A stretch of DNA of 59,805 nt from Hutsoniella sourekii ATCC 700629. GTDB lineage: Bacteria; Bacillota; Bacilli; Lactobacillales; Aerococcaceae. Below, one piece after another: positions 1-59,805 of this stretch (position 1 is the stretch's first letter; every line of letters starts with the position of its first letter). Under the pieces are notes generated by a model, which was given only the letters and a program-made list of their open reading frames with translations, had not been told where the DNA came from and made no database searches. Made by a program: the position numbers and the translations under genes. Location of the stretch: assembly GCF_000518205.1 (NCBI RefSeq), contig NZ_JADD01000016.1, positions 1 through 59,805 on the forward strand, read 5' to 3'.

Positions 1-1
1 C

Positions 2-280
2 ACCTCTGACCGTGGGAAAGAATTTGCTTGTTATTCTGACATCGAACAACAAGAGATCGCTTTTTACTTTGCGGATGCTTATAGTGCTTGGCAGAGAGGG
101 ACTAACGAGAACGCCAACGGATTACTGAGAGAATTCTTTCCTAAACGCACAGATCTAGCTAAAATTACGGAAGATGAACTTTTCAATGCGCTATGGTTGA
201 TAAACAATCGACCTAGAAAGTGTTTAAATTTTAAGACGCCCTTTGAGGTATTCATGCACGAACTTGTTCAGTTAGAATGA
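2..280 (+). CDS. IS30-family transposase, C-terminal part (cut by window edge)
   Basis: The reading frame is open from the window edge to a TGA and carries the C-terminal half of an IS30-type DDE transposase. The clearest part is the stretch around WQRGTNENANGLLREFFPK, which includes the final catalytic Glu region (NEN.NGL.R) typical of the family, followed by INNRPRK..N.KTP.EVF. The N-terminal DNA-binding part lies outside the window. A copy of the 5' end of an IS30 gene closes the window, so both edges probably lie in copies of one repeated element, but the two pieces do not overlap and identity cannot be shown. Confidence 0.9.
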   Translation, partial: TSDRGKEFACYSDIEQQEIAFYFADAYSAWQRGTNENANGLLREFFPKRTDLAKITEDELFNALWLINNRPRKCLNFKTPFEVFMHELVQLE

Positions 281-283
281 TTT

Positions 284-294
284 TTTGTCGCAAT
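284..294. repeat. IS30 right terminal inverted repeat
   Basis: TTTGTCGCAAT lies 3 bases after the transposase stop. Its reverse complement, ATTGCGACAAA, lies at 59517-59527, upstream of the IS30 start at the other end of the window. This matching pair supports the view that both fragments belong to the same IS type. Confidence 0.75.
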
Positions 295-321
295 AATTAT
301 TGCAATTCATCAAATATAAAA

Positions 322-339
322 AACAGCCCAAAGGCTGTC
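322..339. repeat. 18-bp direct repeat (terminator hairpin), left copy
   Basis: AACAGCCCAAAGGCTGTC abuts the left end of the IS1182-type element, and an identical copy abuts its right end at 1858-1875. The sequence is itself a hairpin (ACAGCC/GGCTGT). Joining the flanks gives A-run, hairpin, TTTTA, which is an ordinary bidirectional terminator. The simplest reading is a target-site duplication that copied the whole hairpin. Confidence 0.65.
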
Positions 340-368
340 CAGCCTGAAGACAAAGTCATCGTTTCATT

Positions 369-419
369 ACAAAACCTCTCACAAAATACTGATATAACAG
401 TATTAGTGAGAGGTTTTGT
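369..419. other. Hairpin upstream of IS1182 transposase
   Basis: The 14-base arms ACAAAACCTCTCAC and GTGAGAGGTTTTGT are perfect complements around a loop that itself contains the AATACTG/CAGTATT dyad. A TATAAT box follows at 422-427. Hairpins in this position in insertion sequences commonly shield the transposase gene from outside transcription; that role is inferred here. Confidence 0.6.
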
Positions 420-462
420 AGTATAATAAGAGTATAAAATAAACAGAAATGGGTGATGACAT

Positions 463-1772
463 ATGATGACACAAAATGCCGCCAGTAAATGTGCTGAATC
501 ACGTAACCAATTTCAATTTGTTGTCCTAGATGAATGAGTCCCTCAAAATCATTTATTACGCCTTATTGATCAATATATAGATTTCACCTTTATTTATGAT
601 CTTGTCGAAGAAAGATATTCCCAGAACAAGGGGCGTCCAAGTATTGATCCCATCACCCTCATAAAAATTCCGTTGATTCAATACTTGTTTGGTATTCCCA
701 GTATGCGTCAAACCATTCAAGAAATTGAAGTTAATGTAGCCTACCGCTGGTTTTTAGGGTTAGGCTTGACAGATGAGGTTCCTCACTTCACGACATTTGG
801 AAAAAATTATAAACGACGCTTCGAGAATACATCGTTGGCAGAACAGATTTTTTATCATATCCTATCGCTGTGTATTGACGCAAATTTGATTGATTCGGAC
901 GCAATATTTATTGATGGTACGCATGTCAAAGCATGTGCAAATGGTAGAAAATTTCGCAATGAAACCATTCAGGTAGAAGCTAAATGGTTGGCTGATGAAT
1001 TAGCTCAAGTGATTAATGACGATCGAGATGACCACGGAAAAAAGCGTTAAAACCATCCCAAAAGACTGAGACAAAATCTCAAAAAGTCAGTCTTAACGAC
1101 CCCGATAGTGGATGGTTTCATAAAGGGGAACATAAGCAAGTGTTTGCGTATAATGTTCAAACGGCTTGTGACGCGCACGGTTGGGTCTTGGGATATGATG
1201 TTACCTCAGGAAACACGCATGATACTCAAGCGTTTCCTAATATGTTTGAAAAAATAAAAAGATTCAATCCCGACTATTTAGTGGCAGATGCTGGTTATAA
1301 GACACCAACAATCGCCAACTATCTCATTAATGAAGCCCATGTGACTCCCGTATTTCCTTATACTCGCCCTCGACGAAAACCAGAAAATCGTGATATTGTT
1401 TATGATGAATATTTTGACTGTTACATTGATGAAGCCCAGCGCATCTACCATTATAGAACAACGAATCGTAAAGGTTATAAAGAATATCAGATGGATAGTC
1501 AAGACGACGACTTCTGTGAACGAGTCATTACACGCCATGTTTGGCAAGAAGCTCTAGAAGAATGTGAACATATTCGGCATCAAGTTGGTATGAAGGAACG
1601 TTATAAACAGCGCAAAGAAAGTATTGAACGATTATTTGGCACTGCAAAAGAGCACCATGGTATGCGCTATACTCAATTAGTAGGCAAAGAGCTCATGGAC
1701 TTTAAAGTAGGGCTCACTTTTGCTTGTCTCAATATGAAGAAATACGTCAAACTCTTAGCAGAAAGAAGTTAA
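463..1772 (+). pseudogene. IS1182-family transposase, interrupted
   Basis: The frame starts MMTQNAASKCAESRNQF and meets an in-frame TGA at 535-537, where homologues read on into VP.NHLLRLID. The same frame then runs to a TAA at 1048. The rest (KGEHKQVFAYNVQTACD, then the DDE core and C-terminal FGTAKEHHGMRY) lies in the -1 frame and ends at 1772. The frame change falls exactly on A AAA AAG at 1038-1044, a canonical -1 slippery heptamer in the right phase, so it could be programmed. The upstream nonsense codon still makes a full-length product unlikely. The family assignment rests on YLFGIPSMRQTIQEIEVN and the HKGEHK.VFAYN region. Confidence 0.85.
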
Positions 1773-1857
1773 GAGCTTTTTTTATTTTCATAGGAACCAT
1801 TAAAATAACAGAAAAAAGACAAATCACATTCTTAAGAGGTGATTTGTCTTCAGTCTG

Positions 1858-1875
1858 AACAGCCCAAAGGCTGTC
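1858..1875. terminator. Terminator hairpin, right copy of the 18-bp repeat
   Basis: ACAGCC/GGCTGT hairpin followed by TTTTA on the + strand and preceded, in the ancestral arrangement, by an A-run that would serve the minus-strand gene. It lies 150 bp past the stop of the broken nuclease gene and was probably its terminator before the IS inserted. Confidence 0.55.
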
Positions 1876-2029
1876 TTTTATTGATTCATTCTTATCTACA
1901 ATCTTCATCTTATGACCAATATTCTTAGCGTAGCAAATTCTAACAACTCGAGCCAAAGCCCTTGATTTCGATTTCCATTTGATTTACCGGCTATGGCTTA
2001 AGTTAGATCAAATCATTCTATTAGGAAGA

Positions 2030-2905
2030 TTACCCCAATTTAGATTGAATAGCCTGCAGTCGCTCACTATTGATTCCTGTGTATGGCAGGATTAATGAAG
2101 GGGAAGCCCCGTTTTGCAACATGGTCATGATGCTTCGCTCAAGACCTTCTTCTCGTCCCTTTTTAAGTCCCTTTTCAAGTCCGCTTTCCTCTCACAACCG
2201 GTCACGATTGGATAGGTAAGCTTCTAGATTGGCTAGGTGATATTCTCTTTCTTCAATCATTTCAACCTCTCCTTTCGTCATATTATCGTGGTCAATCAAT
2301 GGGTAAGCCTGGTTGATGTATCTAGGTGCATCTTCTAGAGCCTCTCGACCAATGAAGTAACGCCACCAATGGTAGGCCGGTTCAGATGGTTCTAAGTTAC
2401 GATTCGTAAAGTCTAAGTAGATCAAGGTCACATGATAGTGGGACTGGCCTCCTATTTGAGATAGGGGTTCGCCAGTCAGCTTGTCGCGCATCTCATAAGC
2501 TCTAAGCGCTCGGTAAGAATGGTCATAGAGCGGTGAAGCTGAGATATTGATCCCGTATACTGACCAGGGCTGCTGTATTTATGGTGCGCATCAGCCACCT
2601 GATCTTGGACCGCATAGCCCGATACATAGCAAGCGAAGGCATAGTATTCCGTTCGCTCAATGAAATAACTAGGAATTCTAATCTGCATCTCAATGGTAAC
2701 CAGTTCACCGTCCAGCGTTCGCGCTCTCACATCAACCTCGGTGTAGCTCAAGGGCTCGCTTGTTCAGTCTGCAGTTTTTGGAAGTCGTAAGTGCTGGTTG
2801 GAACCACTTCCTTAAACTTTTCACCGGTTAGGTCTTCCACGAGTGCCTGAAGCAAGGCTTCATGTCCCTTATTAGTAATAGTAGTCTCCTTTATAATGAA
2901 GTGCT
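2030..2905 (-). pseudogene. Rpn-family (PD-(D/E)XK) nuclease/transposase-like protein, decayed
   Basis: Pieces of one protein lie in successive frames of the minus strand. An N-terminal piece (TNKGHEALLQALVEDLTGEKFKEVVP) is followed by a frame change near 2757. Then comes VDVRARTLDGELVTIEMQ, in which the D and the EMQ are the nuclease motif. A second frame change near 2580 leads to INISASPLYDHSYRALRAYEMRDK, then an internal TGA at 2192-2194 and a C-terminal tail (GLEKGLKKGREEGLERS) typical of Rpn proteins. A good AAGGAG site precedes the N-terminus, but no ATG/GTG/TTG is at the expected place. The family promotes recA-independent recombination in Escherichia coli. The gene is clearly dead here. 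Confidence 0.8.
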
Positions 2906-2997
2906 ACTTACCTCCTTATCTTTTTCCTATCCTCATTCTACGATGATTGAGCCCTAAGGACTACTTTCCTAGCTATTTTACCAAGATCAACAACCAC

Positions 2998-3023
2998 AAA
3001 AAAAGACAGCCCGAAAGCTGTCT
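2998..3023 (-). terminator. ffh terminator
   Basis: Minus strand: AGACAGC, a six-base loop, GCTGTCT, then a run of seven T. It starts 9 bases after the ffh stop. Confidence 0.85.
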
Positions 3024-3031
3024 ACTAGGTC

Positions 3032-4501
3032 TTAACGGCGACGTTTCTTCTTGAGGAGTTGGCGAATCTTCTTCTGTTCACGTTCCTTGGCCATTTGTTC
3101 AGGTGACTTGAGCTTCATGCCTGGCATTCCTCCTGGCATACCGCCTTGTCCCATCATATTCTGCATTTGATTCATCATCTTGTTCATGCCACCCATCTTA
3201 CCATTAGAGACTTGGCTCATCATCTGACGGGTCTGGTTGAACTGCTTGATGAGTTGGTTAACGGCCTGGAGGTCTTGACCAGAACCTCTGGCAATCCGGC
3301 GCCGGCGGCTTTGTGAGATGATATCCGGATGGGTCCGTTCTTCCTCGGTCATGGATTGGACAATGGCCTTGATCCGGTTCATATCCTTGTCGCTAATATC
3401 AAATTCATCAATACCTGGCATTTTGTTAAGGCCTGGAATCATCTTGATAATATCCTTGATGGAGCCCATCTTGTTGACTTGGTCCATCTGATCAATAAAG
3501 TCATTAAAGTCGAAGCTGGCGTCCTTGATCTTACCAGCCATCTCTTCGGCCTTAGCTTCATCGAAGTCACGTTGGGCCTTCTCGATCAAGGTCATCATGT
3601 CTCCCATACCTAAGATTCGGCTTGCCATCCGGTCTGGGTGGAAAGGTTCAAGCGCATCGAGTTTTTCCCCTTGACCGGTGAACTTGATCGGCTTGCCAGT
3701 AATTTGGCGGATGGATAGAGCGGCCCCGCCTCGGGTGTCCCCATCCAGCTTAGTGATAATAACCCCAGTGACATCCAAGGATTCATTGAAGGCTTGGGCA
3801 ACGTTAGCTGCATCCTGCCCTGTCATCGCATCTACCGTTAAGAGGATCTCATCGGGTTGGACGGCTTGCTTTATGTTTTCTAATTCTGCCATCAACTGCT
3901 CGTCGACGTGTAGACGGCCAGCCGTATCGATAAGGACCACTTCATTACCATTTAGGCGCGCCTGGTCAACAGCCTTGCGGGCAATGTCAACGGGGTTGGC
4001 TTGAGTTCCTTCTTCATAGACTTCAAAGTCTAATTGGCGGCCGATCGTTTTCAATTGGTCAATGGCAGCCGGACGATAGACGTCAGCCGCAACCAGTAGA
4101 GGCTTTTTGAGGTTTAGCTCTTCCTTGGCATATTTAGCTAGCTTCCCGACTGAGGTGGTCTTACCGGCCCCTTGGAGTCCAGCCATCATGATAATAGTTG
4201 GTGCTTGCTTGGAGACATTGAGTGGCGCTTGTTCGCCCCCCATTAAGTCCGTTAATTCTTCATCCACAATCTTCAAGACTTGTTGGGCGGGTGATAAGGA
4301 TTCCAGAACCTCAGAACCCAAGGCCCGCTCGTTAACCTTCTTAACGAAGGTCTTTACTACCTTGAAGTTAACGTCGGCTTCCAGCAAGGCGAGGCGGATT
4401 TCCCGCATCATTTGCTTGAGGTCCGCTTCGGTGATCTTACCACCCTTACCTACATTAGATATCGCCCCTTGTAGGCGATCAGATAAACTTTCAAATGCCA
4501 T
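3032..4501 (-). CDS. ffh: Signal recognition particle protein Ffh
   Basis: SRP54-type GTPase that binds 4.5S RNA and signal sequences and docks with FtsY to insert membrane proteins. An N-terminal helical bundle is followed by the G domain, with GLQGAGKTT near residue 106, DTAGR near 190 and TKLDGDTRGG near 250. The C-terminal M domain is methionine-rich (MNKMMNQMQNMM) and ends in a basic tail. I chose the MAFESLSDRL start because an AAGGGG site lies at the correct distance; an ATG two codons upstream is too close to it. The gene follows ylxM by 13 bases, the conserved ylxM-ffh pair. Confidence 0.97.
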   Translation of the reverse strand: MAFESLSDRLQGAISNVGKGGKITEADLKQMMREIRLALLEADVNFKVVKTFVKKVNERALGSEVLESLSPAQQVLKIVDEELTDLMGGEQAPLNVSKQAPTIIMMAGLQGAGKTTSVGKLAKYAKEELNLKKPLLVAADVYRPAAIDQLKTIGRQLDFEVYEEGTQANPVDIARKAVDQARLNGNEVVLIDTAGRLHVDEQLMAELENIKQAVQPDEILLTVDAMTGQDAANVAQAFNESLDVTGVIITKLDGDTRGGAALSIRQITGKPIKFTGQGEKLDALEPFHPDRMASRILGMGDMMTLIEKAQRDFDEAKAEEMAGKIKDASFDFNDFIDQMDQVNKMGSIKDIIKMIPGLNKMPGIDEFDISDKDMNRIKAIVQSMTEEERTHPDIISQSRRRRIARGSGQDLQAVNQLIKQFNQTRQMMSQVSNGKMGGMNKMMNQMQNMMGQGGMPGGMPGMKLKSPEQMAKEREQKKIRQLLKKKRRR

Positions 4502-4514
4502 ATTCATTCCCCTT

Positions 4515-4841
4515 TTATCGTTGGTATTCTTGTTGGAGTAGCTGGTCGAGAGTCTGGTGAACTTGCTCTAAGTCCTCCGTGTCCAAGAGTTGACGGTAGA
4601 TGAGCGCTCGTTGGTTGGAACGCTCTAGGTTGCCCAAGACTTCTTCATAGTGAAGCAAGGTCTTCTCGCTTCGCTTGATCGTATCATTGACCGCTTGACG
4701 ACTCACCTCATATTGGTCAGCTATCTCCCCTAGGGACCAATCTTCCTGGTAGTAGAGACGCATCATTTCCTTTTGCTTGGGTGTTAATAATTCCATATAG
4801 ATGGCTAGCAATTGGTTGATATACATGGTCTTTTCTAACAC
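4515..4841 (-). CDS. ylxM: YlxM family DNA-binding protein
   Basis: Small helix-turn-helix protein of the YlxM/p13 family, nearly always cotranscribed with ffh and thought to assist SRP function; its exact role is unsettled. The HTH reads SLGEIADQYEVSRQAVNDTIKR. The GTG start (VLEKTMYINQLLAIYMELL) is chosen because a GAGGG site sits just upstream; a TTG seven codons earlier would overlap that site. The last residues are glutamine/leucine-rich (LDQLLQQEYQR). Confidence 0.9.
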   Translation of the reverse strand: MLEKTMYINQLLAIYMELLTPKQKEMMRLYYQEDWSLGEIADQYEVSRQAVNDTIKRSEKTLLHYEEVLGNLERSNQRALIYRQLLDTEDLEQVHQTLDQLLQQEYQR

Positions 4842-4975
4842 GTGGGTCCCTCTTCTCTTCAATCATATCTTCCATATTCTACCATGATTACTAGCCAGTA
4901 ACAAATATAATTCGCTATCAATTCTGCCTGTGGTTTGCTACAATGGTCCTATTCTATTCAAAAAAGGGGAAGTCT

Positions 4976-5620
4976 ATGTTTAAAAGAATCTTACTTGTCG
5001 CACTTGCTTTTGTCCTCTTGCTGGCCTTGGTCCTAACCGCCAAGCCCTACATTCCAGCCCTGGACGCCCAGGTGACCCAATTCCTTGTTGACCACCGTCA
5101 AGATTGGACCACTGACTTGTTGCTTATTATCACTCAACTAGCAGGTCCCATTATGACCACTCTATTGGTGATTGTTCTAGGCGGTCTGGTCTACTATTAT
5201 ACCTTCAACTGGCGCATGAGTGCCTTGAGCCTCTTGCTTCTAGCTATAGGCTCTCTGGGGGTGAACCCCTTGGTCAAGAACCTCGTCCAGCGACCTAGAC
5301 CCAATGAAGCCTTACGCTTGGTCACCGAGACGACTTATTCTTTTCCAAGTGGCCATTCCTTTAATGCCACGCTCATCTTCGGCTTGCTAGCCTACCTGCT
5401 TCAAGCCCTCATTTTCCAAGACAAAAAGCCCGCCGTCAACTGGCTCCTTGCCGGCTTGGTCGCCCTGATAGGCTTCAGCCGCATCTACCTCGGCGCCCAT
5501 TTCCTAACAGACGTCCTAGCCGGCTTCGCCCTCGGCTACCTCTACCTCACCCTTGCTACCCAAATCTTCGACCACTACCTAGCCAAGTACGGCCTGGACC
5601 TCGAAGACCAAGACCAGTAA
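4976..5620 (+). CDS. PAP2 family phosphatase, membrane-bound
   Basis: Lipid phosphatase-type membrane protein. The three PAP2 signatures are present in order: KNLVQRPRP, PSGHSFNA and SRIYLGAHFLTDVLAG. About six hydrophobic segments surround them and the active site would face outward. Members dephosphorylate phosphatidylglycerol-phosphate, phosphatidic acid or undecaprenyl pyrophosphate; the sequence does not say which. The start at MFKRILLVAL follows an AAGGGGAAG site; an in-frame ATG eleven codons upstream lacks one. The gene is divergent from ylxM-ffh. Confidence 0.88.
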   Translation: MFKRILLVALAFVLLLALVLTAKPYIPALDAQVTQFLVDHRQDWTTDLLLIITQLAGPIMTTLLVIVLGGLVYYYTFNWRMSALSLLLLAIGSLGVNPLVKNLVQRPRPNEALRLVTETTYSFPSGHSFNATLIFGLLAYLLQALIFQDKKPAVNWLLAGLVALIGFSRIYLGAHFLTDVLAGFALGYLYLTLATQIFDHYLAKYGLDLEDQDQ

Positions 5621-5623
5621 ACC

Positions 5624-5662
5624 AACAAGCCACCCTCTGCATGATCTGAGGGTGGCTTGTTT
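5624..5662 (+). terminator. Terminator after PAP2 gene
   Basis: Perfect 14-bp stem (AACAAGCCACCCTC / GAGGGTGGCTTGTT) with a 10-base loop, just past the stop. The T tail is short. Confidence 0.7.
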
Positions 5663-5710
5663 AGTGGGAATCTTCATTTGAAGTAGCTCTCGATAGAGGC
5701 TATTGCACAG

Positions 5711-6090
5711 TAAAAAAATTGACCCCGTCTATCGCACTCATAAATTATTTCATGGGCAATTGGAAGGGCCAATCACACTCAAAAATTAGTTCATGGGTGA
5801 TTGGACGCTCCCATCGAACTCCAAAATTATTTCACACCCAATTGAACTCCCTCATCACACTTAAAAATTATTTCAAGGGTAATTGAACTCCCCTATCACA
5901 CCCCAAATTTATTTCATGGGTAATTGGACGTTCCCATCGAACTCCAAAATTATTTCACACCCAATTGAACTCACCCATCACACACCAAAGTTATTTCATG
6001 GGGAATTGAACTCGCCCATCGCACTCCAAATTTATTTCATGGGGGATTGGGCGTTCCCATCGCACTCCAAAATTATTTCACACCCAATTA
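5711..6090. repeat. Tandem repeat array A, 41-bp period, about 9 units
   Basis: The motif TTATTTCA (or a near match) recurs at 5745, 5786, 5827, 5868, 5909, 5950, 5991, 6032 and 6073, exactly 41 bp apart each time. Units come in two main types, TTCATGGG and TTCACACCC. Their order gives a 123-bp higher-order repeat: near-identical stretches begin at about 5788, 5911 and 6034. ATGGG and CCCAT within units can pair as short stems. The array fills the gap between two convergent genes. Confidence 0.92.
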
Positions 6091-6122
6091 CCCCCCTCCC
6101 ATCAAACATCTTACCTATCACC

Positions 6123-6725
6123 CTAAGCCAACCAGCTAAGAAGGCCACTTAAGGTTTGGTGTTCCCAGAGGATATAGAGGCCCAAACCAATAAATACCAC
6201 TGGTACAATCAGGCGTTCATATTTTTCGATCGTTTCTTCGATCATCGGTAGGCCCGCGATTCGCTTGGCAAACCAGCATAGGCCGTAGGTGGCTAGCGCA
6301 AATATGAAGACGACCCCTAAGATTTGAGCTGGCGTGAGTCCTGTGAAGTAAGGAATGTAAATTCCCAGATTATCTCCTCCTAGTGCGATGGATAAGGCTG
6401 CCACTTGCATGACTAAGCCAGACGGCCCGCTGACCTGCTGGCGCACCTCCTCTTCCTCGACATCTTCATCCACATACAGCGAGCGAATACCCAAGAATAA
6501 GGGTACCAATCCCAAAAGGCCGATCATCCATTCTTGGGGAAAGGCCTTCAAGAAATAAGCTGCGATCAGACTGGCAACCACTAAGACTCCTATTCCTAGA
6601 AGCTGGCCTCCAAAGACGGCATTTGCCCGCCGCTCGCCGACCACAGTGAATAAGATCATTATGACCAGCAAGTAATCAATTGACGTCGAGGCAAATACGA
6701 GTATGGCTGATAATAGCAATTCCAT
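6123..6725 (-). CDS. CadD-family cadmium resistance transporter homologue
   Basis: About five or six membrane segments. The family pattern is clear: N-terminal STSIDYLLVIMILF, central GLLGLVPLFLGI, SIALGGDNLGIYIPYF, and C-terminal VVFIGLGLYILWEH. The length of 200 residues is usual. CadD proteins give low-level cadmium resistance, probably by efflux, but the natural substrate of chromosomal copies is unknown. An acidic cytoplasmic loop (DEDVEEEEVRQQ) lies between segments. An AAAGGAG site precedes the ATG. Confidence 0.85.
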   Translation of the reverse strand: MELLLSAILVFASTSIDYLLVIMILFTVVGERRANAVFGGQLLGIGVLVVASLIAAYFLKAFPQEWMIGLLGLVPLFLGIRSLYVDEDVEEEEVRQQVSGPSGLVMQVAALSIALGGDNLGIYIPYFTGLTPAQILGVVFIFALATYGLCWFAKRIAGLPMIEETIEKYERLIVPVVFIGLGLYILWEHQTLSGLLSWLA

Positions 6726-6828
6726 AGCTAACTCCTTTCAATTCAGGGCACTAACCCAATTAAACGAGCCCATCACATAAATTCATTATACACTGCCACC
6801 CCAGAAAGCAGATCGACAAGGCATTTTG

Positions 6829-6859
6829 TTGTCTTTTTATCTCTATAAAAGCGTATAAT
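6829..6859 (+). promoter_or_regulatory. Possible promoter of the dapE-like gene
   Basis: TTGTCT and TATAAT separated by 19 bases, 75 bp upstream of the GTG start. The -10 box is perfect; the spacing is long. Confidence 0.4.
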
Positions 6860-6934
6860 AACACAAAATCCCTTGGATAATTAATCAGTCAATTCGCTGC
6901 CCAATCTTATCCATAGAAAGAAAGTAGGTACACC

Positions 6935-8080
6935 GTGACCAATGAAGAAGCACTCCAACTCTTGAAAGATATAATCGCGATTGATTCCGTCAACAGCCAG
7001 GAAAAAGCCGTCGTCGACATCATCCAACCGGTCCTTGAAGAGGCTGGCTTCCACTGCCATCAAGTCGTTTTTGCCGGAGATACGACCCGGACGCAACTCC
7101 TCGCCACCCTGGACGGACAGGAAGCCGGCCGGGTGCTCGGTTTTTCTGGGCATACTGATGTGGTTCCTGTTGGACAAGTGAAATGGCGGACCGATCCCTT
7201 CCAAGCCACAGAGATTGATGGCAAGCTTTACGGCCGTGGAACGGCTGATATGAAGGCCGGTCTGGTGGCTCAAATTGCCGCAGCCACTCAAATTGCCAAG
7301 GAGAAAATTCCCTTCAAGGGGCAAATCAAGCTCCTGATCACTGCTGCCGAAGAAGTGGGGCTCCAAGGAGCGGGAGAATTAACGAAAGCCGGCTACGCGG
7401 ATAACTTGGACGGGCTGGTAATTGGGGAGCCGACCGATCTTCAAATCGCCACCGCCCACAAGGGAGTCTTCTGGTTACAAGTCAAGACCTTTGGCCAGTC
7501 TTCCCATTCTTCTAGACCCCACCAGGGTATCAATGCTATTGACCACTTAATTCTAGCCATTCAAGCTATCCAGGCTGAGCTTAATCTTGAGGCCAATGAC
7601 CCAATCGTTGGGCCTTCTACTCTATCCTTGAACCATATTGGCGGGGGGAATGGGAATAATGTGGTTCCCGATCATGCGGAAGCGCTCTTTGACATTCGAA
7701 CCATCGCCAGCCAGGACACCCAAGCCATCTATAATCAAGCCCAGACCATCCTCGACAAGCTAGCGACTCAAGTGGATGCCTTCCATTACGAGCTGACGGT
7801 TGAAGCCGATGTCAAAGCTGTCTCCACGCCCCGAGACTCCGACTTAGTTCAAGCCACTGAATCCGCCCTTATCAAACATCAGCAACCGATTAACTACTCT
7901 AGCTTTTCCGGCGGAACCGACGCTTCTCAGTTCACCCAGGCGGGGGACTTTCCCATGATTATCATCGGACCAGGCAAAATGGACATGGCCCACCAACCCA
8001 ATGAATATGTGGACCTTCAAGATTTTTATACCATGATCCAAGTCAACAAAGACCTAGCCCTCAACTTCCTCAACCAATAA
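6935..8080 (+). CDS. dapE: ArgE/DapE family deacylase (M20 metallopeptidase)
   Basis: Zinc-dependent amidohydrolase of the M20 family. Metal-ligand motifs are in place: GHTDVVPVG, GRGTADMKAG, AAEEVG (catalytic Glu) and VIGEPTD; the dimerisation lid lies between residues about 175 and 290. In Lactobacillales this group is usually annotated as succinyl-diaminopimelate desuccinylase (lysine/DAP pathway), but acetylornithine and other N-acyl amino acids are alternatives the sequence cannot exclude. The start is GTG (MTNEEALQLL) after an AAAGTAGG site. It stands alone with its own terminator. Confidence 0.85.
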   Translation: MTNEEALQLLKDIIAIDSVNSQEKAVVDIIQPVLEEAGFHCHQVVFAGDTTRTQLLATLDGQEAGRVLGFSGHTDVVPVGQVKWRTDPFQATEIDGKLYGRGTADMKAGLVAQIAAATQIAKEKIPFKGQIKLLITAAEEVGLQGAGELTKAGYADNLDGLVIGEPTDLQIATAHKGVFWLQVKTFGQSSHSSRPHQGINAIDHLILAIQAIQAELNLEANDPIVGPSTLSLNHIGGGNGNNVVPDHAEALFDIRTIASQDTQAIYNQAQTILDKLATQVDAFHYELTVEADVKAVSTPRDSDLVQATESALIKHQQPINYSSFSGGTDASQFTQAGDFPMIIIGPGKMDMAHQPNEYVDLQDFYTMIQVNKDLALNFLNQ

Positions 8081-8089
8081 CAACAAAAG

Positions 8090-8115
8090 CTGACCTTCAC
8101 CGGGTCAGTTTTTTT
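8090..8115 (+). terminator. Terminator of dapE-like gene
   Basis: CTGACC, a seven-base loop, GGTCAG, then seven T. Confidence 0.88.
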
Positions 8116-8159
8116 GCTTGTGTGGTTTGAAAGTTATAGATGATTTTTATACCTAATAG

Positions 8160-8625
8160 AATCAGGTTATTATACGCCAAATTTTTTTCGTACTCAATTG
8201 AACCGATCATTTATACACCAAATTATTTTCACACCTAATTAGACCGATCATTTATACGCCAAATTAATTTCACACCTAATTAGACCGACCTTTTATACGC
8301 CAAATTATTTTCGCACCTAATTGAACCGATCATTTATACGCCAAATTATTTTCGCACCTAATTGAACCGATCATTTATACGCCAAATTAATTTCGCACCT
8401 AATTGAACCGATCATTTATTCACCAAATCATTTTCGCACCTAATTGAACCGACCTTTTATACGCCAAATTAATTTCACATCTAATTGAACCGCTCATTTA
8501 TACACCAAATTAATTTCGCACCTAATTGAACCGCCAATTTATACACCAAATCATTTTCACACCCAATTGACCCAACCCTACCAAAGGCCAAATCCTTTTC
8601 TCACGCAATTGAAAGCCCACCCATT
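8160..8625. repeat. Tandem repeat array B, 41-bp period, about 11 units
   Basis: CCAAAT begins at 8177, 8218, 8259, 8300, 8341, 8382, 8423, 8464, 8505 and 8546, always 41 bp apart, with a last degenerate unit near 8588. A typical unit runs CCAAATTATTTTCGCACCTA, then ATTGAACCGATCATTTATACG. The core matches array A, which has CCAAAATTATTTCACACCCA followed by ATTGAAC. The array lies between convergent genes. Confidence 0.93.
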
Positions 8626-8670
8626 GGGCTTCCAATCACTTACCACCTCATCATAACTTTCTCAACAAGC

Positions 8671-8694
8671 AAAAAAGGCCAGCTCCAGCTGACC
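8671..8694 (-). terminator. proC terminator
   Basis: Minus strand: GG-CAGCT, two-base loop, AGCTG-CC (one mismatch), then six T. Ends the ung - ABC-F - folA - proC operon. Confidence 0.8.
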
Positions 8695-8706
8695 CTGGCT
8701 TCGATT

Positions 8707-9519
8707 CTATTTACCTAATTGGCGGCTCACTTCGGTGGCTGCATCGATGGCTTCGTGTAGAGCCTGGCGGAAGCCGTTGGCATCCAAGGCCTTGACTCCG
8801 GCGATGGTGGTGCCGGCCGGGCTGGTTACTCGGTCTTTGAGCACAGCTGGGTGGTCGCCACTTTCCAGTACGGTCAGTGCTGAACCTAGGACTGTCTGGG
8901 CGGCTAGGTGGATGGCCTTGTCTCTTGGGATTCCCTGGCTGACGGCTGCGTCGCTCATGGCTTCGATCATAATATAGACAAAGGCCGGGCCGGAACCTGA
9001 GACCGCTGTGATCGCATCAAATTGGTCTTCAGTGAATGGTGCAACATAACCGGCTGCATTCAATAACCCACAAAAAGTCTCGACCGATTCTTGACTCGTC
9101 TCTTGCCCGGGGCAGTAGGCGATGGCTCCTTGACCGTAGTGGGCCGGTGTATTGGGCATGATTCGAATCCATTGGTGACCCCGACCGCTTGGCGTCAAGC
9201 CTTCTAGCTTGGCCAATGGGACACCCGCAGCCATAGAGATCCACAATTTTCCCTCACTAGACGCCAGTGCTTGAGCCAAGTCAGCAAAGACGCCTGGAAC
9301 ATCCTTGGGCTTAGTGCCCACGAAGATTACATCGCTTTTGGCTAAGATTTCTTCAGTGGAAGCAACAATCTGTCCGTCCACCTCCCGAGCAAAGTCCTTA
9401 ATCTTATCTGGATAGTGGTCTGACAAATAAATAGCTACATCCAAATCCGATTGGTGAACAGCCTTCACCAAGGCAGAGGCCATGTTTCCCACTCCGATAA
9501 ATCCTACTGCTAAAGTCAT
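8707..9519 (-). CDS. proC: Pyrroline-5-carboxylate reductase
   Basis: Final step of proline synthesis: NAD(P)H-dependent reduction of pyrroline-5-carboxylate. N-terminal Rossmann motif GFIGVGNMASALV. The C-terminal P5CR dimerisation domain carries AITAVSGSGPAFVYIMIEAM and DRVTSPAGTTIAG. The length of 270 residues is standard. The start overlaps the folA stop by 4 bases, so the two are translationally coupled; it is the last gene of the operon. Confidence 0.96.
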   Translation of the reverse strand: MTLAVGFIGVGNMASALVKAVHQSDLDVAIYLSDHYPDKIKDFAREVDGQIVASTEEILAKSDVIFVGTKPKDVPGVFADLAQALASSEGKLWISMAAGVPLAKLEGLTPSGRGHQWIRIMPNTPAHYGQGAIAYCPGQETSQESVETFCGLLNAAGYVAPFTEDQFDAITAVSGSGPAFVYIMIEAMSDAAVSQGIPRDKAIHLAAQTVLGSALTVLESGDHPAVLKDRVTSPAGTTIAGVKALDANGFRQALHEAIDAATEVSRQLGK

Positions 9520-10019
9520 CTATATTCATCCTTTCGTATCCAATGTTCAAACCAATGTCGATAAGCATTCCGCTCATCTGCTTCTTGAAGTTGACGGTCC
9601 ACTAATTGCCACTGGCTCTCATCAATAACCGGCGCATAAGTATCTGCTTCAAAGGTGTCATCAATCACCGTGCGGTATATCTCTTGACAATCATCCATGA
9701 ATGCTTGGTAGATCTGACCGCCACCCATGACAAACAATTCGCCTCCTAATTCCCGGTCCCATTCACGGATCTGGCTGGGGCTACTCACCACCTCCACCCT
9801 TGAATCGCCTGGGTCAAAGTCGGACTGACGGGTTAGGACAATGTTGCGCCTTTTTGGCAGGGGCTTGCTGCCGATTGATTCATAAGTCAAGCGACCCATC
9901 ACCACTGGGTAGCCCAGGGTGGTCTGCTTGAAGTGCTTCAAATCATTGGGGAGGTGCCAGGGCATCTGACCGCCTTGGCCAATGCCACCCGCTAGGTCTT
10001 GGGCATAGATATATTTCAT
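9516..10019 (-). CDS. folA: Dihydrofolate reductase
   Basis: Reduces dihydrofolate to tetrahydrofolate with NADPH; the target of trimethoprim. The start MKYIYAQDLAGGIGQGGQMPWHLPNDLKHFK shows the substrate-site Trp-His-Leu-Pro-x-Asp. VVMGRLTYESIG and VMGGGQIYQAF are the cofactor motifs. It lies 9 bases after the ABC-F stop and overlaps proC. Resistance status cannot be judged from this alone. Confidence 0.96.
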   Translation of the reverse strand: MKYIYAQDLAGGIGQGGQMPWHLPNDLKHFKQTTLGYPVVMGRLTYESIGSKPLPKRRNIVLTRQSDFDPGDSRVEVVSSPSQIREWDRELGGELFVMGGGQIYQAFMDDCQEIYRTVIDDTFEADTYAPVIDESQWQLVDRQLQEADERNAYRHWFEHWIRKDEYR

Positions 10020-10028
10020 CTGGTCTCC

Positions 10029-11930
10029 TTACTGGCTTAAGCCACTCAAGTAGTCGTAGCGTTCATAATAGTGGTCCAATTGCTCCTTATTGGAGTCCAA
10101 CTCCCGCTGAAGCTCCATCAAGCGACCCGCATCATGGCTATGGGTTAACATCTCTTCACCAATCTCATCCTGGCGCGCTTCCAATTCAAAAATATCATCT
10201 TCCAAAGTCACCCACTCTTTCTTTTCCTGGTAAGTCATACGCTTCTTCTCAGGAGCAGGCTTTTTGGCCTTAGCTTCTGACGCTGGAGACGGTGAGGCTG
10301 AGGAAGTCTTAGCCTCCTCCTTGCTGTTAGCCTCTTGGCTGGCTAGGTATTCACTGTAGCTGCCGTAGTAGAAGTCATAGTCTCCTTGCCCCTTCAAGAC
10401 CAAGAGCTTATCGACGGTCTTATCTAAGAAGTAGCGGTCATGAGAGACCACAATAACGACGCCCTGGAAGTGGTCCAAGTAATCCTCAAGCACCGTTAAG
10501 GTATCGATATCCAAGTCATTGGTCGGCTCATCCAAGAGCAAGACATTCGGTTCTTGAATCAAGAGGGTTAACAAGTAAAGACGACGCCGTTCGCCCCCAG
10601 ACAAGGTCTTGATCTGATTGCCATGCGTGATCCGAGGAAAATTAAATTGCTCTAACATAGAAGAAGCACTGGCTACCGAGCCATCCGGACGCTTGAATTG
10701 GTCAGCCACCTCACTCAAATAGGCCAAGACCCGCATGTCACCAGGCAAATCTTGGTCCAACTGGCGGTAGTAGGCTAACTTGACTGTTTGGCCCATCTTA
10801 TAGACACCGGAATCAATTGGATGAAGGCCAGCAATGGTATTCAAGAAGGTAGACTTACCCACCCCGTTGGGACCCACCAGACCAACCCGGTCACCCTTGA
10901 CAAAGTGGCGGGTGAAGTCTCTAATCACTGGCTGGTTGTTTATCGAGACCGACACGCCTTCCATCTCCAAGACTTGGTTACCCATTCGAGCTTGGTCGAA
11001 GTTTAATTCAATATTATTCGGATCCTGATGGCGACCCTTAATCGAATCCGACAAATCATTAAAGCGGTCAATCCGAGCCTGTTGCTTGGTAGTTCGAGCC
11101 TTAGCCCCTGCCCGCATCCAGGCTAATTCTTGCTGGTAGAGTCGGTCCTGCTTGTCCTGTTGCTTGGCTAGAATTTCCGCCCGCTCAGCCCGCTGGACCA
11201 AGTAAGCTTGGTAATTACCTGGGTAGACTTCTAGTTGACCGTTCCGCAGTTCAACAATCTGATTCACCACCCGGTCCAAGAAGTAACGATCGTGGGTCAC
11301 TAAGAGTAAGGCGCCCTTGTAATTAGCCAAATACTTCTCCAACCATTGAATAGAGTCTACATCCAAGTGATTGGTCGGCTCATCCAATATTAGAAGGTCC
11401 GGTTCGGCAATTAAGACTTGGGCTAAGCCAATCCGTTTTTGTTGGCCGCCGGAAGCTTGGCCGACCCGCTTGTCGAGATCAGAGATACCTAATTGGCTAA
11501 GAATCGTCTTAGCCTTGACTTCCATATCCCAGCCTTGGTCACGGTTCATAGCCTCACTCACCTGGTTGAAACGATCCTGAATCGCTTCTTTGGTCGGATC
11601 TTCCGCCAGGGCCAGGCTAACTTGCTGGTAGTCCAAGACTAATTGCACTAAGGGAGACTCGGATTGGTAGACCGTCTCTAGAACTGTCTGGTCCGGATCC
11701 AAGTCCGGGTGTTGGCTCAAGTAGGCAATGGAATACTGGTTGGGATGGCTAATTTCCCCCTGGTCATAATTATCCAAGCCGGCAATCACCTTCAAGAAGG
11801 AAGACTTACCGGTTCCATTTGGACCGATTAGGCCCACCCGGTCGCCCGTTCGAATCTTCAAGTCCACCCCTGATAAGAGTTCCTTGGTCCCATAAGTTTT
11901 GTGTAAATTTGTAATTGCTAATTCCTTCAT
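10029..11930 (-). CDS. ABC-F family ATP-binding protein (Uup-like)
   Basis: Soluble tandem-ATPase protein without membrane domain. The first cassette has GPNGTGKSS, ASGGQQKRIGLAQ and LLILDEPTNHLD. A linker rich in R, Q and K (about residues 245-310) follows. The second cassette has GPNGVGKST, LSGGERRRLYLL and VLLLDEPTNDLD. The C-terminus (about 550-633) is a charged coiled coil like that of Uup. ABC-F proteins act on ribosomes or, for Uup, affect transposon excision; no antibiotic-resistance subtype can be assigned. It sits between ung and folA, with gaps of 5 and 9 bases. Confidence 0.92.
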   Translation of the reverse strand: MKELAITNLHKTYGTKELLSGVDLKIRTGDRVGLIGPNGTGKSSFLKVIAGLDNYDQGEISHPNQYSIAYLSQHPDLDPDQTVLETVYQSESPLVQLVLDYQQVSLALAEDPTKEAIQDRFNQVSEAMNRDQGWDMEVKAKTILSQLGISDLDKRVGQASGGQQKRIGLAQVLIAEPDLLILDEPTNHLDVDSIQWLEKYLANYKGALLLVTHDRYFLDRVVNQIVELRNGQLEVYPGNYQAYLVQRAERAEILAKQQDKQDRLYQQELAWMRAGAKARTTKQQARIDRFNDLSDSIKGRHQDPNNIELNFDQARMGNQVLEMEGVSVSINNQPVIRDFTRHFVKGDRVGLVGPNGVGKSTFLNTIAGLHPIDSGVYKMGQTVKLAYYRQLDQDLPGDMRVLAYLSEVADQFKRPDGSVASASSMLEQFNFPRITHGNQIKTLSGGERRRLYLLTLLIQEPNVLLLDEPTNDLDIDTLTVLEDYLDHFQGVVIVVSHDRYFLDKTVDKLLVLKGQGDYDFYYGSYSEYLASQEANSKEEAKTSSASPSPASEAKAKKPAPEKKRMTYQEKKEWVTLEDDIFELEARQDEIGEEMLTHSHDAGRLMELQRELDSNKEQLDHYYERYDYLSGLSQ

Positions 11931-11935
11931 CTTGT

Positions 11936-12613
11936 CTATCCTTTATCTTTGATTTGCCAATCAATTGGTTCTTGCTGCCACTCGGCTAGCTTCTCATTGA
12001 TCTTGGAAAAAGGCTTGGAGCCAAAAAAACCACGGTAAGCGGACAGCGGGCTGGGATGAGGAGCTTGAATCACATAGTGACGGTCTTGATTGATTAATTT
12101 GGCCTTTTGTCTGGCTGGACGTCCCCAGAGGACAAAGATCACCGGCTCTTCTCGTTGGTTGAGTCGCTGGATCACCAAGTCCGTTAATTCTTCCCAACCC
12201 AAGCCGCGGTGGGAGTTGGCTTCATGAGCCCGGACGGTTAAGACAGTATTCAAGAGCAGGACTCCTTGCTTGGCCCAATCAGACAAGTCTCCATGGTTGG
12301 GGGCTGGAATATTCAAGTCGGATTCCAGCTCCTGGTAGATATTGCGTAAGGAAGGCGGAATCTGAACGCCCGGATGAACCGAGAAGGCCATCCCGTTAGC
12401 TTGTCCTTGGCCATGATAAGGATCTTGACCCAGAATCACCACCCGCACCTGGTCAAAGGGCATCAAATTCAAAGCCCGAAAGACTTCATCTTGAGGGGGA
12501 AAGACCGTCTGGGTCTGATACTCTAGGCCAATGGTCTGCTCCAAGACCGACCAATTCGTACTTTCTAAATAATCTGCTAAGTGGTCTTGCCAACTAGCCT
12601 CCAAGTCAAACAT
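11936..12613 (-). CDS. ung: Uracil-DNA glycosylase
   Basis: Removes uracil from DNA (family 1 UDG). Catalytic water-activating motif GQDPYHGQGQANGMAFSV near residue 65 and the DNA-intercalation motif HPSPLSAYRGFFGSKPFSKIN near 190. The start MFDLEASWQDHL follows AAGGGTGAG at proper spacing and gives the family's usual length of about 225 residues; an upstream GTG would add nine unrelated residues. First gene of the four-gene operon. Confidence 0.96.
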   Translation of the reverse strand: MFDLEASWQDHLADYLESTNWSVLEQTIGLEYQTQTVFPPQDEVFRALNLMPFDQVRVVILGQDPYHGQGQANGMAFSVHPGVQIPPSLRNIYQELESDLNIPAPNHGDLSDWAKQGVLLLNTVLTVRAHEANSHRGLGWEELTDLVIQRLNQREEPVIFVLWGRPARQKAKLINQDRHYVIQAPHPSPLSAYRGFFGSKPFSKINEKLAEWQQEPIDWQIKDKG

Positions 12614-12645
12614 CCACTCACCCTTTCCAATTGTAATCACTCTCT

Positions 12646-12674
12646 ATTCTAGGTCAAAACCGGCTTAATAACAA
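12646..12674 (-). promoter_or_regulatory. Promoter of the ung operon
   Basis: TTGTTA, 17 bases, TAGAAT on the minus strand, 33 bases upstream of the ung start. Confidence 0.65.
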
Positions 12675-12728
12675 GACAGAGCTTATGCTAAGCCTCGGAT
12701 TTTTAGCCTAAATACCTACCTTATAACC

Positions 12729-12780
12729 AAAAAAGCCGAGCAGCTCCTTGAATGGTTAAACCATTCAAGAAAAGCTACTC
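12729..12780 (-). terminator. Terminator of the DUF1002 gene
   Basis: Long minus-strand hairpin: GAGTAGCT and TTGAATGG pair with CCATTCAA and AGCTGCTC, with small internal mismatches. It is followed by GGC and six T. Confidence 0.85.
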
Positions 12781-12821
12781 AACTCTACTTATATATAAGC
12801 CTTCATCTAACCGGCTGCTTC

Positions 12822-13754
12822 TTATGCGAATAATCCTTGGAAGAATCCAACAATCGCTTGCCATAAATCACTTAAGAAGCTCATAATGGCATTCTTATCT
12901 GCTTGATCCCAAGCCGTTTGGGCATCCTTGAAGAGTTGACCGCCTTGTTGGGTAATCTTCTGACCCAATTGACGGAACTGGGCTTGTTGCTCAGGTGTGA
13001 ATTCCAAGCGTGAAAAGTTATTCATTTGATTGACCAGCATTTGCACATTATTATCTGAGATCACGTTGTTCAGATTATAATTGTTGATGACGTTATTGAC
13101 GATATTGTGAACTTCTTGGTTGGAAATATTGCCGTTACCAGTTTGCTTAACTTCTTGAATATTCGTCTTAATTTCTGCGATAGCGGCGTTCAAGACTTCA
13201 TCAGAATAGTCACTGTTGGCTTTATTTTCTTCGGTGATCTGGGAAGTGACCGCTAATTCATCTTGGGCCACACTCACAGCTTGAGAGTCCAAGGCCTGCC
13301 CCGCTTGTTGGAAGGACTTGTAGACACCCGCCAAGGCTCCCGACCCATCTACCCGAACAGCAGAAGCAACCTTGATATTCACATCCACTGCCCCAGCAGT
13401 AATCGCAGCATTCTGGTATTGGAGCGGCGTGATATCCGTAATCGTTTGTGGGGTCACAATCTCTACGGTCACGCCCCCTTCATTCTTAGCCGGGGTAATA
13501 TAGGTGGATGAATAGACTTGGTGATAAGGATAGGTATCGTTCAAGAGGCCGTTAAGTTCATTGATCTTAACTTCGATCTCTTGGACGCCATCAGCCACTC
13601 CCAAGGCCTTCTTGGTCTCTTGGTATTGACTGGGGCTCAAGGATTCCCCATAAGTGAACATGGGGTCAATTGCCACCCGATCCGCCAGAGCCACCGGTGT
13701 ACCAAGCGCTAGAACAGTCAAGGCTGTTAAGAGTAAGTAAGTTATTTTTTTCAT
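12822..13754 (-). CDS. DUF1002 secreted protein (YpuA-like)
   Basis: The N-terminus MKKITYLLLTALTVLALG followed by ALA-DRVAID is a signal peptide with a type I cleavage site. The mature part matches DUF1002: a first domain with YQETKKALGV and YSSTYITPAK..GGVTVEIVTP, then INVKVASAVRVDGSGALAGVYK, and a helical second half rich in Asn and Gln (NIVNNVINNYNLNNV). No catalytic motif is visible. Bacillus YpuA is the named member; its function is unknown. Single gene with its own terminator, preceded by a GGAGGAG site. Confidence 0.85.
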   Translation of the reverse strand: MKKITYLLLTALTVLALGTPVALADRVAIDPMFTYGESLSPSQYQETKKALGVADGVQEIEVKINELNGLLNDTYPYHQVYSSTYITPAKNEGGVTVEIVTPQTITDITPLQYQNAAITAGAVDVNIKVASAVRVDGSGALAGVYKSFQQAGQALDSQAVSVAQDELAVTSQITEENKANSDYSDEVLNAAIAEIKTNIQEVKQTGNGNISNQEVHNIVNNVINNYNLNNVISDNNVQMLVNQMNNFSRLEFTPEQQAQFRQLGQKITQQGGQLFKDAQTAWDQADKNAIMSFLSDLWQAIVGFFQGLFA

Positions 13755-13807
13755 GATTCTCCTCCTTGCTTGCTAAGTATACCATTTAATGGAAGCAATT
13801 CCCGCTC

Positions 13808-13843
13808 AAAAAATAGAAATCCCCAAATATTTCATTGGGGATT
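13808..13843 (-). terminator. fhs terminator
   Basis: AATCCCCAA and TTGGGGATT pair around an eight-base loop, with a T-rich tail ending in six T on the minus strand. Confidence 0.8.
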
Positions 13844-13870
13844 CATGATTTCATCAATCTTTAGGAATAA

Positions 13871-15547
13871 TTAGAAGAGACCGGTGATCTGACCTTGACG
13901 GTCAATATCAATCCCCTCAGCTGCTGGATGCTTAGGAAGGCCAGGCATGGTCATGATGGAGCCTGTTAAAGCTACGATAAAGCCAGCGCCAGCTGATAAC
14001 TTCAACTGACGAATGGTCACATCGAAGTCTTCCGGTGCCCCTAGGCGTTTAGCTGAATCTGAGAAGGAGTATTGGGTCTTGGCCACACAAATTGGTAAGT
14101 GGCCGTAGCCCAAGTCCGCCAACTGTTGGGCTTGCTTTCTGGCAGCTGCTGTTAGGACGGCTCGTTTACCACCATAGACCTTCTCAACCAAGGTTTGCAA
14201 CTTATCTTGAATGGATAAGTCTAGGTCATAACTGAATTGTCCTTGAGACTCTTCTTGGCAGAGGTCTACGACTGCTTGAGCTAAGGCTAAGCCTCCCTTA
14301 CCTCCTTGAGCCCAGACATCGGATTCGACGATTTGAACACCTAGGCGGTCAGCTTGACCAGCCAACCAAGCTTGCTCCTTGGCTGTATCTGTCGGGAACT
14401 TATTGATGGCCACAACGACGGGCAGTTGGAAGACCTGACGAATATTAGCCAGATGACGCTCCAAGTTCACCAGACCTGCTTCTAAGGCTTGAAGATTTTC
14501 CTGCCCTAGGTCATCCTTGGCCTGGCCACCATGCATTTTTAAGGCTCGAATGGTCGCTACTAGAACCACTGCATCCGGCATCTTCCCTGTCTGGCGGGCC
14601 TTGATGTCAATGAATTTCTCAGCCCCAAGATCAGACCCGAAGCCGGCTTCAGTTACCACATAATCCGATAGGTCACGGGCTAATTCAGTGGCAATCACTG
14701 AATTACAGCCGTGGGCAATATTAGCAAAAGGGCCTCCGTGAATAAAGGCGGGGGTTCCTTCCAAGGTCTGAACCAAGTTGGGATTAATCGCTTCCTTCAG
14801 TAAGGCCGCCATGGCATGGTGGGCCTTCAAGTCTTCGGCAGTCACCGGTTGGCCCTCATCATTAAAGGCTACCACAATCCGTCCCAAGCGATCCTTCAAG
14901 TCTTCTAAATCACTAGCCAGACACAAGATAGCCATTACTTCAGAAGCCACAGTAATATCAAAGCCATCTTCACGGGGAACCCCGTTGGCACGTCCGCACA
15001 GTCCATCGACAATTTGGCGTAATTGGCGGTCGTTCATATCGACCACCCGCTTCCAGCTGATGGTCCGTGTGTCAATGGCTAGTTGATTGCCGTGGTGAAT
15101 ATGGTTGTCCAACATAGCTGCTAAGAGGTTATTGGCAGCCCCAATAGCATGCAAGTCTCCCGTGAAGTGTAAGTTAATTTCTTCCATCGGTACGACTTGA
15201 GCATAACCCCCGCCGGCTGCGCCCCCCTTCATCCCAAAGACTGGTCCTAAGGATGGCTCTCTTAGAGCTAGAGTGGTCTGATAACCTAGTTGGTTCATCG
15301 CATCTGCTAGACCAACAGAGGTTGTGGTCTTTCCTTCTCCCGCTGCTGTAGGAGAAATCGCCGTGACCAAGACAAGTTTGCCTTGCTTATCGGTAAAGCG
15401 ACCGCGGTCCAAGCGATGGTCTACCTTGGCCTTATTCTTACCATACAAGGCATAATCTTCTTCTGAAAGACCTAATTTAGAAGCAATTTCTTCCATTGGT
15501 TGTAACTGATAAGCTTGTGCAATTTCAATATCTGTTAAATGTGACAT
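13871..15547 (-). CDS. fhs: Formate-tetrahydrofolate ligase
   Basis: ATP-dependent synthesis of 10-formyl-tetrahydrofolate from formate for purine and formyl-Met supply. P-loop-like motif [23 protein letters not shown] near residue 65, then [37 protein letters not shown], both hallmarks. The length of 558 residues is full. Start after an AAGGGGG site. A perfect palindrome lies 54 bases upstream (15601-15629). Monocistronic. Confidence 0.97.
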
Positions 15548-15600
15548 TCCTTAACCCCCTTATTTTTACTTATTTTACCACGATTAAGGGGCCGTCCATA

Positions 15601-15629
15601 GATAAAAGACAAATAATTTGTCTTTTATC
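15601..15629. promoter_or_regulatory. Perfect 14-bp inverted repeat upstream of fhs
   Basis: GATAAAAGACAAAT and ATTTGTCTTTTATC flank a single A, giving a 29-bp near-perfect palindrome. It has no T-tail in either direction, so it is not an evident terminator. Its place in the fhs upstream region suggests an operator, or a trace of a lost mobile element. Confidence 0.5.
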
Positions 15630-15890
15630 GATAAACATTCGTAAAAATAACCTCCACCCCATTCGGTTGGAAAATGACAATCCTACTTTACCTGGAATGA
15701 GCTCAAAAGTAAAAAAAGATCCGAAAGCCACAGTCTCAAAGGGGTCAAAGCAATATAGGCCTAATGGATTGGCCTGGAAGCTTGATAGCCCGATAAGCAA
15801 CTGAGAGCCAGACTCCCAGCTTTCCTATGGCAAACGGATCGATTATGTTAATTTTATTAGCTAGTGGGTCTAGCTACATCTTCTATTACT
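15630..15890. other. Intergenic stretch between fhs and lepA
   Basis: I see no gene here. Short frames on both strands have no recognisable homology. A small imperfect stem (CTGGGAG/CTCTCAG, 15807-15825) may contribute to ending lepA transcription but lacks a T-run. Confidence 0.4.
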
Positions 15891-15891
15891 C

Positions 15892-17718
15892 TTACTTGTC
15901 GTCATCCATGGATAAGACCGCCATGAAGGCTTCTTGCGGAATTTCAACCGAACCAACGGCTTTCATTCGTTTCTTACCTTCTTTTTGTTTTTCTAACAAT
16001 TTCTTACGACGGGATACGTCTCCACCGTAGAGCTTGGCGGTTACGTCCTTGCGGTAGGCCTTGATGGTTGTCCGTGAGATGATCTTGTTGCCAATCGCTG
16101 CTTGAACGGGCACTTCGAACATCTGACGCGGTATAATATCCTTCAACTTGCTAGCCAAAGCTTGGCCACGCTTGAAGGCGAAGTCCCGGTGGACAATAGT
16201 TGAGAAGGCATCGACTACTTCACCGTTCAAGAGAATATCCAACTTAACCAAGTTAGAGGCCTTGTTACCAATAACATGGTAATCCAAGGAAGCATAACCC
16301 TTGGTATGAGACTTCAAGGTGTCAAAGAAGTCATAGATAATCTCTGCCATCGGCATCTCATAGACTACATTCACCCGGTTGGCATCCAAGTATTCCATGG
16401 TCTTGAAGTCGCCCCGCTTACGCTCACACAACTCCATGACTGCTCCAACATAATCGTTGGGAACCATAATAGTCGCTTCAACGTAAGGTTCATAGATCTC
16501 TTCTACTTCGGTCTGATCCGGCATATCGGATGGATTGTCAATGCGGACGGTCTCCCCATCGGTCTTCAAGACTTCATAGATAACTGACGGTGCAGTGATA
16601 ATGAGGTCAATATCGAATTCTCGCTCCAAGCGTTCTTGGATGACGTCCATATGAAGCAATCCTAGGAAACCAGTCCGGAAGCCAAAGCCAAGCGCTTGAG
16701 AGGTCTCCGGTTCAAACTTGAGAGCCGCATCATTCAGTTGAAGCTTCTCGAGTGCTTCCCGTAAGTCATTATAATCGTTGGAATCCACTGGATACAAACC
16801 TGCAAAGACCATCGGGTTCAATTGGCGGTAACCTTCAAGTGCTTCAGCTGTCGGATTATCAGCCAAGGTGATAGTATCCCCCACCCGGGTATCTTGGATA
16901 GTCTTAATGTTGGCTGTCACATATCCAACGTCACCAACCATCAAGAAGTCACGAGGAACAGCGTTGGGCGAGAAGATACCCACTTCAACCACTTCAAAGG
17001 TCTTACCATTACTCATCAATTGAATCTTATCACCAGGTCTTAAAACCCCATCAATTACTCGTATATTCAAGACAACCCCGCGGTAATTATCATAAGCCGA
17101 GTCAAAGATCAAGGCCTTCAAGGGGGCTTCCAAGTCACCCGCTGGGGCTGGAACTTTCTCGACGATTTGTTCCAAGATTTCGTCAATTCCTAGACCCACC
17201 TTAGCTGAGGCATAGACCGCTTCAGAAGCATCCAGACCAATAATATCTTCAATCTCTTGTTGGACGCGTTCCGGATCAGCAGCTGGTAGGTCGATCTTGT
17301 TAATAACCGGGAGAATTTCTAAATCATTATCCAAGGCTAGATAGACATTGGCCAGGGTTTGAGCTTCAATTCCTTGGGCCGCATCAACGACTAGGATAGC
17401 CCCTTCACAGGCCGCCAGCGAACGGGACACCTCATAAGTAAAGTCCACGTGTCCAGGGGTATCAATTAAGTGGAAGGTATATTCCAAGCTATCATTAGCT
17501 GTATAGGTCAACTCCACCGCATTTAATTTAATGGTAATCCCCCGCTCCCGTTCCAAATCCATGGAATCGAGGAGTTGTTCCTTCATATCACGGTCAGCCA
17601 CCGATTCTGTTTGTTGGAGAATCCGGTCGGCCAAGGTCGACTTCCCGTGGTCAATGTGAGCAATAATCGAGAAGTTGCGCGTTCGTTCTTGACGCTCTCT
17701 CATTTCTTGCAAATTCAT
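15892..17718 (-). CDS. lepA: Elongation factor 4 (LepA)
   Basis: Ribosome-associated GTPase that back-translocates or remodels stalled ribosomes. G motifs: [17 protein letters not shown] and [11 protein letters not shown]. Domain II is followed by the EF-G-like domains and the LepA-specific C-terminus ([46 protein letters not shown]), which is intact. 608 residues is the family length. No tight operon partner; the DUF1846 gene upstream is divergent. Confidence 0.97.
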
Positions 17719-17964
17719 CTTATCTTCACTTCCTTCATACAGGTCAATTTATATACCTTCTAATCATATCAAAAAAACAAGGCAAAAGGTAGCTTTTTAA
17801 AAGTCTCTTCTCATAGCTCTGAGCTAAGAGGAGGCGATTATTAGCTAACTGGTTTATTCTCTCAGCGGATTCAACCTAGCTCACCAAATCTAATTTACAA
17901 GTCACTAGCAAAGTGTTAAAGTAATGGGTGTTGGAATTTTGAGAGATTCAAGGAGGCTTTGAAT

Positions 17965-19473
17965 ATGAGAAAGATTGGCTTTTCAACCCCCGCTTATTTA
18001 AAGAAACAATCCGAACAAATCCTAAACCGAGTCCAGGATAAGGATAAATTATATCTGGAATTTGGTGGCAAATTAATCGGCGACAAACACGCCAAACGTG
18101 TCCTGCCTGGCTTTGATGAAGATGCTAAGATGAAGCTATTAGCAACCATCAAGGACCAGGTCGAGATCATTATCTGTATTTACGCTGGTGACATTGAAAA
18201 CAACCGCATCCGCCGGGACTATGGGATCACCTACAATGAAGATGTCTTACGCTTGATTGAAGAATATCAAGCTTATGATATTCCTGTTAATAGTGTCCTC
18301 TTGACCCGTTATAATGATGAGCCCAATGCCAAGGCCTTTATGACAAACTTAGAGAACCGGGGAATCAAGGTCTACGCCCACCGATCCATTGCCGGATACC
18401 CAACCGATATGGAGGCCCTTTTTGGTGAAGAAGGATTTGCTAAGAATCCCTTTATCCCGACCACGAAGCCGGTCGTTGTCGTCTCTGCCCCGGGCGCTGG
18501 CAGTGGTAAGCTAGCAACTTGCCTCAACCAGATGTACCACGAACACCAACGGGGCATTAACGCCTCCTACGCTAAGTTTGAGACCTTCCCGGTCTGGAAC
18601 CTTGCCCTCAAGCATCCGGTTAACATTGCTTATGAAGCTGCCACTGTCGACCTGAATGATGTCAACATGATTGACAATTACCATTATGAAGCTTATGGTC
18701 AAGTCGCCGTTAATTATAACCGGGATATCAATATCTTCCCTGTGGTTCGTCGGATCATTGAGAATATCACTGGCCAAGATTCTGTCTACCAATCCCCGAC
18801 AGACATGGGCGTCAACTGTATTGCAGCTGGTATTACCGATGACCAAGTGGTTCAAGAAGCAGCCCTGCAAGAAATCATTCGCCGCTACTTCGACATCGAA
18901 AACGACACCTTCAAGGGCACACAAAGTCCAGAAGTGCGTCGCCGGATGCAGATTATAATGGAAGAAAGTAATCTCCAAGATACCGACCGCCGGGTCGTTC
19001 AACCCGCTCGTGACTATGAGGATGAACTACGCCAACGCTATGATAGTAATGAAGTAATTGGAGCGATCGCCTTGGAACTTCAATCAGGCACCATTATTAC
19101 CGGCCACTCCAGCCCACTGATGGATGCTTCAGCAGCGGTTATTATTAATAGCTTGAAGTCCCTGGCTGACATTAATCCGGATATGGACCTATTGGCACCT
19201 TCTGTGCTACAGACCATTCAGGAATTGAAGTCCACTGCCCTACACAGCCGCCATCCTATCTTAACTGCCAAGGAAATTCTAATTGCCCTATCAATTTCAG
19301 CAGTAACCAATCCTACAGCGGCCTTCGCCTATGAGCAGCTTGTTCACCTGGAAGCCTGCCAAGCGCATGCCACTTATATTCTAACCAGAGAAAATGAACA
19401 GACCCTCAAGCGCCTTGGCATCGACATTACTAGCGACCCTGCCTATCAATCCAATAAGTTTTCTGAAAATTAA
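17965..19473 (+). CDS. DUF1846 domain-containing protein
   Basis: About 502 residues, the usual size for this family, with the conserved N-terminus RKIGFSTPAYLKKQSEQILNR and the glycine-rich VVVSAPGAGSGKLATCLNQMYHE near residue 170. The latter resembles a nucleotide-binding loop. Another conserved block is YHYEAYGQVAVNYNRDI.FPVV. Structures exist for the family but its reaction is not established. ATG chosen at 8 bases from AGGAGG; the TTG two codons upstream is too close. Monocistronic, divergent from lepA. Confidence 0.88.
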   Translation: MRKIGFSTPAYLKKQSEQILNRVQDKDKLYLEFGGKLIGDKHAKRVLPGFDEDAKMKLLATIKDQVEIIICIYAGDIENNRIRRDYGITYNEDVLRLIEEYQAYDIPVNSVLLTRYNDEPNAKAFMTNLENRGIKVYAHRSIAGYPTDMEALFGEEGFAKNPFIPTTKPVVVVSAPGAGSGKLATCLNQMYHEHQRGINASYAKFETFPVWNLALKHPVNIAYEAATVDLNDVNMIDNYHYEAYGQVAVNYNRDINIFPVVRRIIENITGQDSVYQSPTDMGVNCIAAGITDDQVVQEAALQEIIRRYFDIENDTFKGTQSPEVRRRMQIIMEESNLQDTDRRVVQPARDYEDELRQRYDSNEVIGAIALELQSGTIITGHSSPLMDASAAVIINSLKSLADINPDMDLLAPSVLQTIQELKSTALHSRHPILTAKEILIALSISAVTNPTAAFAYEQLVHLEACQAHATYILTRENEQTLKRLGIDITSDPAYQSNKFSEN

Positions 19474-19508
19474 CCATCCCCGCTCTCCTCAAAGGGAAAT
19501 CCCGATTC

Positions 19509-19556
19509 ATCGACCGTCTTTTAGCCTATTAGCTGAGAGGTGGTCGATTTTTGTTT
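19509..19556 (+). terminator. Terminator of the DUF1846 gene
   Basis: ATCGACC pairs with GGTCGAT, with an inner TAGC/GCTG-type stem, followed by TTTTTGTTT. Confidence 0.8.
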
Positions 19557-19559
19557 ACA

Positions 19560-19713
19560 AAATAAAGAGACGACCGAAATTTCGGTCGCCTCAGTAGGTA
19601 AGAACTCGTTAACTCAAGGGATGTTAGGTGGGGGGATAATTTTGGTAGGAGAATCATCCCCTTCCCTCAAGTTAACTCATTATCGTAGCTAGACACTCGC
19701 TCCATCTAGCTAC
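19560..19713 (-). ncRNA. Candidate structured small RNA, about 155 nt
   Basis: On the minus strand a TATAAT box (19720-19725) lies 7 bases before a perfect 9-bp hairpin (GTAGCTAGA / TCTAGCTAC). A long stem follows: GTTAACTTGAGGGA pairs with TCCCTTGAGTTAAC apart from two internal mismatches, and within it GGGGATGAT pairs with ATTATCCCC apart from one mismatch. Then comes a terminator, GAGGCGACCGAAA / TTTCGGTCGTCTC plus TTTATTTT. Promoter, folds and terminator in series with no reading frame indicate an independent RNA. It does not match features I know of 6S RNA, SRP RNA, tmRNA, T-box or common riboswitches. It overlaps no gene. Confidence 0.6.
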
Positions 19714-19719
19714 CCAATT

Positions 19720-19750
19720 ATTATACACTCTTTTTTTAACTCAGTGTGAA
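19720..19750 (-). promoter_or_regulatory. Promoter of the candidate small RNA
   Basis: Minus strand TATAAT with TTCACA 19 bases upstream. The -10 is perfect; the -35 and spacing are weak. Confidence 0.5.
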
Positions 19751-19873
19751 CTTTTTGACAGAAAATGGATTATAAATCCAGATTTTAACAATTTTTATTC
19801 GATTTAGGATAAATAATCTCATTCTTGCATTCCCCTTACTTCTATTAGTTGAATAAGAAATAAAATAAAATTG

Positions 19874-19887
19874 GTTAAGCGTTTTCA
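19874..19887 (+). promoter_or_regulatory. Possible cre site (CcpA) upstream of the AcuI/YhdH gene
   Basis: GTTAAGCGTTTTCA resembles the cre consensus TGWAANCGNTNWCA, with the central CG and flanks kept. It lies 53 bases before the ATG, where CcpA binding would control transcription. Confidence 0.45.
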
Positions 19888-19939
19888 TAGCTATCATTAA
19901 TCGCTTTTGATATATTTATGTCAGTTAGGAGGGAGCGAG

Positions 19940-20929
19940 ATGACAAAATTTAAGGCGATTGTTGTCCGTGAAACGGAAAATAAAGACGTTGACTATGCTT
20001 ATGAAGATTTGACAGTGGACCAATTAGATAAAGGAACTACCCTCGTGGAAGTTCATTATTCATCCTTGAATTACAAGGATATGTTAGGCTTCCAGAAGAA
20101 TGGCGGAGTGATCCGCACTTACCCGATGATTCCAGGAATTGATGTGAGTGGTGTGGTCGTTGAAGATACCAGTGGCAACTTCCAAGCGGGAGACGAAGTG
20201 GTCATTAATGGATGCAATATGGGAGTAGACCATACGGGAGGCTTCAGTGAGTATGTCCGAGTACCAAGTGAGTGGATGATTAAGTTACCGGAAGGTCTAT
20301 CCATGAAGGATGCAATGATTATCGGGACAGCTGGCTACACAGCCGCCCAGTCCATCTATGAATTAGAGCAAGCAGGTATGAGCCCTGATGAAGACCCAGA
20401 GATCCTAGTGACTGGGGCATCTGGCGGCGTTGGTTCAGTGGCCTTGGCTATATTGAAGAAGATTGGTTATTCCAACTTGACCGCCTTGATCCGTAAGGAC
20501 TATCAAGAAGAGATCGTCCGCCAAGTTGGAGCGACTGCTATTATCACGCCTGATGAATTGGGTCCAGTTAAACCCCTGGGCTCACAGAGATTCCACCATG
20601 TCGTCGATACTGTCGGCGGTGAGACAGCTGCCAGTGCACTGTGTCAGATCTATATGGAAGGATCCATGTCCATGTGCGGAAACGCTGGCGGCAATGACTT
20701 TCCAACCACAGTCCTTCCTCTCATTCTAAGAGGGGTTAAGATCTTAGGTATTAACAGCCTAGGTGGTTCATGGAAGAAACGAGAAGAAATCTGGCGTCGC
20801 CTCGGTCAAGAATGGCAGGTCATCGCTGACTTAAATTACCATGAAATCAGCTTTGAGGAGATTCCAGAGACCGTCCAAGCACTAAAAGACGGCAAGCACT
20901 TGGGACGAACCATTGTTAAGATGAAGTAA
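19940..20929 (+). CDS. AcuI/YhdH-type NADPH-dependent quinone oxidoreductase / acrylyl-CoA reductase
   Basis: Medium-chain dehydrogenase/reductase without zinc ligands. The catalytic-domain motif YSSLNYKDMLGF, then GIDVSGVVVED, GTAGYTAAQSIYELE and the nucleotide-binding VTGASGGVGSVALAILKKIGY near residue 160, mark the YhdH/YhfP branch. Escherichia coli AcuI reduces acrylyl-CoA; other members reduce quinones or enones, so the substrate here is open. The ATG follows GGAGGG; an upstream frame extension of eleven codons has no ribosome site. Single gene with possible catabolite control. Confidence 0.87.
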   Translation: MTKFKAIVVRETENKDVDYAYEDLTVDQLDKGTTLVEVHYSSLNYKDMLGFQKNGGVIRTYPMIPGIDVSGVVVEDTSGNFQAGDEVVINGCNMGVDHTGGFSEYVRVPSEWMIKLPEGLSMKDAMIIGTAGYTAAQSIYELEQAGMSPDEDPEILVTGASGGVGSVALAILKKIGYSNLTALIRKDYQEEIVRQVGATAIITPDELGPVKPLGSQRFHHVVDTVGGETAASALCQIYMEGSMSMCGNAGGNDFPTTVLPLILRGVKILGINSLGGSWKKREEIWRRLGQEWQVIADLNYHEISFEEIPETVQALKDGKHLGRTIVKMK

Positions 20930-20947
20930 ATTTTAATCCAGTTAAAT

Positions 20948-20991
20948 AATCCATGTGACCGATCCAAAAGACGGTTGCATGGATTTTTTTG
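20948..20991 (+). terminator. Terminator of the AcuI/YhdH gene
   Basis: AATCCATG-ACCG pairs with CGGT-CATGGATT, followed by seven T. Confidence 0.85.
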
Positions 20992-21079
20992 TGGATGATT
21001 TTATATATCAGACTTAACAGACCTAGCTCCTATAATAATGAAGAGCTGGCCCCAACTTATGGATCCTGTAGACGATTGG

Positions 21080-21250
21080 CGTCTATGTGATGTATAGATA
21101 ATTTTGATATTACATTGGCGAGCTCTATGGGATATATCAATGGTTTTCACATAACGTAGGTACGGTCTATGTGGTGTATAAATTTAGTTTATATCACGTA
21201 GACTAGTTCTATATCATGTATAGATAATTTTCATATAACATAGCCAATCT
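21080..21250. repeat. Tandem repeat array C1, 42-bp period, 4 units
   Basis: TCTATG or TCTATA occurs at 21082, 21124, 21166 and 21208, exactly 42 bp apart. A unit runs TCTATGTGATGTATAGATAA, then TTTTGATATTACATTGG. Each unit is a loose dyad (CTATGTGAT...AT.ACATAG). The same unit, inverted, forms array C2 on the far side of the NERD gene. Confidence 0.85.
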
Positions 21251-21383
21251 TTATCCTATGAAAACCTGCTGTCATTCTTCCTCAATTTATTAACTATGCA
21301 CAAAATATAAATAATCCCAATTATTTTAATGGATTTGGCAAAATTATGTGTATTTATATAGTAGAGAGGAAAGGAGCTGCCTT

Positions 21384-22370
21384 ATGAAAAATATAGCTTT
21401 GCAGGTTTGGGAGGCCAAGGCGCGCCGGCGCTTAATAAGCGAATGGGAAGTTGCAGACTACCAGAAGACCAAGCGAGGGTTTATTGGAGAATTGACTATG
21501 GCCGGCTTGTTGCAAGAATTTGGCTTGAAACATTATCAGTTAGTCCATGATTTAGCCTTGGATTTTCAGGGAAAATTTCAAGTGGACTTCTTGTTGGTGT
21601 TTGACGACGTGATTTATCTCCTTGAGGTAAAGAATTACCTTGGGCGCTTTGACTATGTTGCTGGTAAGACTTGTCAGCTTCGAGGGAAATCGATGAGTGA
21701 AGATATTATCAGCGGCTTAGCGCGACGAAGCCATAAGTTCCATCAATTGCTGAAAGAGTTGAATTTGGGACATTTTCGAGTCGAGCCGGTCTTAATTTTT
21801 GTGAATAATTACTGCCAAATCGGTGAGCTGGACCACCCTCATGAGAACCTGCAAGTCATCGCTCGAGCTTGGATTCCTAACTGGATCTATCAGCTAAAGA
21901 CCCGACATCATGGCAGGATCCAGACCGAAGATTATCGATATTTATTAAGTGGGCTTGATCTTTATCGTGATCCAACCAACTATTTACCTGATCCTGTATC
22001 CAACTTGTCTCACTCAACCAGCAGACTCGGATTGTTCTGTTCAAAGTGTAGACAGTATCTTCCAAAGGTGGGCAAAATTTATACTGAATGTGGTGAGTGT
22101 GGCACGCGCCACCACAAGGGTAAGCTTTTGGACCTAGCATGCTCAGACTTGGCATTGCTTTGCCATGATGATCCTAAAATTCTCACTTGCCCTCAACTTC
22201 AAGTAATCGTTGGCTCAACCATTAGTCGTCAATTCATCCGTGCTCACCTCAATACTCACTACCAAGCTCATAGTCGCTTTCGCCATCGTTACTATACCTT
22301 TCTACCCGATCAAGACCCAGCCCGAAATTTCTCACCAGCAGATCTGGCTATCTTAGAAAAATACTGGTAA
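21384..22370 (+). CDS. NERD-domain nuclease-like protein with zinc ribbon
   Basis: The N-terminal NERD region contains GFIGELTMAGLLQEF, then KFQVDFLLVFDDVIYLLEVKNYLG. The Asp and Glu-Val-Lys form a PD-(D/E)XK-type active site, so nuclease activity is plausible. At about residues 220-255, CSKC and CGEC (C..C, 14 residues, C..C) form a zinc ribbon. The C-terminus is basic and unrecognised. No signal peptide or membrane segment. The ATG follows AAGGAG. The gene stands alone between inverted repeat arrays, with no partner suggesting its role. NERD proteins are linked to DNA processing, mostly by inference. Confidence 0.8.
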   Translation: MKNIALQVWEAKARRRLISEWEVADYQKTKRGFIGELTMAGLLQEFGLKHYQLVHDLALDFQGKFQVDFLLVFDDVIYLLEVKNYLGRFDYVAGKTCQLRGKSMSEDIISGLARRSHKFHQLLKELNLGHFRVEPVLIFVNNYCQIGELDHPHENLQVIARAWIPNWIYQLKTRHHGRIQTEDYRYLLSGLDLYRDPTNYLPDPVSNLSHSTSRLGLFCSKCRQYLPKVGKIYTECGECGTRHHKGKLLDLACSDLALLCHDDPKILTCPQLQVIVGSTISRQFIRAHLNTHYQAHSRFRHRYYTFLPDQDPARNFSPADLAILEKYW

Positions 22371-22449
22371 CGTCTGTTTAAAAACCAGCTGATAATGAGT
22401 GATTTTGTTTCCATGCTGTCTAATTCTATAGATTCAGTATAAGCACTGG

Positions 22450-22580
22450 GACGCTATGTAATACCAAACTATTTTATACATCACATAGATTCAGGCTATG
22501 TAATACAAAATTATTTTATACATCACATTGACTCAGGCTATGGAATACCAAACTATTTTATACATCACATTGACAATAGA
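22450..22580. repeat. Tandem repeat array C2, 42-bp period, about 3 units
   Basis: GCTATG occurs at 22453, 22495 and 22537, each 42 bp apart. A unit reads CTATGTAATACCAAACTATT, then TTATACATCACATTGACTCAGG. Its reverse complement aligns with C1 units. The stretch CCAAACTATTTTATACATCA also aligns with the core of arrays A and B. Junctions between units form stems such as ATCACATAG / CTATGTAAT. Confidence 0.85.
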
Positions 22581-22640
22581 CACCCTTACCCTACCCGGTA
22601 TTCAAGGCCATCTTCCGAGACAGCCATTTACTTATCCGAC

Positions 22641-22690
22641 AAAAAAACACCCGACAAAACGCCGTCAACCAGCATTTTGTCGGGTTTTTA
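22641..22690. terminator. dnaJ terminator (bidirectional)
   Basis: ACCCGACAAAA and TTTTGTCGGGT flank a 15-base loop, with an A-run before and a T-run after, so it can end transcription from both the dnaJ operon (minus) and the NERD gene (plus). Confidence 0.88.
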
Positions 22691-22753
22691 AAATATAAAG
22701 CAAGATCCGCAGCAGAGTCGACTACTAAAGCTAACTCCAGCTAAAAAATCATA

Positions 22754-23914
22754 TTAATCGCCATCAAAGACATCTCGAACCTTGTCGAAGAATCCCTTAG
22801 AATTTCCCTTGACCGATTGACCAGATTCCTTGGCCAATTCCTTGTAAAGTTCTTCTTCACGTTCCGTTAATTTCTTCGGTGTCACTACTCTGACCTTAAC
22901 GTGTTGGTCCCCATTAGAACCCCCACGAAGGGACGGAGCACCCTTGCCTCTTAAGCGGAAGCTGGTACCTGTTTGAGTACCGGCTGGTATCTTGAACTTA
23001 ACATCGCCGTGGACGGTCGGTACTTGCAGTTCATCCCCTAGGGCTGCTTGAACGAAGCTGATTGGTAAGTCATAGTAGATCTCTGTTCCTTCACGGGTGA
23101 ACTTGTCACTGTCTTTAACCTTGAAGACCACATACAAGTCCCCATAAGGGCCACCATTCTTACCTGCTTCTCCTTGACCGCTCAAGCGAATTTGTTGTCC
23201 GGTCTCAACACCAGCTGGAACAGTAACCTTAACCGTGTGCTTGCTAGATTCAATCCCTGAACCATGACAAGTTTGACACTTGTCCTTAATTTCCTTACCG
23301 GTTCCTTGACATTGGTCACAAGTTGCCTGGGTCATAACCCGACCAAATGGGGTATTTTGTTCCACTTGAACAACACCACGGCCGTGACACTTAGAACAGG
23401 TGACTGGTTCAGTACCCGGTTTGGCCCCTGATCCATGACAAGTGTGACATTCTTCTTCACGTTGGTAAGATAAAGTCGTCTCCTTACCAAAGATTGCCTC
23501 CTCAAAAGTCAAGGTTACTTGGTACTGGAGATCGGCACCCTTTCTCGGAGCATTCGGATTGCGGCGACCGCCGCCACCCCCGGTAAAGAAGGATTCAAAG
23601 ATATCTTCAAATCCACCAAAGCCACCTGATTCAAAGCCGCCACCGAAGCCACCAAAGCCACCGCCAAAACCACCAGCGCCAAAGTTGGGATCATTGGCTG
23701 CATGACCGTATTGGTCGTAAGCGGCTCTCTTTTGTGAGTCGGAGAGGACTTCGTAGGCTTCTGCTACTTCCTTGAACTTATCTTCTGCATCGGGTTCCTT
23801 GTTAATATCGGGATGGTATTTCTTGGATAATTTCCGGTAGGCCTTCTTAATCTCAGCTTCCGAAGCATCCCGTGAGACGCCGAGGACTTCATAATAATCG
23901 CGTTTTTCAGCCAT
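22754..23914 (-). CDS. dnaJ: Chaperone DnaJ
   Basis: Hsp40 co-chaperone that stimulates DnaK ATPase. The N-terminal J domain contains HPD (KKYHPDINK). It is followed by a Gly/Phe-rich linker ([14 protein letters not shown]) and four CxxCxGxG zinc motifs at about residues 155-220 ([32 protein letters not shown]). The C-terminal substrate-binding domains are complete at 386 residues. Last gene of the hrcA operon, separated from dnaK by a hairpin. Confidence 0.97.
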
Positions 23915-23946
23915 ATTTAACCTCCTTTAATTCTTTCTCCTTAATC

Positions 23947-23978
23947 TTATAAAAGCCAAGGGTTAGTTCCCTTGGCTT
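23947..23978 (-). terminator. Hairpin between dnaK and dnaJ
   Basis: Minus strand AAGCCAAGGG, six-base loop, CCCTTGGCTT, followed by TTATAAG. This is a perfect 10-bp stem with a weak tail; it probably stabilises dnaK mRNA or lowers dnaJ expression relative to dnaK. Confidence 0.55.
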
Positions 23979-24000
23979 CAATTCGATCTGAAAGAACTAA

Positions 24001-25833
<1,833 letters not shown>

Positions 25834-25880
25834 TTATCGTTCTCCTTTATATAGATTCGTTGTTCATTAAATAAATTCTT

Positions 25881-26450
25881 TTATTTTTCAGTGACGACAA
25901 CCATGGCCGGTCTCAAGACTCTTTCATCGAGGATGTAACCTTTTTGGAGGACTTGAGCCACCACATTGTGGTCTTGGTCTTCTTCAGCAGGAATTACGCT
26001 CACTGCTTGATGGTAGTTAGGATCAAAGGCTTGGCCGACTGGATCAACGACTTCAATCTTTTCAGATTGGAAGGCATTTTGGAATTGGTTTAAGACCATT
26101 TCCACACCCTTTTTGAGCGCCTTACCGTCTTCAGATTCAATCTCTGTATCCAAGGCCCGTTCCAAGTTATCAACCACATCCAATAAACTGGTCGCTAATC
26201 GTTGAGAACGGTAACGTTCTGCTAATTGACTGTTGCGAGCATTGGTGCGTTGAATATTGGCAATCTCAGCTTGAAGTCTTAAGACTTGATCTTCAAGGGC
26301 TTCTTTATCTGCTTGAAGTTGGTCTAATTCGCTAACTGCTTCTTCAACGGTCTCCTGGGCATCTGCTTCTGCTTGAGTATCCGCTGCTTGTTGATCTGTA
26401 TCAATTGATTCTACCTCTTCAACTTCTGGATTATTCTTTTCTTCAGCCAA
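25881..26450 (-). CDS. grpE: Nucleotide exchange factor GrpE
   Basis: Exchanges ADP for ATP on DnaK. The first 60 residues are acidic and disordered; a long coiled coil follows (about 45-100, ADKEALEDQVLRLQAEIANIQ). The C-terminal beta domain contains MVLNQFQNAFQSEKIEVVDPVGQAFDPNYHQAV and ends LDERVLRPAMVVVTEK, a family signature. It lies 15 bases after hrcA. Confidence 0.96.
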   Translation of the reverse strand: MAEEKNNPEVEEVESIDTDQQAADTQAEADAQETVEEAVSELDQLQADKEALEDQVLRLQAEIANIQRTNARNSQLAERYRSQRLATSLLDVVDNLERALDTEIESEDGKALKKGVEMVLNQFQNAFQSEKIEVVDPVGQAFDPNYHQAVSVIPAEEDQDHNVVAQVLQKGYILDERVLRPAMVVVTEK

Positions 26451-26465
26451 TGGACACCCCTCCTT

Positions 26466-27488
26466 CTATGTATTTGCTAATTGTTTGGTCATTGCTTGCA
26501 TGAGTGGAATCACCCGCGTGTATCGCATGGTGGATGGCCCAATTAGACCGATCGTCACCTTTCGGTAGTCCTTGATATAGGTTCCCGTAACAATCGATAA
26601 ATCCGATTGTATGCTAGGGCCGATATCGAGTCCGAAGATAATATCAATACCAGCCTCAAGGGATTCCAACCGGTCAAATAAGAGCTTACTGCCATCCACT
26701 AACTCAAAGATATAACGTAAATCTTGACTGCGAACTTCTTGGTCCATCAGGTCAAACAAGTTATTCTTACCGGTAACCCAGTATGCATGGTTTTTGAGTT
26801 GATGAATCGACTTCTCTAACAAAGCCGAAAAATCATACTGGTAACCAATCACTCGTTGGGTTAAAAGTGGAATGGAAAACCTTAAGCGTTGGTAAGCATC
26901 CTCTAAAATCAAACCCTTTAATTCAGAGTTCAATAAGTCTGCTAAGTCCGCCAAGGCTTGACCGGATAAATCACTAGGCATTTGGAAAATGTAATTATCT
27001 ACCTTACCCTTATCGGTAAGGATAATTCCAATTACACGGTGATTATCTAAGGAGACAAACTTAAACTTCTCAACCGAATGGCTGTCCTGCCCTTGGGCAA
27101 AGACAAAGGCTGTATAGTGAGATGAATCCACTAACAAATCCGCTGCCATCTGAGCTTGTTGGTAAGCATCTCCTTGATTGATACTAAAAATTTCGTTAAA
27201 GGCCTGGTCCTCTTCAGATCCCTCCCTGGTCGCTTCGCTATCTTGGCCTTCAATCAAGCCCGCTACGTAATGACGGTAGCCACTAGTTGAAGGAATACGG
27301 CCACTGGATGTATGAGCCTTCGATAGAAGACCCACCTTCTCCAAGGTTGCCATATCATTACGAATCGTTGCCGGAGAGACCTCTAGATAGGATTCATTCA
27401 ACAAAGTCTTAGAACCAATCGGTTCATGATAACGACTATAGAGTTGAATGATCAATGCCAGTACCTCGGTTTGTCTAGGTGTTAGCAT
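26466..27488 (-). CDS. hrcA: Heat-inducible transcription repressor HrcA
   Basis: Represses class I heat-shock genes by binding CIRCE; GroEL assists its folding. The N-terminal winged helix reads LTPRQTEVLALIIQLYSRYHEPIGSKTLL with SPATIRNDMATLEKVGLL. The dimerisation domain contains AHTSSGRIPSTSGYRHYV and the C-terminus GLIGPSTMRYTRVIPLM. First gene of hrcA-grpE-dnaK-dnaJ, with CIRCE in its leader, hence autoregulated. Confidence 0.97.
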   Translation of the reverse strand: MLTPRQTEVLALIIQLYSRYHEPIGSKTLLNESYLEVSPATIRNDMATLEKVGLLSKAHTSSGRIPSTSGYRHYVAGLIEGQDSEATREGSEEDQAFNEIFSINQGDAYQQAQMAADLLVDSSHYTAFVFAQGQDSHSVEKFKFVSLDNHRVIGIILTDKGKVDNYIFQMPSDLSGQALADLADLLNSELKGLILEDAYQRLRFSIPLLTQRVIGYQYDFSALLEKSIHQLKNHAYWVTGKNNLFDLMDQEVRSQDLRYIFELVDGSKLLFDRLESLEAGIDIIFGLDIGPSIQSDLSIVTGTYIKDYRKVTIGLIGPSTMRYTRVIPLMQAMTKQLANT

Positions 27489-27510
27489 TCTCTCACCTCT
27501 GTTATTTGAA

Positions 27511-27537
27511 TTAGCACTTATAAAGTCTGAGTGCTAA
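27511..27537 (-). promoter_or_regulatory. CIRCE element of the hrcA operon
   Basis: TTAGCACTT-N9-GAGTGCTAA differs from the consensus TTAGCACTC-N9-GAGTGCTAA by one base. It lies between the -10 box and the hrcA ribosome site. Confidence 0.95.
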
Positions 27538-27547
27538 CTCTATATAT

Positions 27548-27576
27548 ATAATACATCCTTGGTCAGAGAATGTCAA
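27548..27576 (-). promoter_or_regulatory. Sigma-A promoter of hrcA operon
   Basis: Minus strand TTGACA, 17 bases, TATTAT. The CIRCE follows immediately downstream. Confidence 0.88.
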
Positions 27577-27598
27577 GGGGTAATGGCCATTTTTTGAC

Positions 27599-27630
27599 AA
27601 AAAATTAGCACTCTTTCAAAAGAGTGCTAA
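27599..27630 (-). terminator. ribF terminator built from a CIRCE-like dyad
   Basis: TTAGCACTC-N8-GAGTGCTAA, with both half-sites perfect, extends to 14-bp arms (AATTAGCACTCTTT / AAAGAGTGCTAATT) and is followed on the minus strand by six T. It starts 13 bases after the ribF stop and lies 23 bases upstream of the hrcA -35 box. It can act as a terminator and might also bind HrcA, although the usual spacer is nine. Confidence 0.8.
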
Positions 27631-27642
27631 TTCAATCGATTA

Positions 27643-28587
27643 TTATTTCTTTTCAGCGAAAAAAGCCCGCGTATCCACAAGGTCCTGGTCGAGTTGATCA
27701 ATTAAGCCTTGAACATCATCAAACTTAACCTCACCTCGCAAGTACTTGTGCCAACGAACCTTGACTGCTTGATCATAGATTATCTGGTCAAAGTCTAGGA
27801 TATAAACCTCACAGCTCAAGTCACGCTCGCCAGCGAAGGTAATATTGTAGCCAATTGATGCCATGCCTTGGTACCACTGGCCCTGTACGTAGAATTCCAC
27901 CACATAGACACCGATACCCGGAAGCACTTGTTGGCCATAGGTTTGGACATTAGCGGTGGGATAACCTATTTGCCGGCCCCGCTTCTCGCCGTGAATCACC
28001 CGGCCCCAGGTCTCATAAATATAACCTAATTCTCGGTTGGCCTCCTCTAATTGCCCCTGTCTTAAGAGGTCTTTAATAGTTGAAGAGCCGACCTTATGGT
28101 TTTGAAGGGTATACTCACTAACTTCCACCACTTCAAAGCGTCCCGCTGCATCTTCAGGAAGGGTCTGCATATTGGCCTCTTCTCGTGGCCCATAGGTATA
28201 GTCAAATCCTGCCACGACCACCTGGGCATTCAAGCCCACTATATAATTGTCAACAAATTCTTTAGGCTTTTGCGTGCCAAAGGCCACACTATAATCAATT
28301 AGATAGGTATAGTCCAGCCCCAAATCTTCAAAAAGTTCCAACTTACGCTCAATTGGCGACAAGTATTGAACTGAAGCGGCTTGGATATTGGAATAGATAA
28401 TCTTAGGATGCTGGTTAAAGGTCATCACCGCTACCGGCAAGTGTCTATTCCGACCGATCTCAAGCGCCTCCTCTAGGACTTTTTGGTGGCCCAAGTGAAC
28501 CCCATCAAAAAAACCTAGGGCCAAGACAATGTCTTCTTGAATAATTTCTTCCTTATTATAAGGATGACTTAATTTAATTAATTCCAT
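27643..28587 (-). CDS. ribF: Bifunctional riboflavin kinase / FAD synthetase
   Basis: Makes FMN then FAD. The N-terminal adenylyltransferase domain has ALGFFDGVHLGHQKVL (HxGH-type) and the later SSTIKDLLRQG. The C-terminal flavokinase domain has GEKRGRQIGYPTANV and PGIGVYVV. The ATG giving MELIKLSHPYNKEEI is preferred because AAAGGTGA lies 6 bases upstream; another ATG five codons earlier overlaps the truB stop. Coupled to truB. Confidence 0.95.
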   Translation of the reverse strand: MELIKLSHPYNKEEIIQEDIVLALGFFDGVHLGHQKVLEEALEIGRNRHLPVAVMTFNQHPKIIYSNIQAASVQYLSPIERKLELFEDLGLDYTYLIDYSVAFGTQKPKEFVDNYIVGLNAQVVVAGFDYTYGPREEANMQTLPEDAAGRFEVVEVSEYTLQNHKVGSSTIKDLLRQGQLEEANRELGYIYETWGRVIHGEKRGRQIGYPTANVQTYGQQVLPGIGVYVVEFYVQGQWYQGMASIGYNITFAGERDLSCEVYILDFDQIIYDQAVKVRWHKYLRGEVKFDDVQGLIDQLDQDLVDTRAFFAEKK

Positions 28588-28601
28588 AAACTCACCTTTC
28601 A

Positions 28602-29525
28602 TTAAGGAATAAACATCTTACGCGGCTTGACATAACCGGGCTTGCTGGGATGAGGTTGGTAGAGGCCGATGAAATTCCCTTGATAAACCAAGGCCAACAA
28701 GTCGACCTCTCCTTCCGTGAAGCAGTCCCCGAAGGCATCAATAGGTAAGACTTTACCGAACTTGACGGCTTGATAGAGGTCTGGGTCCACTGAATAGGTC
28801 GTGAATTCACTGAGACTGGCTTCCATGGGCTGCAAGACTTGGTCTAATTGCCCTTGATCCACCAGGGTTTGAAGTTGGTCCAAGCGGACTGAATCCGCTT
28901 TGCCAAATCCTGCCGTTTCTAAGCGTTCCAACCGGGACATATGAGCTGGCAGACCTAATTGAGCTCCCAGATCAACCGCCAAGGTCCTAACGTAAGTGCC
29001 CTTGGAACAAGTCACCTCAAAGGGGAAACTTTCCGATCCTCTCTCCGGATCAAAGCTCACTGGACCAATTCGCTTGAAGTCATAGATTTCAACTTGTCTT
29101 TTGGGTCGTTCTACTTCGATCCCCGCTCTAGCATATTCATAGAGTCGCTTGCCCTTTACCTTGACGGCTGAATAATAAGGAGGAACTTGGGTGATAGGTC
29201 CCAAGAAGGCGGTCATGGCCTGATCAATCGCTTCTTCAGAGATCGGTTGATCCAAGCACTGGCGCTCAATGATTTCCCCTTCACTGTCTTCCGTACTAGT
29301 TGACCAGCCCAAGGTAACTTCTCCTTGATAGACCTTACGTCCATCTTGTAAGAATTCAACTAACTTGGTCGCCTGGCCCACACAGAGCACTAAGACTCCT
29401 TCTACACCTGGATCCAAGGTGCCGGTATGACCAATCTTCTTGGTCCCTAGAATCTTACGTGCCTTGAAGACCACATCATGGCTGGTCATGCCCGTCTCTT
29501 TCCAAATAGCTAGAATACCATCCAC
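28602..29525 (-). CDS. truB: tRNA pseudouridine(55) synthase TruB
   Basis: Isomerises U55 of tRNA. Characteristic KETGMTSHDVVFKARKILGTKKIGHTGTLDPGVEGVLVLCVG with the catalytic Asp in GTLDP, then PPYYSAVKVKGKRLYEYARAG and CSKGTYVRTLAVDLG. A GTG start is chosen because AAGGAGGG is 7 bases upstream of it, while the ATG two codons earlier is adjacent to that site. truB-ribF is a common pair. Confidence 0.95.
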   Translation of the reverse strand: MDGILAIWKETGMTSHDVVFKARKILGTKKIGHTGTLDPGVEGVLVLCVGQATKLVEFLQDGRKVYQGEVTLGWSTSTEDSEGEIIERQCLDQPISEEAIDQAMTAFLGPITQVPPYYSAVKVKGKRLYEYARAGIEVERPKRQVEIYDFKRIGPVSFDPERGSESFPFEVTCSKGTYVRTLAVDLGAQLGLPAHMSRLERLETAGFGKADSVRLDQLQTLVDQGQLDQVLQPMEASLSEFTTYSVDPDLYQAVKFGKVLPIDAFGDCFTEGEVDLLALVYQGNFIGLYQPHPSKPGYVKPRKMFIP

Positions 29526-29615
29526 GCTCATCCCTCCTTGTAACTAGAACTATTATAGCAAAAGCAAGCGCTAACGACCATTATAAAGAAAGACTAGCAC
29601 TAGTATTTACCCAGC

Positions 29616-29662
29616 AAAAAAATCCATGAAGCCGCCAGCTACTTGCTGATGGCTTCATGGAT
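29616..29662 (-). terminator. Terminator after the P-type ATPase gene
   Basis: Minus strand ATCCATGAAGCC pairs with GGCTTCATGGAT (12 bp), with an inner AGC/GCT, then a run of seven T. Confidence 0.9.
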
Positions 29663-29668
29663 GGATTC

Positions 29669-31759
29669 CTAAAATTTAAAACTATCCGCGACAATCAAGA
29701 CCGTTGATAAGTTATGGAAGGTTGCCAAGGCGGATGATGGCATCAAGCCCAGCAGACCCAAGGCAATGAGACTGGAATTGATTCCCACCGCCATCTTCAA
29801 GTTATGATCCAGTTGATCTTGTAGGCTTTGGTGGACTGCTCCCAGATCAAAGAGAGAGGCTAGATTATCACTCAAGAAGATAATGTCACTGGCCTGACGA
29901 GCCAAGTCTGATGAATCAGCCATCACCACGCCCAAATCTGCTTGAGCAATGGCAGCTGAATCATTCAAGCCGTCGCCAATCATCAAGACCTTTTTACCTG
30001 CCCTTTGCTGAGCTTCAATAAAGTCCAACTTATCCTGAGGCGTCACCTGGGTCTTGATTTGGTCAAAGTCGATTAAGGCTTGCAGTTCCAAGGTTCGCTC
30101 AGGTACGTCTCCAGTTAATAAGACAATCTCCTTGCCCGCTTGCTTGAGTCCATTAAGCACTTCTAAAGCATTATCTCTTAATGGCGTATCAATACAGAAG
30201 ATAGCAATCAACTCCCCTGCCCGGGCAAGATAGAGCAAGTTAAACTGTTGCCGGTATTGGTCGATAAAGTCTTTTTGTTCTGCTGTGAGAACGATGCCTT
30301 CCTCCTTGATAAAGTGTTCACTCCCAATCAAGACCTCATCTTCTTCGATCGAAGATTTAACCCCTCTGGAAGCAATATGAACCAGGGGACCATGCATCTC
30401 TTCATGGGTGATCCCTTCATCGGCTGCCTTGGCCACGACGGCCTGGGCAATTGGATGGTAGAGATGTTCCTCCAGACAAGCGCCTATCATCAAGACTTCT
30501 TCATATGAATGGTCACCAAAAGGAACAACTTGATTGATTACCAACTTAGATTCCGTCAAGGTACCCGTCTTATCAAAGATAAAGCAGTCGACTTCAGGAT
30601 AGAGGTCAATAAAGCGCGACCCCTTCACAACCACACCCTCATCCATTGCCTTGCGGATAGCCGTCAAGTAAGTCACTGAAGTGGATAACTTAATGGCACA
30701 GGAGAAGTCGACCAGCAAAAAGGACAAAGCCTTAGTTAAATTCCTAGTCAATAACCAAGTCAAGGCCATGCCTAAGAAGTTGTATTTGACCAAGCTATCT
30801 GCCCGGTGACTGAGGCGGTATTGGTTGGCCGATTGGCTCTGACTGGATTCGTGGATTGAAGCGACCAAGTCCTTCAAACGGGCATTAAAGGTGGCATTGG
30901 TCACTTCAACCACCAATTCTCCTGCTTCAAGACTGGTATTGGAATAGACTTGGTCGCCTATGGTCTTAGCTACTGGGAAGGGTTCTCCCGTCAAGTTACT
31001 TTCTTGGCTGGCTCCTTGACCCTTAATGACCCGACCATCAAAGTAAATCTCTTGCCCTTCCTGAACAACCACAAGGTCTCCCACTTGAATCAAGTCGCTG
31101 GCAATTTGCCGGCGCTCGCCTTCTTTATCTTCAATCCATAAGAGGACTTGCTCTTGCCCCAAGGATTCCGTTAGATCACGAATCGACTTATCCAGGGTCC
31201 AAGCATCAATTTGCTCGCCTAATTCCAAGATAAACATAATTGTCCCGGCTGAATGGTCATCTCCTAAGCCGATGGCAGCAGCAACAGCCGCAAAATCCAA
31301 GACCTCCATATTGACCTGACCAGCCCTTAAAGCTTTAAGGGCTTCAAGCCCATATAGTCCGGCCTTATACAAGGTCCAGTAGAATCGAATGGGTTTAGGA
31401 ACTAAGGTCAAGTATACGGTCCGCTTAAGCATTTGCTGGGTCACAATCTTACCAGGATTAGTCATCAGAAATTCTTTCTTGTCTGAATATAGCCGTTCTA
31501 GGTCAGCCAAGTTGATGGCTTGGAGGAATTCAAGAACCTCTGGTCTGGAGCCTAGCTGATAATGAATTGTTAAGCGAGATTCATTTAAGTAGAATTGCAG
31601 ACGAATTATACCAGGGTAATCCATACTTAAGCGGTTCAAATAGGCTTGAACCGATGGCGTACAAATAAAAGGAACTTCCAAGCGCAACCGCCCCCGGTTG
31701 GAGGCTAGCACTTGAAAGTTAGCAAGCCTATTCTTGAGCGTCATCGTCGGCTTTAACAC
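29669..31759 (-). CDS. P1B-like heavy-metal P-type ATPase, atypical ion-site motif
   Basis: The N-terminal region (about 15-80) resembles a degenerate HMA fold without the CxxC pair. The actuator domain has SNLTGEPFPV, and the phosphorylation site is DKTGTLTE near residue 395. LYHPIAQAV and MIGDGLNDSAAI complete the set. Where P1B pumps usually have CPC/CPH/SPC, this one reads LVDFSCAIKLST. It starts inside the end of the DUF6110 gene (GTG at 31757-31759, or ATG at 31744), implying coupling. It lies downstream of a Mn-type ABC transporter. The exported metal cannot be named from sequence; manganese or iron is a guess from context. Confidence 0.82.
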   Translation of the reverse strand: MLKPTMTLKNRLANFQVLASNRGRLRLEVPFICTPSVQAYLNRLSMDYPGIIRLQFYLNESRLTIHYQLGSRPEVLEFLQAINLADLERLYSDKKEFLMTNPGKIVTQQMLKRTVYLTLVPKPIRFYWTLYKAGLYGLEALKALRAGQVNMEVLDFAAVAAAIGLGDDHSAGTIMFILELGEQIDAWTLDKSIRDLTESLGQEQVLLWIEDKEGERRQIASDLIQVGDLVVVQEGQEIYFDGRVIKGQGASQESNLTGEPFPVAKTIGDQVYSNTSLEAGELVVEVTNATFNARLKDLVASIHESSQSQSANQYRLSHRADSLVKYNFLGMALTWLLTRNLTKALSFLLVDFSCAIKLSTSVTYLTAIRKAMDEGVVVKGSRFIDLYPEVDCFIFDKTGTLTESKLVINQVVPFGDHSYEEVLMIGACLEEHLYHPIAQAVVAKAADEGITHEEMHGPLVHIASRGVKSSIEEDEVLIGSEHFIKEEGIVLTAEQKDFIDQYRQQFNLLYLARAGELIAIFCIDTPLRDNALEVLNGLKQAGKEIVLLTGDVPERTLELQALIDFDQIKTQVTPQDKLDFIEAQQRAGKKVLMIGDGLNDSAAIAQADLGVVMADSSDLARQASDIIFLSDNLASLFDLGAVHQSLQDQLDHNLKMAVGINSSLIALGLLGLMPSSALATFHNLSTVLIVADSFKF

Positions 31760-32027
31760 TTTCTAATTGATCGAGGGCATTGGCTAATTTCTCCTCAGCG
31801 TAGATGTCCTTGGCATCTTCATAGACATCTTCAGCCCCTTGTTTAATGTTTGAGACCGTGGCATTGACCTCATCGGCCACGTGTAGACCTTTGGCAATGA
31901 CGTTGGCATACAACTTCTTAGCATCCTTACTAGCTAAGAGCTTACTAGCCACACTGGCCGTCAAGGCGCCACCAGCAAACAAGCCCAAACTTTTACTACC
32001 CTTTAACACATGTTTTAAATCAATCAC
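31728..32027 (-). CDS. DUF6110-like small protein, partner of the P-type ATPase
   Basis: About 99 residues. A glycine/alanine-rich hydrophobic stretch (SLGLFAGGALTASVASKLL) is followed by SKDAKKLYANVIAKGLHVADEVNATVSNIKQGAEDVYEDAKDIYAEEK, a charged helix. The resemblance to DUF6110 is by pattern and by its position directly before a metal P-type ATPase. A GTG start three codons inside the longest frame fits AGAGGTGATC. It overlaps the ATPase gene. A chaperone or regulatory subunit role is inference. Confidence 0.7.
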   Translation of the reverse strand: MIDLKHVLKGSKSLGLFAGGALTASVASKLLASKDAKKLYANVIAKGLHVADEVNATVSNIKQGAEDVYEDAKDIYAEEKLANALDQLESVKADDDAQE

Positions 32028-32100
32028 TAGGATCACCTCTCTAAAAATATTTAATGCTAATTATACTCCTTTAGGGAAAAATTACCATAAAAATTTTAAT

Positions 32101-33243
32101 CTAAATTCCGTATGTTTCTTGGATAACAGCCAAACTGGCCCGGCCTGCTTGGGTTAATTGGTAAATATCTTGACTGGAATCAATCCGGATCAAGTCTTTC
32201 TTGAATAGGTCCTCAAGAGCTTGGTCTGTTTCCCGGCTGGACCACTTGAAGTGTTGGTTCAAGGTTCCCACCTTAAGCTCTTGGTCTTCTTCACCTTTAG
32301 CCGTATGACTAGCAATATGCAGCAAGACCAAGTCGCGCTTCAATTGAACGGACTTTTGATGGCGTAACCAGAGAGAAGTAATTAATCCTTCTCGGTGGAA
32401 GAGGAAGGTCATAAAGAAGGTCAAGCCCGTAATAGTCGCTGCCATCCCTCCCATGGATAAGTTGAAGATAATTGCCAAGACATAACCAACTGTTGCATTA
32501 ATCACACTATAGATCACTGATACCCAGAGCATTTGCTTGAGATCCTTACAGATCAAGTAGGCGGTTGCCCCAGGTCCTACAATGAAGGCGACCACTAAGA
32601 TGGCCCCTACAGCATCAAAGGCAACGACTGTCGTCACTGAGGTAAGAGTCATTAAGGCGTAGAATAAGAGCCCCGCATTGAAGCCAGCCAAATGACCAAA
32701 TTGCTCATCAAAGGTCGTAATCTTCAATTCCTTGAAGAAGAGACCGATAAAGATCATGTTGGCCACAAATAAGACACCCATCTCAGCTAGAGCCTTAGGT
32801 AAGGATAGTCCCAAGAAGTCGACCCGATTCAAGGGTGCTAGAATAACTTCCCCCATAATGACGATATCGGTATCCAAGTGAACGTTACCCGCATAACGGG
32901 TGATTAGAATCACCGCGATAGCGAAGAAGAAGGGATAGATAATCCCAACGGCATCATCATTTTCAACCAGTCCCGTTTTGGTTAGGGTCTCAGTCGACCA
33001 AACGGTCAAGATTCCGATGGCTGCCGCCCCTAGAATCAATAAGGGCGAATCCAGGTCACCAGCGATAAAGTAACCTAGAACAATCCCCAGAAGCACCGAA
33101 TGCGAAATGGCATCCGAGATCATGGATAATTGTCTCAAAACCAAGAAGCAACCAATTAAGCCACAGGTTACAGCCGTTAATAAGAGGATAAACCAAGACT
33201 CATAGGAGGCTGCGAACAGATTCATTATTTCACTTGTTGTCAT
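32101..33243 (-). CDS. Metal ABC transporter permease with C-terminal winged helix (MntC-like)
   Basis: Residues about 1-290 form an ABC-3 permease with eight or nine membrane segments (SMISDAISHSVLLGIVLGYF is a conserved motif). Residues about 300-380 are soluble and predicted winged helix, DtxR-like: KVGTLNQHFKWSSRETDQALEDLFKKDLIRI...LTQAGRASL. Bacillus MntC also has such an extension. It overlaps the next permease gene by 4 bases. With that permease, the ATPase and the binding protein it forms a Mn/Zn-type importer. Confidence 0.88.
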   Translation of the reverse strand: MTTSEIMNLFAASYESWFILLLTAVTCGLIGCFLVLRQLSMISDAISHSVLLGIVLGYFIAGDLDSPLLILGAAAIGILTVWSTETLTKTGLVENDDAVGIIYPFFFAIAVILITRYAGNVHLDTDIVIMGEVILAPLNRVDFLGLSLPKALAEMGVLFVANMIFIGLFFKELKITTFDEQFGHLAGFNAGLLFYALMTLTSVTTVVAFDAVGAILVVAFIVGPGATAYLICKDLKQMLWVSVIYSVINATVGYVLAIIFNLSMGGMAATITGLTFFMTFLFHREGLITSLWLRHQKSVQLKRDLVLLHIASHTAKGEEDQELKVGTLNQHFKWSSRETDQALEDLFKKDLIRIDSSQDIYQLTQAGRASLAVIQETYGI

Positions 33244-34121
33244 CTTAATCCTCTCCTTTTAATGAGTGTTGAAACGATACCTCGAGGTCCAATAATTAGT
33301 GAAGCCAAGGCAATCAAGGTCATCACAACAATAATCATCGGACCCGTGGATAAGCCGCGGTAAACAGTTGAGAAATAGGTCCCAATTACTGCGGATACGC
33401 CCCCAACCCCTGCTGCAATCAAGGAAACATACAAGAATTTGTCACTCCACTGCATAGCAGTAATGGCTGGAACAATCAGCAAGGAGGCAATCAAGATAGT
33501 ACCCACCAATTTCAAGCCCACACCAATAATACCCATAGTCATTACCATCACCAGTAAGTATAGGACAGTCGCATTAATGCCAATCGTTTGAGCGTAGACT
33601 TCATCAAAGACAAAGACCTTCAACTCCTTATAGAACAAGGTAAATAAGGCCAGAGAAATAATCGCGACAATTAAGATTAACTGCACATCTCGTTCCATAA
33701 TATAAGCGGCCTGACCAAAAATATAATTAGCTAGTCCGGCTTGTGACTCACCGGCAAAGGTTGGGTGTCCTTGAATCCATGACTTCAAGACCATCCCGAA
33801 GCCGAAGAAACTGGACAAGACGACCGCTAAGATGGCATCCAAGTCCAACTTAGAAAAGCGGTGAATCACTTGAATCAAGGCAAAGGCAATGGCTCCGGTA
33901 AGCAAGGCCCCTAATAAGAGATACAAGGGATCCTTAGTCACAGTTACCATAAAGGCTAGAATAATACCAGGATAAGCAGCGTGACCAATGGCATCCCCGA
34001 TCAAGGACTGCCCCTTCAAGACCGATACGGTCCCAATCACGCCAGCGGCTGAAGCTAGGAGAAAAGTTCCCAAAGCAATCAAGAGAAAGGAATAACTCGT
34101 TAAGACTTCCCAATTAATCAC
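33240..34121 (-). CDS. Metal ABC transporter permease (MntB-like)
   Basis: ABC-3 family inner-membrane subunit, 293 residues, eight or more hydrophobic segments, with the motif SVLKGQSLIGDAIGHAAYPGIILAF typical of Mn/Zn/Fe permeases. It overlaps the ATPase gene by 8 bases and the following permease by 4. Two different permeases in one operon suggest a heterodimeric channel. Confidence 0.9.
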   Translation of the reverse strand: MINWEVLTSYSFLLIALGTFLLASAAGVIGTVSVLKGQSLIGDAIGHAAYPGIILAFMVTVTKDPLYLLLGALLTGAIAFALIQVIHRFSKLDLDAILAVVLSSFFGFGMVLKSWIQGHPTFAGESQAGLANYIFGQAAYIMERDVQLILIVAIISLALFTLFYKELKVFVFDEVYAQTIGINATVLYLLVMVMTMGIIGVGLKLVGTILIASLLIVPAITAMQWSDKFLYVSLIAAGVGGVSAVIGTYFSTVYRGLSTGPMIIVVMTLIALASLIIGPRGIVSTLIKRRGLR

Positions 34122-34893
34122 TGAGAACCGCCCCCTGACTTGATTGACTGTCTACCTTTAAGCCTTCAAATAGGGCTTGGTTACTAACAAGCATCTCAGC
34201 CCGGGCCAAGTTATCAGCGGTAAAGGTCGTCTCAACCGGCCCTGAAGCAATCAGCTTCTTATTCAAGATCACTAAGTGGTCAAAGTAAGCAGATATCGTA
34301 TTCAAGTCGTGGTGAACCACAACGGAAGTCTTGCCCTCTTTTTGGACCCGGCCTAAAAAGTCAATAATAACTCCTTCGGTTCGCTTATCCACCCCAGCTA
34401 GTGGCTCATCCATAAAGTAAATATCCGCCTGTTGGGCAATGGCTCTAGCGATAAAGACTCTTTGTCTTTGACCACCGGATAATTGAGAGATTTGCCGTTT
34501 ACGGAAGTCACTCATGCCAATCTCTTCAAGCGCAGCTAGAGCGATCTCCTTGTCTTCCTTACTTGGGCGTTTGATCCAACCTAGGTGAACATAGCGCCCC
34601 ATTAAGACCACGTCTTCAACCGTGGTAGGGAAGTTCCAATTCACGGATGAGGTCTGGGGAATATAGGCGATACGCTTGATGACCTTGTCAACCGGTTGAT
34701 CAAAGATCTTAACCGCCCCAGATAGCGTCTTCTCTAAGCCCAAGATTCCCTTAATCATCGTTGATTTACCGGCTCCATTAGGTCCAATTACCGCCGTCCG
34801 TGAGTTGTTAGCTATTTCCAAGTCAACATCCCATAGCACGGGTTTTTCATGGTAGGCCATGGTTAAATCGTGTACTTCTACAACTGCTTTCAT
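34114..34893 (-). CDS. Metal ABC transporter ATP-binding protein
   Basis: Energises the importer. Walker A GPNGAGKST, Q-loop IPQTSSVNWNFPTTVEDVVLMG, signature LSGGQRQRVFIARA, Walker B IYFMDEPLAGVD and the H-loop VHHDL. 259 residues. It follows the binding-protein gene across a 149-base gap containing a terminator-like hairpin. Confidence 0.93.
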   Translation of the reverse strand: MKAVVEVHDLTMAYHEKPVLWDVDLEIANNSRTAVIGPNGAGKSTMIKGILGLEKTLSGAVKIFDQPVDKVIKRIAYIPQTSSVNWNFPTTVEDVVLMGRYVHLGWIKRPSKEDKEIALAALEEIGMSDFRKRQISQLSGGQRQRVFIARAIAQQADIYFMDEPLAGVDKRTEGVIIDFLGRVQKEGKTSVVVHHDLNTISAYFDHLVILNKKLIASGPVETTFTADNLARAEMLVSNQALFEGLKVDSQSSQGAVLSD

Positions 34894-34981
34894 TTTCTTA
34901 CTCCTTCATCGATTATCAAGAATTTTATTCATATGAGAGACGATTCATTTAAATCGTAATGATTACGCCTGTTTTGTACGC

Positions 34982-35024
34982 AAAAAGCACCTAAGTGGAG
35001 AGTTAGGAAACTTGACTTAGGTGC
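34982..35024 (-). terminator. Hairpin between metal-binding protein and ATPase genes
   Basis: Minus strand GCACCTAAGT and ACTTAGGTGC (perfect 10 bp) around an 18-base loop, followed by TTTTTG. Probably a partial terminator that keeps the binding protein in excess over the membrane subunits. Confidence 0.75.
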
Positions 35025-35042
35025 CCTTTGGAGGTCAAATAA

Positions 35043-35969
35043 TTATTTTAAGTTGCTTGTAATAAGGTCAACGTTATGACGGACCATATCAATAAAGGTG
35101 TCGCCCACTTGACCTTCTGGGGCTAGAGAGTCAGAGAAGAGTTCTTGACCCTCACCTGAGACTACCTTTACATCGAATCCTTTGGCCTTACAAGCTTCTT
35201 GTAATTTCTCCATCCGTGCTGGATCGGTGGTTGACTCTGCAAAGATTGCCTTAACTTTATTGTCAACAATAAAGTTCACTGTTTCTTCAATATCAGCACT
35301 GGCTACTTCAGAGTCGGTACTTACGCCTTGTGGCGCGTGAACTGGAATGTCATATGCACGTGAGAAATAATTGAAGGCATCATGAGGCGTAATTAAAAAG
35401 CGGTTTTCTTCAGGAATCGATCCAATTTGCTCAGCCGCATAAGCATTCACCTCATCTAATTGAGCTAAGTAATCTTTAGTATTAGCTTCAATTTGATCTT
35501 TGGCTTCTGGAACCAATTCAATTAGCTTCTTGCTGGCATTCTCTGTCGCTTCCTTGTATAGGTCAATATCGAACCAGAAGTGAGGGTCTACAACAATCTC
35601 ACCATCTTGGTCCATCTCACCTAACTTTTCTTTGTCAAAAGTTTCAGAAACTGGATAGCCGGCTTCTTCTAAGACGTGCACCATCTTCCCTTCAAAGTGA
35701 AGACCGTGGTACAAGACTAGGTCTGCATCCTTAATCTTGGTTAAGTCTTGTGGCTTAGCAACATACAAGTGAGGGTCTTCCCCAGCTGGGATGACCATCT
35801 CTACATTGACATAGTCTCCGGCTAATTGTTTCACCATATCGTTCAAGAATGAAGTGGTAGCAGTAACTGTCTTCTTCTCTTCAGCTTGAGCAGTTCTAAC
35901 ATTTGCTCCAGCGACAAGCAAAAATAAGGCCATCACAGCAACCATGACGCGTTTCATTAATTTCATCAA
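35043..35969 (-). CDS. Metal ABC transporter substrate-binding protein (cluster A-I, Mn/Zn type)
   Basis: Mature domain has the metal ligands of the family: His in AGEDPHLY, His in VDPHFWFD, Glu in IFAESTTDP and a later Asp. The helix between lobes is at about 170-200. There is a signal peptide (KRVMVAVMALFLLVAGANVRTAQA), but no Cys at the place where Gram-positive homologues carry a lipobox; the residue after VAG is Ala. As written it would be cleaved at AQA and released, unlike lipid-anchored relatives. The promoter carries a dyad operator. First gene of the transport operon. Confidence 0.9.
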   Translation of the reverse strand: MMKLMKRVMVAVMALFLLVAGANVRTAQAEEKKTVTATTSFLNDMVKQLAGDYVNVEMVIPAGEDPHLYVAKPQDLTKIKDADLVLYHGLHFEGKMVHVLEEAGYPVSETFDKEKLGEMDQDGEIVVDPHFWFDIDLYKEATENASKKLIELVPEAKDQIEANTKDYLAQLDEVNAYAAEQIGSIPEENRFLITPHDAFNYFSRAYDIPVHAPQGVSTDSEVASADIEETVNFIVDNKVKAIFAESTTDPARMEKLQEACKAKGFDVKVVSGEGQELFSDSLAPEGQVGDTFIDMVRHNVDLITSNLK

Positions 35970-36024
35970 TCGTCCTCCTATAGATAATTATTCGGTTACC
36001 CGTAAAATCCTAACTCTATTATGA

Positions 36025-36059
36025 ATGATAACTTATTTATGTTTTTAGGTCAACCTAAA
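36025..36059 (-). promoter_or_regulatory. Promoter and DtxR/MntR-like operator of the metal uptake operon
   Basis: Minus strand: the dyad TTTAGGT-TG-ACCTAAA (36044-36059) contains the -35 hexamer TTGACC; 17 bases later is TATCAT (36025-36030). The palindrome resembles DtxR/MntR-family boxes (TTAGGT half-sites). A repressor bound there would block polymerase when metal is plentiful. No regulator gene lies nearby. Confidence 0.75.
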
Positions 36060-36123
36060 GATTGAGTTTTTAAACAAAATTATTAATTCAAAAGGGAATC
36101 TTATGAATAAGATGCAACTGCAC

Positions 36124-36157
36124 AAAAAAAGGGTTGAAGGATAATATCCATCAACCC
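36124..36157 (-). terminator. rbfA terminator
   Basis: Minus strand GGGTTGA-GGAT / ATCC-TCAACCC followed by seven T; it ends the rimP-rbfA operon. Confidence 0.88.
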
Positions 36158-36175
36158 AGGTAATATATTTAATGT

Positions 36176-36529
36176 TTAGTCTTCTTCTTGCTTGATCTGG
36201 TCCAGTAGGCTATCAATACGGTTACCATAGTCTACTGAAGGATCCCGTTGGAATTCAATCTCTGGCACCTTATACAAGCTTAAACGCTTGCCCAATTCAC
36301 GGCGCACCAGACCGGTTACCTTAGCTAGGCCTTGTTCGGTCTTTTGACGGGCTCCAGCCTTATCAGATAAGGTAGAGTAGTAAATGGTCGCCTGTTGTAA
36401 GTCACCGGTCAAGTCTACATCGGTGATTGTCACCCCTTCAACACGAGGGTCCTTAATTTCCTTGAGCAAAATATCATTGACTTCACGTAAAATTTCTTGA
36501 CGGACTCTGCCGACACGATAGTTAGCCAT
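36176..36529 (-). CDS. rbfA: Ribosome-binding factor A
   Basis: KH-fold protein for 16S rRNA 5'-end maturation and cold adaptation. RVGRVRQEILREVNDILLKEIKDPRVEGVTITDVDLTGDLQQATIYYS is the family N-terminus, and VPEIEFQRDPSVDYGNRID its C-terminus. 117 residues, last gene in the operon, 14 bases after infB. Confidence 0.95.
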   Translation of the reverse strand: MANYRVGRVRQEILREVNDILLKEIKDPRVEGVTITDVDLTGDLQQATIYYSTLSDKAGARQKTEQGLAKVTGLVRRELGKRLSLYKVPEIEFQRDPSVDYGNRIDSLLDQIKQEED

Positions 36530-36543
36530 ACTTAGCTCCTCTC

Positions 36544-38784
36544 TTAATTAGGTTTAACTTCCACCATATGGAAAGCTTCGATGACATCATCAACCTTGAT
36601 GTCGTTATAATTCTCGATCATTAGACCACATTCATAACCCTTACGGACTTCCTTAACATCATCTTGGAAGCGGCGTAAGCTGGAAATATCGCCTTCATAG
36701 ATAACAATGTTATCACGAATCAAGCGTACTTGGCTGGAACGAGCGATATACCCATCGGTAACAAAGGATCCAGCAATGGTTCCTAACTTAGAAACAGTAT
36801 AGGTCTCACGAACAATAGCTTGACCTTGAACTTCTTCCACGAATTCTGGATCTAGCATACCCTTCATGGCTGATTCCACTTCTTCAATTGCATCATAGAT
36901 CACTCGGTAGAGACGGATATCTACTTCTTCCGTCTCAGCTGAAGCGCGAGCTTGTGGGGTTGGACGAACATTGAATCCAATCACAATCGCACCAGAAGCA
37001 GCTGCAAGTGAAATATCACTTTCATTGATGGCACCAACGGCAGAGTGGACAATATCCACACGCACGCCTTCAACGTCAATCTTTTGCAAGCTGGCACTTA
37101 AGGCTTCAGCAGATCCTTGAACGTCAGCCTTGATAATAACATTCACTGTCCGTAATTCGCCTTCTTGGAGGCTCTCAAACAAGTTATCCAAGGTGACCTT
37201 CTTAGTGTTATTACGGGCTGCAATTTGCGCTTGTTCAGCACGGCGTTCCCCAGCTTGACGCGCAGTCTTCTCATCTTCAAAGACGGCAAACAAGTCACCC
37301 GCTTGGGGAGCATCATTAAGACCGGTAATTTCTACTGGAGTGGAAGGACCGGCTGTCTTAATGCGACGACCTTGGTCATTAGTCATCGTCCGAACTCGGC
37401 CGTAAGTATTACCAACAACAATTGGATCTCCTTGGTTCAAGGTACCTTGTTGAACTAAAAGCGTCGCAGTAGCTCCTTGAGACTTGTCTAAGCGAGCTTC
37501 GATAACAGAACCAATCGCTAGACGGTCAGCGTCAGCTTTGAGTTCTTCTACTTCAGCTACCAATAGGATCATTTCTAGTAGTTCATCCAAGTTAAGATTT
37601 TGAAGCGCTGAGATCTCAACAAAGATATTGTCTCCACCCCAATCTTCAGGGATGATACCATATTCGGTTAATTCTTGCTTAACCCGGTCTGGATTGGCTT
37701 CAGGCTTATCAATCTTATTGACTGCTACAATAATTGGCACTTCAGCAGCCTTGGCATGGTTGATCGCTTCAACAGTTTGAGGCATGACCCCATCGTCAGC
37801 AGCTACTACAATAATGGCAATATCAGTTACATCCGCACCGCGGGCCCGCATGGTGGTGAAGGCCTCGTGACCCGGTGTATCTAGGAAGGTGATGACCTTG
37901 TCATCATCCACTTTAACTTGGTAGGCGCCAATATGCTGGGTAATTCCCCCGGCTTCGCCTTCAGCTACACGTGCTTGTCTAAGTGAGTCAAGAAGGGTCG
38001 TCTTCCCGTGGTCAACGTGACCCATAATGGTTACAACAGCCGGACGAAGAGTTAACTTATCAGGATCGACTTCTTGTTCAAAGTACATTTCCAAATCGGA
38101 AACATCCACTTCGACTTTCTCTTCAGCTTCAACCCCATATTCCATAGCGATTAGTTCAATCACATCTTTAGACAAGGCTTGGTTCTGGTTAGCCATGACA
38201 CCGAGCATCATTAATTTCTTGATAATTTCAGTGGCATCCCTGTGGAAAATCTTAGCAATCTCTTGAATGTTCATGCCTTCAGAATACTCAAATTTTTCTG
38301 GCAAATCTTTATGCTTTCTAGCTGTTAAGCCGGCTCCTTGGTTGGTGTTGCGCTTGGCTCCGCGTCCTCTACGGTTACGACGGTTACGGCGTCCTCCACC
38401 ACGTTTGTTAGCTTCTTGGTCATCGCGTTTCTTAGTGTCATCACGCTTTTTGCTGTTAGCTTGACCCTTGGCTTGATTGCCTTGCTTCTTATTAGTCTTA
38501 GCATTATCTTTGCCAGTAGACTTGGCCTGAGACGTGTTTTGCTTTTGCCCCTTGTCTTTATGACTAGGCTCTTGCTTGGCTTGTTTGTCAGAACTTGACT
38601 GCTTCTTGTTAGTCTTAGCAGCTGAGCCTTGACTTAAGACTTGCTTGAGTTGTTTTTGTTGGTCGTCATTAATTGAAGACATGTGACTGGCAAATTCCAT
38701 TCCATTGTTTTTAGCGAGTTCCAACAGGTTTTTACTGGTTATTTTATTTTCTTTTGCGAATTCATAAATACGCTTGGATGTCAT
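36544..38784 (-). CDS. infB: Translation initiation factor IF-2
   Basis: GTPase that brings fMet-tRNA to the 30S subunit. N-domain start [27 protein letters not shown], then a basic low-complexity linker (about 55-150, rich in K, Q, N and [12 protein letters not shown]). G motifs [17 protein letters not shown] and [14 protein letters not shown], then domains II-IV. At 746 residues it is on the short side because the linker is short. It follows ylxQ by 23 bases. Confidence 0.97.
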
Positions 38785-38807
38785 ACTATCACCTTCCTAA
38801 ATACTAG

Positions 38808-39128
38808 TTAACTATCATATACTTCTCCACTTTCATAAGACAAAAATTTCTTAGCCATTCCTCTATTTTTGAGTCCGCAGAGGGTCCGTTTCTTGCCTAA
38901 GGCTTGGCTGATTTCCAACCGATTAAAGGCAAAGGAGACCGGAATCTGCCAGTACTCACTTAAGTCTTGGTAACGTTTCTTGGTCTTATCACTGGCGTCA
39001 CTGGCACAGACAATCAAGACCACTTGACCGGTTTTACTAGCTTTCTCAACAAGTTCATCCCCGGTTACCAAGTAGCCTGCCCGTTGGGCAAGGCCAAGTA
39101 GGTTTAATTGTTTTTGCTTAGGACTCAT
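38808..39128 (-). CDS. ylxQ: YlxQ family ribosomal L7Ae-like protein
   Basis: Small L7Ae/L30e-fold RNA-binding protein, 106 residues: LNLLGLAQRAGYLVTGDELVEKASKTGQVVLIVCASDASDKTKKRY and a later SQALGKKRTLCGLKNRGMAKKF. Related proteins bind K-turns. It overlaps ylxR by 4 bases and precedes infB, its conserved place. Cellular function is not established. Confidence 0.92.
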   Translation of the reverse strand: MSPKQKQLNLLGLAQRAGYLVTGDELVEKASKTGQVVLIVCASDASDKTKKRYQDLSEYWQIPVSFAFNRLEISQALGKKRTLCGLKNRGMAKKFLSYESGEVYDS

Positions 39129-39421
39129 ATGATTTCAGATCGGGCTTTCTGATAATCCAAGAAATCATACAATTCCTCATAAAAGTCATCGGAAATCTTT
39201 ATTCCAAAGGCCTTATCGAAGGTCTTATCCTTCTTAGCCTTGATGGCCAAGTCAGGATCTAGGGCAATATAAGCACCTCGACCGTTCTTCTTGCCCGTTG
39301 GATCAATGAAGATTTCCCCTTCTTTAGTCTTAACAATCCGGATTAATTCCTTCTTCGGGTGCATCTCACCTGAGACTACACACTTGCGCATCGGAATCTT
39401 CCGTTGCTTCTTCTGGCTCAC
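39125..39421 (-). CDS. ylxR: YlxR family (RNA-binding) protein
   Basis: DUF448 protein with RKIPMRKCVVSGEMHPKKELIRIVKTKEGEIFIDPTGKKNGRGAYI, the conserved core including GRGAY. The GTG start (SQKKQRKIP) is preferred: AAGGAGG lies 8 bases upstream and this avoids overlap with nusA. An upstream ATG in frame lies inside nusA. The basic surface suggests nucleic-acid binding; the role is uncertain, though a link to RNase P has been reported. Confidence 0.9.
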   Translation of the reverse strand: MSQKKQRKIPMRKCVVSGEMHPKKELIRIVKTKEGEIFIDPTGKKNGRGAYIALDPDLAIKAKKDKTFDKAFGIKISDDFYEELYDFLDYQKARSEII

Positions 39422-39434
39422 TGGTTCCGCCTCC

Positions 39435-40868
39435 TTAATTATCAGTAGGCTCCGTTGCGTCTTGGGCATCGAGGTCTAATAATTCCTCATCTTCCAATGC
39501 ATCAACGTAAGCTGCCTCTTCTAATAATTCGTCATAATCTTGTTCGCCATCAATCTCAACTTCTGCCACCGCTTCTTCTGCAGCTTCAGGATCATAGTTT
39601 TGCTCGGCAATATCTTGGGCTTCAATCATAGCGTCGACTTCTAATTGTGAGGCGTTAGACTCTGCTTCTTCTAATAATTCTACTTCTTCCAAGTCCGCCT
39701 CGGTCAAGGCGCCGGCTTCTTGATCTTCTTCAAGGAGCTCAGCTTCTTGAGCGGCTTGATCAGCTTCTAATTCTTCAATCTCATCTTCTAATTCGCTAGC
39801 CAAAGCCTCTTGCTCAGCCACATAGTCTGCATAATCACTATCAGACTTGATATCAATCTTGTGACCGGTTAAACGAGCAGCTAGACGAGCATTTTGTCCC
39901 CGTTTACCAATAGCTAGCGATAATTGGAAGTCTGGAACAACAACAATCGCTGCATTCTCTTCTTCCTTGAAGACTACTTGGTCGACATCTGCTGGGTTCA
40001 TCGCATTGGTAATGAAGACTTCTGGATCGTCACTGTATTCAATGATATCCATATTCTCACCATTTAATTCATGGACAATCGCTTGTACCCGTTGACCACC
40101 CGGGCCAACACAAGTTCCCACTGGGTCTACTTGACTGTCGCGACTACGAACGGCTACCTTAGACCGGTCGCCGGCTTCTCGAGCAATGCTCATCACTTCA
40201 ATAATACCGTCATAGATTTCTGGCACTTCTTGTTCAAACAAGCGGCGCAAGAAGTCTGGATGCGCCCGGCTGACAATAATTTGAGGGCCACGTGTCGTCT
40301 TATCTACCTTAGCCACATAGACCTTGATCCGTTGATCCATGTCAAAGGTTTCATTAGGAATCTGCTCGCGCACAGGCATAACTGCTTCTACTCGGCCCAA
40401 GTTGACATAGACAAAACGATTGTCCACCCGCTCAACGGTACCGGTTAGAATCTCGTCTTCATATTCAATAAATTCGTTATAGATTAGATCGCGTTCCGCT
40501 TCACGAATGCGTTGCATCACGACATGCTTAGCCGTTTGAGTAGCAATACGGCCAAAGTCAGCCGGTGTCACTTCAAATTTGATCTTATCGCCAATTTCAT
40601 AGGCGCGATTAATTTCACGGGCTTCTTCTAAGCTGATCTCTAAGGTTGAGTCGTAGTTGGTTTCAACGACTTCCTTGACAGAATAGACTTTGATGGAACC
40701 ATTCTCAGTATCAAAGACCACTTCCACATTTTGCGCTTGGTCATAATTCCGCTTATAAGCTAGCTCTAAGGCTGTTTCTAAGGCATCTTTGATGACTTCT
40801 CGGGAAATTCCTTTTTCTTCTTCGAGAAGGTCCATAGCTTGGACAAGTTCGTTATTTTCACTGGTCAT
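39435..40868 (-). CDS. nusA: Transcription termination/antitermination protein NusA
   Basis: RNA polymerase-binding factor. N-terminal domain, an S1 domain (EILTGTVERVDNRFVYVNLGRVEAVMP) and two KH domains (VAVRSRDSQVDPVGTCVGPGGQRVQAIV; LAIGKRGQNARLAARLTGHKIDI). The last 120 residues form an unusually long acidic tail with dense E/D runs (EDEIEELEADQAAQEAELLEEDQEAG broken by A, L and Q), not found in short Bacillus NusA. It follows rimP by 17 bases. Confidence 0.96.
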   Translation of the reverse strand: MTSENNELVQAMDLLEEEKGISREVIKDALETALELAYKRNYDQAQNVEVVFDTENGSIKVYSVKEVVETNYDSTLEISLEEAREINRAYEIGDKIKFEVTPADFGRIATQTAKHVVMQRIREAERDLIYNEFIEYEDEILTGTVERVDNRFVYVNLGRVEAVMPVREQIPNETFDMDQRIKVYVAKVDKTTRGPQIIVSRAHPDFLRRLFEQEVPEIYDGIIEVMSIAREAGDRSKVAVRSRDSQVDPVGTCVGPGGQRVQAIVHELNGENMDIIEYSDDPEVFITNAMNPADVDQVVFKEEENAAIVVVPDFQLSLAIGKRGQNARLAARLTGHKIDIKSDSDYADYVAEQEALASELEDEIEELEADQAAQEAELLEEDQEAGALTEADLEEVELLEEAESNASQLEVDAMIEAQDIAEQNYDPEAAEEAVAEVEIDGEQDYDELLEEAAYVDALEDEELLDLDAQDATEPTDN

Positions 40869-40885
40869 ATTTTCCCATCCTTTAA

Positions 40886-41359
40886 CTAGAATTTCACTGC
40901 TAATCTCGCAAAGGAGATGGCATCTTTATCAATTTCAAGGGTTTTCTTACGAGACTTAATTTGGACTTCCAAGAGATAATGATCCTCTTCAACGCCCAAG
41001 AGTGTGCCTTCATGGAAGGTCTCGCCATGTTGGTGATTATAATAGTCAAAATGAACATAAGAGCCAACAGCTGCCTCAATGGCTTCTGGTGTTGGGAGTG
41101 GACGTTCTGCTCCTGGAGAAGCCACTTCCAAGTAATATTCTTTAGGGAAGGGATCAGGTTCTAGATTGTCCAAGACCTCACTTAGATCTTCACTAATGGC
41201 GACGCAATCATTTAAGTCGATGCCACCGGCCTTATCAGCGTAGACCCGCAAGTACCAACTACCTTCTTCATGAACATACTCCATACTAACTAGCTGACAG
41301 TCATGGCTAGCCACAACTGGCTCAACCACTGGTTGAATCTTATCAATAAGTGTTGTCAT
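40886..41359 (-). CDS. rimP: Ribosome maturation factor RimP
   Basis: Assists 30S assembly. The N-terminal domain has EYVHEEGSWYLRVYADKAGGIDLNDCVAISEDLSEVLD, then YYLEVASPGAERPL, a family hallmark. The C-terminal SH3-like domain follows. 157 residues. First gene of the operon, with a promoter 93 bases upstream. Confidence 0.95.
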   Translation of the reverse strand: MTTLIDKIQPVVEPVVASHDCQLVSMEYVHEEGSWYLRVYADKAGGIDLNDCVAISEDLSEVLDNLEPDPFPKEYYLEVASPGAERPLPTPEAIEAAVGSYVHFDYYNHQHGETFHEGTLLGVEEDHYLLEVQIKSRKKTLEIDKDAISFARLAVKF

Positions 41360-41451
41360 TTTTCACCTCTTTATTGTAATAACCCCGTTATAATAATGAA
41401 TAGGAGCGAACCACAAAGGTCCCCTCCTTCATCAACGTAATCACTTATTAG

Positions 41452-41480
41452 ATTATAGCACAGACTTGCCCTAGCTTCAA
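41452..41480 (-). promoter_or_regulatory. Promoter of the rimP-nusA-infB operon
   Basis: Minus strand TTGAAG, 17 bases, TATAAT, with TGC before the -10 (extended -10). It lies just past the mscS-like gene. Confidence 0.8.
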
Positions 41481-41494
41481 GGACAAGATCAGGC

Positions 41495-42379
41495 TTAGGC
41501 TTCTTGGCGGTAATAGATTGGTTCAGGCATTGAGATCTTGTGACTTTCGAATAAATCATAGAGATTATTTTGCATGATCATCTGATTCTTACCAATCTCA
41601 TCAAATCGACTAAAGTATTGGATATATATGCGGAAACCATTGCTGTCTAAGACGGCCCGGATGCTAGGCTTGATGTCATAATCTTGAGCCTCGATACTAC
41701 GGTCGAACTTCTCCAACTCTTCTTCAGAATACGCTTGCTTGAATTGATCGTACTTCTCGTAAGCCAACTTGCCCGCTAACTTCATAGCCAATTCCCGGTC
41801 CGCATCAAAGCCAATCAAGATATACACTTCCTGCATCACAAAAGGCGTGCTCCGGGTATAGTTGAACAAGGCCTTGTCAAAGATAAAACGGTTGGGCATG
41901 GACACATACCGTCCAGTTGGGGTTAAGGAATCCACCAAGTGGCCCATCTCCGCCACATTAAACTGAAGAAAGTCCATGTCGACGACTTGGCCCACTACCC
42001 CATCAACTTGAATAATATCCTCCATCTCAAATGGATGACGAAAGGAAACATAAATATAAGCCACCACATCCACAATCATATCCTTCAAGGCAAGACCCGC
42101 TAAGGTAGCCAAAACCCCAAGAATAATCCCAATCGACTGCGTATGCGAAAACCACAAGTTAAAGGTGAAGGCCAAGGTCAAGACCATCAAGACCACCCGC
42201 TCCACTTGGAAGATCCGCCGAAGGATCTTATCCTTATCAATCAACTTGGGCAACACGTAATGAGACAACTTAGAAATTAAGATAGCAGCAACAATAATAA
42301 TAACCGTCACCAGCACCTGCCTCAAGAAGACACTCGAGTCCTCCACACTGGAGACAACCATATCGGAAATCTGATTCAT
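41495..42379 (-). CDS. MscS-type mechanosensitive ion channel
   Basis: Three membrane segments (about 20-40, 60-80, 85-115) are followed by the beta domain: GLALKDMIVDVVAYIYVSFRHPFEMEDIIQVDGVVGQVVDMDFLQFNV, then SMPNRFIFDKALFNYTRS. These are the MscS pore-lining and beta motifs. At 294 residues it is the size of the small MscS/YkuT type. It would release solutes on osmotic downshock. The gene is followed closely by the rimP promoter. Confidence 0.92.
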   Translation of the reverse strand: MNQISDMVVSSVEDSSVFLRQVLVTVIIIVAAILISKLSHYVLPKLIDKDKILRRIFQVERVVLMVLTLAFTFNLWFSHTQSIGIILGVLATLAGLALKDMIVDVVAYIYVSFRHPFEMEDIIQVDGVVGQVVDMDFLQFNVAEMGHLVDSLTPTGRYVSMPNRFIFDKALFNYTRSTPFVMQEVYILIGFDADRELAMKLAGKLAYEKYDQFKQAYSEEELEKFDRSIEAQDYDIKPSIRAVLDSNGFRIYIQYFSRFDEIGKNQMIMQNNLYDLFESHKISMPEPIYYRQEA

Positions 42380-42464
42380 AAAAACCTCCTCTACACTTCA
42401 TCTTAAAACTAGCATGAAATAAGATGGATTTCAAGTGGAAGCCAGGTGGGTTGGGGAGTTGAAT

Positions 42465-42925
42465 GCAGATGTGGGGGTTTGGGAACTGTATTGAACTGGG
42501 GGTTACGATACGCTTGGTGGGGGAAAGCGTATTGAAGTTGAGGTTTTCGATACGGTTGGTGATGGGGAAACGTATTGAACTTGGGGTTTTTAACACGCTT
42601 GGTGATGGGGAAACGTATCGAACAGTGGGGGGTCAATACGCTTCGTGGTAAAAAAGCGTAGCGAACTTCAGATTGATGGCCTTTGCTTTTGCGATAAGCG
42701 CCGCTTCACTGGTGTTATTATACGCTTCAGGCAATTAAAGCGTATGATAATTAACTGTTATCATACACTTCCCGACGTCAAAACGTATAATATCTCCGCC
42801 TTATCATACAGTTGCTATCGTCAAAACGTATAATAACTGCCCCTTATCATACACTTACCAACGCCAAACCGTATAATAAACTGCACTTATTATACGCTTC
42901 CACCAGCATAACCGTACAATAAGAA
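42465..42925. repeat. Tandem repeat array D, 42-43-bp period, about 10 dyad units
   Basis: Two joined sub-arrays. In the first, GATACGCTT-type motifs lie at 42507, 42549, 42592 and 42635; units contain AATACGCTT...GGAAACGTATT dyads. In the second, TCATACACTT-type motifs lie at 42761, 42804, 42847 and 42890; units contain TTATCATAC...CGTATAATAA dyads. The linking units (42640-42760) are more degenerate but include ATTATACGCTT...AAAGCGTATGATAAT. The array lies downstream of the flavin reductase gene and upstream of the MscS gene. Confidence 0.88.
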
Positions 42926-42956
42926 GCCACCCCACGCCTCACCTCCCAGACTCACC

Positions 42957-42988
42957 AAAAATCCCACCGAAAGACATTTTTCGGTGGG
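42957..42988 (-). terminator. Terminator of the flavin reductase gene
   Basis: Minus strand CCCACCGAAA / TTTCGGTGGG with a six-base loop, then ATTTTTGG. Confidence 0.85.
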
Positions 42989-43018
42989 AGAATGAAGGGT
43001 TGAGTTATTTAGATAAGA

Positions 43019-43564
43019 TTAGATGTGTTTCTTGACGTGGTTTACAAATGATTCAGCGACAGTTCCTAAGAATTGACGTGTATCTTCATTTGTTAATTCA
43101 CCAGCTTCATTGAAGTAATCAGCTGAGTTACCTAAGTATACCTCTGGTTGGTGCATCAATGGCATATCTAAGAATGATAAGGTTGGCTTCAATGATTGCG
43201 CAGCAACTGCACCAGCCATACCTGAAATAGAGTGGCTTAAGATCATAACTGGTTTACCACCCCATACACTTTCACCCCAAGGACGAGAAGCGACATCTAG
43301 AGCGTTCTTCAAAGCTGCTGAAGTTGAACGGTTGTATTCTGGTGTTGCTAAGATAATGGCATCTTGACGCTTAACTGCTTCACGGAAGTCGATATATTCT
43401 TGTGGATTATCTTGATCGTATTCTTCGTTATATAATGGAAGATTGCCGATTTCTAGGAATTCAACTTCAAAATCAGATGGTAATTCAGCGACCAAGGCCT
43501 TTGCCCATTTGCGTGCATAAGATTCTTTACGTAAACTACCAACTAATACGCCTACTTTTGTCAT
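43019..43564 (-). CDS. NADPH-dependent FMN reductase family protein
   Basis: Flavodoxin-like fold: KVGVLVGSLRKESYARKWAKAL (phosphate-binding loop SLRKES), LPLYNEE, and IILATPEYNRSTSAALKNALDVASRP, typical of NAD(P)H:FMN/quinone or azo-dye reductases. 181 residues. Monocistronic with its own terminator. Substrate unresolved; protection against quinones or chromate is a family possibility. Confidence 0.9.
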   Translation of the reverse strand: MTKVGVLVGSLRKESYARKWAKALVAELPSDFEVEFLEIGNLPLYNEEYDQDNPQEYIDFREAVKRQDAIILATPEYNRSTSAALKNALDVASRPWGESVWGGKPVMILSHSISGMAGAVAAQSLKPTLSFLDMPLMHQPEVYLGNSADYFNEAGELTNEDTRQFLGTVAESFVNHVKKHI

Positions 43565-43733
43565 TAATAATCATCCTTTTCATGTTAAAATTTTTGGCTT
43601 ATCTCTTAAGCTCTGTCTATATAATACTTCGAATCCGAAATAATTGCAAGTCCTATACTCAAAAAATTATTTGAATATTTAATGAAGTTTCTATTCATTC
43701 GACAGACCCCTTGTCAAATCAGCTCTAAATGAT

Positions 43734-43768
43734 AAAACCGCTAGTTCCAATACGGCTGAAACTAACGG
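43734..43768 (-). terminator. Terminator of the former glycerol operon
   Basis: Minus strand CCGTTAGTT pairs with AACTAGCGG (one mismatch), then TTTTAT, 14 bases past the glpF remnant. Confidence 0.65.
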
Positions 43769-43781
43769 CTAAGCTTTTTAT

Positions 43782-44212
43782 CTAAACATTGACTAACATA
43801 TTTACAAAGGCTGGCAAGAGACCACCAGCCATAGGGCCAAGAACAGGAATCCATGCATATCCTCGGTCACTGTCTCTTCTATAGGTAAAAGGGAGGATAT
43901 TTCAAGAGCCTTAATCATGGGCAGGATTGATAGCATAACCAGTCGGCCCTCCAAGAGAAACACCGATACTGACAATTAGCATGCTCACAACAGCTGTAGC
44001 ATTACAAGCCACCATCTCTGAGTAACCAAAGGCCATAATGCCATAGGATAAGATGAAGATTTCGCCTATTTATGAAATCAAGTTATCTACTGGAGACTTA
44101 ATAGCGGCTCCCGTTGCGAATGTGCCTAGAATCGCTGGTGGACCTTAGGTCGCTTCAAAGTGAGGAGGTAGGTCAACCACACCTGTAGAGCCTCCGGAAA
44201 AGCAACAGCCAT
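43782..44212 (-). pseudogene. glpF: glpF glycerol facilitator remnant
   Basis: Minus strand from 43900 outward reads IMAFGYSEMVACNATAVVSMLIVSIGVSLGGPTGYAINPAHD, then a stop, another stop, and ILPF...DSDRGYAWIPVLGPMAGGLLPAFVNM. That is the second half of GlpF with its NPARDLGPR box destroyed. The first half is reduced to a short, frameshifted stretch starting MAVAFPEAL. About 430 bases remain of roughly 700. It follows glpO as in intact Lactobacillales glpKOF operons. Confidence 0.85.
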
Positions 44213-44231
44213 CTTTATTCCTCCTAGCTTA

Positions 44232-46061
44232 TTAATTTTTTAAGGCTTTTAAGTCATTTTCATCAATGATTGCTTGCAGACGGTCAGCTTGAACTTTGCG
44301 ATCCTCTGCACTCCAACCATAAGCTTGCGCCATCCGGTCCAATATAGGTTCCACTAGGTGATTTACTTCTTCCCGTTTGAATAATAGATAATTGGTGCGC
44401 CGTAATAAATAATCAACAGGTGTTAAGGTCATTTCATATTCCATCGCATAAGCTAACATCAGATTCTCTTTGAGGCTGAGTCGTTGGTCGAGATCTATTT
44501 CCCCTACTAATCCGAAGACTTTAGCTGCATTTGATCCATATAATGAAGCAATCTCGTAAGCATCTTCATTGGATAGACCTTGATTAACTCCAACTTCGGC
44601 GTAAGATTTAAATTCACGTTCGATATTATTTGGGTTTAACTCACCGCCAGATACTGGATAAGTCCGTGAATTAACTGAACGGAAGTGGCGATTATGATCA
44701 CGTCTTAGAGTCTCAATAATCTTTTCAAGAGCTCCGGCTGCCATCTTACGATAATCGGTAATCTTACCACCAGCCAGTGTGAAGAGGCCATTATCATCAA
44801 TATCTAAACTTGAACCACGAGAAACCTCTGATGGGTTCAAATTCTGTTCAGAAAGGCTTCCTTCTAGTCCGGCTACAACTGATTCGACATCTGCACGCGT
44901 TTGTTCTTGATTTAAGTAACCTTGAACGGATTCAATGAGTTGATTGAAGCTATGGTCCGTTAATTTACCACTATCTCCCCCGTTATAATCGGAAGAAGAA
45001 TTGCCAGCCAATAAGGGACGAAGACCCGCCCAAGAGGATTCAACATCATCCAAGGTTAAATCAGTGGTTGAGAAACGTCGATTAACAGCTTCTAGCAAAT
45101 AATCCACATCTTCTTGGGTTACTGTCGGATGTTTAAGGTCCCCATGATAATCTGTATCGGTGGTACCAAAGTAAGTCTTATTCTCGCGCGGAATAACAAA
45201 GATCATCCGTCCATCCCCATGACCACTATCAAAGTAAACTGGATGCGATACGCTTAATTTATCCCCATCAACAACTAAATGGACACCTTTAGTTGGGCGC
45301 ATTTGCCGAATTCTATCTGATCCTTCGCGGTCAAGATTACGCGTCTCATCTGACCAAGGACCGGTCGTATTAATCACTACTCGCGCTTTGATATCAAATT
45401 CTTGATTGGCTAATAAGTCTAGGGCTTTGACACCTCTTACTTTACCCTCTTCATTATAGAGATAACCGATCGCTTGAACGCAACTAGCAATAAGAGCGCC
45501 GTCTTGGTGCGCCCGCTTAATATTTTCAATAACTAGACGGATATCACTATTATTAAAATCAAGATAGCGACCGCCACCTTGCAGCCCTTCTTTTTTAAGA
45601 CCAAGTTCTTCTGCCAATACTTCTTCTGGCGAGAGTAGCTTGTTAGCATAAGAAGACATCTGAATCCCAGCTAACAAATCATACAAATCCATAGCAACCT
45701 TTAATCGAAATAAGTTAAAGGTTGCTCCGGGCTCATCATAAATAGGTAATATCATCGGATCAGGCTTAGGGATATGCGGTGCAATTTGTTGAACCACTGC
45801 CCGTTCTTGTACCGTATCGGATACGACTTCCACATCAAAATGCTTCAAATAACGAATACCACCGTGGACTAACTTAGTAGAACGACTGGATGTCCCCTCT
45901 GCAAAGTCCTGCATTTCAATGAGGCCGGTATCCATTCCAGAAGCAGCTGCTTGAAGCGCAACTCCTGCACCCGTAATCCCTCCACCAATAATTAATAAGT
46001 CTAATTCTTGTTCCTGCATTTTTTTAATGGCATTTTGACGGCTTTCATATGAAAACTTCAT
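44232..46061 (-). CDS. glpO: Glycerol-3-phosphate oxidase GlpO (FAD-dependent)
   Basis: Oxidises glycerol-3-phosphate to DHAP; lactic acid bacterial enzymes pass electrons to oxygen and form hydrogen peroxide. FAD motif LLIIGGGITGAGVALQAAASGM, then GTSSRSTKLVHGGIRYL, and the 50-residue insert (about 355-405, GNSSSDYNGGDSGKL...) found in the oxidase type rather than in GlpD. 609 residues, frame intact, AAGGAG before the ATG. It sits between the remains of glpK and glpF. Its normal upstream promoter was probably lost, so expression is uncertain. Confidence 0.92.
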   Translation of the reverse strand: MKFSYESRQNAIKKMQEQELDLLIIGGGITGAGVALQAAASGMDTGLIEMQDFAEGTSSRSTKLVHGGIRYLKHFDVEVVSDTVQERAVVQQIAPHIPKPDPMILPIYDEPGATFNLFRLKVAMDLYDLLAGIQMSSYANKLLSPEEVLAEELGLKKEGLQGGGRYLDFNNSDIRLVIENIKRAHQDGALIASCVQAIGYLYNEEGKVRGVKALDLLANQEFDIKARVVINTTGPWSDETRNLDREGSDRIRQMRPTKGVHLVVDGDKLSVSHPVYFDSGHGDGRMIFVIPRENKTYFGTTDTDYHGDLKHPTVTQEDVDYLLEAVNRRFSTTDLTLDDVESSWAGLRPLLAGNSSSDYNGGDSGKLTDHSFNQLIESVQGYLNQEQTRADVESVVAGLEGSLSEQNLNPSEVSRGSSLDIDDNGLFTLAGGKITDYRKMAAGALEKIIETLRRDHNRHFRSVNSRTYPVSGGELNPNNIEREFKSYAEVGVNQGLSNEDAYEIASLYGSNAAKVFGLVGEIDLDQRLSLKENLMLAYAMEYEMTLTPVDYLLRRTNYLLFKREEVNHLVEPILDRMAQAYGWSAEDRKVQADRLQAIIDENDLKALKN

Positions 46062-46088
46062 GCTGATTCTCCTTCTCTGGTCTTAGCC

Positions 46089-46470
46089 TTAATCATCTTC
46101 CGCTTGAGCAAATACTTGAGTCGCCTTGACAGCTCGCTGCCAACCTTTATAAAGTTGTTCCTTGCAAGCATTATTTATAAAAAGATTAAATTCCTTACCA
46201 ACTGCATCAAGGTCTTCAACTCATCCATATTCTCCCAAAAACCAACTGCTTGATTTGTTAGGAAGGTCGCTCCTAATACGATTGCTTCTAAGTGTTGGGC
46301 ACGAGCAATTTCTATTCCTAGTATATCAGATTGAAACTGCATCAAGTAGTCATTCATCACTGCTCCACCATTAACTTTTAAGACATTGATCAGCATCTCC
46401 CTATTTAATTCCATGATATCGATAATATCTCGCGTCTGGTAAGCCAATGATTGAAGCTTCAAAAGCCTTT
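46089..46470 (-). pseudogene. glpK: glpK glycerol kinase, C-terminal remnant
   Basis: The minus strand reads [19 protein letters not shown]...[49 protein letters not shown], the GlpK C-terminal domain. A frame change near 46190 leads to GKEFNLF, and the protein ends NNACKEQLYKGWQRAVKATQVFAQAEDD. About the first 370 residues are missing; the break at about 46465 joins an IS3 fragment. Confidence 0.9.
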
Positions 46471-46729
46471 TCTTATAGTCAAACCTTATTGGAAGAAAAA
46501 CAGATAATTCAAAGTATATCCCATATGGGTAAGTGTAACCACAATGAACCGATAGAGAACTTCTTTAGTGTGATGAAACCAGAGAGCTACTATGGAAAAG
46601 TTTATCGAAGTTATAAGGAGTTGGACAGAGCAATCATTGATTATAATTCATTACAATAACAAGTAACATATTAAGGAAAAGTTGAATCGGTAAAGTCCTG
46701 GTGAATATCGAGAAGTACAGGTTGCGTAA
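46466..46729 (+). mobile_element. IS3-family (IS150-like) transposase fragment, 3' end
   Basis: The + strand reads [53 protein letters not shown], the OrfB catalytic C-terminus containing the final Glu (PIENFF). A frame change and two stops follow in HYNNK..HIKEKLNR.SPGEYREVQVA. This is a dead piece, fused to the broken end of glpK and so probably the agent of its truncation. Confidence 0.85.
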
Positions 46730-46742
46730 TTACATCCCAAAC

Positions 46743-46780
46743 AATTTAAAAAGAGACAAGCAACATATGCTTATCTCTTT
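46743..46780 (-). terminator. iadA terminator
   Basis: Minus strand AAGAGATAAGCA pairs with TGCTTGTCTCTT (one mismatch), followed by TTTAAATT. Confidence 0.7.
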
Positions 46781-46821
46781 GGTTCAACTATTCGAGGCCA
46801 CGCTAGATGACCCGAGTTGAA

Positions 46822-48015
46822 TTAATGTTTTTCGAAAGTTCCAAATACTTTAGCTTGACCAGCTTCTACCATGACTTGCCCCTTAGCAATTACCGTATCA
46901 ATAGCAAGACTTTCCGGATCGAGCAGGAGAATATCGGCATCATAATCCGCTCTTAGGTGCCCTTTACCAGCTAGCTTCAAGATGCGTGCGACGTTTGAAG
47001 TAACTGCCGTTAAGGCAATTTCTAATGGAATGCCACCGTTTAGAACCGCATCTTGGATACCCACGATTAGAGCTTGGGCAGACGCGACACCAATTCTCAA
47101 GAAGTTACCTGCTTCATCAAAGCGCGGCAAACTTCCTTGACCATCAGAGGACATGGTGATCTGTTCATGAGAAATCCCACGGTCTAAGAGTTGCTGTAAG
47201 ATGACTCTAAATGGAATCTCACCATCTCGTTCATAGGCTTGAACGGGATCTTCATTACCGGTGACATCGATCACCCCACCCATTTCGGCAAATTTAAGAC
47301 CTTCATCCACTAATTCCTGACTACGTCCAATATGAGTTGGCAAGAAGTTAGTGATTGGGATATCCGTTTCTTCCAGGGCTTGGAAGATGAATTTCAAGCG
47401 GTCTGGACCAGGCCCCACGTGGATATTAACCACGCCAGATTTACCTGCAAGTAACCCTCCAACACGCGAATCTGCACAGGCATGCGCAAATTCTTCAAAG
47501 GTTGGCGCCCCATTACGATGGTCAGCAATAGCAATCTCACCTACACCGATACACTTATCGATTACCATAATATCCTTGATAATGGAATCAGTGACCGTTT
47601 CAACCGGCAGACGATAATTACCTACATACATATAAGTAGTGATACCTTCAATCTCTAAAGCATGGGCCTTAGATAATAGGGCCGCATCGTCGCGCCCCAC
47701 ACCGTCTGTTCCTAGTAACCCACAAGCAGTTGTAACACCCGCTAATGTTAGGTCTGTGAGTTGAACTTCAGGAGTGCGGTTCTGGAAGCCATTCTCACCT
47801 CCACCACCTAATAAGTGGAAATGACCATCAATGAAGCCCGGGGTCGCAATCTTGCCTTGCCCATCGATTTCATGCACGTCCACTCCGCTGATCGCTACTT
47901 CAATCGCTTCATCAATAGCTAGAATCTTGTTGTTAACCAATAAAATATCTTTAACACCCAATGGTTCTGGCGCATACACATTGACATTACGAATTACTGT
48001 TACTGACACGTTCAT
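46822..48015 (-). CDS. iadA: Beta-aspartyl-peptidase (isoaspartyl dipeptidase)
   Basis: Zinc metallopeptidase of the M38 amidohydrolase group that cleaves isoaspartyl dipeptides. GFIDGHFHLLGGGGENGFQNRTPEVQLTDLTLAGVTT carries the HxH ligands and the characteristic GGGGE. Later come VGEIAIADHRN, LPTHIGRS and MSSDGQGSLPRFD with the catalytic Asp. 397 residues. It follows a YfcC-type carrier by 6 bases, so peptide or amino acid uptake and hydrolysis are probably linked. Confidence 0.93.
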   Translation of the reverse strand: MNVSVTVIRNVNVYAPEPLGVKDILLVNNKILAIDEAIEVAISGVDVHEIDGQGKIATPGFIDGHFHLLGGGGENGFQNRTPEVQLTDLTLAGVTTACGLLGTDGVGRDDAALLSKAHALEIEGITTYMYVGNYRLPVETVTDSIIKDIMVIDKCIGVGEIAIADHRNGAPTFEEFAHACADSRVGGLLAGKSGVVNIHVGPGPDRLKFIFQALEETDIPITNFLPTHIGRSQELVDEGLKFAEMGGVIDVTGNEDPVQAYERDGEIPFRVILQQLLDRGISHEQITMSSDGQGSLPRFDEAGNFLRIGVASAQALIVGIQDAVLNGGIPLEIALTAVTSNVARILKLAGKGHLRADYDADILLLDPESLAIDTVIAKGQVMVEAGQAKVFGTFEKH

Positions 48016-48021
48016 TCCTCC

Positions 48022-49734
48022 TTAACGATAACCAAATGCAATCGCTGCAAAAATGGCTAGAGACCCTAGTATAAATAAGAATATTTGCATTTTGCCTTGG
48101 AACTTGGCCCAATCCACCCAGTCCAGACGAGCGGCTGCCAAGCATCCAATCAAGCTTGCTGATACAGGCGTAAAGGCATCTACGAAACCTGACCCTAACT
48201 GGAAGGCTAGAACTGCTACTTGACGCGATACCCCAATAATATCAGCCAACGGTGCCATAATCGGCATAGTGAGGGCTGCCTGACCTGAGTTTGAGGTGAT
48301 CACTAAGTTGAATAGGGATTGGAAGATATACATGGCCCAAGCACCCAAGAAGGTCGGAATCCCTTCAAGTAGGTTCCCCACTGAATAAAGAATCGTATTC
48401 AAGGCTGAGAAGGTTCCAGCATCTGATCCACCAAGAACCAAGAGAATCCCCTTAGCCATCCCAACTACTACCGCTGTTGGTGCTAGATCAGAGACTCCTT
48501 CCTTGAAGGCATAAGCTAGATCATTAACAGTTAAATCATTCAATCCAAAGGCCAAGGCAGTAATTCCAGAAGCTAGTCCCATGACAAAAAATTGAGAAGC
48601 TAATTCTGGAATCGAGTACCCAAGCTTCATTACCCCTAGAACAATCCAAACTAATCCAAGTAAGAGTTCCAGCAAAATAACTTTATGGCCTAATTTGAAT
48701 TCAACATTATCCATATCCTTGCCCTCTAGTTCGTCTCTAAAGTAAGCATCAGAATGATAAGAAGCTGAAGATTCAGGATTGGCTTTAACGCGTTCGGCGT
48801 AGATCATGGTAAAGCCAGCAGCTAATAAAGTTATAATCACCCATAGTAAGATACGATAACCCGCACCTGATAAAGCAGGAAGTCCCGCAATCCCCTGAGC
48901 AATAGCAATACTAAAAGGACTCATCCAAGAAGTGGCATTACCAATCTGTGAGGCCGCAAACGTAACGGTCACAGCTGTAATCGAGTCATAACCCAAGGCC
49001 ACGCAGAAGGGTGCAATAATTAAGACAAATGGAATCACCTGTTCAGAAGCGCCAAAGGTTGCCCCCGCAAATGAAAAACCAATAAAAATCATCGGTAGAG
49101 CCAGCTTCTTCAAATTGGTAGCTGATCCGACGAAGGCATAAATCCCCGCATCAATCGCTCCCGTCTTCATAATCATCCCAAAGGATCCACCCACAACGAG
49201 CAATAAGGCTACGATTCCAATTGCTGACCCGCCCCGGTCTCCAGTGACTAAGCCTTCAAACAAGTAGTTCAAGAAGCCAAAGCCGCCGGTTGCTTCTGTT
49301 CCCCAAATACGGGCCGTTTTATTTAAACGAACCGAAGTGTCATAAATATCGTCTCCATATAATTGATATAATTCCGATTCTTCAATCCCGACCTCTTCCA
49401 ATTGGTCTAAAGTCAAATCCTGTCCTGAAGCTAGTATTGTCTCTAATCCCTCAGGATCAGCTTCCAATTCCAATAAAGCCTTATCGTCATTCGCTAAATC
49501 TTTCAAATGACTGGCTAATGCTGGTTGGTCAATAGGATGCATATACCGGAAGGACCCTGGCTCTAGAACCGTACGGGTGATCGTGTTATTGTTACCCGCA
49601 TCATAAGTCATCTCATTAGTGGTATACTTACCCGCTGGTATGACAAAAGTCAGCAACCAAGATACAATCACGATGCCAAAGATAATAATATAAGTATCCG
49701 GCATCCTAAAACGCTTTTTCGCTTGTGTAGACAT
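48022..49734 (-). CDS. YfcC family membrane carrier
   Basis: About 12 membrane segments. RFRMPDTYIIIFGIVIVSWLLTFVIPAGKY is the family N-terminus. The stretch after it (about 45-145) is a hydrophilic, acid-rich insert; later GMAKGILLVLGGSDAGTF and ITSNSGQAALTMPIMAPLADIIGVSRQVAVLAFQLGSGF. YfcC proteins are related to C4-dicarboxylate and basic amino acid carriers; the substrate is unknown. Operon with iadA suggests a dipeptide or amino acid. Confidence 0.88.
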   Translation of the reverse strand: MSTQAKKRFRMPDTYIIIFGIVIVSWLLTFVIPAGKYTTNEMTYDAGNNNTITRTVLEPGSFRYMHPIDQPALASHLKDLANDDKALLELEADPEGLETILASGQDLTLDQLEEVGIEESELYQLYGDDIYDTSVRLNKTARIWGTEATGGFGFLNYLFEGLVTGDRGGSAIGIVALLLVVGGSFGMIMKTGAIDAGIYAFVGSATNLKKLALPMIFIGFSFAGATFGASEQVIPFVLIIAPFCVALGYDSITAVTVTFAASQIGNATSWMSPFSIAIAQGIAGLPALSGAGYRILLWVIITLLAAGFTMIYAERVKANPESSASYHSDAYFRDELEGKDMDNVEFKLGHKVILLELLLGLVWIVLGVMKLGYSIPELASQFFVMGLASGITALAFGLNDLTVNDLAYAFKEGVSDLAPTAVVVGMAKGILLVLGGSDAGTFSALNTILYSVGNLLEGIPTFLGAWAMYIFQSLFNLVITSNSGQAALTMPIMAPLADIIGVSRQVAVLAFQLGSGFVDAFTPVSASLIGCLAAARLDWVDWAKFQGKMQIFLFILGSLAIFAAIAFGYR

Positions 49735-49763
49735 TGCTTACACCTCCAAATAAAATTGGATTC

Positions 49764-49772
49764 ATTATAGCA
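49764..49772 (-). promoter_or_regulatory. Extended -10 promoter of the yfcC-iadA operon
   Basis: Minus strand TGCTATAAT, 30 bases before the start codon; no good -35, as usual for extended -10 promoters. Confidence 0.6.
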
Positions 49773-50054
49773 CAAATGGGGAGAAAGTTAAGAGAAAATG
49801 AGAAAAAAGTGGGACAATTAAGCTAACATTGACGATCAGTGAACCAATAGCTCTTAGATCAATTCTGCTACTCTCAACAGGGCGGTGAGATAAATAAATT
49901 CCCATTGGACGATAAAAATTTGTAAAAACAATTTATTGAAAAACTCATTCAAATTCATTTCATCACCAATTATCGGATTTTCCACCATTTAAATCGGTTT
50001 TTCCTTTTGTCTAACTCTTCCTATTTCGTTATGCTTGTATTATAAGATTCGCAA
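49773..50054. other. Intergenic stretch between yfcC and the AGCS gene
   Basis: A/T-rich, no gene seen. It separates two divergent transcription units and must hold the promoter of the symporter gene, but I cannot place the -35 and -10 boxes with confidence. Confidence 0.4.
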
Positions 50055-50115
50055 AGGTGTTTTTTTATAATTCGATAGCGTTTACTATATTCAATATTGA
50101 TATGTAGAAACACCT
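50055..50115 (+). promoter_or_regulatory. Leader hairpin upstream of the AGCS symporter gene
   Basis: AGGTGTTT and AAACACCT (8 bp, perfect) enclose a 45-base loop with GATAGCGTTTACTA, a weak cre-like match. It ends 58 bases before the ATG. It might be a leader fold or an operator; no known riboswitch is recognised. Confidence 0.35.
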
Positions 50116-50173
50116 GCCAATCTAAATATTAGTTAAGTTATCTTAACAATCTAAAAGTTAGAAGGTGTATTTT

Positions 50174-51589
50174 ATGTTTAATTCGCTAATGGACTTTATT
50201 AGTCCGATCAATGACTTTCTCTATTATCCGGTATTAATTATTTTACTTATCGGGGTGGGGCTCTACTTTACTGTTCGTACTGGCTTTATCCAAGTCACTC
50301 AAATGAAGGAAGCAATTAAGGTCATTTCCGAAAAGCCTAAAGAAGAAGGATCCGTCTCTTCCTTCCAGGCCCTAATGGTCTCAACTGCTTCCCGGGTGGG
50401 GACAGGTAACATTGTGGGGGTCTCAACTGCGATCTGCTTAGGTGGCTACGGTGCCATCTTCTGGATGTGGGTCGTCGCGATCATTGGCGGAGCTTCCGCC
50501 TTTGTGGAGTCCACTCTTGCACAAATCTATAAGAAGCGTGGCAAATCTGGCGAATCCTACGGGGGACCGGCTTATTATATTGAACAGGCTTTAAATCAAC
50601 GCTGGTTAGGAATTACTTTTGCTGTCTTCTTGATCTTAACTTATGCTGTTGGTTTCAATATGTTGGCCGCTTACAACCTGCAAGACAGTTTCCGGATTTA
50701 TTCTTTTTATCACCCTACCCTTTCACCGATGATTATTGGTGGAATTCTAGCCCTTGTGACTGCTTATTGTATCCTAGGTGGTGGCAAGAGAATTATTAAG
50801 GTCACTTCCTTGATTGTTCCTTTTATGGGGGTGATTTATGTTCTAGTCGCCTTAATCATGGTTGCCTTGAACCTGGATTACCTACCGACCTTATTCAAGC
50901 TAATTATTGAAGATGCTTTTAATTTCCAGGCTATTTTCTCTGGGATTGCTGGTTCTAGTATGATGTACGGAATCAAGCGAGGACTTTATTCAAACGAAGC
51001 TGGTATTGGGTCCGCTCCGAATGCAGCAGCGGCAGCTGATGTATCGCACCCAGTCAAGCAAGGTTTGGTTCAAATGGTTTCAGTCTTTATTGATACCTTG
51101 ATTATTTGTACAGCGACCGCCTTTATGAGTATTTCCTCTGGTATTGCTCCTACTGCTGAATTATCAGGTGCTCCTTTTGTTCAAGAATCCTTGGCGACCG
51201 TATTTGGACCGTTCGGTCCCATTTTTGTCACAACTGCCTTGGTTCTATTCGCCTTTACAACTTTAATCGGGAACTTATTCTATGTTGATAATAACCTTGC
51301 CTATATCTTCGGCGGAACACCAAGCCGTAGCTTTATGATTGGCTACCGGATCTTGGCTGCCCTAATCATATTCGTCGGAGCCTTGCAAGAAGCTAGCTTT
51401 GCTTGGTTAGCAGCTGATTTCTTGATGGCTTTGATGGCGCTAATTAATTTACCTACAATCATGCTCTTAGGCAAAACAGCCCTCAATACCTTAGATGACT
51501 ACCGTCGTCAACGCCAAGCTGGCCAAGATCCAGTCTTCTACGCCAAAAACATTGGACTTGATGATAGTAAGTTGGATTATTGGAAATAA
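50174..51589 (+). CDS. AGCS family alanine/glycine:cation symporter
   Basis: About ten membrane segments. The family motif GTGNIVGVSTAICLGGYGAIFWMWVVAIIGGASAFVESTLAQ is followed by YGGPAYYIEQAL and GLYSNEAGIGSAPNAAAAADVSHPVKQGLVQMVSVFIDT. Imports D/L-alanine or glycine with sodium or protons. The ATG at FNSLMDFISP follows AGAAGG; a GTG three codons upstream adjoins that site. Monocistronic, divergent from yfcC. Confidence 0.93.
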   Translation: MFNSLMDFISPINDFLYYPVLIILLIGVGLYFTVRTGFIQVTQMKEAIKVISEKPKEEGSVSSFQALMVSTASRVGTGNIVGVSTAICLGGYGAIFWMWVVAIIGGASAFVESTLAQIYKKRGKSGESYGGPAYYIEQALNQRWLGITFAVFLILTYAVGFNMLAAYNLQDSFRIYSFYHPTLSPMIIGGILALVTAYCILGGGKRIIKVTSLIVPFMGVIYVLVALIMVALNLDYLPTLFKLIIEDAFNFQAIFSGIAGSSMMYGIKRGLYSNEAGIGSAPNAAAAADVSHPVKQGLVQMVSVFIDTLIICTATAFMSISSGIAPTAELSGAPFVQESLATVFGPFGPIFVTTALVLFAFTTLIGNLFYVDNNLAYIFGGTPSRSFMIGYRILAALIIFVGALQEASFAWLAADFLMALMALINLPTIMLLGKTALNTLDDYRRQRQAGQDPVFYAKNIGLDDSKLDYWK

Positions 51590-51636
51590 GACAAATTAAA
51601 ATAGGGATAAACGTTAAACCCACCTTTCGATAAACT

Positions 51637-51677
51637 GACCCCCTAAAGTTGGATTTCTTAGTCCACTTTAGGGGGTC
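51637..51677. repeat. Inverted repeat resembling paired insertion-sequence ends
   Basis: GACCCCCTAAAGTTGGA and TCCACTTTAGGGGGTC form a 16-bp stem with one unpaired base and an 8-base loop. There is no T-run, so a terminator is only a partial explanation. It could be the remnant of a small element or abutted IS ends. Confidence 0.5.
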
Positions 51678-51730
51678 TGTCTATTCATTAAGTTCAGGAT
51701 TTATTATTTTCCTATGACTCTTATTTCAAT

Positions 51731-52105
51731 CTAATGACTAACTTTTTCTTTCAAAAGATCAAAATCATCTTGACTGGTTGCGATACCCACAAAGAAATCA
51801 GGTGCTTCTTGAGTCGAGCAATTCAGATCTATATCGTTTAGCCTTAAGAAGGTTGTCAAGGCTAACCAAGCAGTCCGCTTGTTTCCATTATGGGAAGGGT
51901 GCCTTTTTATAATATTCATCGCTAATATTGCTGCTTTGTTGTAAACACTTGGATATAGTTATACCACAAATATTTCTTGCTTGGGTTGTTCAACAGCCAT
52001 TAATAAAGCAGGTTTGTCCTTAACACCATTTATCTCTTGCGGCGAATATTTTTCAATGAGTCTTTGGTTGATCAGCTTTAGAGTTTCAACATCTAAATAA
52101 GTCAT
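51731..52105 (-). pseudogene. Doc/Fic-type (death-on-curing) toxin, one nonsense codon
   Basis: The frame reads MTYLDVETLKLINQRLIEKYSPQE..GVKDKPALLMAVEQPKQEIF and then LYPSVYNKAAILAMNIIKRHPSHNGNKRTAWLALTTFLRLN, with the Fic-like HP..NGNKRTA motif. A single TAA at 51959-51961 splits an otherwise complete 124-codon gene just before LYPS. The start overlaps the antitoxin stop (ATGA). Doc toxins phosphorylate EF-Tu. Truncation before the active site should abolish toxicity. Confidence 0.82.
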
Positions 52106-52395
52106 AGATCTACCAGTTTCTTAAATATCTCATCATCCTCATTCAAAATATCTTCTATAACCTTAGAAACTCGACTCTTATATTCTTCAGAGCTATCTTC
52201 CAAGACCCCTATCCCCTCCTTAATCGGAGTGGCCGTATGGGTATTTAATTGGAAGGGGATCCCCTTTTCGCGGACAACAGCAGCCAGAAAGACATTGACG
52301 CCTGTAGACATATTCATACCTAAGTCTTCAAAGATTGCCTGAGCTTTTTCTTTTATTTCCTTATCGACACGTACGTTAATATTAGTTGATGACGT
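52102..52395 (-). pseudogene. RelB/DinJ family antitoxin, start codon lost
   Basis: NINVRVDKEIKEKAQAIFEDLGMNMSTGVNVFLAAVVREKGIPFQL is the ribbon-helix-helix N-terminus of RelB/DinJ, continuing to a normal end. A GGAGGG site is present, but the codon at the expected start is ACG, with no ATG, GTG or TTG in frame before residue 27. A start there would omit the DNA-binding strand. It overlaps the Doc pseudogene by 4 bases. Confidence 0.75.
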
Positions 52396-52490
52396 AGCCT
52401 TCCCTCCGTATAAAATTATCCATTACTCATCCATTGTCTGTCTTGTGTAAAGGATAAGCAAGCTGAGTCATCAGCCATTTAGCTATTATT

Positions 52491-52518
52491 TTGCGTTTAT
52501 TTTTGCTTGATTTATAAT
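52491..52518 (+). promoter_or_regulatory. Promoter of the GT8 gene
   Basis: TTGCGT, 16 bases, TATAAT, 32 bases before the start codon. Confidence 0.6.
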
Positions 52519-52550
52519 AAGACTACGATTATGAAGAAAGGAGTTCTCCC

Positions 52551-53405
52551 ATGGCCTCAACCCCGCTTGATTTATTATTTACTCTCAATGCTTCTTACAT
52601 CCAACCCCTACAAGTTGCCCTGTATTCCATTCGAGTCAACCACCCCCAGCAAGCGATTCGCATTTGGTTGGTTCACGAATCCCTGAGTCCAGAGGAAATC
52701 CGGTCTCTAGAAGAGGTCTGTCAGTTGCTGGATTTTAGCTTCCACCCGATTCAAGTGGATGGTAGTCGTTGGCAATCGGCTAAGACAGCTAAGCGCTACC
52801 CTAAGGAAATGTATTTTCGCTTGTTGGCCGGTGAGATCCTACCAACGACATTGGACCGAGTCCTCTATCTGGATCCAGATATCTTGGTTATTAATTCACT
52901 GCTAGATCTCTGGCAATTAGACTTGAAAGACCATGTCTTCGCGGCTGCTTCTCATACGGGCTTGACCGATGCGAGTACTCGGATCAATCAATTGAGATTG
53001 GATATGGACCATGCTTATTTTAATTCAGGTGTGCTCTTAATTAATTTAACCCAAGCTCGCCTCAAGATTCATTGGGCAGATATTCAAGACACATTGGATA
53101 AGTATAATAACTTCTTATTGCTACCTGACCAAGATGTTCTCAACTACTTATATGGTAAGTACACCCTAGAGATCCCTGAAGAGATTTGGAATTATGATGC
53201 CCGCAAGTACTTACGCTATCTAGCTCGAAGTATGAATCGACATGATATCCACTGGGTTCTAGACCATACCTCTGTGCTGCACTTCTGTGGCCAACCCAAA
53301 CCCTGGCAAGAAGAACACGATAACCGCTTTACCGGCCTCTACCTGGATTATCAGAAGCGAATAGACCAATTACTGAAGAATAACACGAAAAAACAATTCA
53401 ATTAG
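52551..53405 (+). CDS. Glycosyltransferase family 8 protein
   Basis: Retaining GT-A enzyme. PLDLLFTLNASYIQPLQVALYSIRVN is the nucleotide-sugar-binding start; YFRLLAGEILPTTLDRVLYLDPDILV has the DxD metal motif; YFNSGVLLINL and HFCGQPKPW are later GT8 signatures. 284 residues, no membrane segment. Donor is usually UDP-glucose or UDP-galactose; acceptor unknown. Solitary gene after an AGGAG site, so no cell-wall or capsule operon to guide the assignment. Confidence 0.9.
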   Translation: MASTPLDLLFTLNASYIQPLQVALYSIRVNHPQQAIRIWLVHESLSPEEIRSLEEVCQLLDFSFHPIQVDGSRWQSAKTAKRYPKEMYFRLLAGEILPTTLDRVLYLDPDILVINSLLDLWQLDLKDHVFAAASHTGLTDASTRINQLRLDMDHAYFNSGVLLINLTQARLKIHWADIQDTLDKYNNFLLLPDQDVLNYLYGKYTLEIPEEIWNYDARKYLRYLARSMNRHDIHWVLDHTSVLHFCGQPKPWQEEHDNRFTGLYLDYQKRIDQLLKNNTKKQFN

Positions 53406-53413
53406 ATGCTTAA

Positions 53414-53465
53414 AGACCAAATGTGTCCGCAACAGTCGCTCAGGGCACATTTGGTCTCTTTTACT
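53414..53465 (+). terminator. GT8 terminator
   Basis: AGACCAAATGTG and CACATTTGGTCT (12 bp) with a 20-base loop, then CTTTTACT. Confidence 0.75.
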
Positions 53466-53551
53466 ATTATTTTTACGTTCAAAGCCATTCAAACCAAGAC
53501 TTCAATTGTATTCGTCAAAATACAAATAATCAATTTGTCTTACAGTCTAGT

Positions 53552-54544
53552 TTATTTGCTTGACTGCTCACTTTTTGGGACCACTGGTAATCCTTGCTTG
53601 CGGGCTCTTTTCTCCATGAAGTTAGTGACAATCGGCGTAAAGATCGATGTTACAATCACGGATGCAGCTACGATTGCAGTAGCTGAATCAGCAACTTCTG
53701 TGAATTCAGAACTGACCTGGCCAATAATAAAGGGAACTGATACAGCGGCTCCGGCAGTAGAAGCGGCTGCCCAACCAGCCACGCCATCTGACTTCAAAAC
53801 ATAACGGTCAAGCCCGGCCATGAAGCCACCTGATACAAGAATCACTAGGAAGCCAACAATAATACCGGCAAATCCTGCTGAGAAGATCTGGTTGAAGTTT
53901 AAAGTATAACCTAATGCAAAGGCGAAGAATGGAATCAATATACCTACACCAGGGGCAAACATTTCTCTCATCTCATCGTCCAAGGCACCAGCAATCAGTC
54001 CAAGGACAAAGGGAACTAATGTTGATATGAGCGAAGGTAGAGGGAAGGTTGCCACACCAGCTAATCCTAGAATTAACATGGTAAAGAATGGACCTGATTG
54101 AATGGAGATAAAGGGAAAGGCTGCCATATCTTCTTCTCGCTTATAGGGTTCCAAGACAGCTATATAAAGCCCGCCATTTGTCTGGCTAAAGGCAGTAACA
54201 ATCGCTAAAGTTGATACCCCAGCAAAAATACCGCTTTGAATGCCCTCAGGTGGCAAGATTCGTCCTAAGACTACCCCTAGGATGGTCGCCAGTAACAATT
54301 TCCCTCCGGAAATCAAGATCCCCTTCTTGGTGACATAACCTGAAGAGGACTTCAAGTTAACAGATGTCCCAACACAGAAGAAGAAGGCAAATAGAATGGC
54401 AGACGCACCGTTTAAATAAGCGCCAGTTACTCCTCCAAAGAACTCAGGTAGATCAGGAAAGAGTGTGTTCAAGGTTGTCCCTAAAATCAAGGGAACAACA
54501 ACCATACCTCCGGGTACTTTTTGAATCGATTGTTTGATTTTCAT
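53552..54544 (-). CDS. kdgT: 2-keto-3-deoxygluconate permease
   Basis: KdgT family, about ten membrane segments: KVPGGMVVVPLILGTTLNTLFP, then FCVGTSVNLKSSG-like repeats and GVAGWAAASTAGAAVSVP. It brings in KDG, a product of pectin or glycosaminoglycan breakdown, with a proton. 330 residues. It is the third gene after kdgA and kdgK. Confidence 0.92.
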   Translation of the reverse strand: MKIKQSIQKVPGGMVVVPLILGTTLNTLFPDLPEFFGGVTGAYLNGASAILFAFFFCVGTSVNLKSSSGYVTKKGILISGGKLLLATILGVVLGRILPPEGIQSGIFAGVSTLAIVTAFSQTNGGLYIAVLEPYKREEDMAAFPFISIQSGPFFTMLILGLAGVATFPLPSLISTLVPFVLGLIAGALDDEMREMFAPGVGILIPFFAFALGYTLNFNQIFSAGFAGIIVGFLVILVSGGFMAGLDRYVLKSDGVAGWAAASTAGAAVSVPFIIGQVSSEFTEVADSATAIVAASVIVTSIFTPIVTNFMEKRARKQGLPVVPKSEQSSK

Positions 54545-54578
54545 GAGAACGATCCTTTCTAATCAATAATCTTCTTGT

Positions 54579-55532
54579 TTAATATCTTTGTGTATTTTCT
54601 TGGAAGTCCTTCAATTCTTCGCGGTTTGGCATTCCATCATTGTCCCCTTCAAAGGTCACTTGACGAGCGCCACAGGCGTTTCCTCTTAGAATCGCTTCTT
54701 CAATTGATAGGTCGTCCAATAATCCTGAAGCAAAACCAACTGCAAAGGCATCTCCGGCCCCTACGGTATCAATTGGTTTAACTTGATAGCCGGACACGTG
54801 ACCGGACTGACCATCCGCTGTCTTGTAGAAGGCACCGTCTGCTCCAGTCTTAACGACAACAATCTCCTTGACACCTAGATCTAGATAATAATCACAAATT
54901 TCTTCTGGATCAGTTGATCCCATCAACATTTCAGCTTCGTTGATACCTGGTAAGAAATAGTTAGCATATTTAGCTAGATTGTGAACGTTCTCAATCATTT
55001 CTTCCTTGCTATTCCATAATTGAGGTCTCAAATTTGGGTCAAATGAGATCGGAATTCCTGCCTCAGAGACGGCCTTGGCTGCTTCATAGGTAAAGGCTAA
55101 GGTATTCTCATTAAGAGCAGCAAAGATAGTTGTCATGTGCATTAGCTTGGCTTGCAAGAAGTAATCTTTATCAAAGTCTTCCACAGACATAGTTGAAGCC
55201 GCAGATCCTCTTCTGAAATATTCAATTTCTGGGTCTCCATCCGGGTTCAATTCCTTCATATACATACCAGTGAATTGTTGATCAGTGAATTGGATACCAT
55301 CCGTTTCAATGCCTTCGGCCTTCATGGCTTCGATAATAAATTTACCAAAAGTGTCTTCTCCTAATTTGGTTACTTGACTTGGTTTAAAGCCCAAGCGAGC
55401 AAATCCAGTCGCAACGTTAGTCTCGGCTCCTGCTAGAGCTCTAGAGAAATTATTGACCTGCCATAGTGGCCCTTCCTCATTAGCATAAAATAAATACAAA
55501 GGTTCTCCAAAAGTAATTACATCTAAAGTCAT
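54579..55532 (-). CDS. kdgK: 2-keto-3-deoxygluconate kinase (PfkB family)
   Basis: Phosphorylates KDG to KDPG with ATP. N-terminal DVITFGEPLYLFYANEEGPL, the sugar-site region ALAGAETNVATGFARLG, and the PfkB signature IDTVGAGDAFAVGFASGLLD with the catalytic Asp near residue 255. 317 residues. It lies 12 bases after kdgA; identity as KDG kinase rests on neighbours kdgA and kdgT. Confidence 0.9.
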   Translation of the reverse strand: MTLDVITFGEPLYLFYANEEGPLWQVNNFSRALAGAETNVATGFARLGFKPSQVTKLGEDTFGKFIIEAMKAEGIETDGIQFTDQQFTGMYMKELNPDGDPEIEYFRRGSAASTMSVEDFDKDYFLQAKLMHMTTIFAALNENTLAFTYEAAKAVSEAGIPISFDPNLRPQLWNSKEEMIENVHNLAKYANYFLPGINEAEMLMGSTDPEEICDYYLDLGVKEIVVVKTGADGAFYKTADGQSGHVSGYQVKPIDTVGAGDAFAVGFASGLLDDLSIEEAILRGNACGARQVTFEGDNDGMPNREELKDFQENTQRY

Positions 55533-55544
55533 TATTGTTTCCTC

Positions 55545-56186
55545 CTATTTTGATAATTTGTTGACAATTTCAGTGAGTGCAGCTAAATTACTGTCCGCTT
55601 GTTCAGGGGCATTTAGAACATCCTTTTCAGACAGGATAAAGGACCCGCCTACTGCTACCACCTTGTCATTGGACAAGTATTCTTCTAAGTTAGCTTGGTT
55701 AACACCTCCGGTTGGCAGGAATTCCATGTCAAAGAAGGGACCGCTTAAGGCTTTAATTGCCTGGACCCCACCGTAAACATCCGCTGGAAAGAATTTCACC
55801 AAGTTTAGGCCATATTCACTGGCTGCTTGAATCTCACTTGGTGTGACCGTTCCTGGATAAACTGGAATTCCTTCGGAACAACAATACTCAACTACACTCG
55901 TAACCAGGGCCGGGCAGACGATAAATTGAGCGCCATGGTCTACTGCCTCCTTGGCCTGATCCAAACTTCTAACTGTACCAGCACCAACGACTAATCGGTC
56001 TGAGCTCGCTAATTGCTTGATCGCTTTACTAGCTAAGTCACTCCGGTAAGTCACTTCAATCATGGGAAGGTCATGCTGGATCAGAAGGTCTTCTACCTGA
56101 TCCAGCACGGCTAGTTCGGTGGCTGTATAGAGGGGTAAAAGTTTCTTGTCATGCAGTTGTTGTCGCAATGCTTCATTACTGATCAT
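55545..56186 (-). CDS. kdgA: KDPG aldolase (2-dehydro-3-deoxyphosphogluconate aldolase)
   Basis: Class I aldolase that splits KDPG to pyruvate and glyceraldehyde-3-phosphate. MIEVTYRSDLASKAIKQL, VVGAGTVRSLDQAKEAVDHGAQFIVCPAL, YPGTVTPSEIQAASEYGLNLVKFFPADVYGG with the Schiff-base Lys (LVKFFPA), and FLPTGGV. 213 residues. First gene of kdgA-kdgK-kdgT, with a KdgR-type operator about 40 bases upstream. Confidence 0.94.
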   Translation of the reverse strand: MISNEALRQQLHDKKLLPLYTATELAVLDQVEDLLIQHDLPMIEVTYRSDLASKAIKQLASSDRLVVGAGTVRSLDQAKEAVDHGAQFIVCPALVTSVVEYCCSEGIPVYPGTVTPSEIQAASEYGLNLVKFFPADVYGGVQAIKALSGPFFDMEFLPTGGVNQANLEEYLSNDKVVAVGGSFILSEKDVLNAPEQADSNLAALTEIVNKLSK

Positions 56187-56224
56187 ATTTATCTCCTTTA
56201 TCTTGTTATGGGAATTAAAAACTT

Positions 56225-56244
56225 TAGGTTTATCGGTTAACCTA
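56225..56244 (-). promoter_or_regulatory. KdgR operator in the kdgA promoter
   Basis: TAGGTTTATCGGTTAACCTA is a near-palindrome matching the kdgR site. On the minus strand, TTAACC within it followed by 17 bases and TAATTC could be the promoter, the same geometry as at kdgR. Confidence 0.75.
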
Positions 56245-56255
56245 ATACGAAAAAA

Positions 56256-57245
56256 TTATAAGGACTCTCCTATTACCAACTTCGCCTTCACTTCTTCAAT
56301 CCTTCGACTGGGTTGGCCTTCTAATTGATTAAAGGTTAATTGGATAATACGCTTACCTAAGGCATGGGGATCTTGCTGGACCGCTGTTAACTTGGGGTTA
56401 ACAATATCACCGATGTGCCAGTCATCATAACCACAGACCCCACAATCTCCTGGATAAGAACGTTCACACTGGTTGATCACCCGAAGTAGCTGCTGTAAGA
56501 CATTCCCGTTGGCAGCAAAGAAAGCCGTCTTAATCTGCCAGTCCAAATGATCTATCACTTGATGGATTTGATCTAAAGGATTCGTTAATTCATGCAAGTC
56601 AAAGTCCACCTGGCTCCCAGCCAGGGTAGCCTTCATAGCTGTATAACGTTCAAAACGGGGACTAACTTCTTCAACTGGTTCCGAGAAGTGAATCACGCGT
56701 TGATAACCCTTAGAAATAATCAATCCTGCTAGCTCCTCGGTTCGGGTCAAGTTATCGGATTGAACCACGGACCAAGAACTTTGCTTCAAGGACCGGTCAA
56801 GTAAGGTAATCGGAAACGACCGGTTGGTTAAGAGATCATAATCACTTAAGTTTGAAGAGACCGGCTGTAGGATTAATGCTTCAATATTATGATTCAAGAG
56901 TCGCTGGATGGCCCTTCTTTCTTCCTTAAGAGAGTTGTTACTGTTCAAGATAATTAATTGGTAGTCAGTATCCTGCACCTGCTCAAACATGGCTTCCAGA
57001 ATATAAGCCGTATAGAGGTTTCCAATATCAGCAACAATCACACCTATTAGATAGGACCGATCGGACTTCAAAGACTGAGCCTGTCGGTTTGGATGATAAT
57101 CCAACTCCTCAATCACTTCTTGGATCCGCTTCTTGGTCTCCAGACTCATCTTCTTATAGTTACCGTTGATGTAACGGGATATAGTCGTCTTAGACACTCC
57201 TACCCGCTCAGCCACATCATTAATCGTGACCTTATTGTTTGGCAT
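56256..57245 (-). CDS. kdgR: LacI-family regulator of the kdg genes
   Basis: The N-terminal HTH reads KVTINDVAERVGVSKTTISRYINGNYKKMSLETKKRIQEVIEELDYHPNRQAQSL. The sugar-binding domain begins LIGVIVADIGNLYTAYILEAMFEQV. The start MPNNKVT is chosen because AAGGGGTGAG lies 3-5 bases upstream; nineteen extra codons in frame carry the promoter. It probably represses kdgA-kdgK-kdgT and itself when KDG or a relative is absent. Confidence 0.9.
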   Translation of the reverse strand: MPNNKVTINDVAERVGVSKTTISRYINGNYKKMSLETKKRIQEVIEELDYHPNRQAQSLKSDRSYLIGVIVADIGNLYTAYILEAMFEQVQDTDYQLIILNSNNSLKEERRAIQRLLNHNIEALILQPVSSNLSDYDLLTNRSFPITLLDRSLKQSSWSVVQSDNLTRTEELAGLIISKGYQRVIHFSEPVEEVSPRFERYTAMKATLAGSQVDFDLHELTNPLDQIHQVIDHLDWQIKTAFFAANGNVLQQLLRVINQCERSYPGDCGVCGYDDWHIGDIVNPKLTAVQQDPHALGKRIIQLTFNQLEGQPSRRIEEVKAKLVIGESL

Positions 57246-57273
57246 CGCCTCACCCCTTTCTCTAACTAAGTCT

Positions 57274-57331
57274 ATTGTAACCGATTGCATAAAATAGGTC
57301 AACCGGTTAACCTAAGGGAAAGTGGTTAACC
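57274..57331 (-). promoter_or_regulatory. kdgR promoter with palindromic operator and extra half-site
   Basis: The palindrome TAGGTCAACCGGTTAACCTA (57295-57314) overlaps the minus-strand -35 TTGACC (57297-57302), which lies 17 bases before TACAAT (57274-57279). A second copy of GGTTAACC lies at 57324-57331. The pattern indicates autoregulation. Confidence 0.8.
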
Positions 57332-57471
57332 TGAAGAATAAATAACCATACAAAAATAATCTCTAAAAATCTTTATCAAGTTATTAAAATGCTTGTTTCA
57401 TAAAATCTTCAATTCAATGAACAATTATGTTAGCCTTATTGTAGTGATATTTATTGATTAAGGGGAAGCAA

Positions 57472-59130
57472 ATGAACGAATTAATTATTGAACATAAATC
57501 TTTTACCCATGAGGATCTAACTCAGATTGACCAAGTCTTTTTGAATAACTATCCGATTGTTTATATGCTCTATAATCCATCAAAATCCGGTCAAAATAAA
57601 AGAAAAACTGCTTATATTGGTCAAACCGTCAATGTCAATCAAAGAATGAAAAATCATCTGGAATCAGGAAAAAGAAAAAATTTAACCGATACCCTATTAA
57701 TCGGTCATGAAAAATTTAATCAATCTGCCACTTATAACATCGAGACTAATTTAATCAACTACTTAATTGCGGATGAAGAATACAAACTCCAAAACGTTAG
57801 TCAAACGCGTCAAAAATATATGCATGGTTACTATAAGAAAGCTTTATATGACCAGGAAATATTTAGTCAAATTTGGCAGGTTCTTCTGGACAACCAGTTG
57901 GTTAAGCACTCCCTATCAGAAATCGAGAACAAGGATATATTCAAGATATCTCCTTATAAGGCCCTCTCCTCGGAACAATTAGCGCTAAAAGAAGAGATTA
58001 TTGACTATTGTACTCATAACATTGATAAAAATAATCAGCATATCTTTATTATTGAAGGAGAAGCTGGAACGGGTAAAAGTGTTCTCTTATCATCCTTGTT
58101 CAACACTATACAAGATTTCAGCAAGGATGCTAGTTCTCCCCTTTACAAAACAGATAACTACCTCTTAGTTAATCACACAGAAATGCAGAAAACCTACCAC
58201 AGCATTGCTGAAGCCTTACCTAACTTAACTAAAAGCCGTTTTGAAAAGCCGACTAGTTTTATCAATAAATATACTGGTAGACAAGCCGATATTGTTCTCG
58301 TAGATGAAGGCCATTTATTACTTTCTACTCAGGATAAATTCAATAATTTCTCTTATGACAATCAGTTAGAAGAAATTATCAAGCGAGCAAAAGTAACGAT
58401 TTTTATTTATGACAGCAAACAATTTTTGAAATTCAAAAGTTTCTGGGATGATGATCAACTCACAAGAATTGTGAGCAATTACGACACAGAAAGAAAACAA
58501 TTGACACGCCAATTTCGAATGCAGGCGCCTATTGAAGTTGAAGAGTGGATAGATAACTTTGTTAGAAAGCAAGTAACTCCCTTACCGAAAAATGCTAAAT
58601 CGAAATCCTTTGAGTTAAAAATCATGGCTAGCCCTGATGAACTTAAAGACTATATTCGGGAAGCGAACAATATAGCTGGCCTTGCTCGTATAGTCTCTAC
58701 CTTTGACTACTTACATAAGAAGGATGGAGGTATCTACTACGTCGATCCGGAAGGATTAAATTTACCATGGAACACCACGGGAAGCCCTAAGACATGGGCT
58801 GAGCGTCCAGAAACAATTCATGAAGTTGGTTCAATCTATACCGTCCAAGGATTCGATTTAAACTATGTTGGATTAGTGTTAGGGCCTTCAATTGATTTTG
58901 ATGATGAGCGTAATGAATTAATTATTGACACCTCTCTCTATAAGGATACCGGTGCTTTTACTAGAACGAATCGTTTCAATGACCAAGAAACAATTGAACA
59001 TACGAAAGAGCAAATCATCTTAAATTCCATAAATGTCTTGATGAAACGGGGCGTTCATGGTCTAGCTCTATATGCTGTTAATCCAAAACTCCGGCAGAAA
59101 CTCTTAAGCTTACAGGAAAGGAATATATAA
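57472..59130 (+). CDS. GIY-YIG nuclease fused to DUF2075 helicase-like ATPase
   Basis: Residues about 25-110 form a GIY-YIG domain: IVYMLYNPS (GIY strand), TAYIGQTVNVNQRMKNHL (YIG, with Arg and His) and IETNLINY with the catalytic Glu. From about 185 comes a DUF2075/SF1-like ATPase: Walker A IIEGEAGTGKSVLLSSLF, Walker B DIVLVDEGHLLL, RQFRMQAP (motif IV-like) and VGSIYTVQGFDLNYVGLVLG near the end. DUF2075 is related to the helicase half of Schlafen proteins. The ATG follows AGGGGAAG. One base separates it from a MazG-like gene, so they form an operon. A nucleic-acid-targeting defence role is inferred. Confidence 0.85.
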   Translation: MNELIIEHKSFTHEDLTQIDQVFLNNYPIVYMLYNPSKSGQNKRKTAYIGQTVNVNQRMKNHLESGKRKNLTDTLLIGHEKFNQSATYNIETNLINYLIADEEYKLQNVSQTRQKYMHGYYKKALYDQEIFSQIWQVLLDNQLVKHSLSEIENKDIFKISPYKALSSEQLALKEEIIDYCTHNIDKNNQHIFIIEGEAGTGKSVLLSSLFNTIQDFSKDASSPLYKTDNYLLVNHTEMQKTYHSIAEALPNLTKSRFEKPTSFINKYTGRQADIVLVDEGHLLLSTQDKFNNFSYDNQLEEIIKRAKVTIFIYDSKQFLKFKSFWDDDQLTRIVSNYDTERKQLTRQFRMQAPIEVEEWIDNFVRKQVTPLPKNAKSKSFELKIMASPDELKDYIREANNIAGLARIVSTFDYLHKKDGGIYYVDPEGLNLPWNTTGSPKTWAERPETIHEVGSIYTVQGFDLNYVGLVLGPSIDFDDERNELIIDTSLYKDTGAFTRTNRFNDQETIEHTKEQIILNSINVLMKRGVHGLALYAVNPKLRQKLLSLQERNI

Positions 59131-59131
59131 T

Positions 59132-59461
59132 ATGAATCTTATGGAAAAAGTTGACCAATTCCGAGATGAACGAGACTGGCGCCAATTTCATAACGAAAAG
59201 GACCTAGCCCTTTCTATCTCACTAGAAGCAGCCGAATTATTAGAAATCTTTCAATGGAAGACTTCACAGGAAGCCATTGATTCAGACCTAGATCATTTAA
59301 AAGAAGAATTAGCCGATGTAATGATCTACTCACTTATGTTAGCTTCTAACTTGAATTTAGATCTCGAAGAAATTGTAATCGATAAATTAGCCAAAAACGC
59401 TGAAAAATACCCGGTTGATAAAGCTAAGGGGAATAAGAAAAAATATGATCATCTGAATTAG
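59132..59461 (+). CDS. MazG-like nucleotide pyrophosphohydrolase
   Basis: All-alpha NTP pyrophosphohydrolase of 109 residues. SLEAAELLEIFQW supplies the ExxE and KEELADVMIYSLMLA the ExxD magnesium ligands; the C-terminus KNAEKYPVDKAKGNKKKYDHL is typical of the small MazG-like/RS21-C6 type. Such enzymes hydrolyse dNTPs or modified nucleotides. Its gene begins directly after the DUF2075 stop, so it probably works with it. Confidence 0.9.
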   Translation: MNLMEKVDQFRDERDWRQFHNEKDLALSISLEAAELLEIFQWKTSQEAIDSDLDHLKEELADVMIYSLMLASNLNLDLEEIVIDKLAKNAEKYPVDKAKGNKKKYDHLN

Positions 59462-59516
59462 AGGGAGATCCTATTGAAGTATTTAACTTCATTCTATTTG
59501 ATAGATTGTAAAATTA

Positions 59517-59527
59517 ATTGCGACAAA
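59517..59527. repeat. IS30 left terminal inverted repeat
   Basis: ATTGCGACAAA is the exact reverse complement of the repeat at 284-294 and lies 69 bases before the transposase start. Confidence 0.75.
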
Positions 59528-59596
59528 TAATAAAAACCCATAACAGGTTCGTGTAAAATGTAAGTTACCACACCAACATGAACACGGAGGCCTGTT

Positions 59597-59805
59597 ATGA
59601 GCTACAAACATCTTACCATAGAAGAACGATTAAAAATAGAAGTCCTGCATAAAGAAGGCTATAAAGTTAGCCGAATAGCTGATATTATTGGCTGCCATCG
59701 CTCAACGATTTATCGAGAGCTGAATCGTTGTCACTCAGAAGCCTATCAAGCTAGATCAGCGCAAAAACATGCGAATAAAAAGAAGGCTTCAAAAGGTCGT
59801 CGTCC
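59597..59805 (+). CDS. IS30-family transposase, N-terminal part (cut by window edge)
   Basis: MSYKHLTIEERLKIEVLHKEGYKVSRIADIIGCHRSTIYRELNR is the IS30 N-terminal helix-turn-helix region; the frame runs open to the end of the window. GGAGG precedes the start. It pairs in type with the C-terminal fragment at the opposite edge. Confidence 0.92.
   Translation, partial: MSYKHLTIEERLKIEVLHKEGYKVSRIADIIGCHRSTIYRELNRCHSEAYQARSAQKHANKKKASKGRR

Follow-up and report, generated by a model that had tools for sequence, protein, structure and literature searches.

A GIY-YIG nuclease–Schlafen group 3 helicase and a DCTPP1-like pyrophosphohydrolase encoded by adjoining genes: a candidate accessory defence couplet of Gram-positive bacteria

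SauUSI cuts DNA containing 5-methylcytosine (5mC) or 5-hydroxymethylcytosine (5hmC), as stated in the accessible portion of one report (PMC7913695). Pfam family PF09848, the helicase family of Schlafen group 3 (SLFN-g3) proteins, appears as an Abi marker in a published list of defence families (excerpt of PMC10121019), and a role in defence against phages has been ascribed to bacterial Schlafen RNases (Taboada et al., bioRxiv 2025, an entry among the references of PMC12839542). A GIY-YIG nuclease is mentioned among E. coli defence systems in a passage of PMC9519451. The locus described here combines a GIY-YIG nuclease fused to an SLFN-g3 helicase (ORF A) with a small enzyme related to the DCTPP1/RS21-C6 pyrophosphatases (ORF B). 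Its helicase belongs to the same family as the stand-alone SLFN-g3 (DUF2075) proteins, but ORF A has a GIY-YIG domain at its N terminus and is linked to ORF B, which was missing beside 12 tested stand-alone helicases. With the bacterial Schlafen RNases it has the Schlafen name and the defence theme in common, although ORF A is a group 3 helicase without RNase core. The SauUSI-type genes and their Nudix neighbours (PADLOC mREase_IV plus PDC-S07) provide a parallel, since they also consist of a nuclease-helicase fusion and a small, overlapping nucleotide pyrophosphohydrolase gene. The components nevertheless differ, being a PLD nuclease, an SF2 helicase, an SRA reader, and a Nudix fold in the SauUSI-type pair versus a GIY-YIG nuclease, an SF1 helicase, no known reader, and an all-alpha partner in the A-B pair. 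No description of a GIY-YIG/DUF2075 plus MazG pair was found among the open-licence PMC papers listed, and the A-B pair is probably an undescribed defence module that is common among Gram-positive bacteria.

The window, i.e., the stretch of 59,805 nucleotides that was analysed, is a whole contig (C13) of Hutsoniella sourekii. The original prediction, made from the letters of the window, was that two of its genes form a defence module. ORF A (positions 57472 to 59130, + strand; 552 residues) encodes a GIY-YIG nuclease fused to an SLFN-g3 SF1 helicase, as assigned from sequence, Pfam matches, conservation, and predicted structure. It begins with the ATG at 57472, ends with the stop codon at 59128 to 59130, and is preceded by an RBS-like AAGGGG read directly in the sequence (57460 to 57465, + strand); an alternative TTG start at 57454 would add 6 residues. 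No promoter-like match was found on the + strand from position 57200 to ORF A. The gene is single-copy in its own 2.07-Mb genome. Fusions of GIY-YIG and DUF2075 domains are presumably those catalogued as COG3410/cd10439, for which we know of no function, partner, or link to defence. A nearby mobile element had also been invoked as supporting context; the transposase ORF at 59597 runs into the contig end, where it is cut because the window is the whole contig, and it adds no evidence.

The predicted catalytic features of ORF A are borne out. The GIY-YIG domain (PF01541, residues 29 to 112; 57556 to 57807, + strand) scored 25.3 bits against a curated cut-off of 22.6, and its motif residues are Y31, Y48, G50, R58, H62, and E91. 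The helicase domain (PF09848 SLFN-g3_helicase, formerly DUF2075; residues 190 to 536; 58039 to 59079, + strand) scored 307 bits. It contains the Walker A motif GEAGTGKS (residues 196 to 203; 58057 to 58080, + strand) and the Walker B residues Asp278 and Glu279 (58303 to 58308, + strand). Among 76 homologues, Y31, Y48, G50, and R58 were identical in all 75 rows with a residue at these positions, and H62, E91, G199, G201, K202, D278, E279, Q317, Q347, and R349 were identical in 76/76. Glycine 196 was kept in 75/76, position 203 was Ser or Thr, and N108 was Asn in only 57 homologues. With its nuclease and helicase motifs alike virtually unchanged among these homologues, enzymatic activity is to be expected of the ORF A product.

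The AlphaFold2 model of ORF A (pLDDT 91.9, pTM 0.89) comprises an N-terminal strand-strand-helix-strand-helix unit, the arrangement of GIY-YIG cores, followed by the helicase. Foldseek matched the helicase to UPF1, Dna2, SLFN11 (E 8e-8), and SLFN14, and VIA-align matched it to DSH9, HelD, UvrD, and SLFN11 (Z 16.6), with a chain of the Gabija AB complex lower down (Z 13.1). As the VIA-align rows mostly cover residues 109 to 549 and the fold-search rows were filled by helicases, the GIY-YIG part was barely probed by fold. Sequence searches of solved structures retrieved no GIY-YIG entry with residues 21 to 120 and, with the full protein, only two weak ORC1 matches (E 0.047). The prediction of a Schlafen-type helicase thus stands for the family and for the SLFN11-like fold but does not extend to the Schlafen RNase core, which was absent among 19 Pfam families listed up to E 1; no SRA-type reader of modified bases was recognised in the Pfam scan. 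The resemblance to SLFN11, SLFN14, and UPF1 might suggest that ORF A acts on RNA as the eukaryotic Schlafens do, its GIY-YIG domain being structural or an RNA nuclease. We consider this highly improbable, given that the fold also matches UvrD, Dda, and Dna2, that the RNase core is not among the Pfam matches, and that the GIY-YIG enzymes are, to our knowledge, DNA nucleases. In PADLOC, the best match of ORF A was the GIY-YIG part of the candidate PDC-S14 (E 1.3e-8, residues 26 to 120), a 301-residue model with a similar GIY-YIG region but without helicase coverage, and no full-length model was found for either ORF.

ORF B (59132 to 59461, + strand; 109 residues) begins with an ATG located one base past the stop codon of ORF A. 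An RBS-like AGGAAAGGAA, read directly in the sequence, lies inside the 3′ end of ORF A just upstream of ORF B (59114 to 59123, + strand), which makes translational coupling likely. The label "MazG-like" of the original prediction fits the Pfam match (PF12643, 76 bits), but the protein is better read as a putative nucleotide pyrophosphohydrolase of the DCTPP1/RS21-C6 kind. W16, E32, E35, W42, E59, D62, and Y66 do not vary among 65 B-type proteins encoded at ORF A loci, the metal motif (ExxE, ExxD) being intact as E32 E35 and E59 D62. The model of ORF B (pLDDT 92.8) has an all-alpha fold. Structure search matched it first to AF1178 (4qgp) and second to mouse dCTPase with 5-methyl-dCMP (6sqw; TM 0.76), ahead of iMazG and YpjD, and sequence search likewise placed 4qgp and dCTPases on top. 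Among solved relatives whose substrate is known, the DCTPP1/RS21-C6 pyrophosphatases, which act on dCTP and 5-methyl-dCTP, are thus the closest. The pocket residues of DCTPP1 named in the available part of PMC4491611 are H38, W47, E63, E66, W73, E95, D98, and Y102. The last seven of these eight align with the invariant residues of ORF B in the order given above; the substrate-contacting His38 lies outside the alignment, with no clear counterpart evident. Based on these comparisons, ORF B should be read as a putative DCTPP1-like dCTP-type pyrophosphatase rather than a generic MazG. Unlike DCTPP1/RS21-C6, ORF B is linked to a nuclease-helicase gene.

Linkage was scored in one genome per species, keeping the best 80 of 462 loci with relatives of ORF A (79 in Bacillota), a choice biased to close relatives, and was counted by hand in the all-ORF table of the fetched loci. 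Of these 80 loci, 60 had a B-type gene abutting ORF A in the same orientation (52 downstream, often with a few-base overlap, and 8 upstream), and 3 had one within about 5 kb; in 17, none was found in the fetched stretch. The original prediction had proposed a search for conserved linkage across genomes, and these counts supply it. In a sample of the order, 40 loci were fetched (all 18 close plus 22 of the more distant full-length ORF A), and ORF B was an immediate codirectional neighbour at 28 of them and divergent at 1. About ten genomes occur in both samples, whose counts were not summed. Helicases of the same family lacking GIY-YIG had no B-type gene within their fetched flanks of up to 1.5 kb (0/12). 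Chance pairing of the two genes was rejected on the contrast between 60/80 (best 80 of 462) and 0/12. B-type genes were by far the most recurrent neighbours of ORF A (88 loci, 72 of them at position +1), followed by ABC ATPases at scattered positions (37 loci), both figures counting about ten genomes twice.

The association is looser when viewed from ORF B. In 148 genomes, 27 of 81 B-type genes were located within 500 bp of ORF A, and many of those away from ORF A lay in contexts that, by eye, resemble housekeeping ones. The distances between ORF A proteins correlated with those between ORF B proteins (r 0.535; maximum of 999 permutations, 0.196). In a tree of 75 linked and 37 unlinked ORF B proteins, the two kinds are intermingled, so that at least 9 changes of state must be assumed, the linked ORF B of Abiotrophia being sister to an unlinked one from the same genus, and the layout with ORF B upstream requires three changes on the ORF A tree. 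As judged from these trees, ORF B is a partner re-recruited beside ORF A several times, and an association that is kept, lost, and re-made argues for a functional tie. Because no ORF B was detected at 17 of the best 80 of 462 loci and the gene was recruited repeatedly, it is, by this reading, an auxiliary partner of ORF A and not an obligatory half. The two-gene defence module originally predicted is therefore retained for its linkage and defence context, with its second gene demoted to an auxiliary role.

ORF A itself is unevenly distributed. Some match was present in 93 of 295 genomes of the order, presence and absence being mixed within genera, and 13 of 398 genomes of a phylum sample matched at E ≤ 1e-40, five of them over most of the length of ORF A. 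Five megaplasmids of Enterococcus raffinosus have common surrounding DNA, and two carry ORF A; among the megaplasmids without it, one has both flanks and other cargo, and two match the downstream flank only. In the E. raffinosus carrier, an HNH type IV-like gene precedes ORF A by 96 bp, and a HamB-like and a weakly HamA-like gene lie nearby. By its distribution, which is uneven both among members of a genus and within a species, ORF A is an accessory gene. A phage origin is not favoured: the scan of viral_contigs found no relative of ORF A, and just 4 of 50,697 phage records gave matches, none above 27% identity and two covering at least 80% of ORF A.

In an Aerococcus MAG and three genomes whose MutS is 94 to 95% identical, rny and mutS flank the couplet, and one of these loci contains a further insert. 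This DNA-metabolism neighbourhood, with mutS/mutL, would suit a pair devoted to DNA repair and nucleotide hygiene, in which ORF A would act on damaged or stalled DNA, ORF B would act on oxidised or altered dCTP, and the proximity of defence genes would reflect life in variable islands. The lone B homologues, many in housekeeping-looking contexts (by eye), and the description of DCTPP1-type enzymes as nucleotide pool sanitisers in an excerpt of PMC10742078 point in the same direction. Among six relatives of the genus of the Aerococcus MAG, however, rny directly adjoins mutS in two and is separated from it by other genes in three, the fetched piece of the sixth ending short of rny; across these genomes, the space between rny and mutS serves as a variable site of insertion. 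This, the patchiness of ORF A within genera and in E. raffinosus, and the strong defence context of ORF A genes without ORF B make the repair pair unlikely.

That defence context was assessed with PADLOC at E ≤ 1e-15. Downstream of ORF A at the 17 loci without ORF B (set A2), 78 proteins matched 403 families, and around ORF A at 60 other loci (sets A3 and A4), 127 families were matched in 130 proteins and 129 in 128, versus 16 families in 140 proteins from 20 arbitrary regions of ORF A-bearing genomes; these totals, which add up matched families over a whole set and are inflated by redundant models, are not gene counts, the sets having been drawn differently and the control from the window's own order only. 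All genes considered encoded at least 110 residues, and the sets comprised up to seven genes downstream (A2), up to four downstream and three upstream (A3 and A4), or the seven central genes of each region (control). Three of the 80 loci (L081, L098, and L139) are in no set; A3 and A4 include three fragments of broken ORF A genes, and A4 lacks two long proteins (L107 and L109), left out to stay within a residue cap. The enrichment in defence genes that the original prediction had proposed to look for is thus seen on this scale, and it is weaker around ORF A with ORF B than downstream of ORF A without it, in two samples drawn differently.

Many ORF A genes lacking ORF B precede known defence genes, including Gabija, Dnd, retron, SIR2-HerA, Septu, and Cas9. 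Of ten neighbours picked by eye from such loci, eight matched PADLOC at E ≤ 1e-30, namely, as DndF, retron RT_II-A, HamB-like, GajB, PDC-M36A, HerA (adjoining, by eye, a SIR2-like gene), PtuA, and MzaC; this threshold yielded no match for the neighbours at L141 and L148. The ORF A beside DndF (L108) fits the URI (GIY-YIG) nucleases reported at the edges of Dnd loci in a passage of PMC10853773. At 10 loci of Planococcus and Planomicrobium, where ORF B was not found, the common DNA stops no more than about 30 bp from the ORF A stop codon and unrelated cargo follows. On comparison of these loci, ORF A is a constant first gene ahead of a variable, defence-rich stretch. Repeats in Planococcus were checked for an integron, which was rejected: the contig bearing ORF A had no tyrosine recombinase in 4 of 5 genomes and one about 138 kb away in the fifth, and no attC-like boxes were seen by eye.

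Our preferred reading, drawn from comparative evidence and given a probability of roughly 0.47, is that the two genes form an accessory defence couplet in which ORF A would attack invading DNA and ORF B would trim dCTP-type nucleotides. ORF A would load on incoming or abnormal DNA, translocate at the expense of ATP, and cut with its GIY-YIG domain. ORF B would hydrolyse dCTP-type nucleotides, most likely C5-altered dCTP arising from the synthesis or degradation of foreign DNA, and would thereby keep altered dCTP out of the host DNA or from feeding the invader. Its contribution would be helpful but dispensable, which fits the loci where ORF A is present and ORF B absent. In doing so, ORF B may protect the host from ORF A, starve the invader, or clean up after DNA breakdown. 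It might alternatively be the effector of an abortive infection, destroying dCTP during infection so as to halt phage replication, with ORF A as sensor and switch. Depletion of dNTPs is a known principle of defence. Human DCTPP1 also hydrolyses dCTP itself, as stated in the available part of PMC4491611. We nonetheless regard this scheme as quite improbable, since ORF A persists without detected ORF B in 17 of the best 80 of 462 loci, and since the many genomes with a lone B homologue speak against a toxic effector.

The attack on DNA proposed for ORF A has its parallel in the SauUSI-type pair. In E. canintestini, ORF A, near which ORF B was not found, follows an mREase_IV gene (PADLOC E 7.8e-270 over nearly the full 953-position model) that itself has a Nudix gene before it. 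The solved relative of the mREase_IV protein is 7clg, entitled "Putative helicase", which we take to be SauUSI; hence the designation of these genes as SauUSI-type. They were present in 75 of 198 genomes of the order, and a Nudix gene was found within the fetched 1.5-kb flanks of all 30 best-scoring loci. In 28 of the 30, it was on the same strand, beside or overlapping the SauUSI-type gene (less cleanly placed in L238, where the frame is interrupted, and in L257); in the other two, it was downstream on the opposite strand. No Nudix gene was found at 12 helicase-only loci, 20 other 15-kb regions, 18 ORF A loci, or, in a control limited to 4 loci, beside HsdR. Among solved structures, those closest to the Nudix protein include "Mutator mutT protein" (5x1x), MutT2, and CTP pyrophosphohydrolase (2rrk), the last presumably Orf135 of E. 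coli. Two nuclease-helicases of different descent are thus each tied to an enzyme from a group with members that remove modified dCTP, the two enzymes being unrelated; both partner families, DCTPP1-like and MutT2/Orf135-like Nudix, include known 5-methyl-dCTP hydrolases.

By analogy between the two pairs, a general rule of immunity might be envisaged, in which nuclease-helicases attacking DNA with altered bases are tied to an enzyme that clears the corresponding altered dNTP and so prevents the host from ever writing the target mark into its own DNA. The GIY-YIG/Schlafen helicase with its DCTPP1-like partner and the SauUSI-type enzyme with its MutT2/Orf135-like Nudix partner would then be convergent. 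We hold this rule to be doubtful. If our preferred reading of the couplet is correct, a common, undescribed module would be added to Gram-positive immunity, raising the testable question of why DNA-destroying nuclease-helicases pair with nucleotide-pool enzymes; should the partner shield the host from its own nuclease, telling self from non-self would involve the dNTP pool as well as DNA marks. The SauUSI pair is of interest in its own right, since the accessible portion of PMC7913695 presents SauUSI as a major obstacle to gene transfer in Staphylococcus aureus.

The same parallel raises the possibility that ORF A is a type IV-like restriction enzyme cutting DNA with 5mC or 5hmC, ORF B removing 5-methyl-dCTP and sparing the host DNA that mark. 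The resemblance of ORF B to the RS21-C6/DCTPP1 5-methyl-dCTP hydrolases, the Nudix gene at all 30 best-scoring loci of relatives of SauUSI, whose dependence on 5mC/5hmC is proven according to the text available of PMC7913695, the occasional presence of the SauUSI-type pair in an ORF A locus (6 of 110), and the HNH type IV-like gene close to ORF A in E. raffinosus are consistent with this scheme. The two nuclease-helicases behave differently, however, toward C5-cytosine methylase genes, the SauUSI-type genes serving as a positive control. A methylase was present in 18 of 75 SauUSI-type carriers versus 77 of 123 other genomes (odds ratio 0.19, p 1e-7) and in 32 of 67 ORF A carriers versus 116 of 228 others (odds ratio 0.88, p 0.68), with kinship ignored although the genomes are not phylogenetically independent, and with ORF A carriers compiled by hand from the order sample, some partial or broken genes included. 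Since ORF A does not avoid genomes with C5-methylases, its dependence on 5mC is unsupported. In addition, no SRA-type reader was recognised in ORF A in the Pfam scan, and the window's own genome contains 3 C5-methylase matches. Type IV-like restriction is thus distinctly unlikely for ORF A, and, under the general rule envisaged above, its mark would have to be other than ordinary 5mC, e.g., a phage hypermodification. ORF A and SauUSI-type genes co-occur slightly above expectation, with kinship again ignored (odds ratio 2.16, p 0.025).

Genes assigned by PADLOC, a set of defence-gene profile models, to mREase_IV resemble SauUSI, a 5mC/5hmC-dependent restriction enzyme, and are designated SauUSI-type here. 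A MutT2/Orf135-like Nudix gene adjoined the SauUSI-type gene in all 30 of the best-scoring loci (L237 to L266) and in none of 54 control loci. The words "MutT" and "Nudix" are both absent from the body text of the article on SauUSI (PMC7913695). Among 198 genomes sampled from the order Lactobacillales, SauUSI-type genes and C5-cytosine methylases avoided each other (odds ratio, 0.19; P = 1e-7, a statistic that ignores phylogeny). The genome of H. sourekii ATCC 700629 itself carries a SauUSI-type gene (G000:C3:50576-53413) whose frame contains a single TGA, on a contig other than that of the window.

B-type genes, which encode predicted MazG-like pyrophosphohydrolases, were also found without A, the GIY-YIG nuclease-helicase fusion, at L202:6178-6543 and L173:6804-7148, where they adjoin genes that by eye appear McrB-like and HsdR-like, i.e., restriction-like. 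Two L202 genes tested against NCBIfam gave no matches up to an E value of 1e-5, and the B-type gene of this locus had no match in PADLOC. In Aerococcus, A is preceded between rny and mutS by two genes (L035:4086-6647 and relatives), one of which encodes an ATPase; these had no PADLOC match up to an E value of 1e-6.

In Planococcus (L219 to L234), two families of 130- to 170-bp repeats, searched with L132:14453-14620 and L132:11700-11832 as seeds, are scattered through the variable region 3' of A. All 40 copies of the second family present on A-bearing contigs are in the orientation of A, and 39 of them lie downstream of it; a further 19 copies occur on two contigs devoid of A. The consensus of this family contains a terminator-like hairpin, and 21 of the 59 copies begin 5 to 52 bp past a stop codon on the same strand. 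No recombinase was found close to the repeats. The region may be a cassette-like array.

Inspection of the window by eye revealed short open reading frames on the reverse strand (positions 51731-51919 and 52102-52317) that resemble relics of a toxin of the Fic/Doc type, bearing an HPxxxGNKRTA motif, and of a RelB-like antitoxin. On the forward strand, what looks like the start of an IS30-like transposase gene (59597-59803), which runs off the contig end, lies 135 bases past the end of B.
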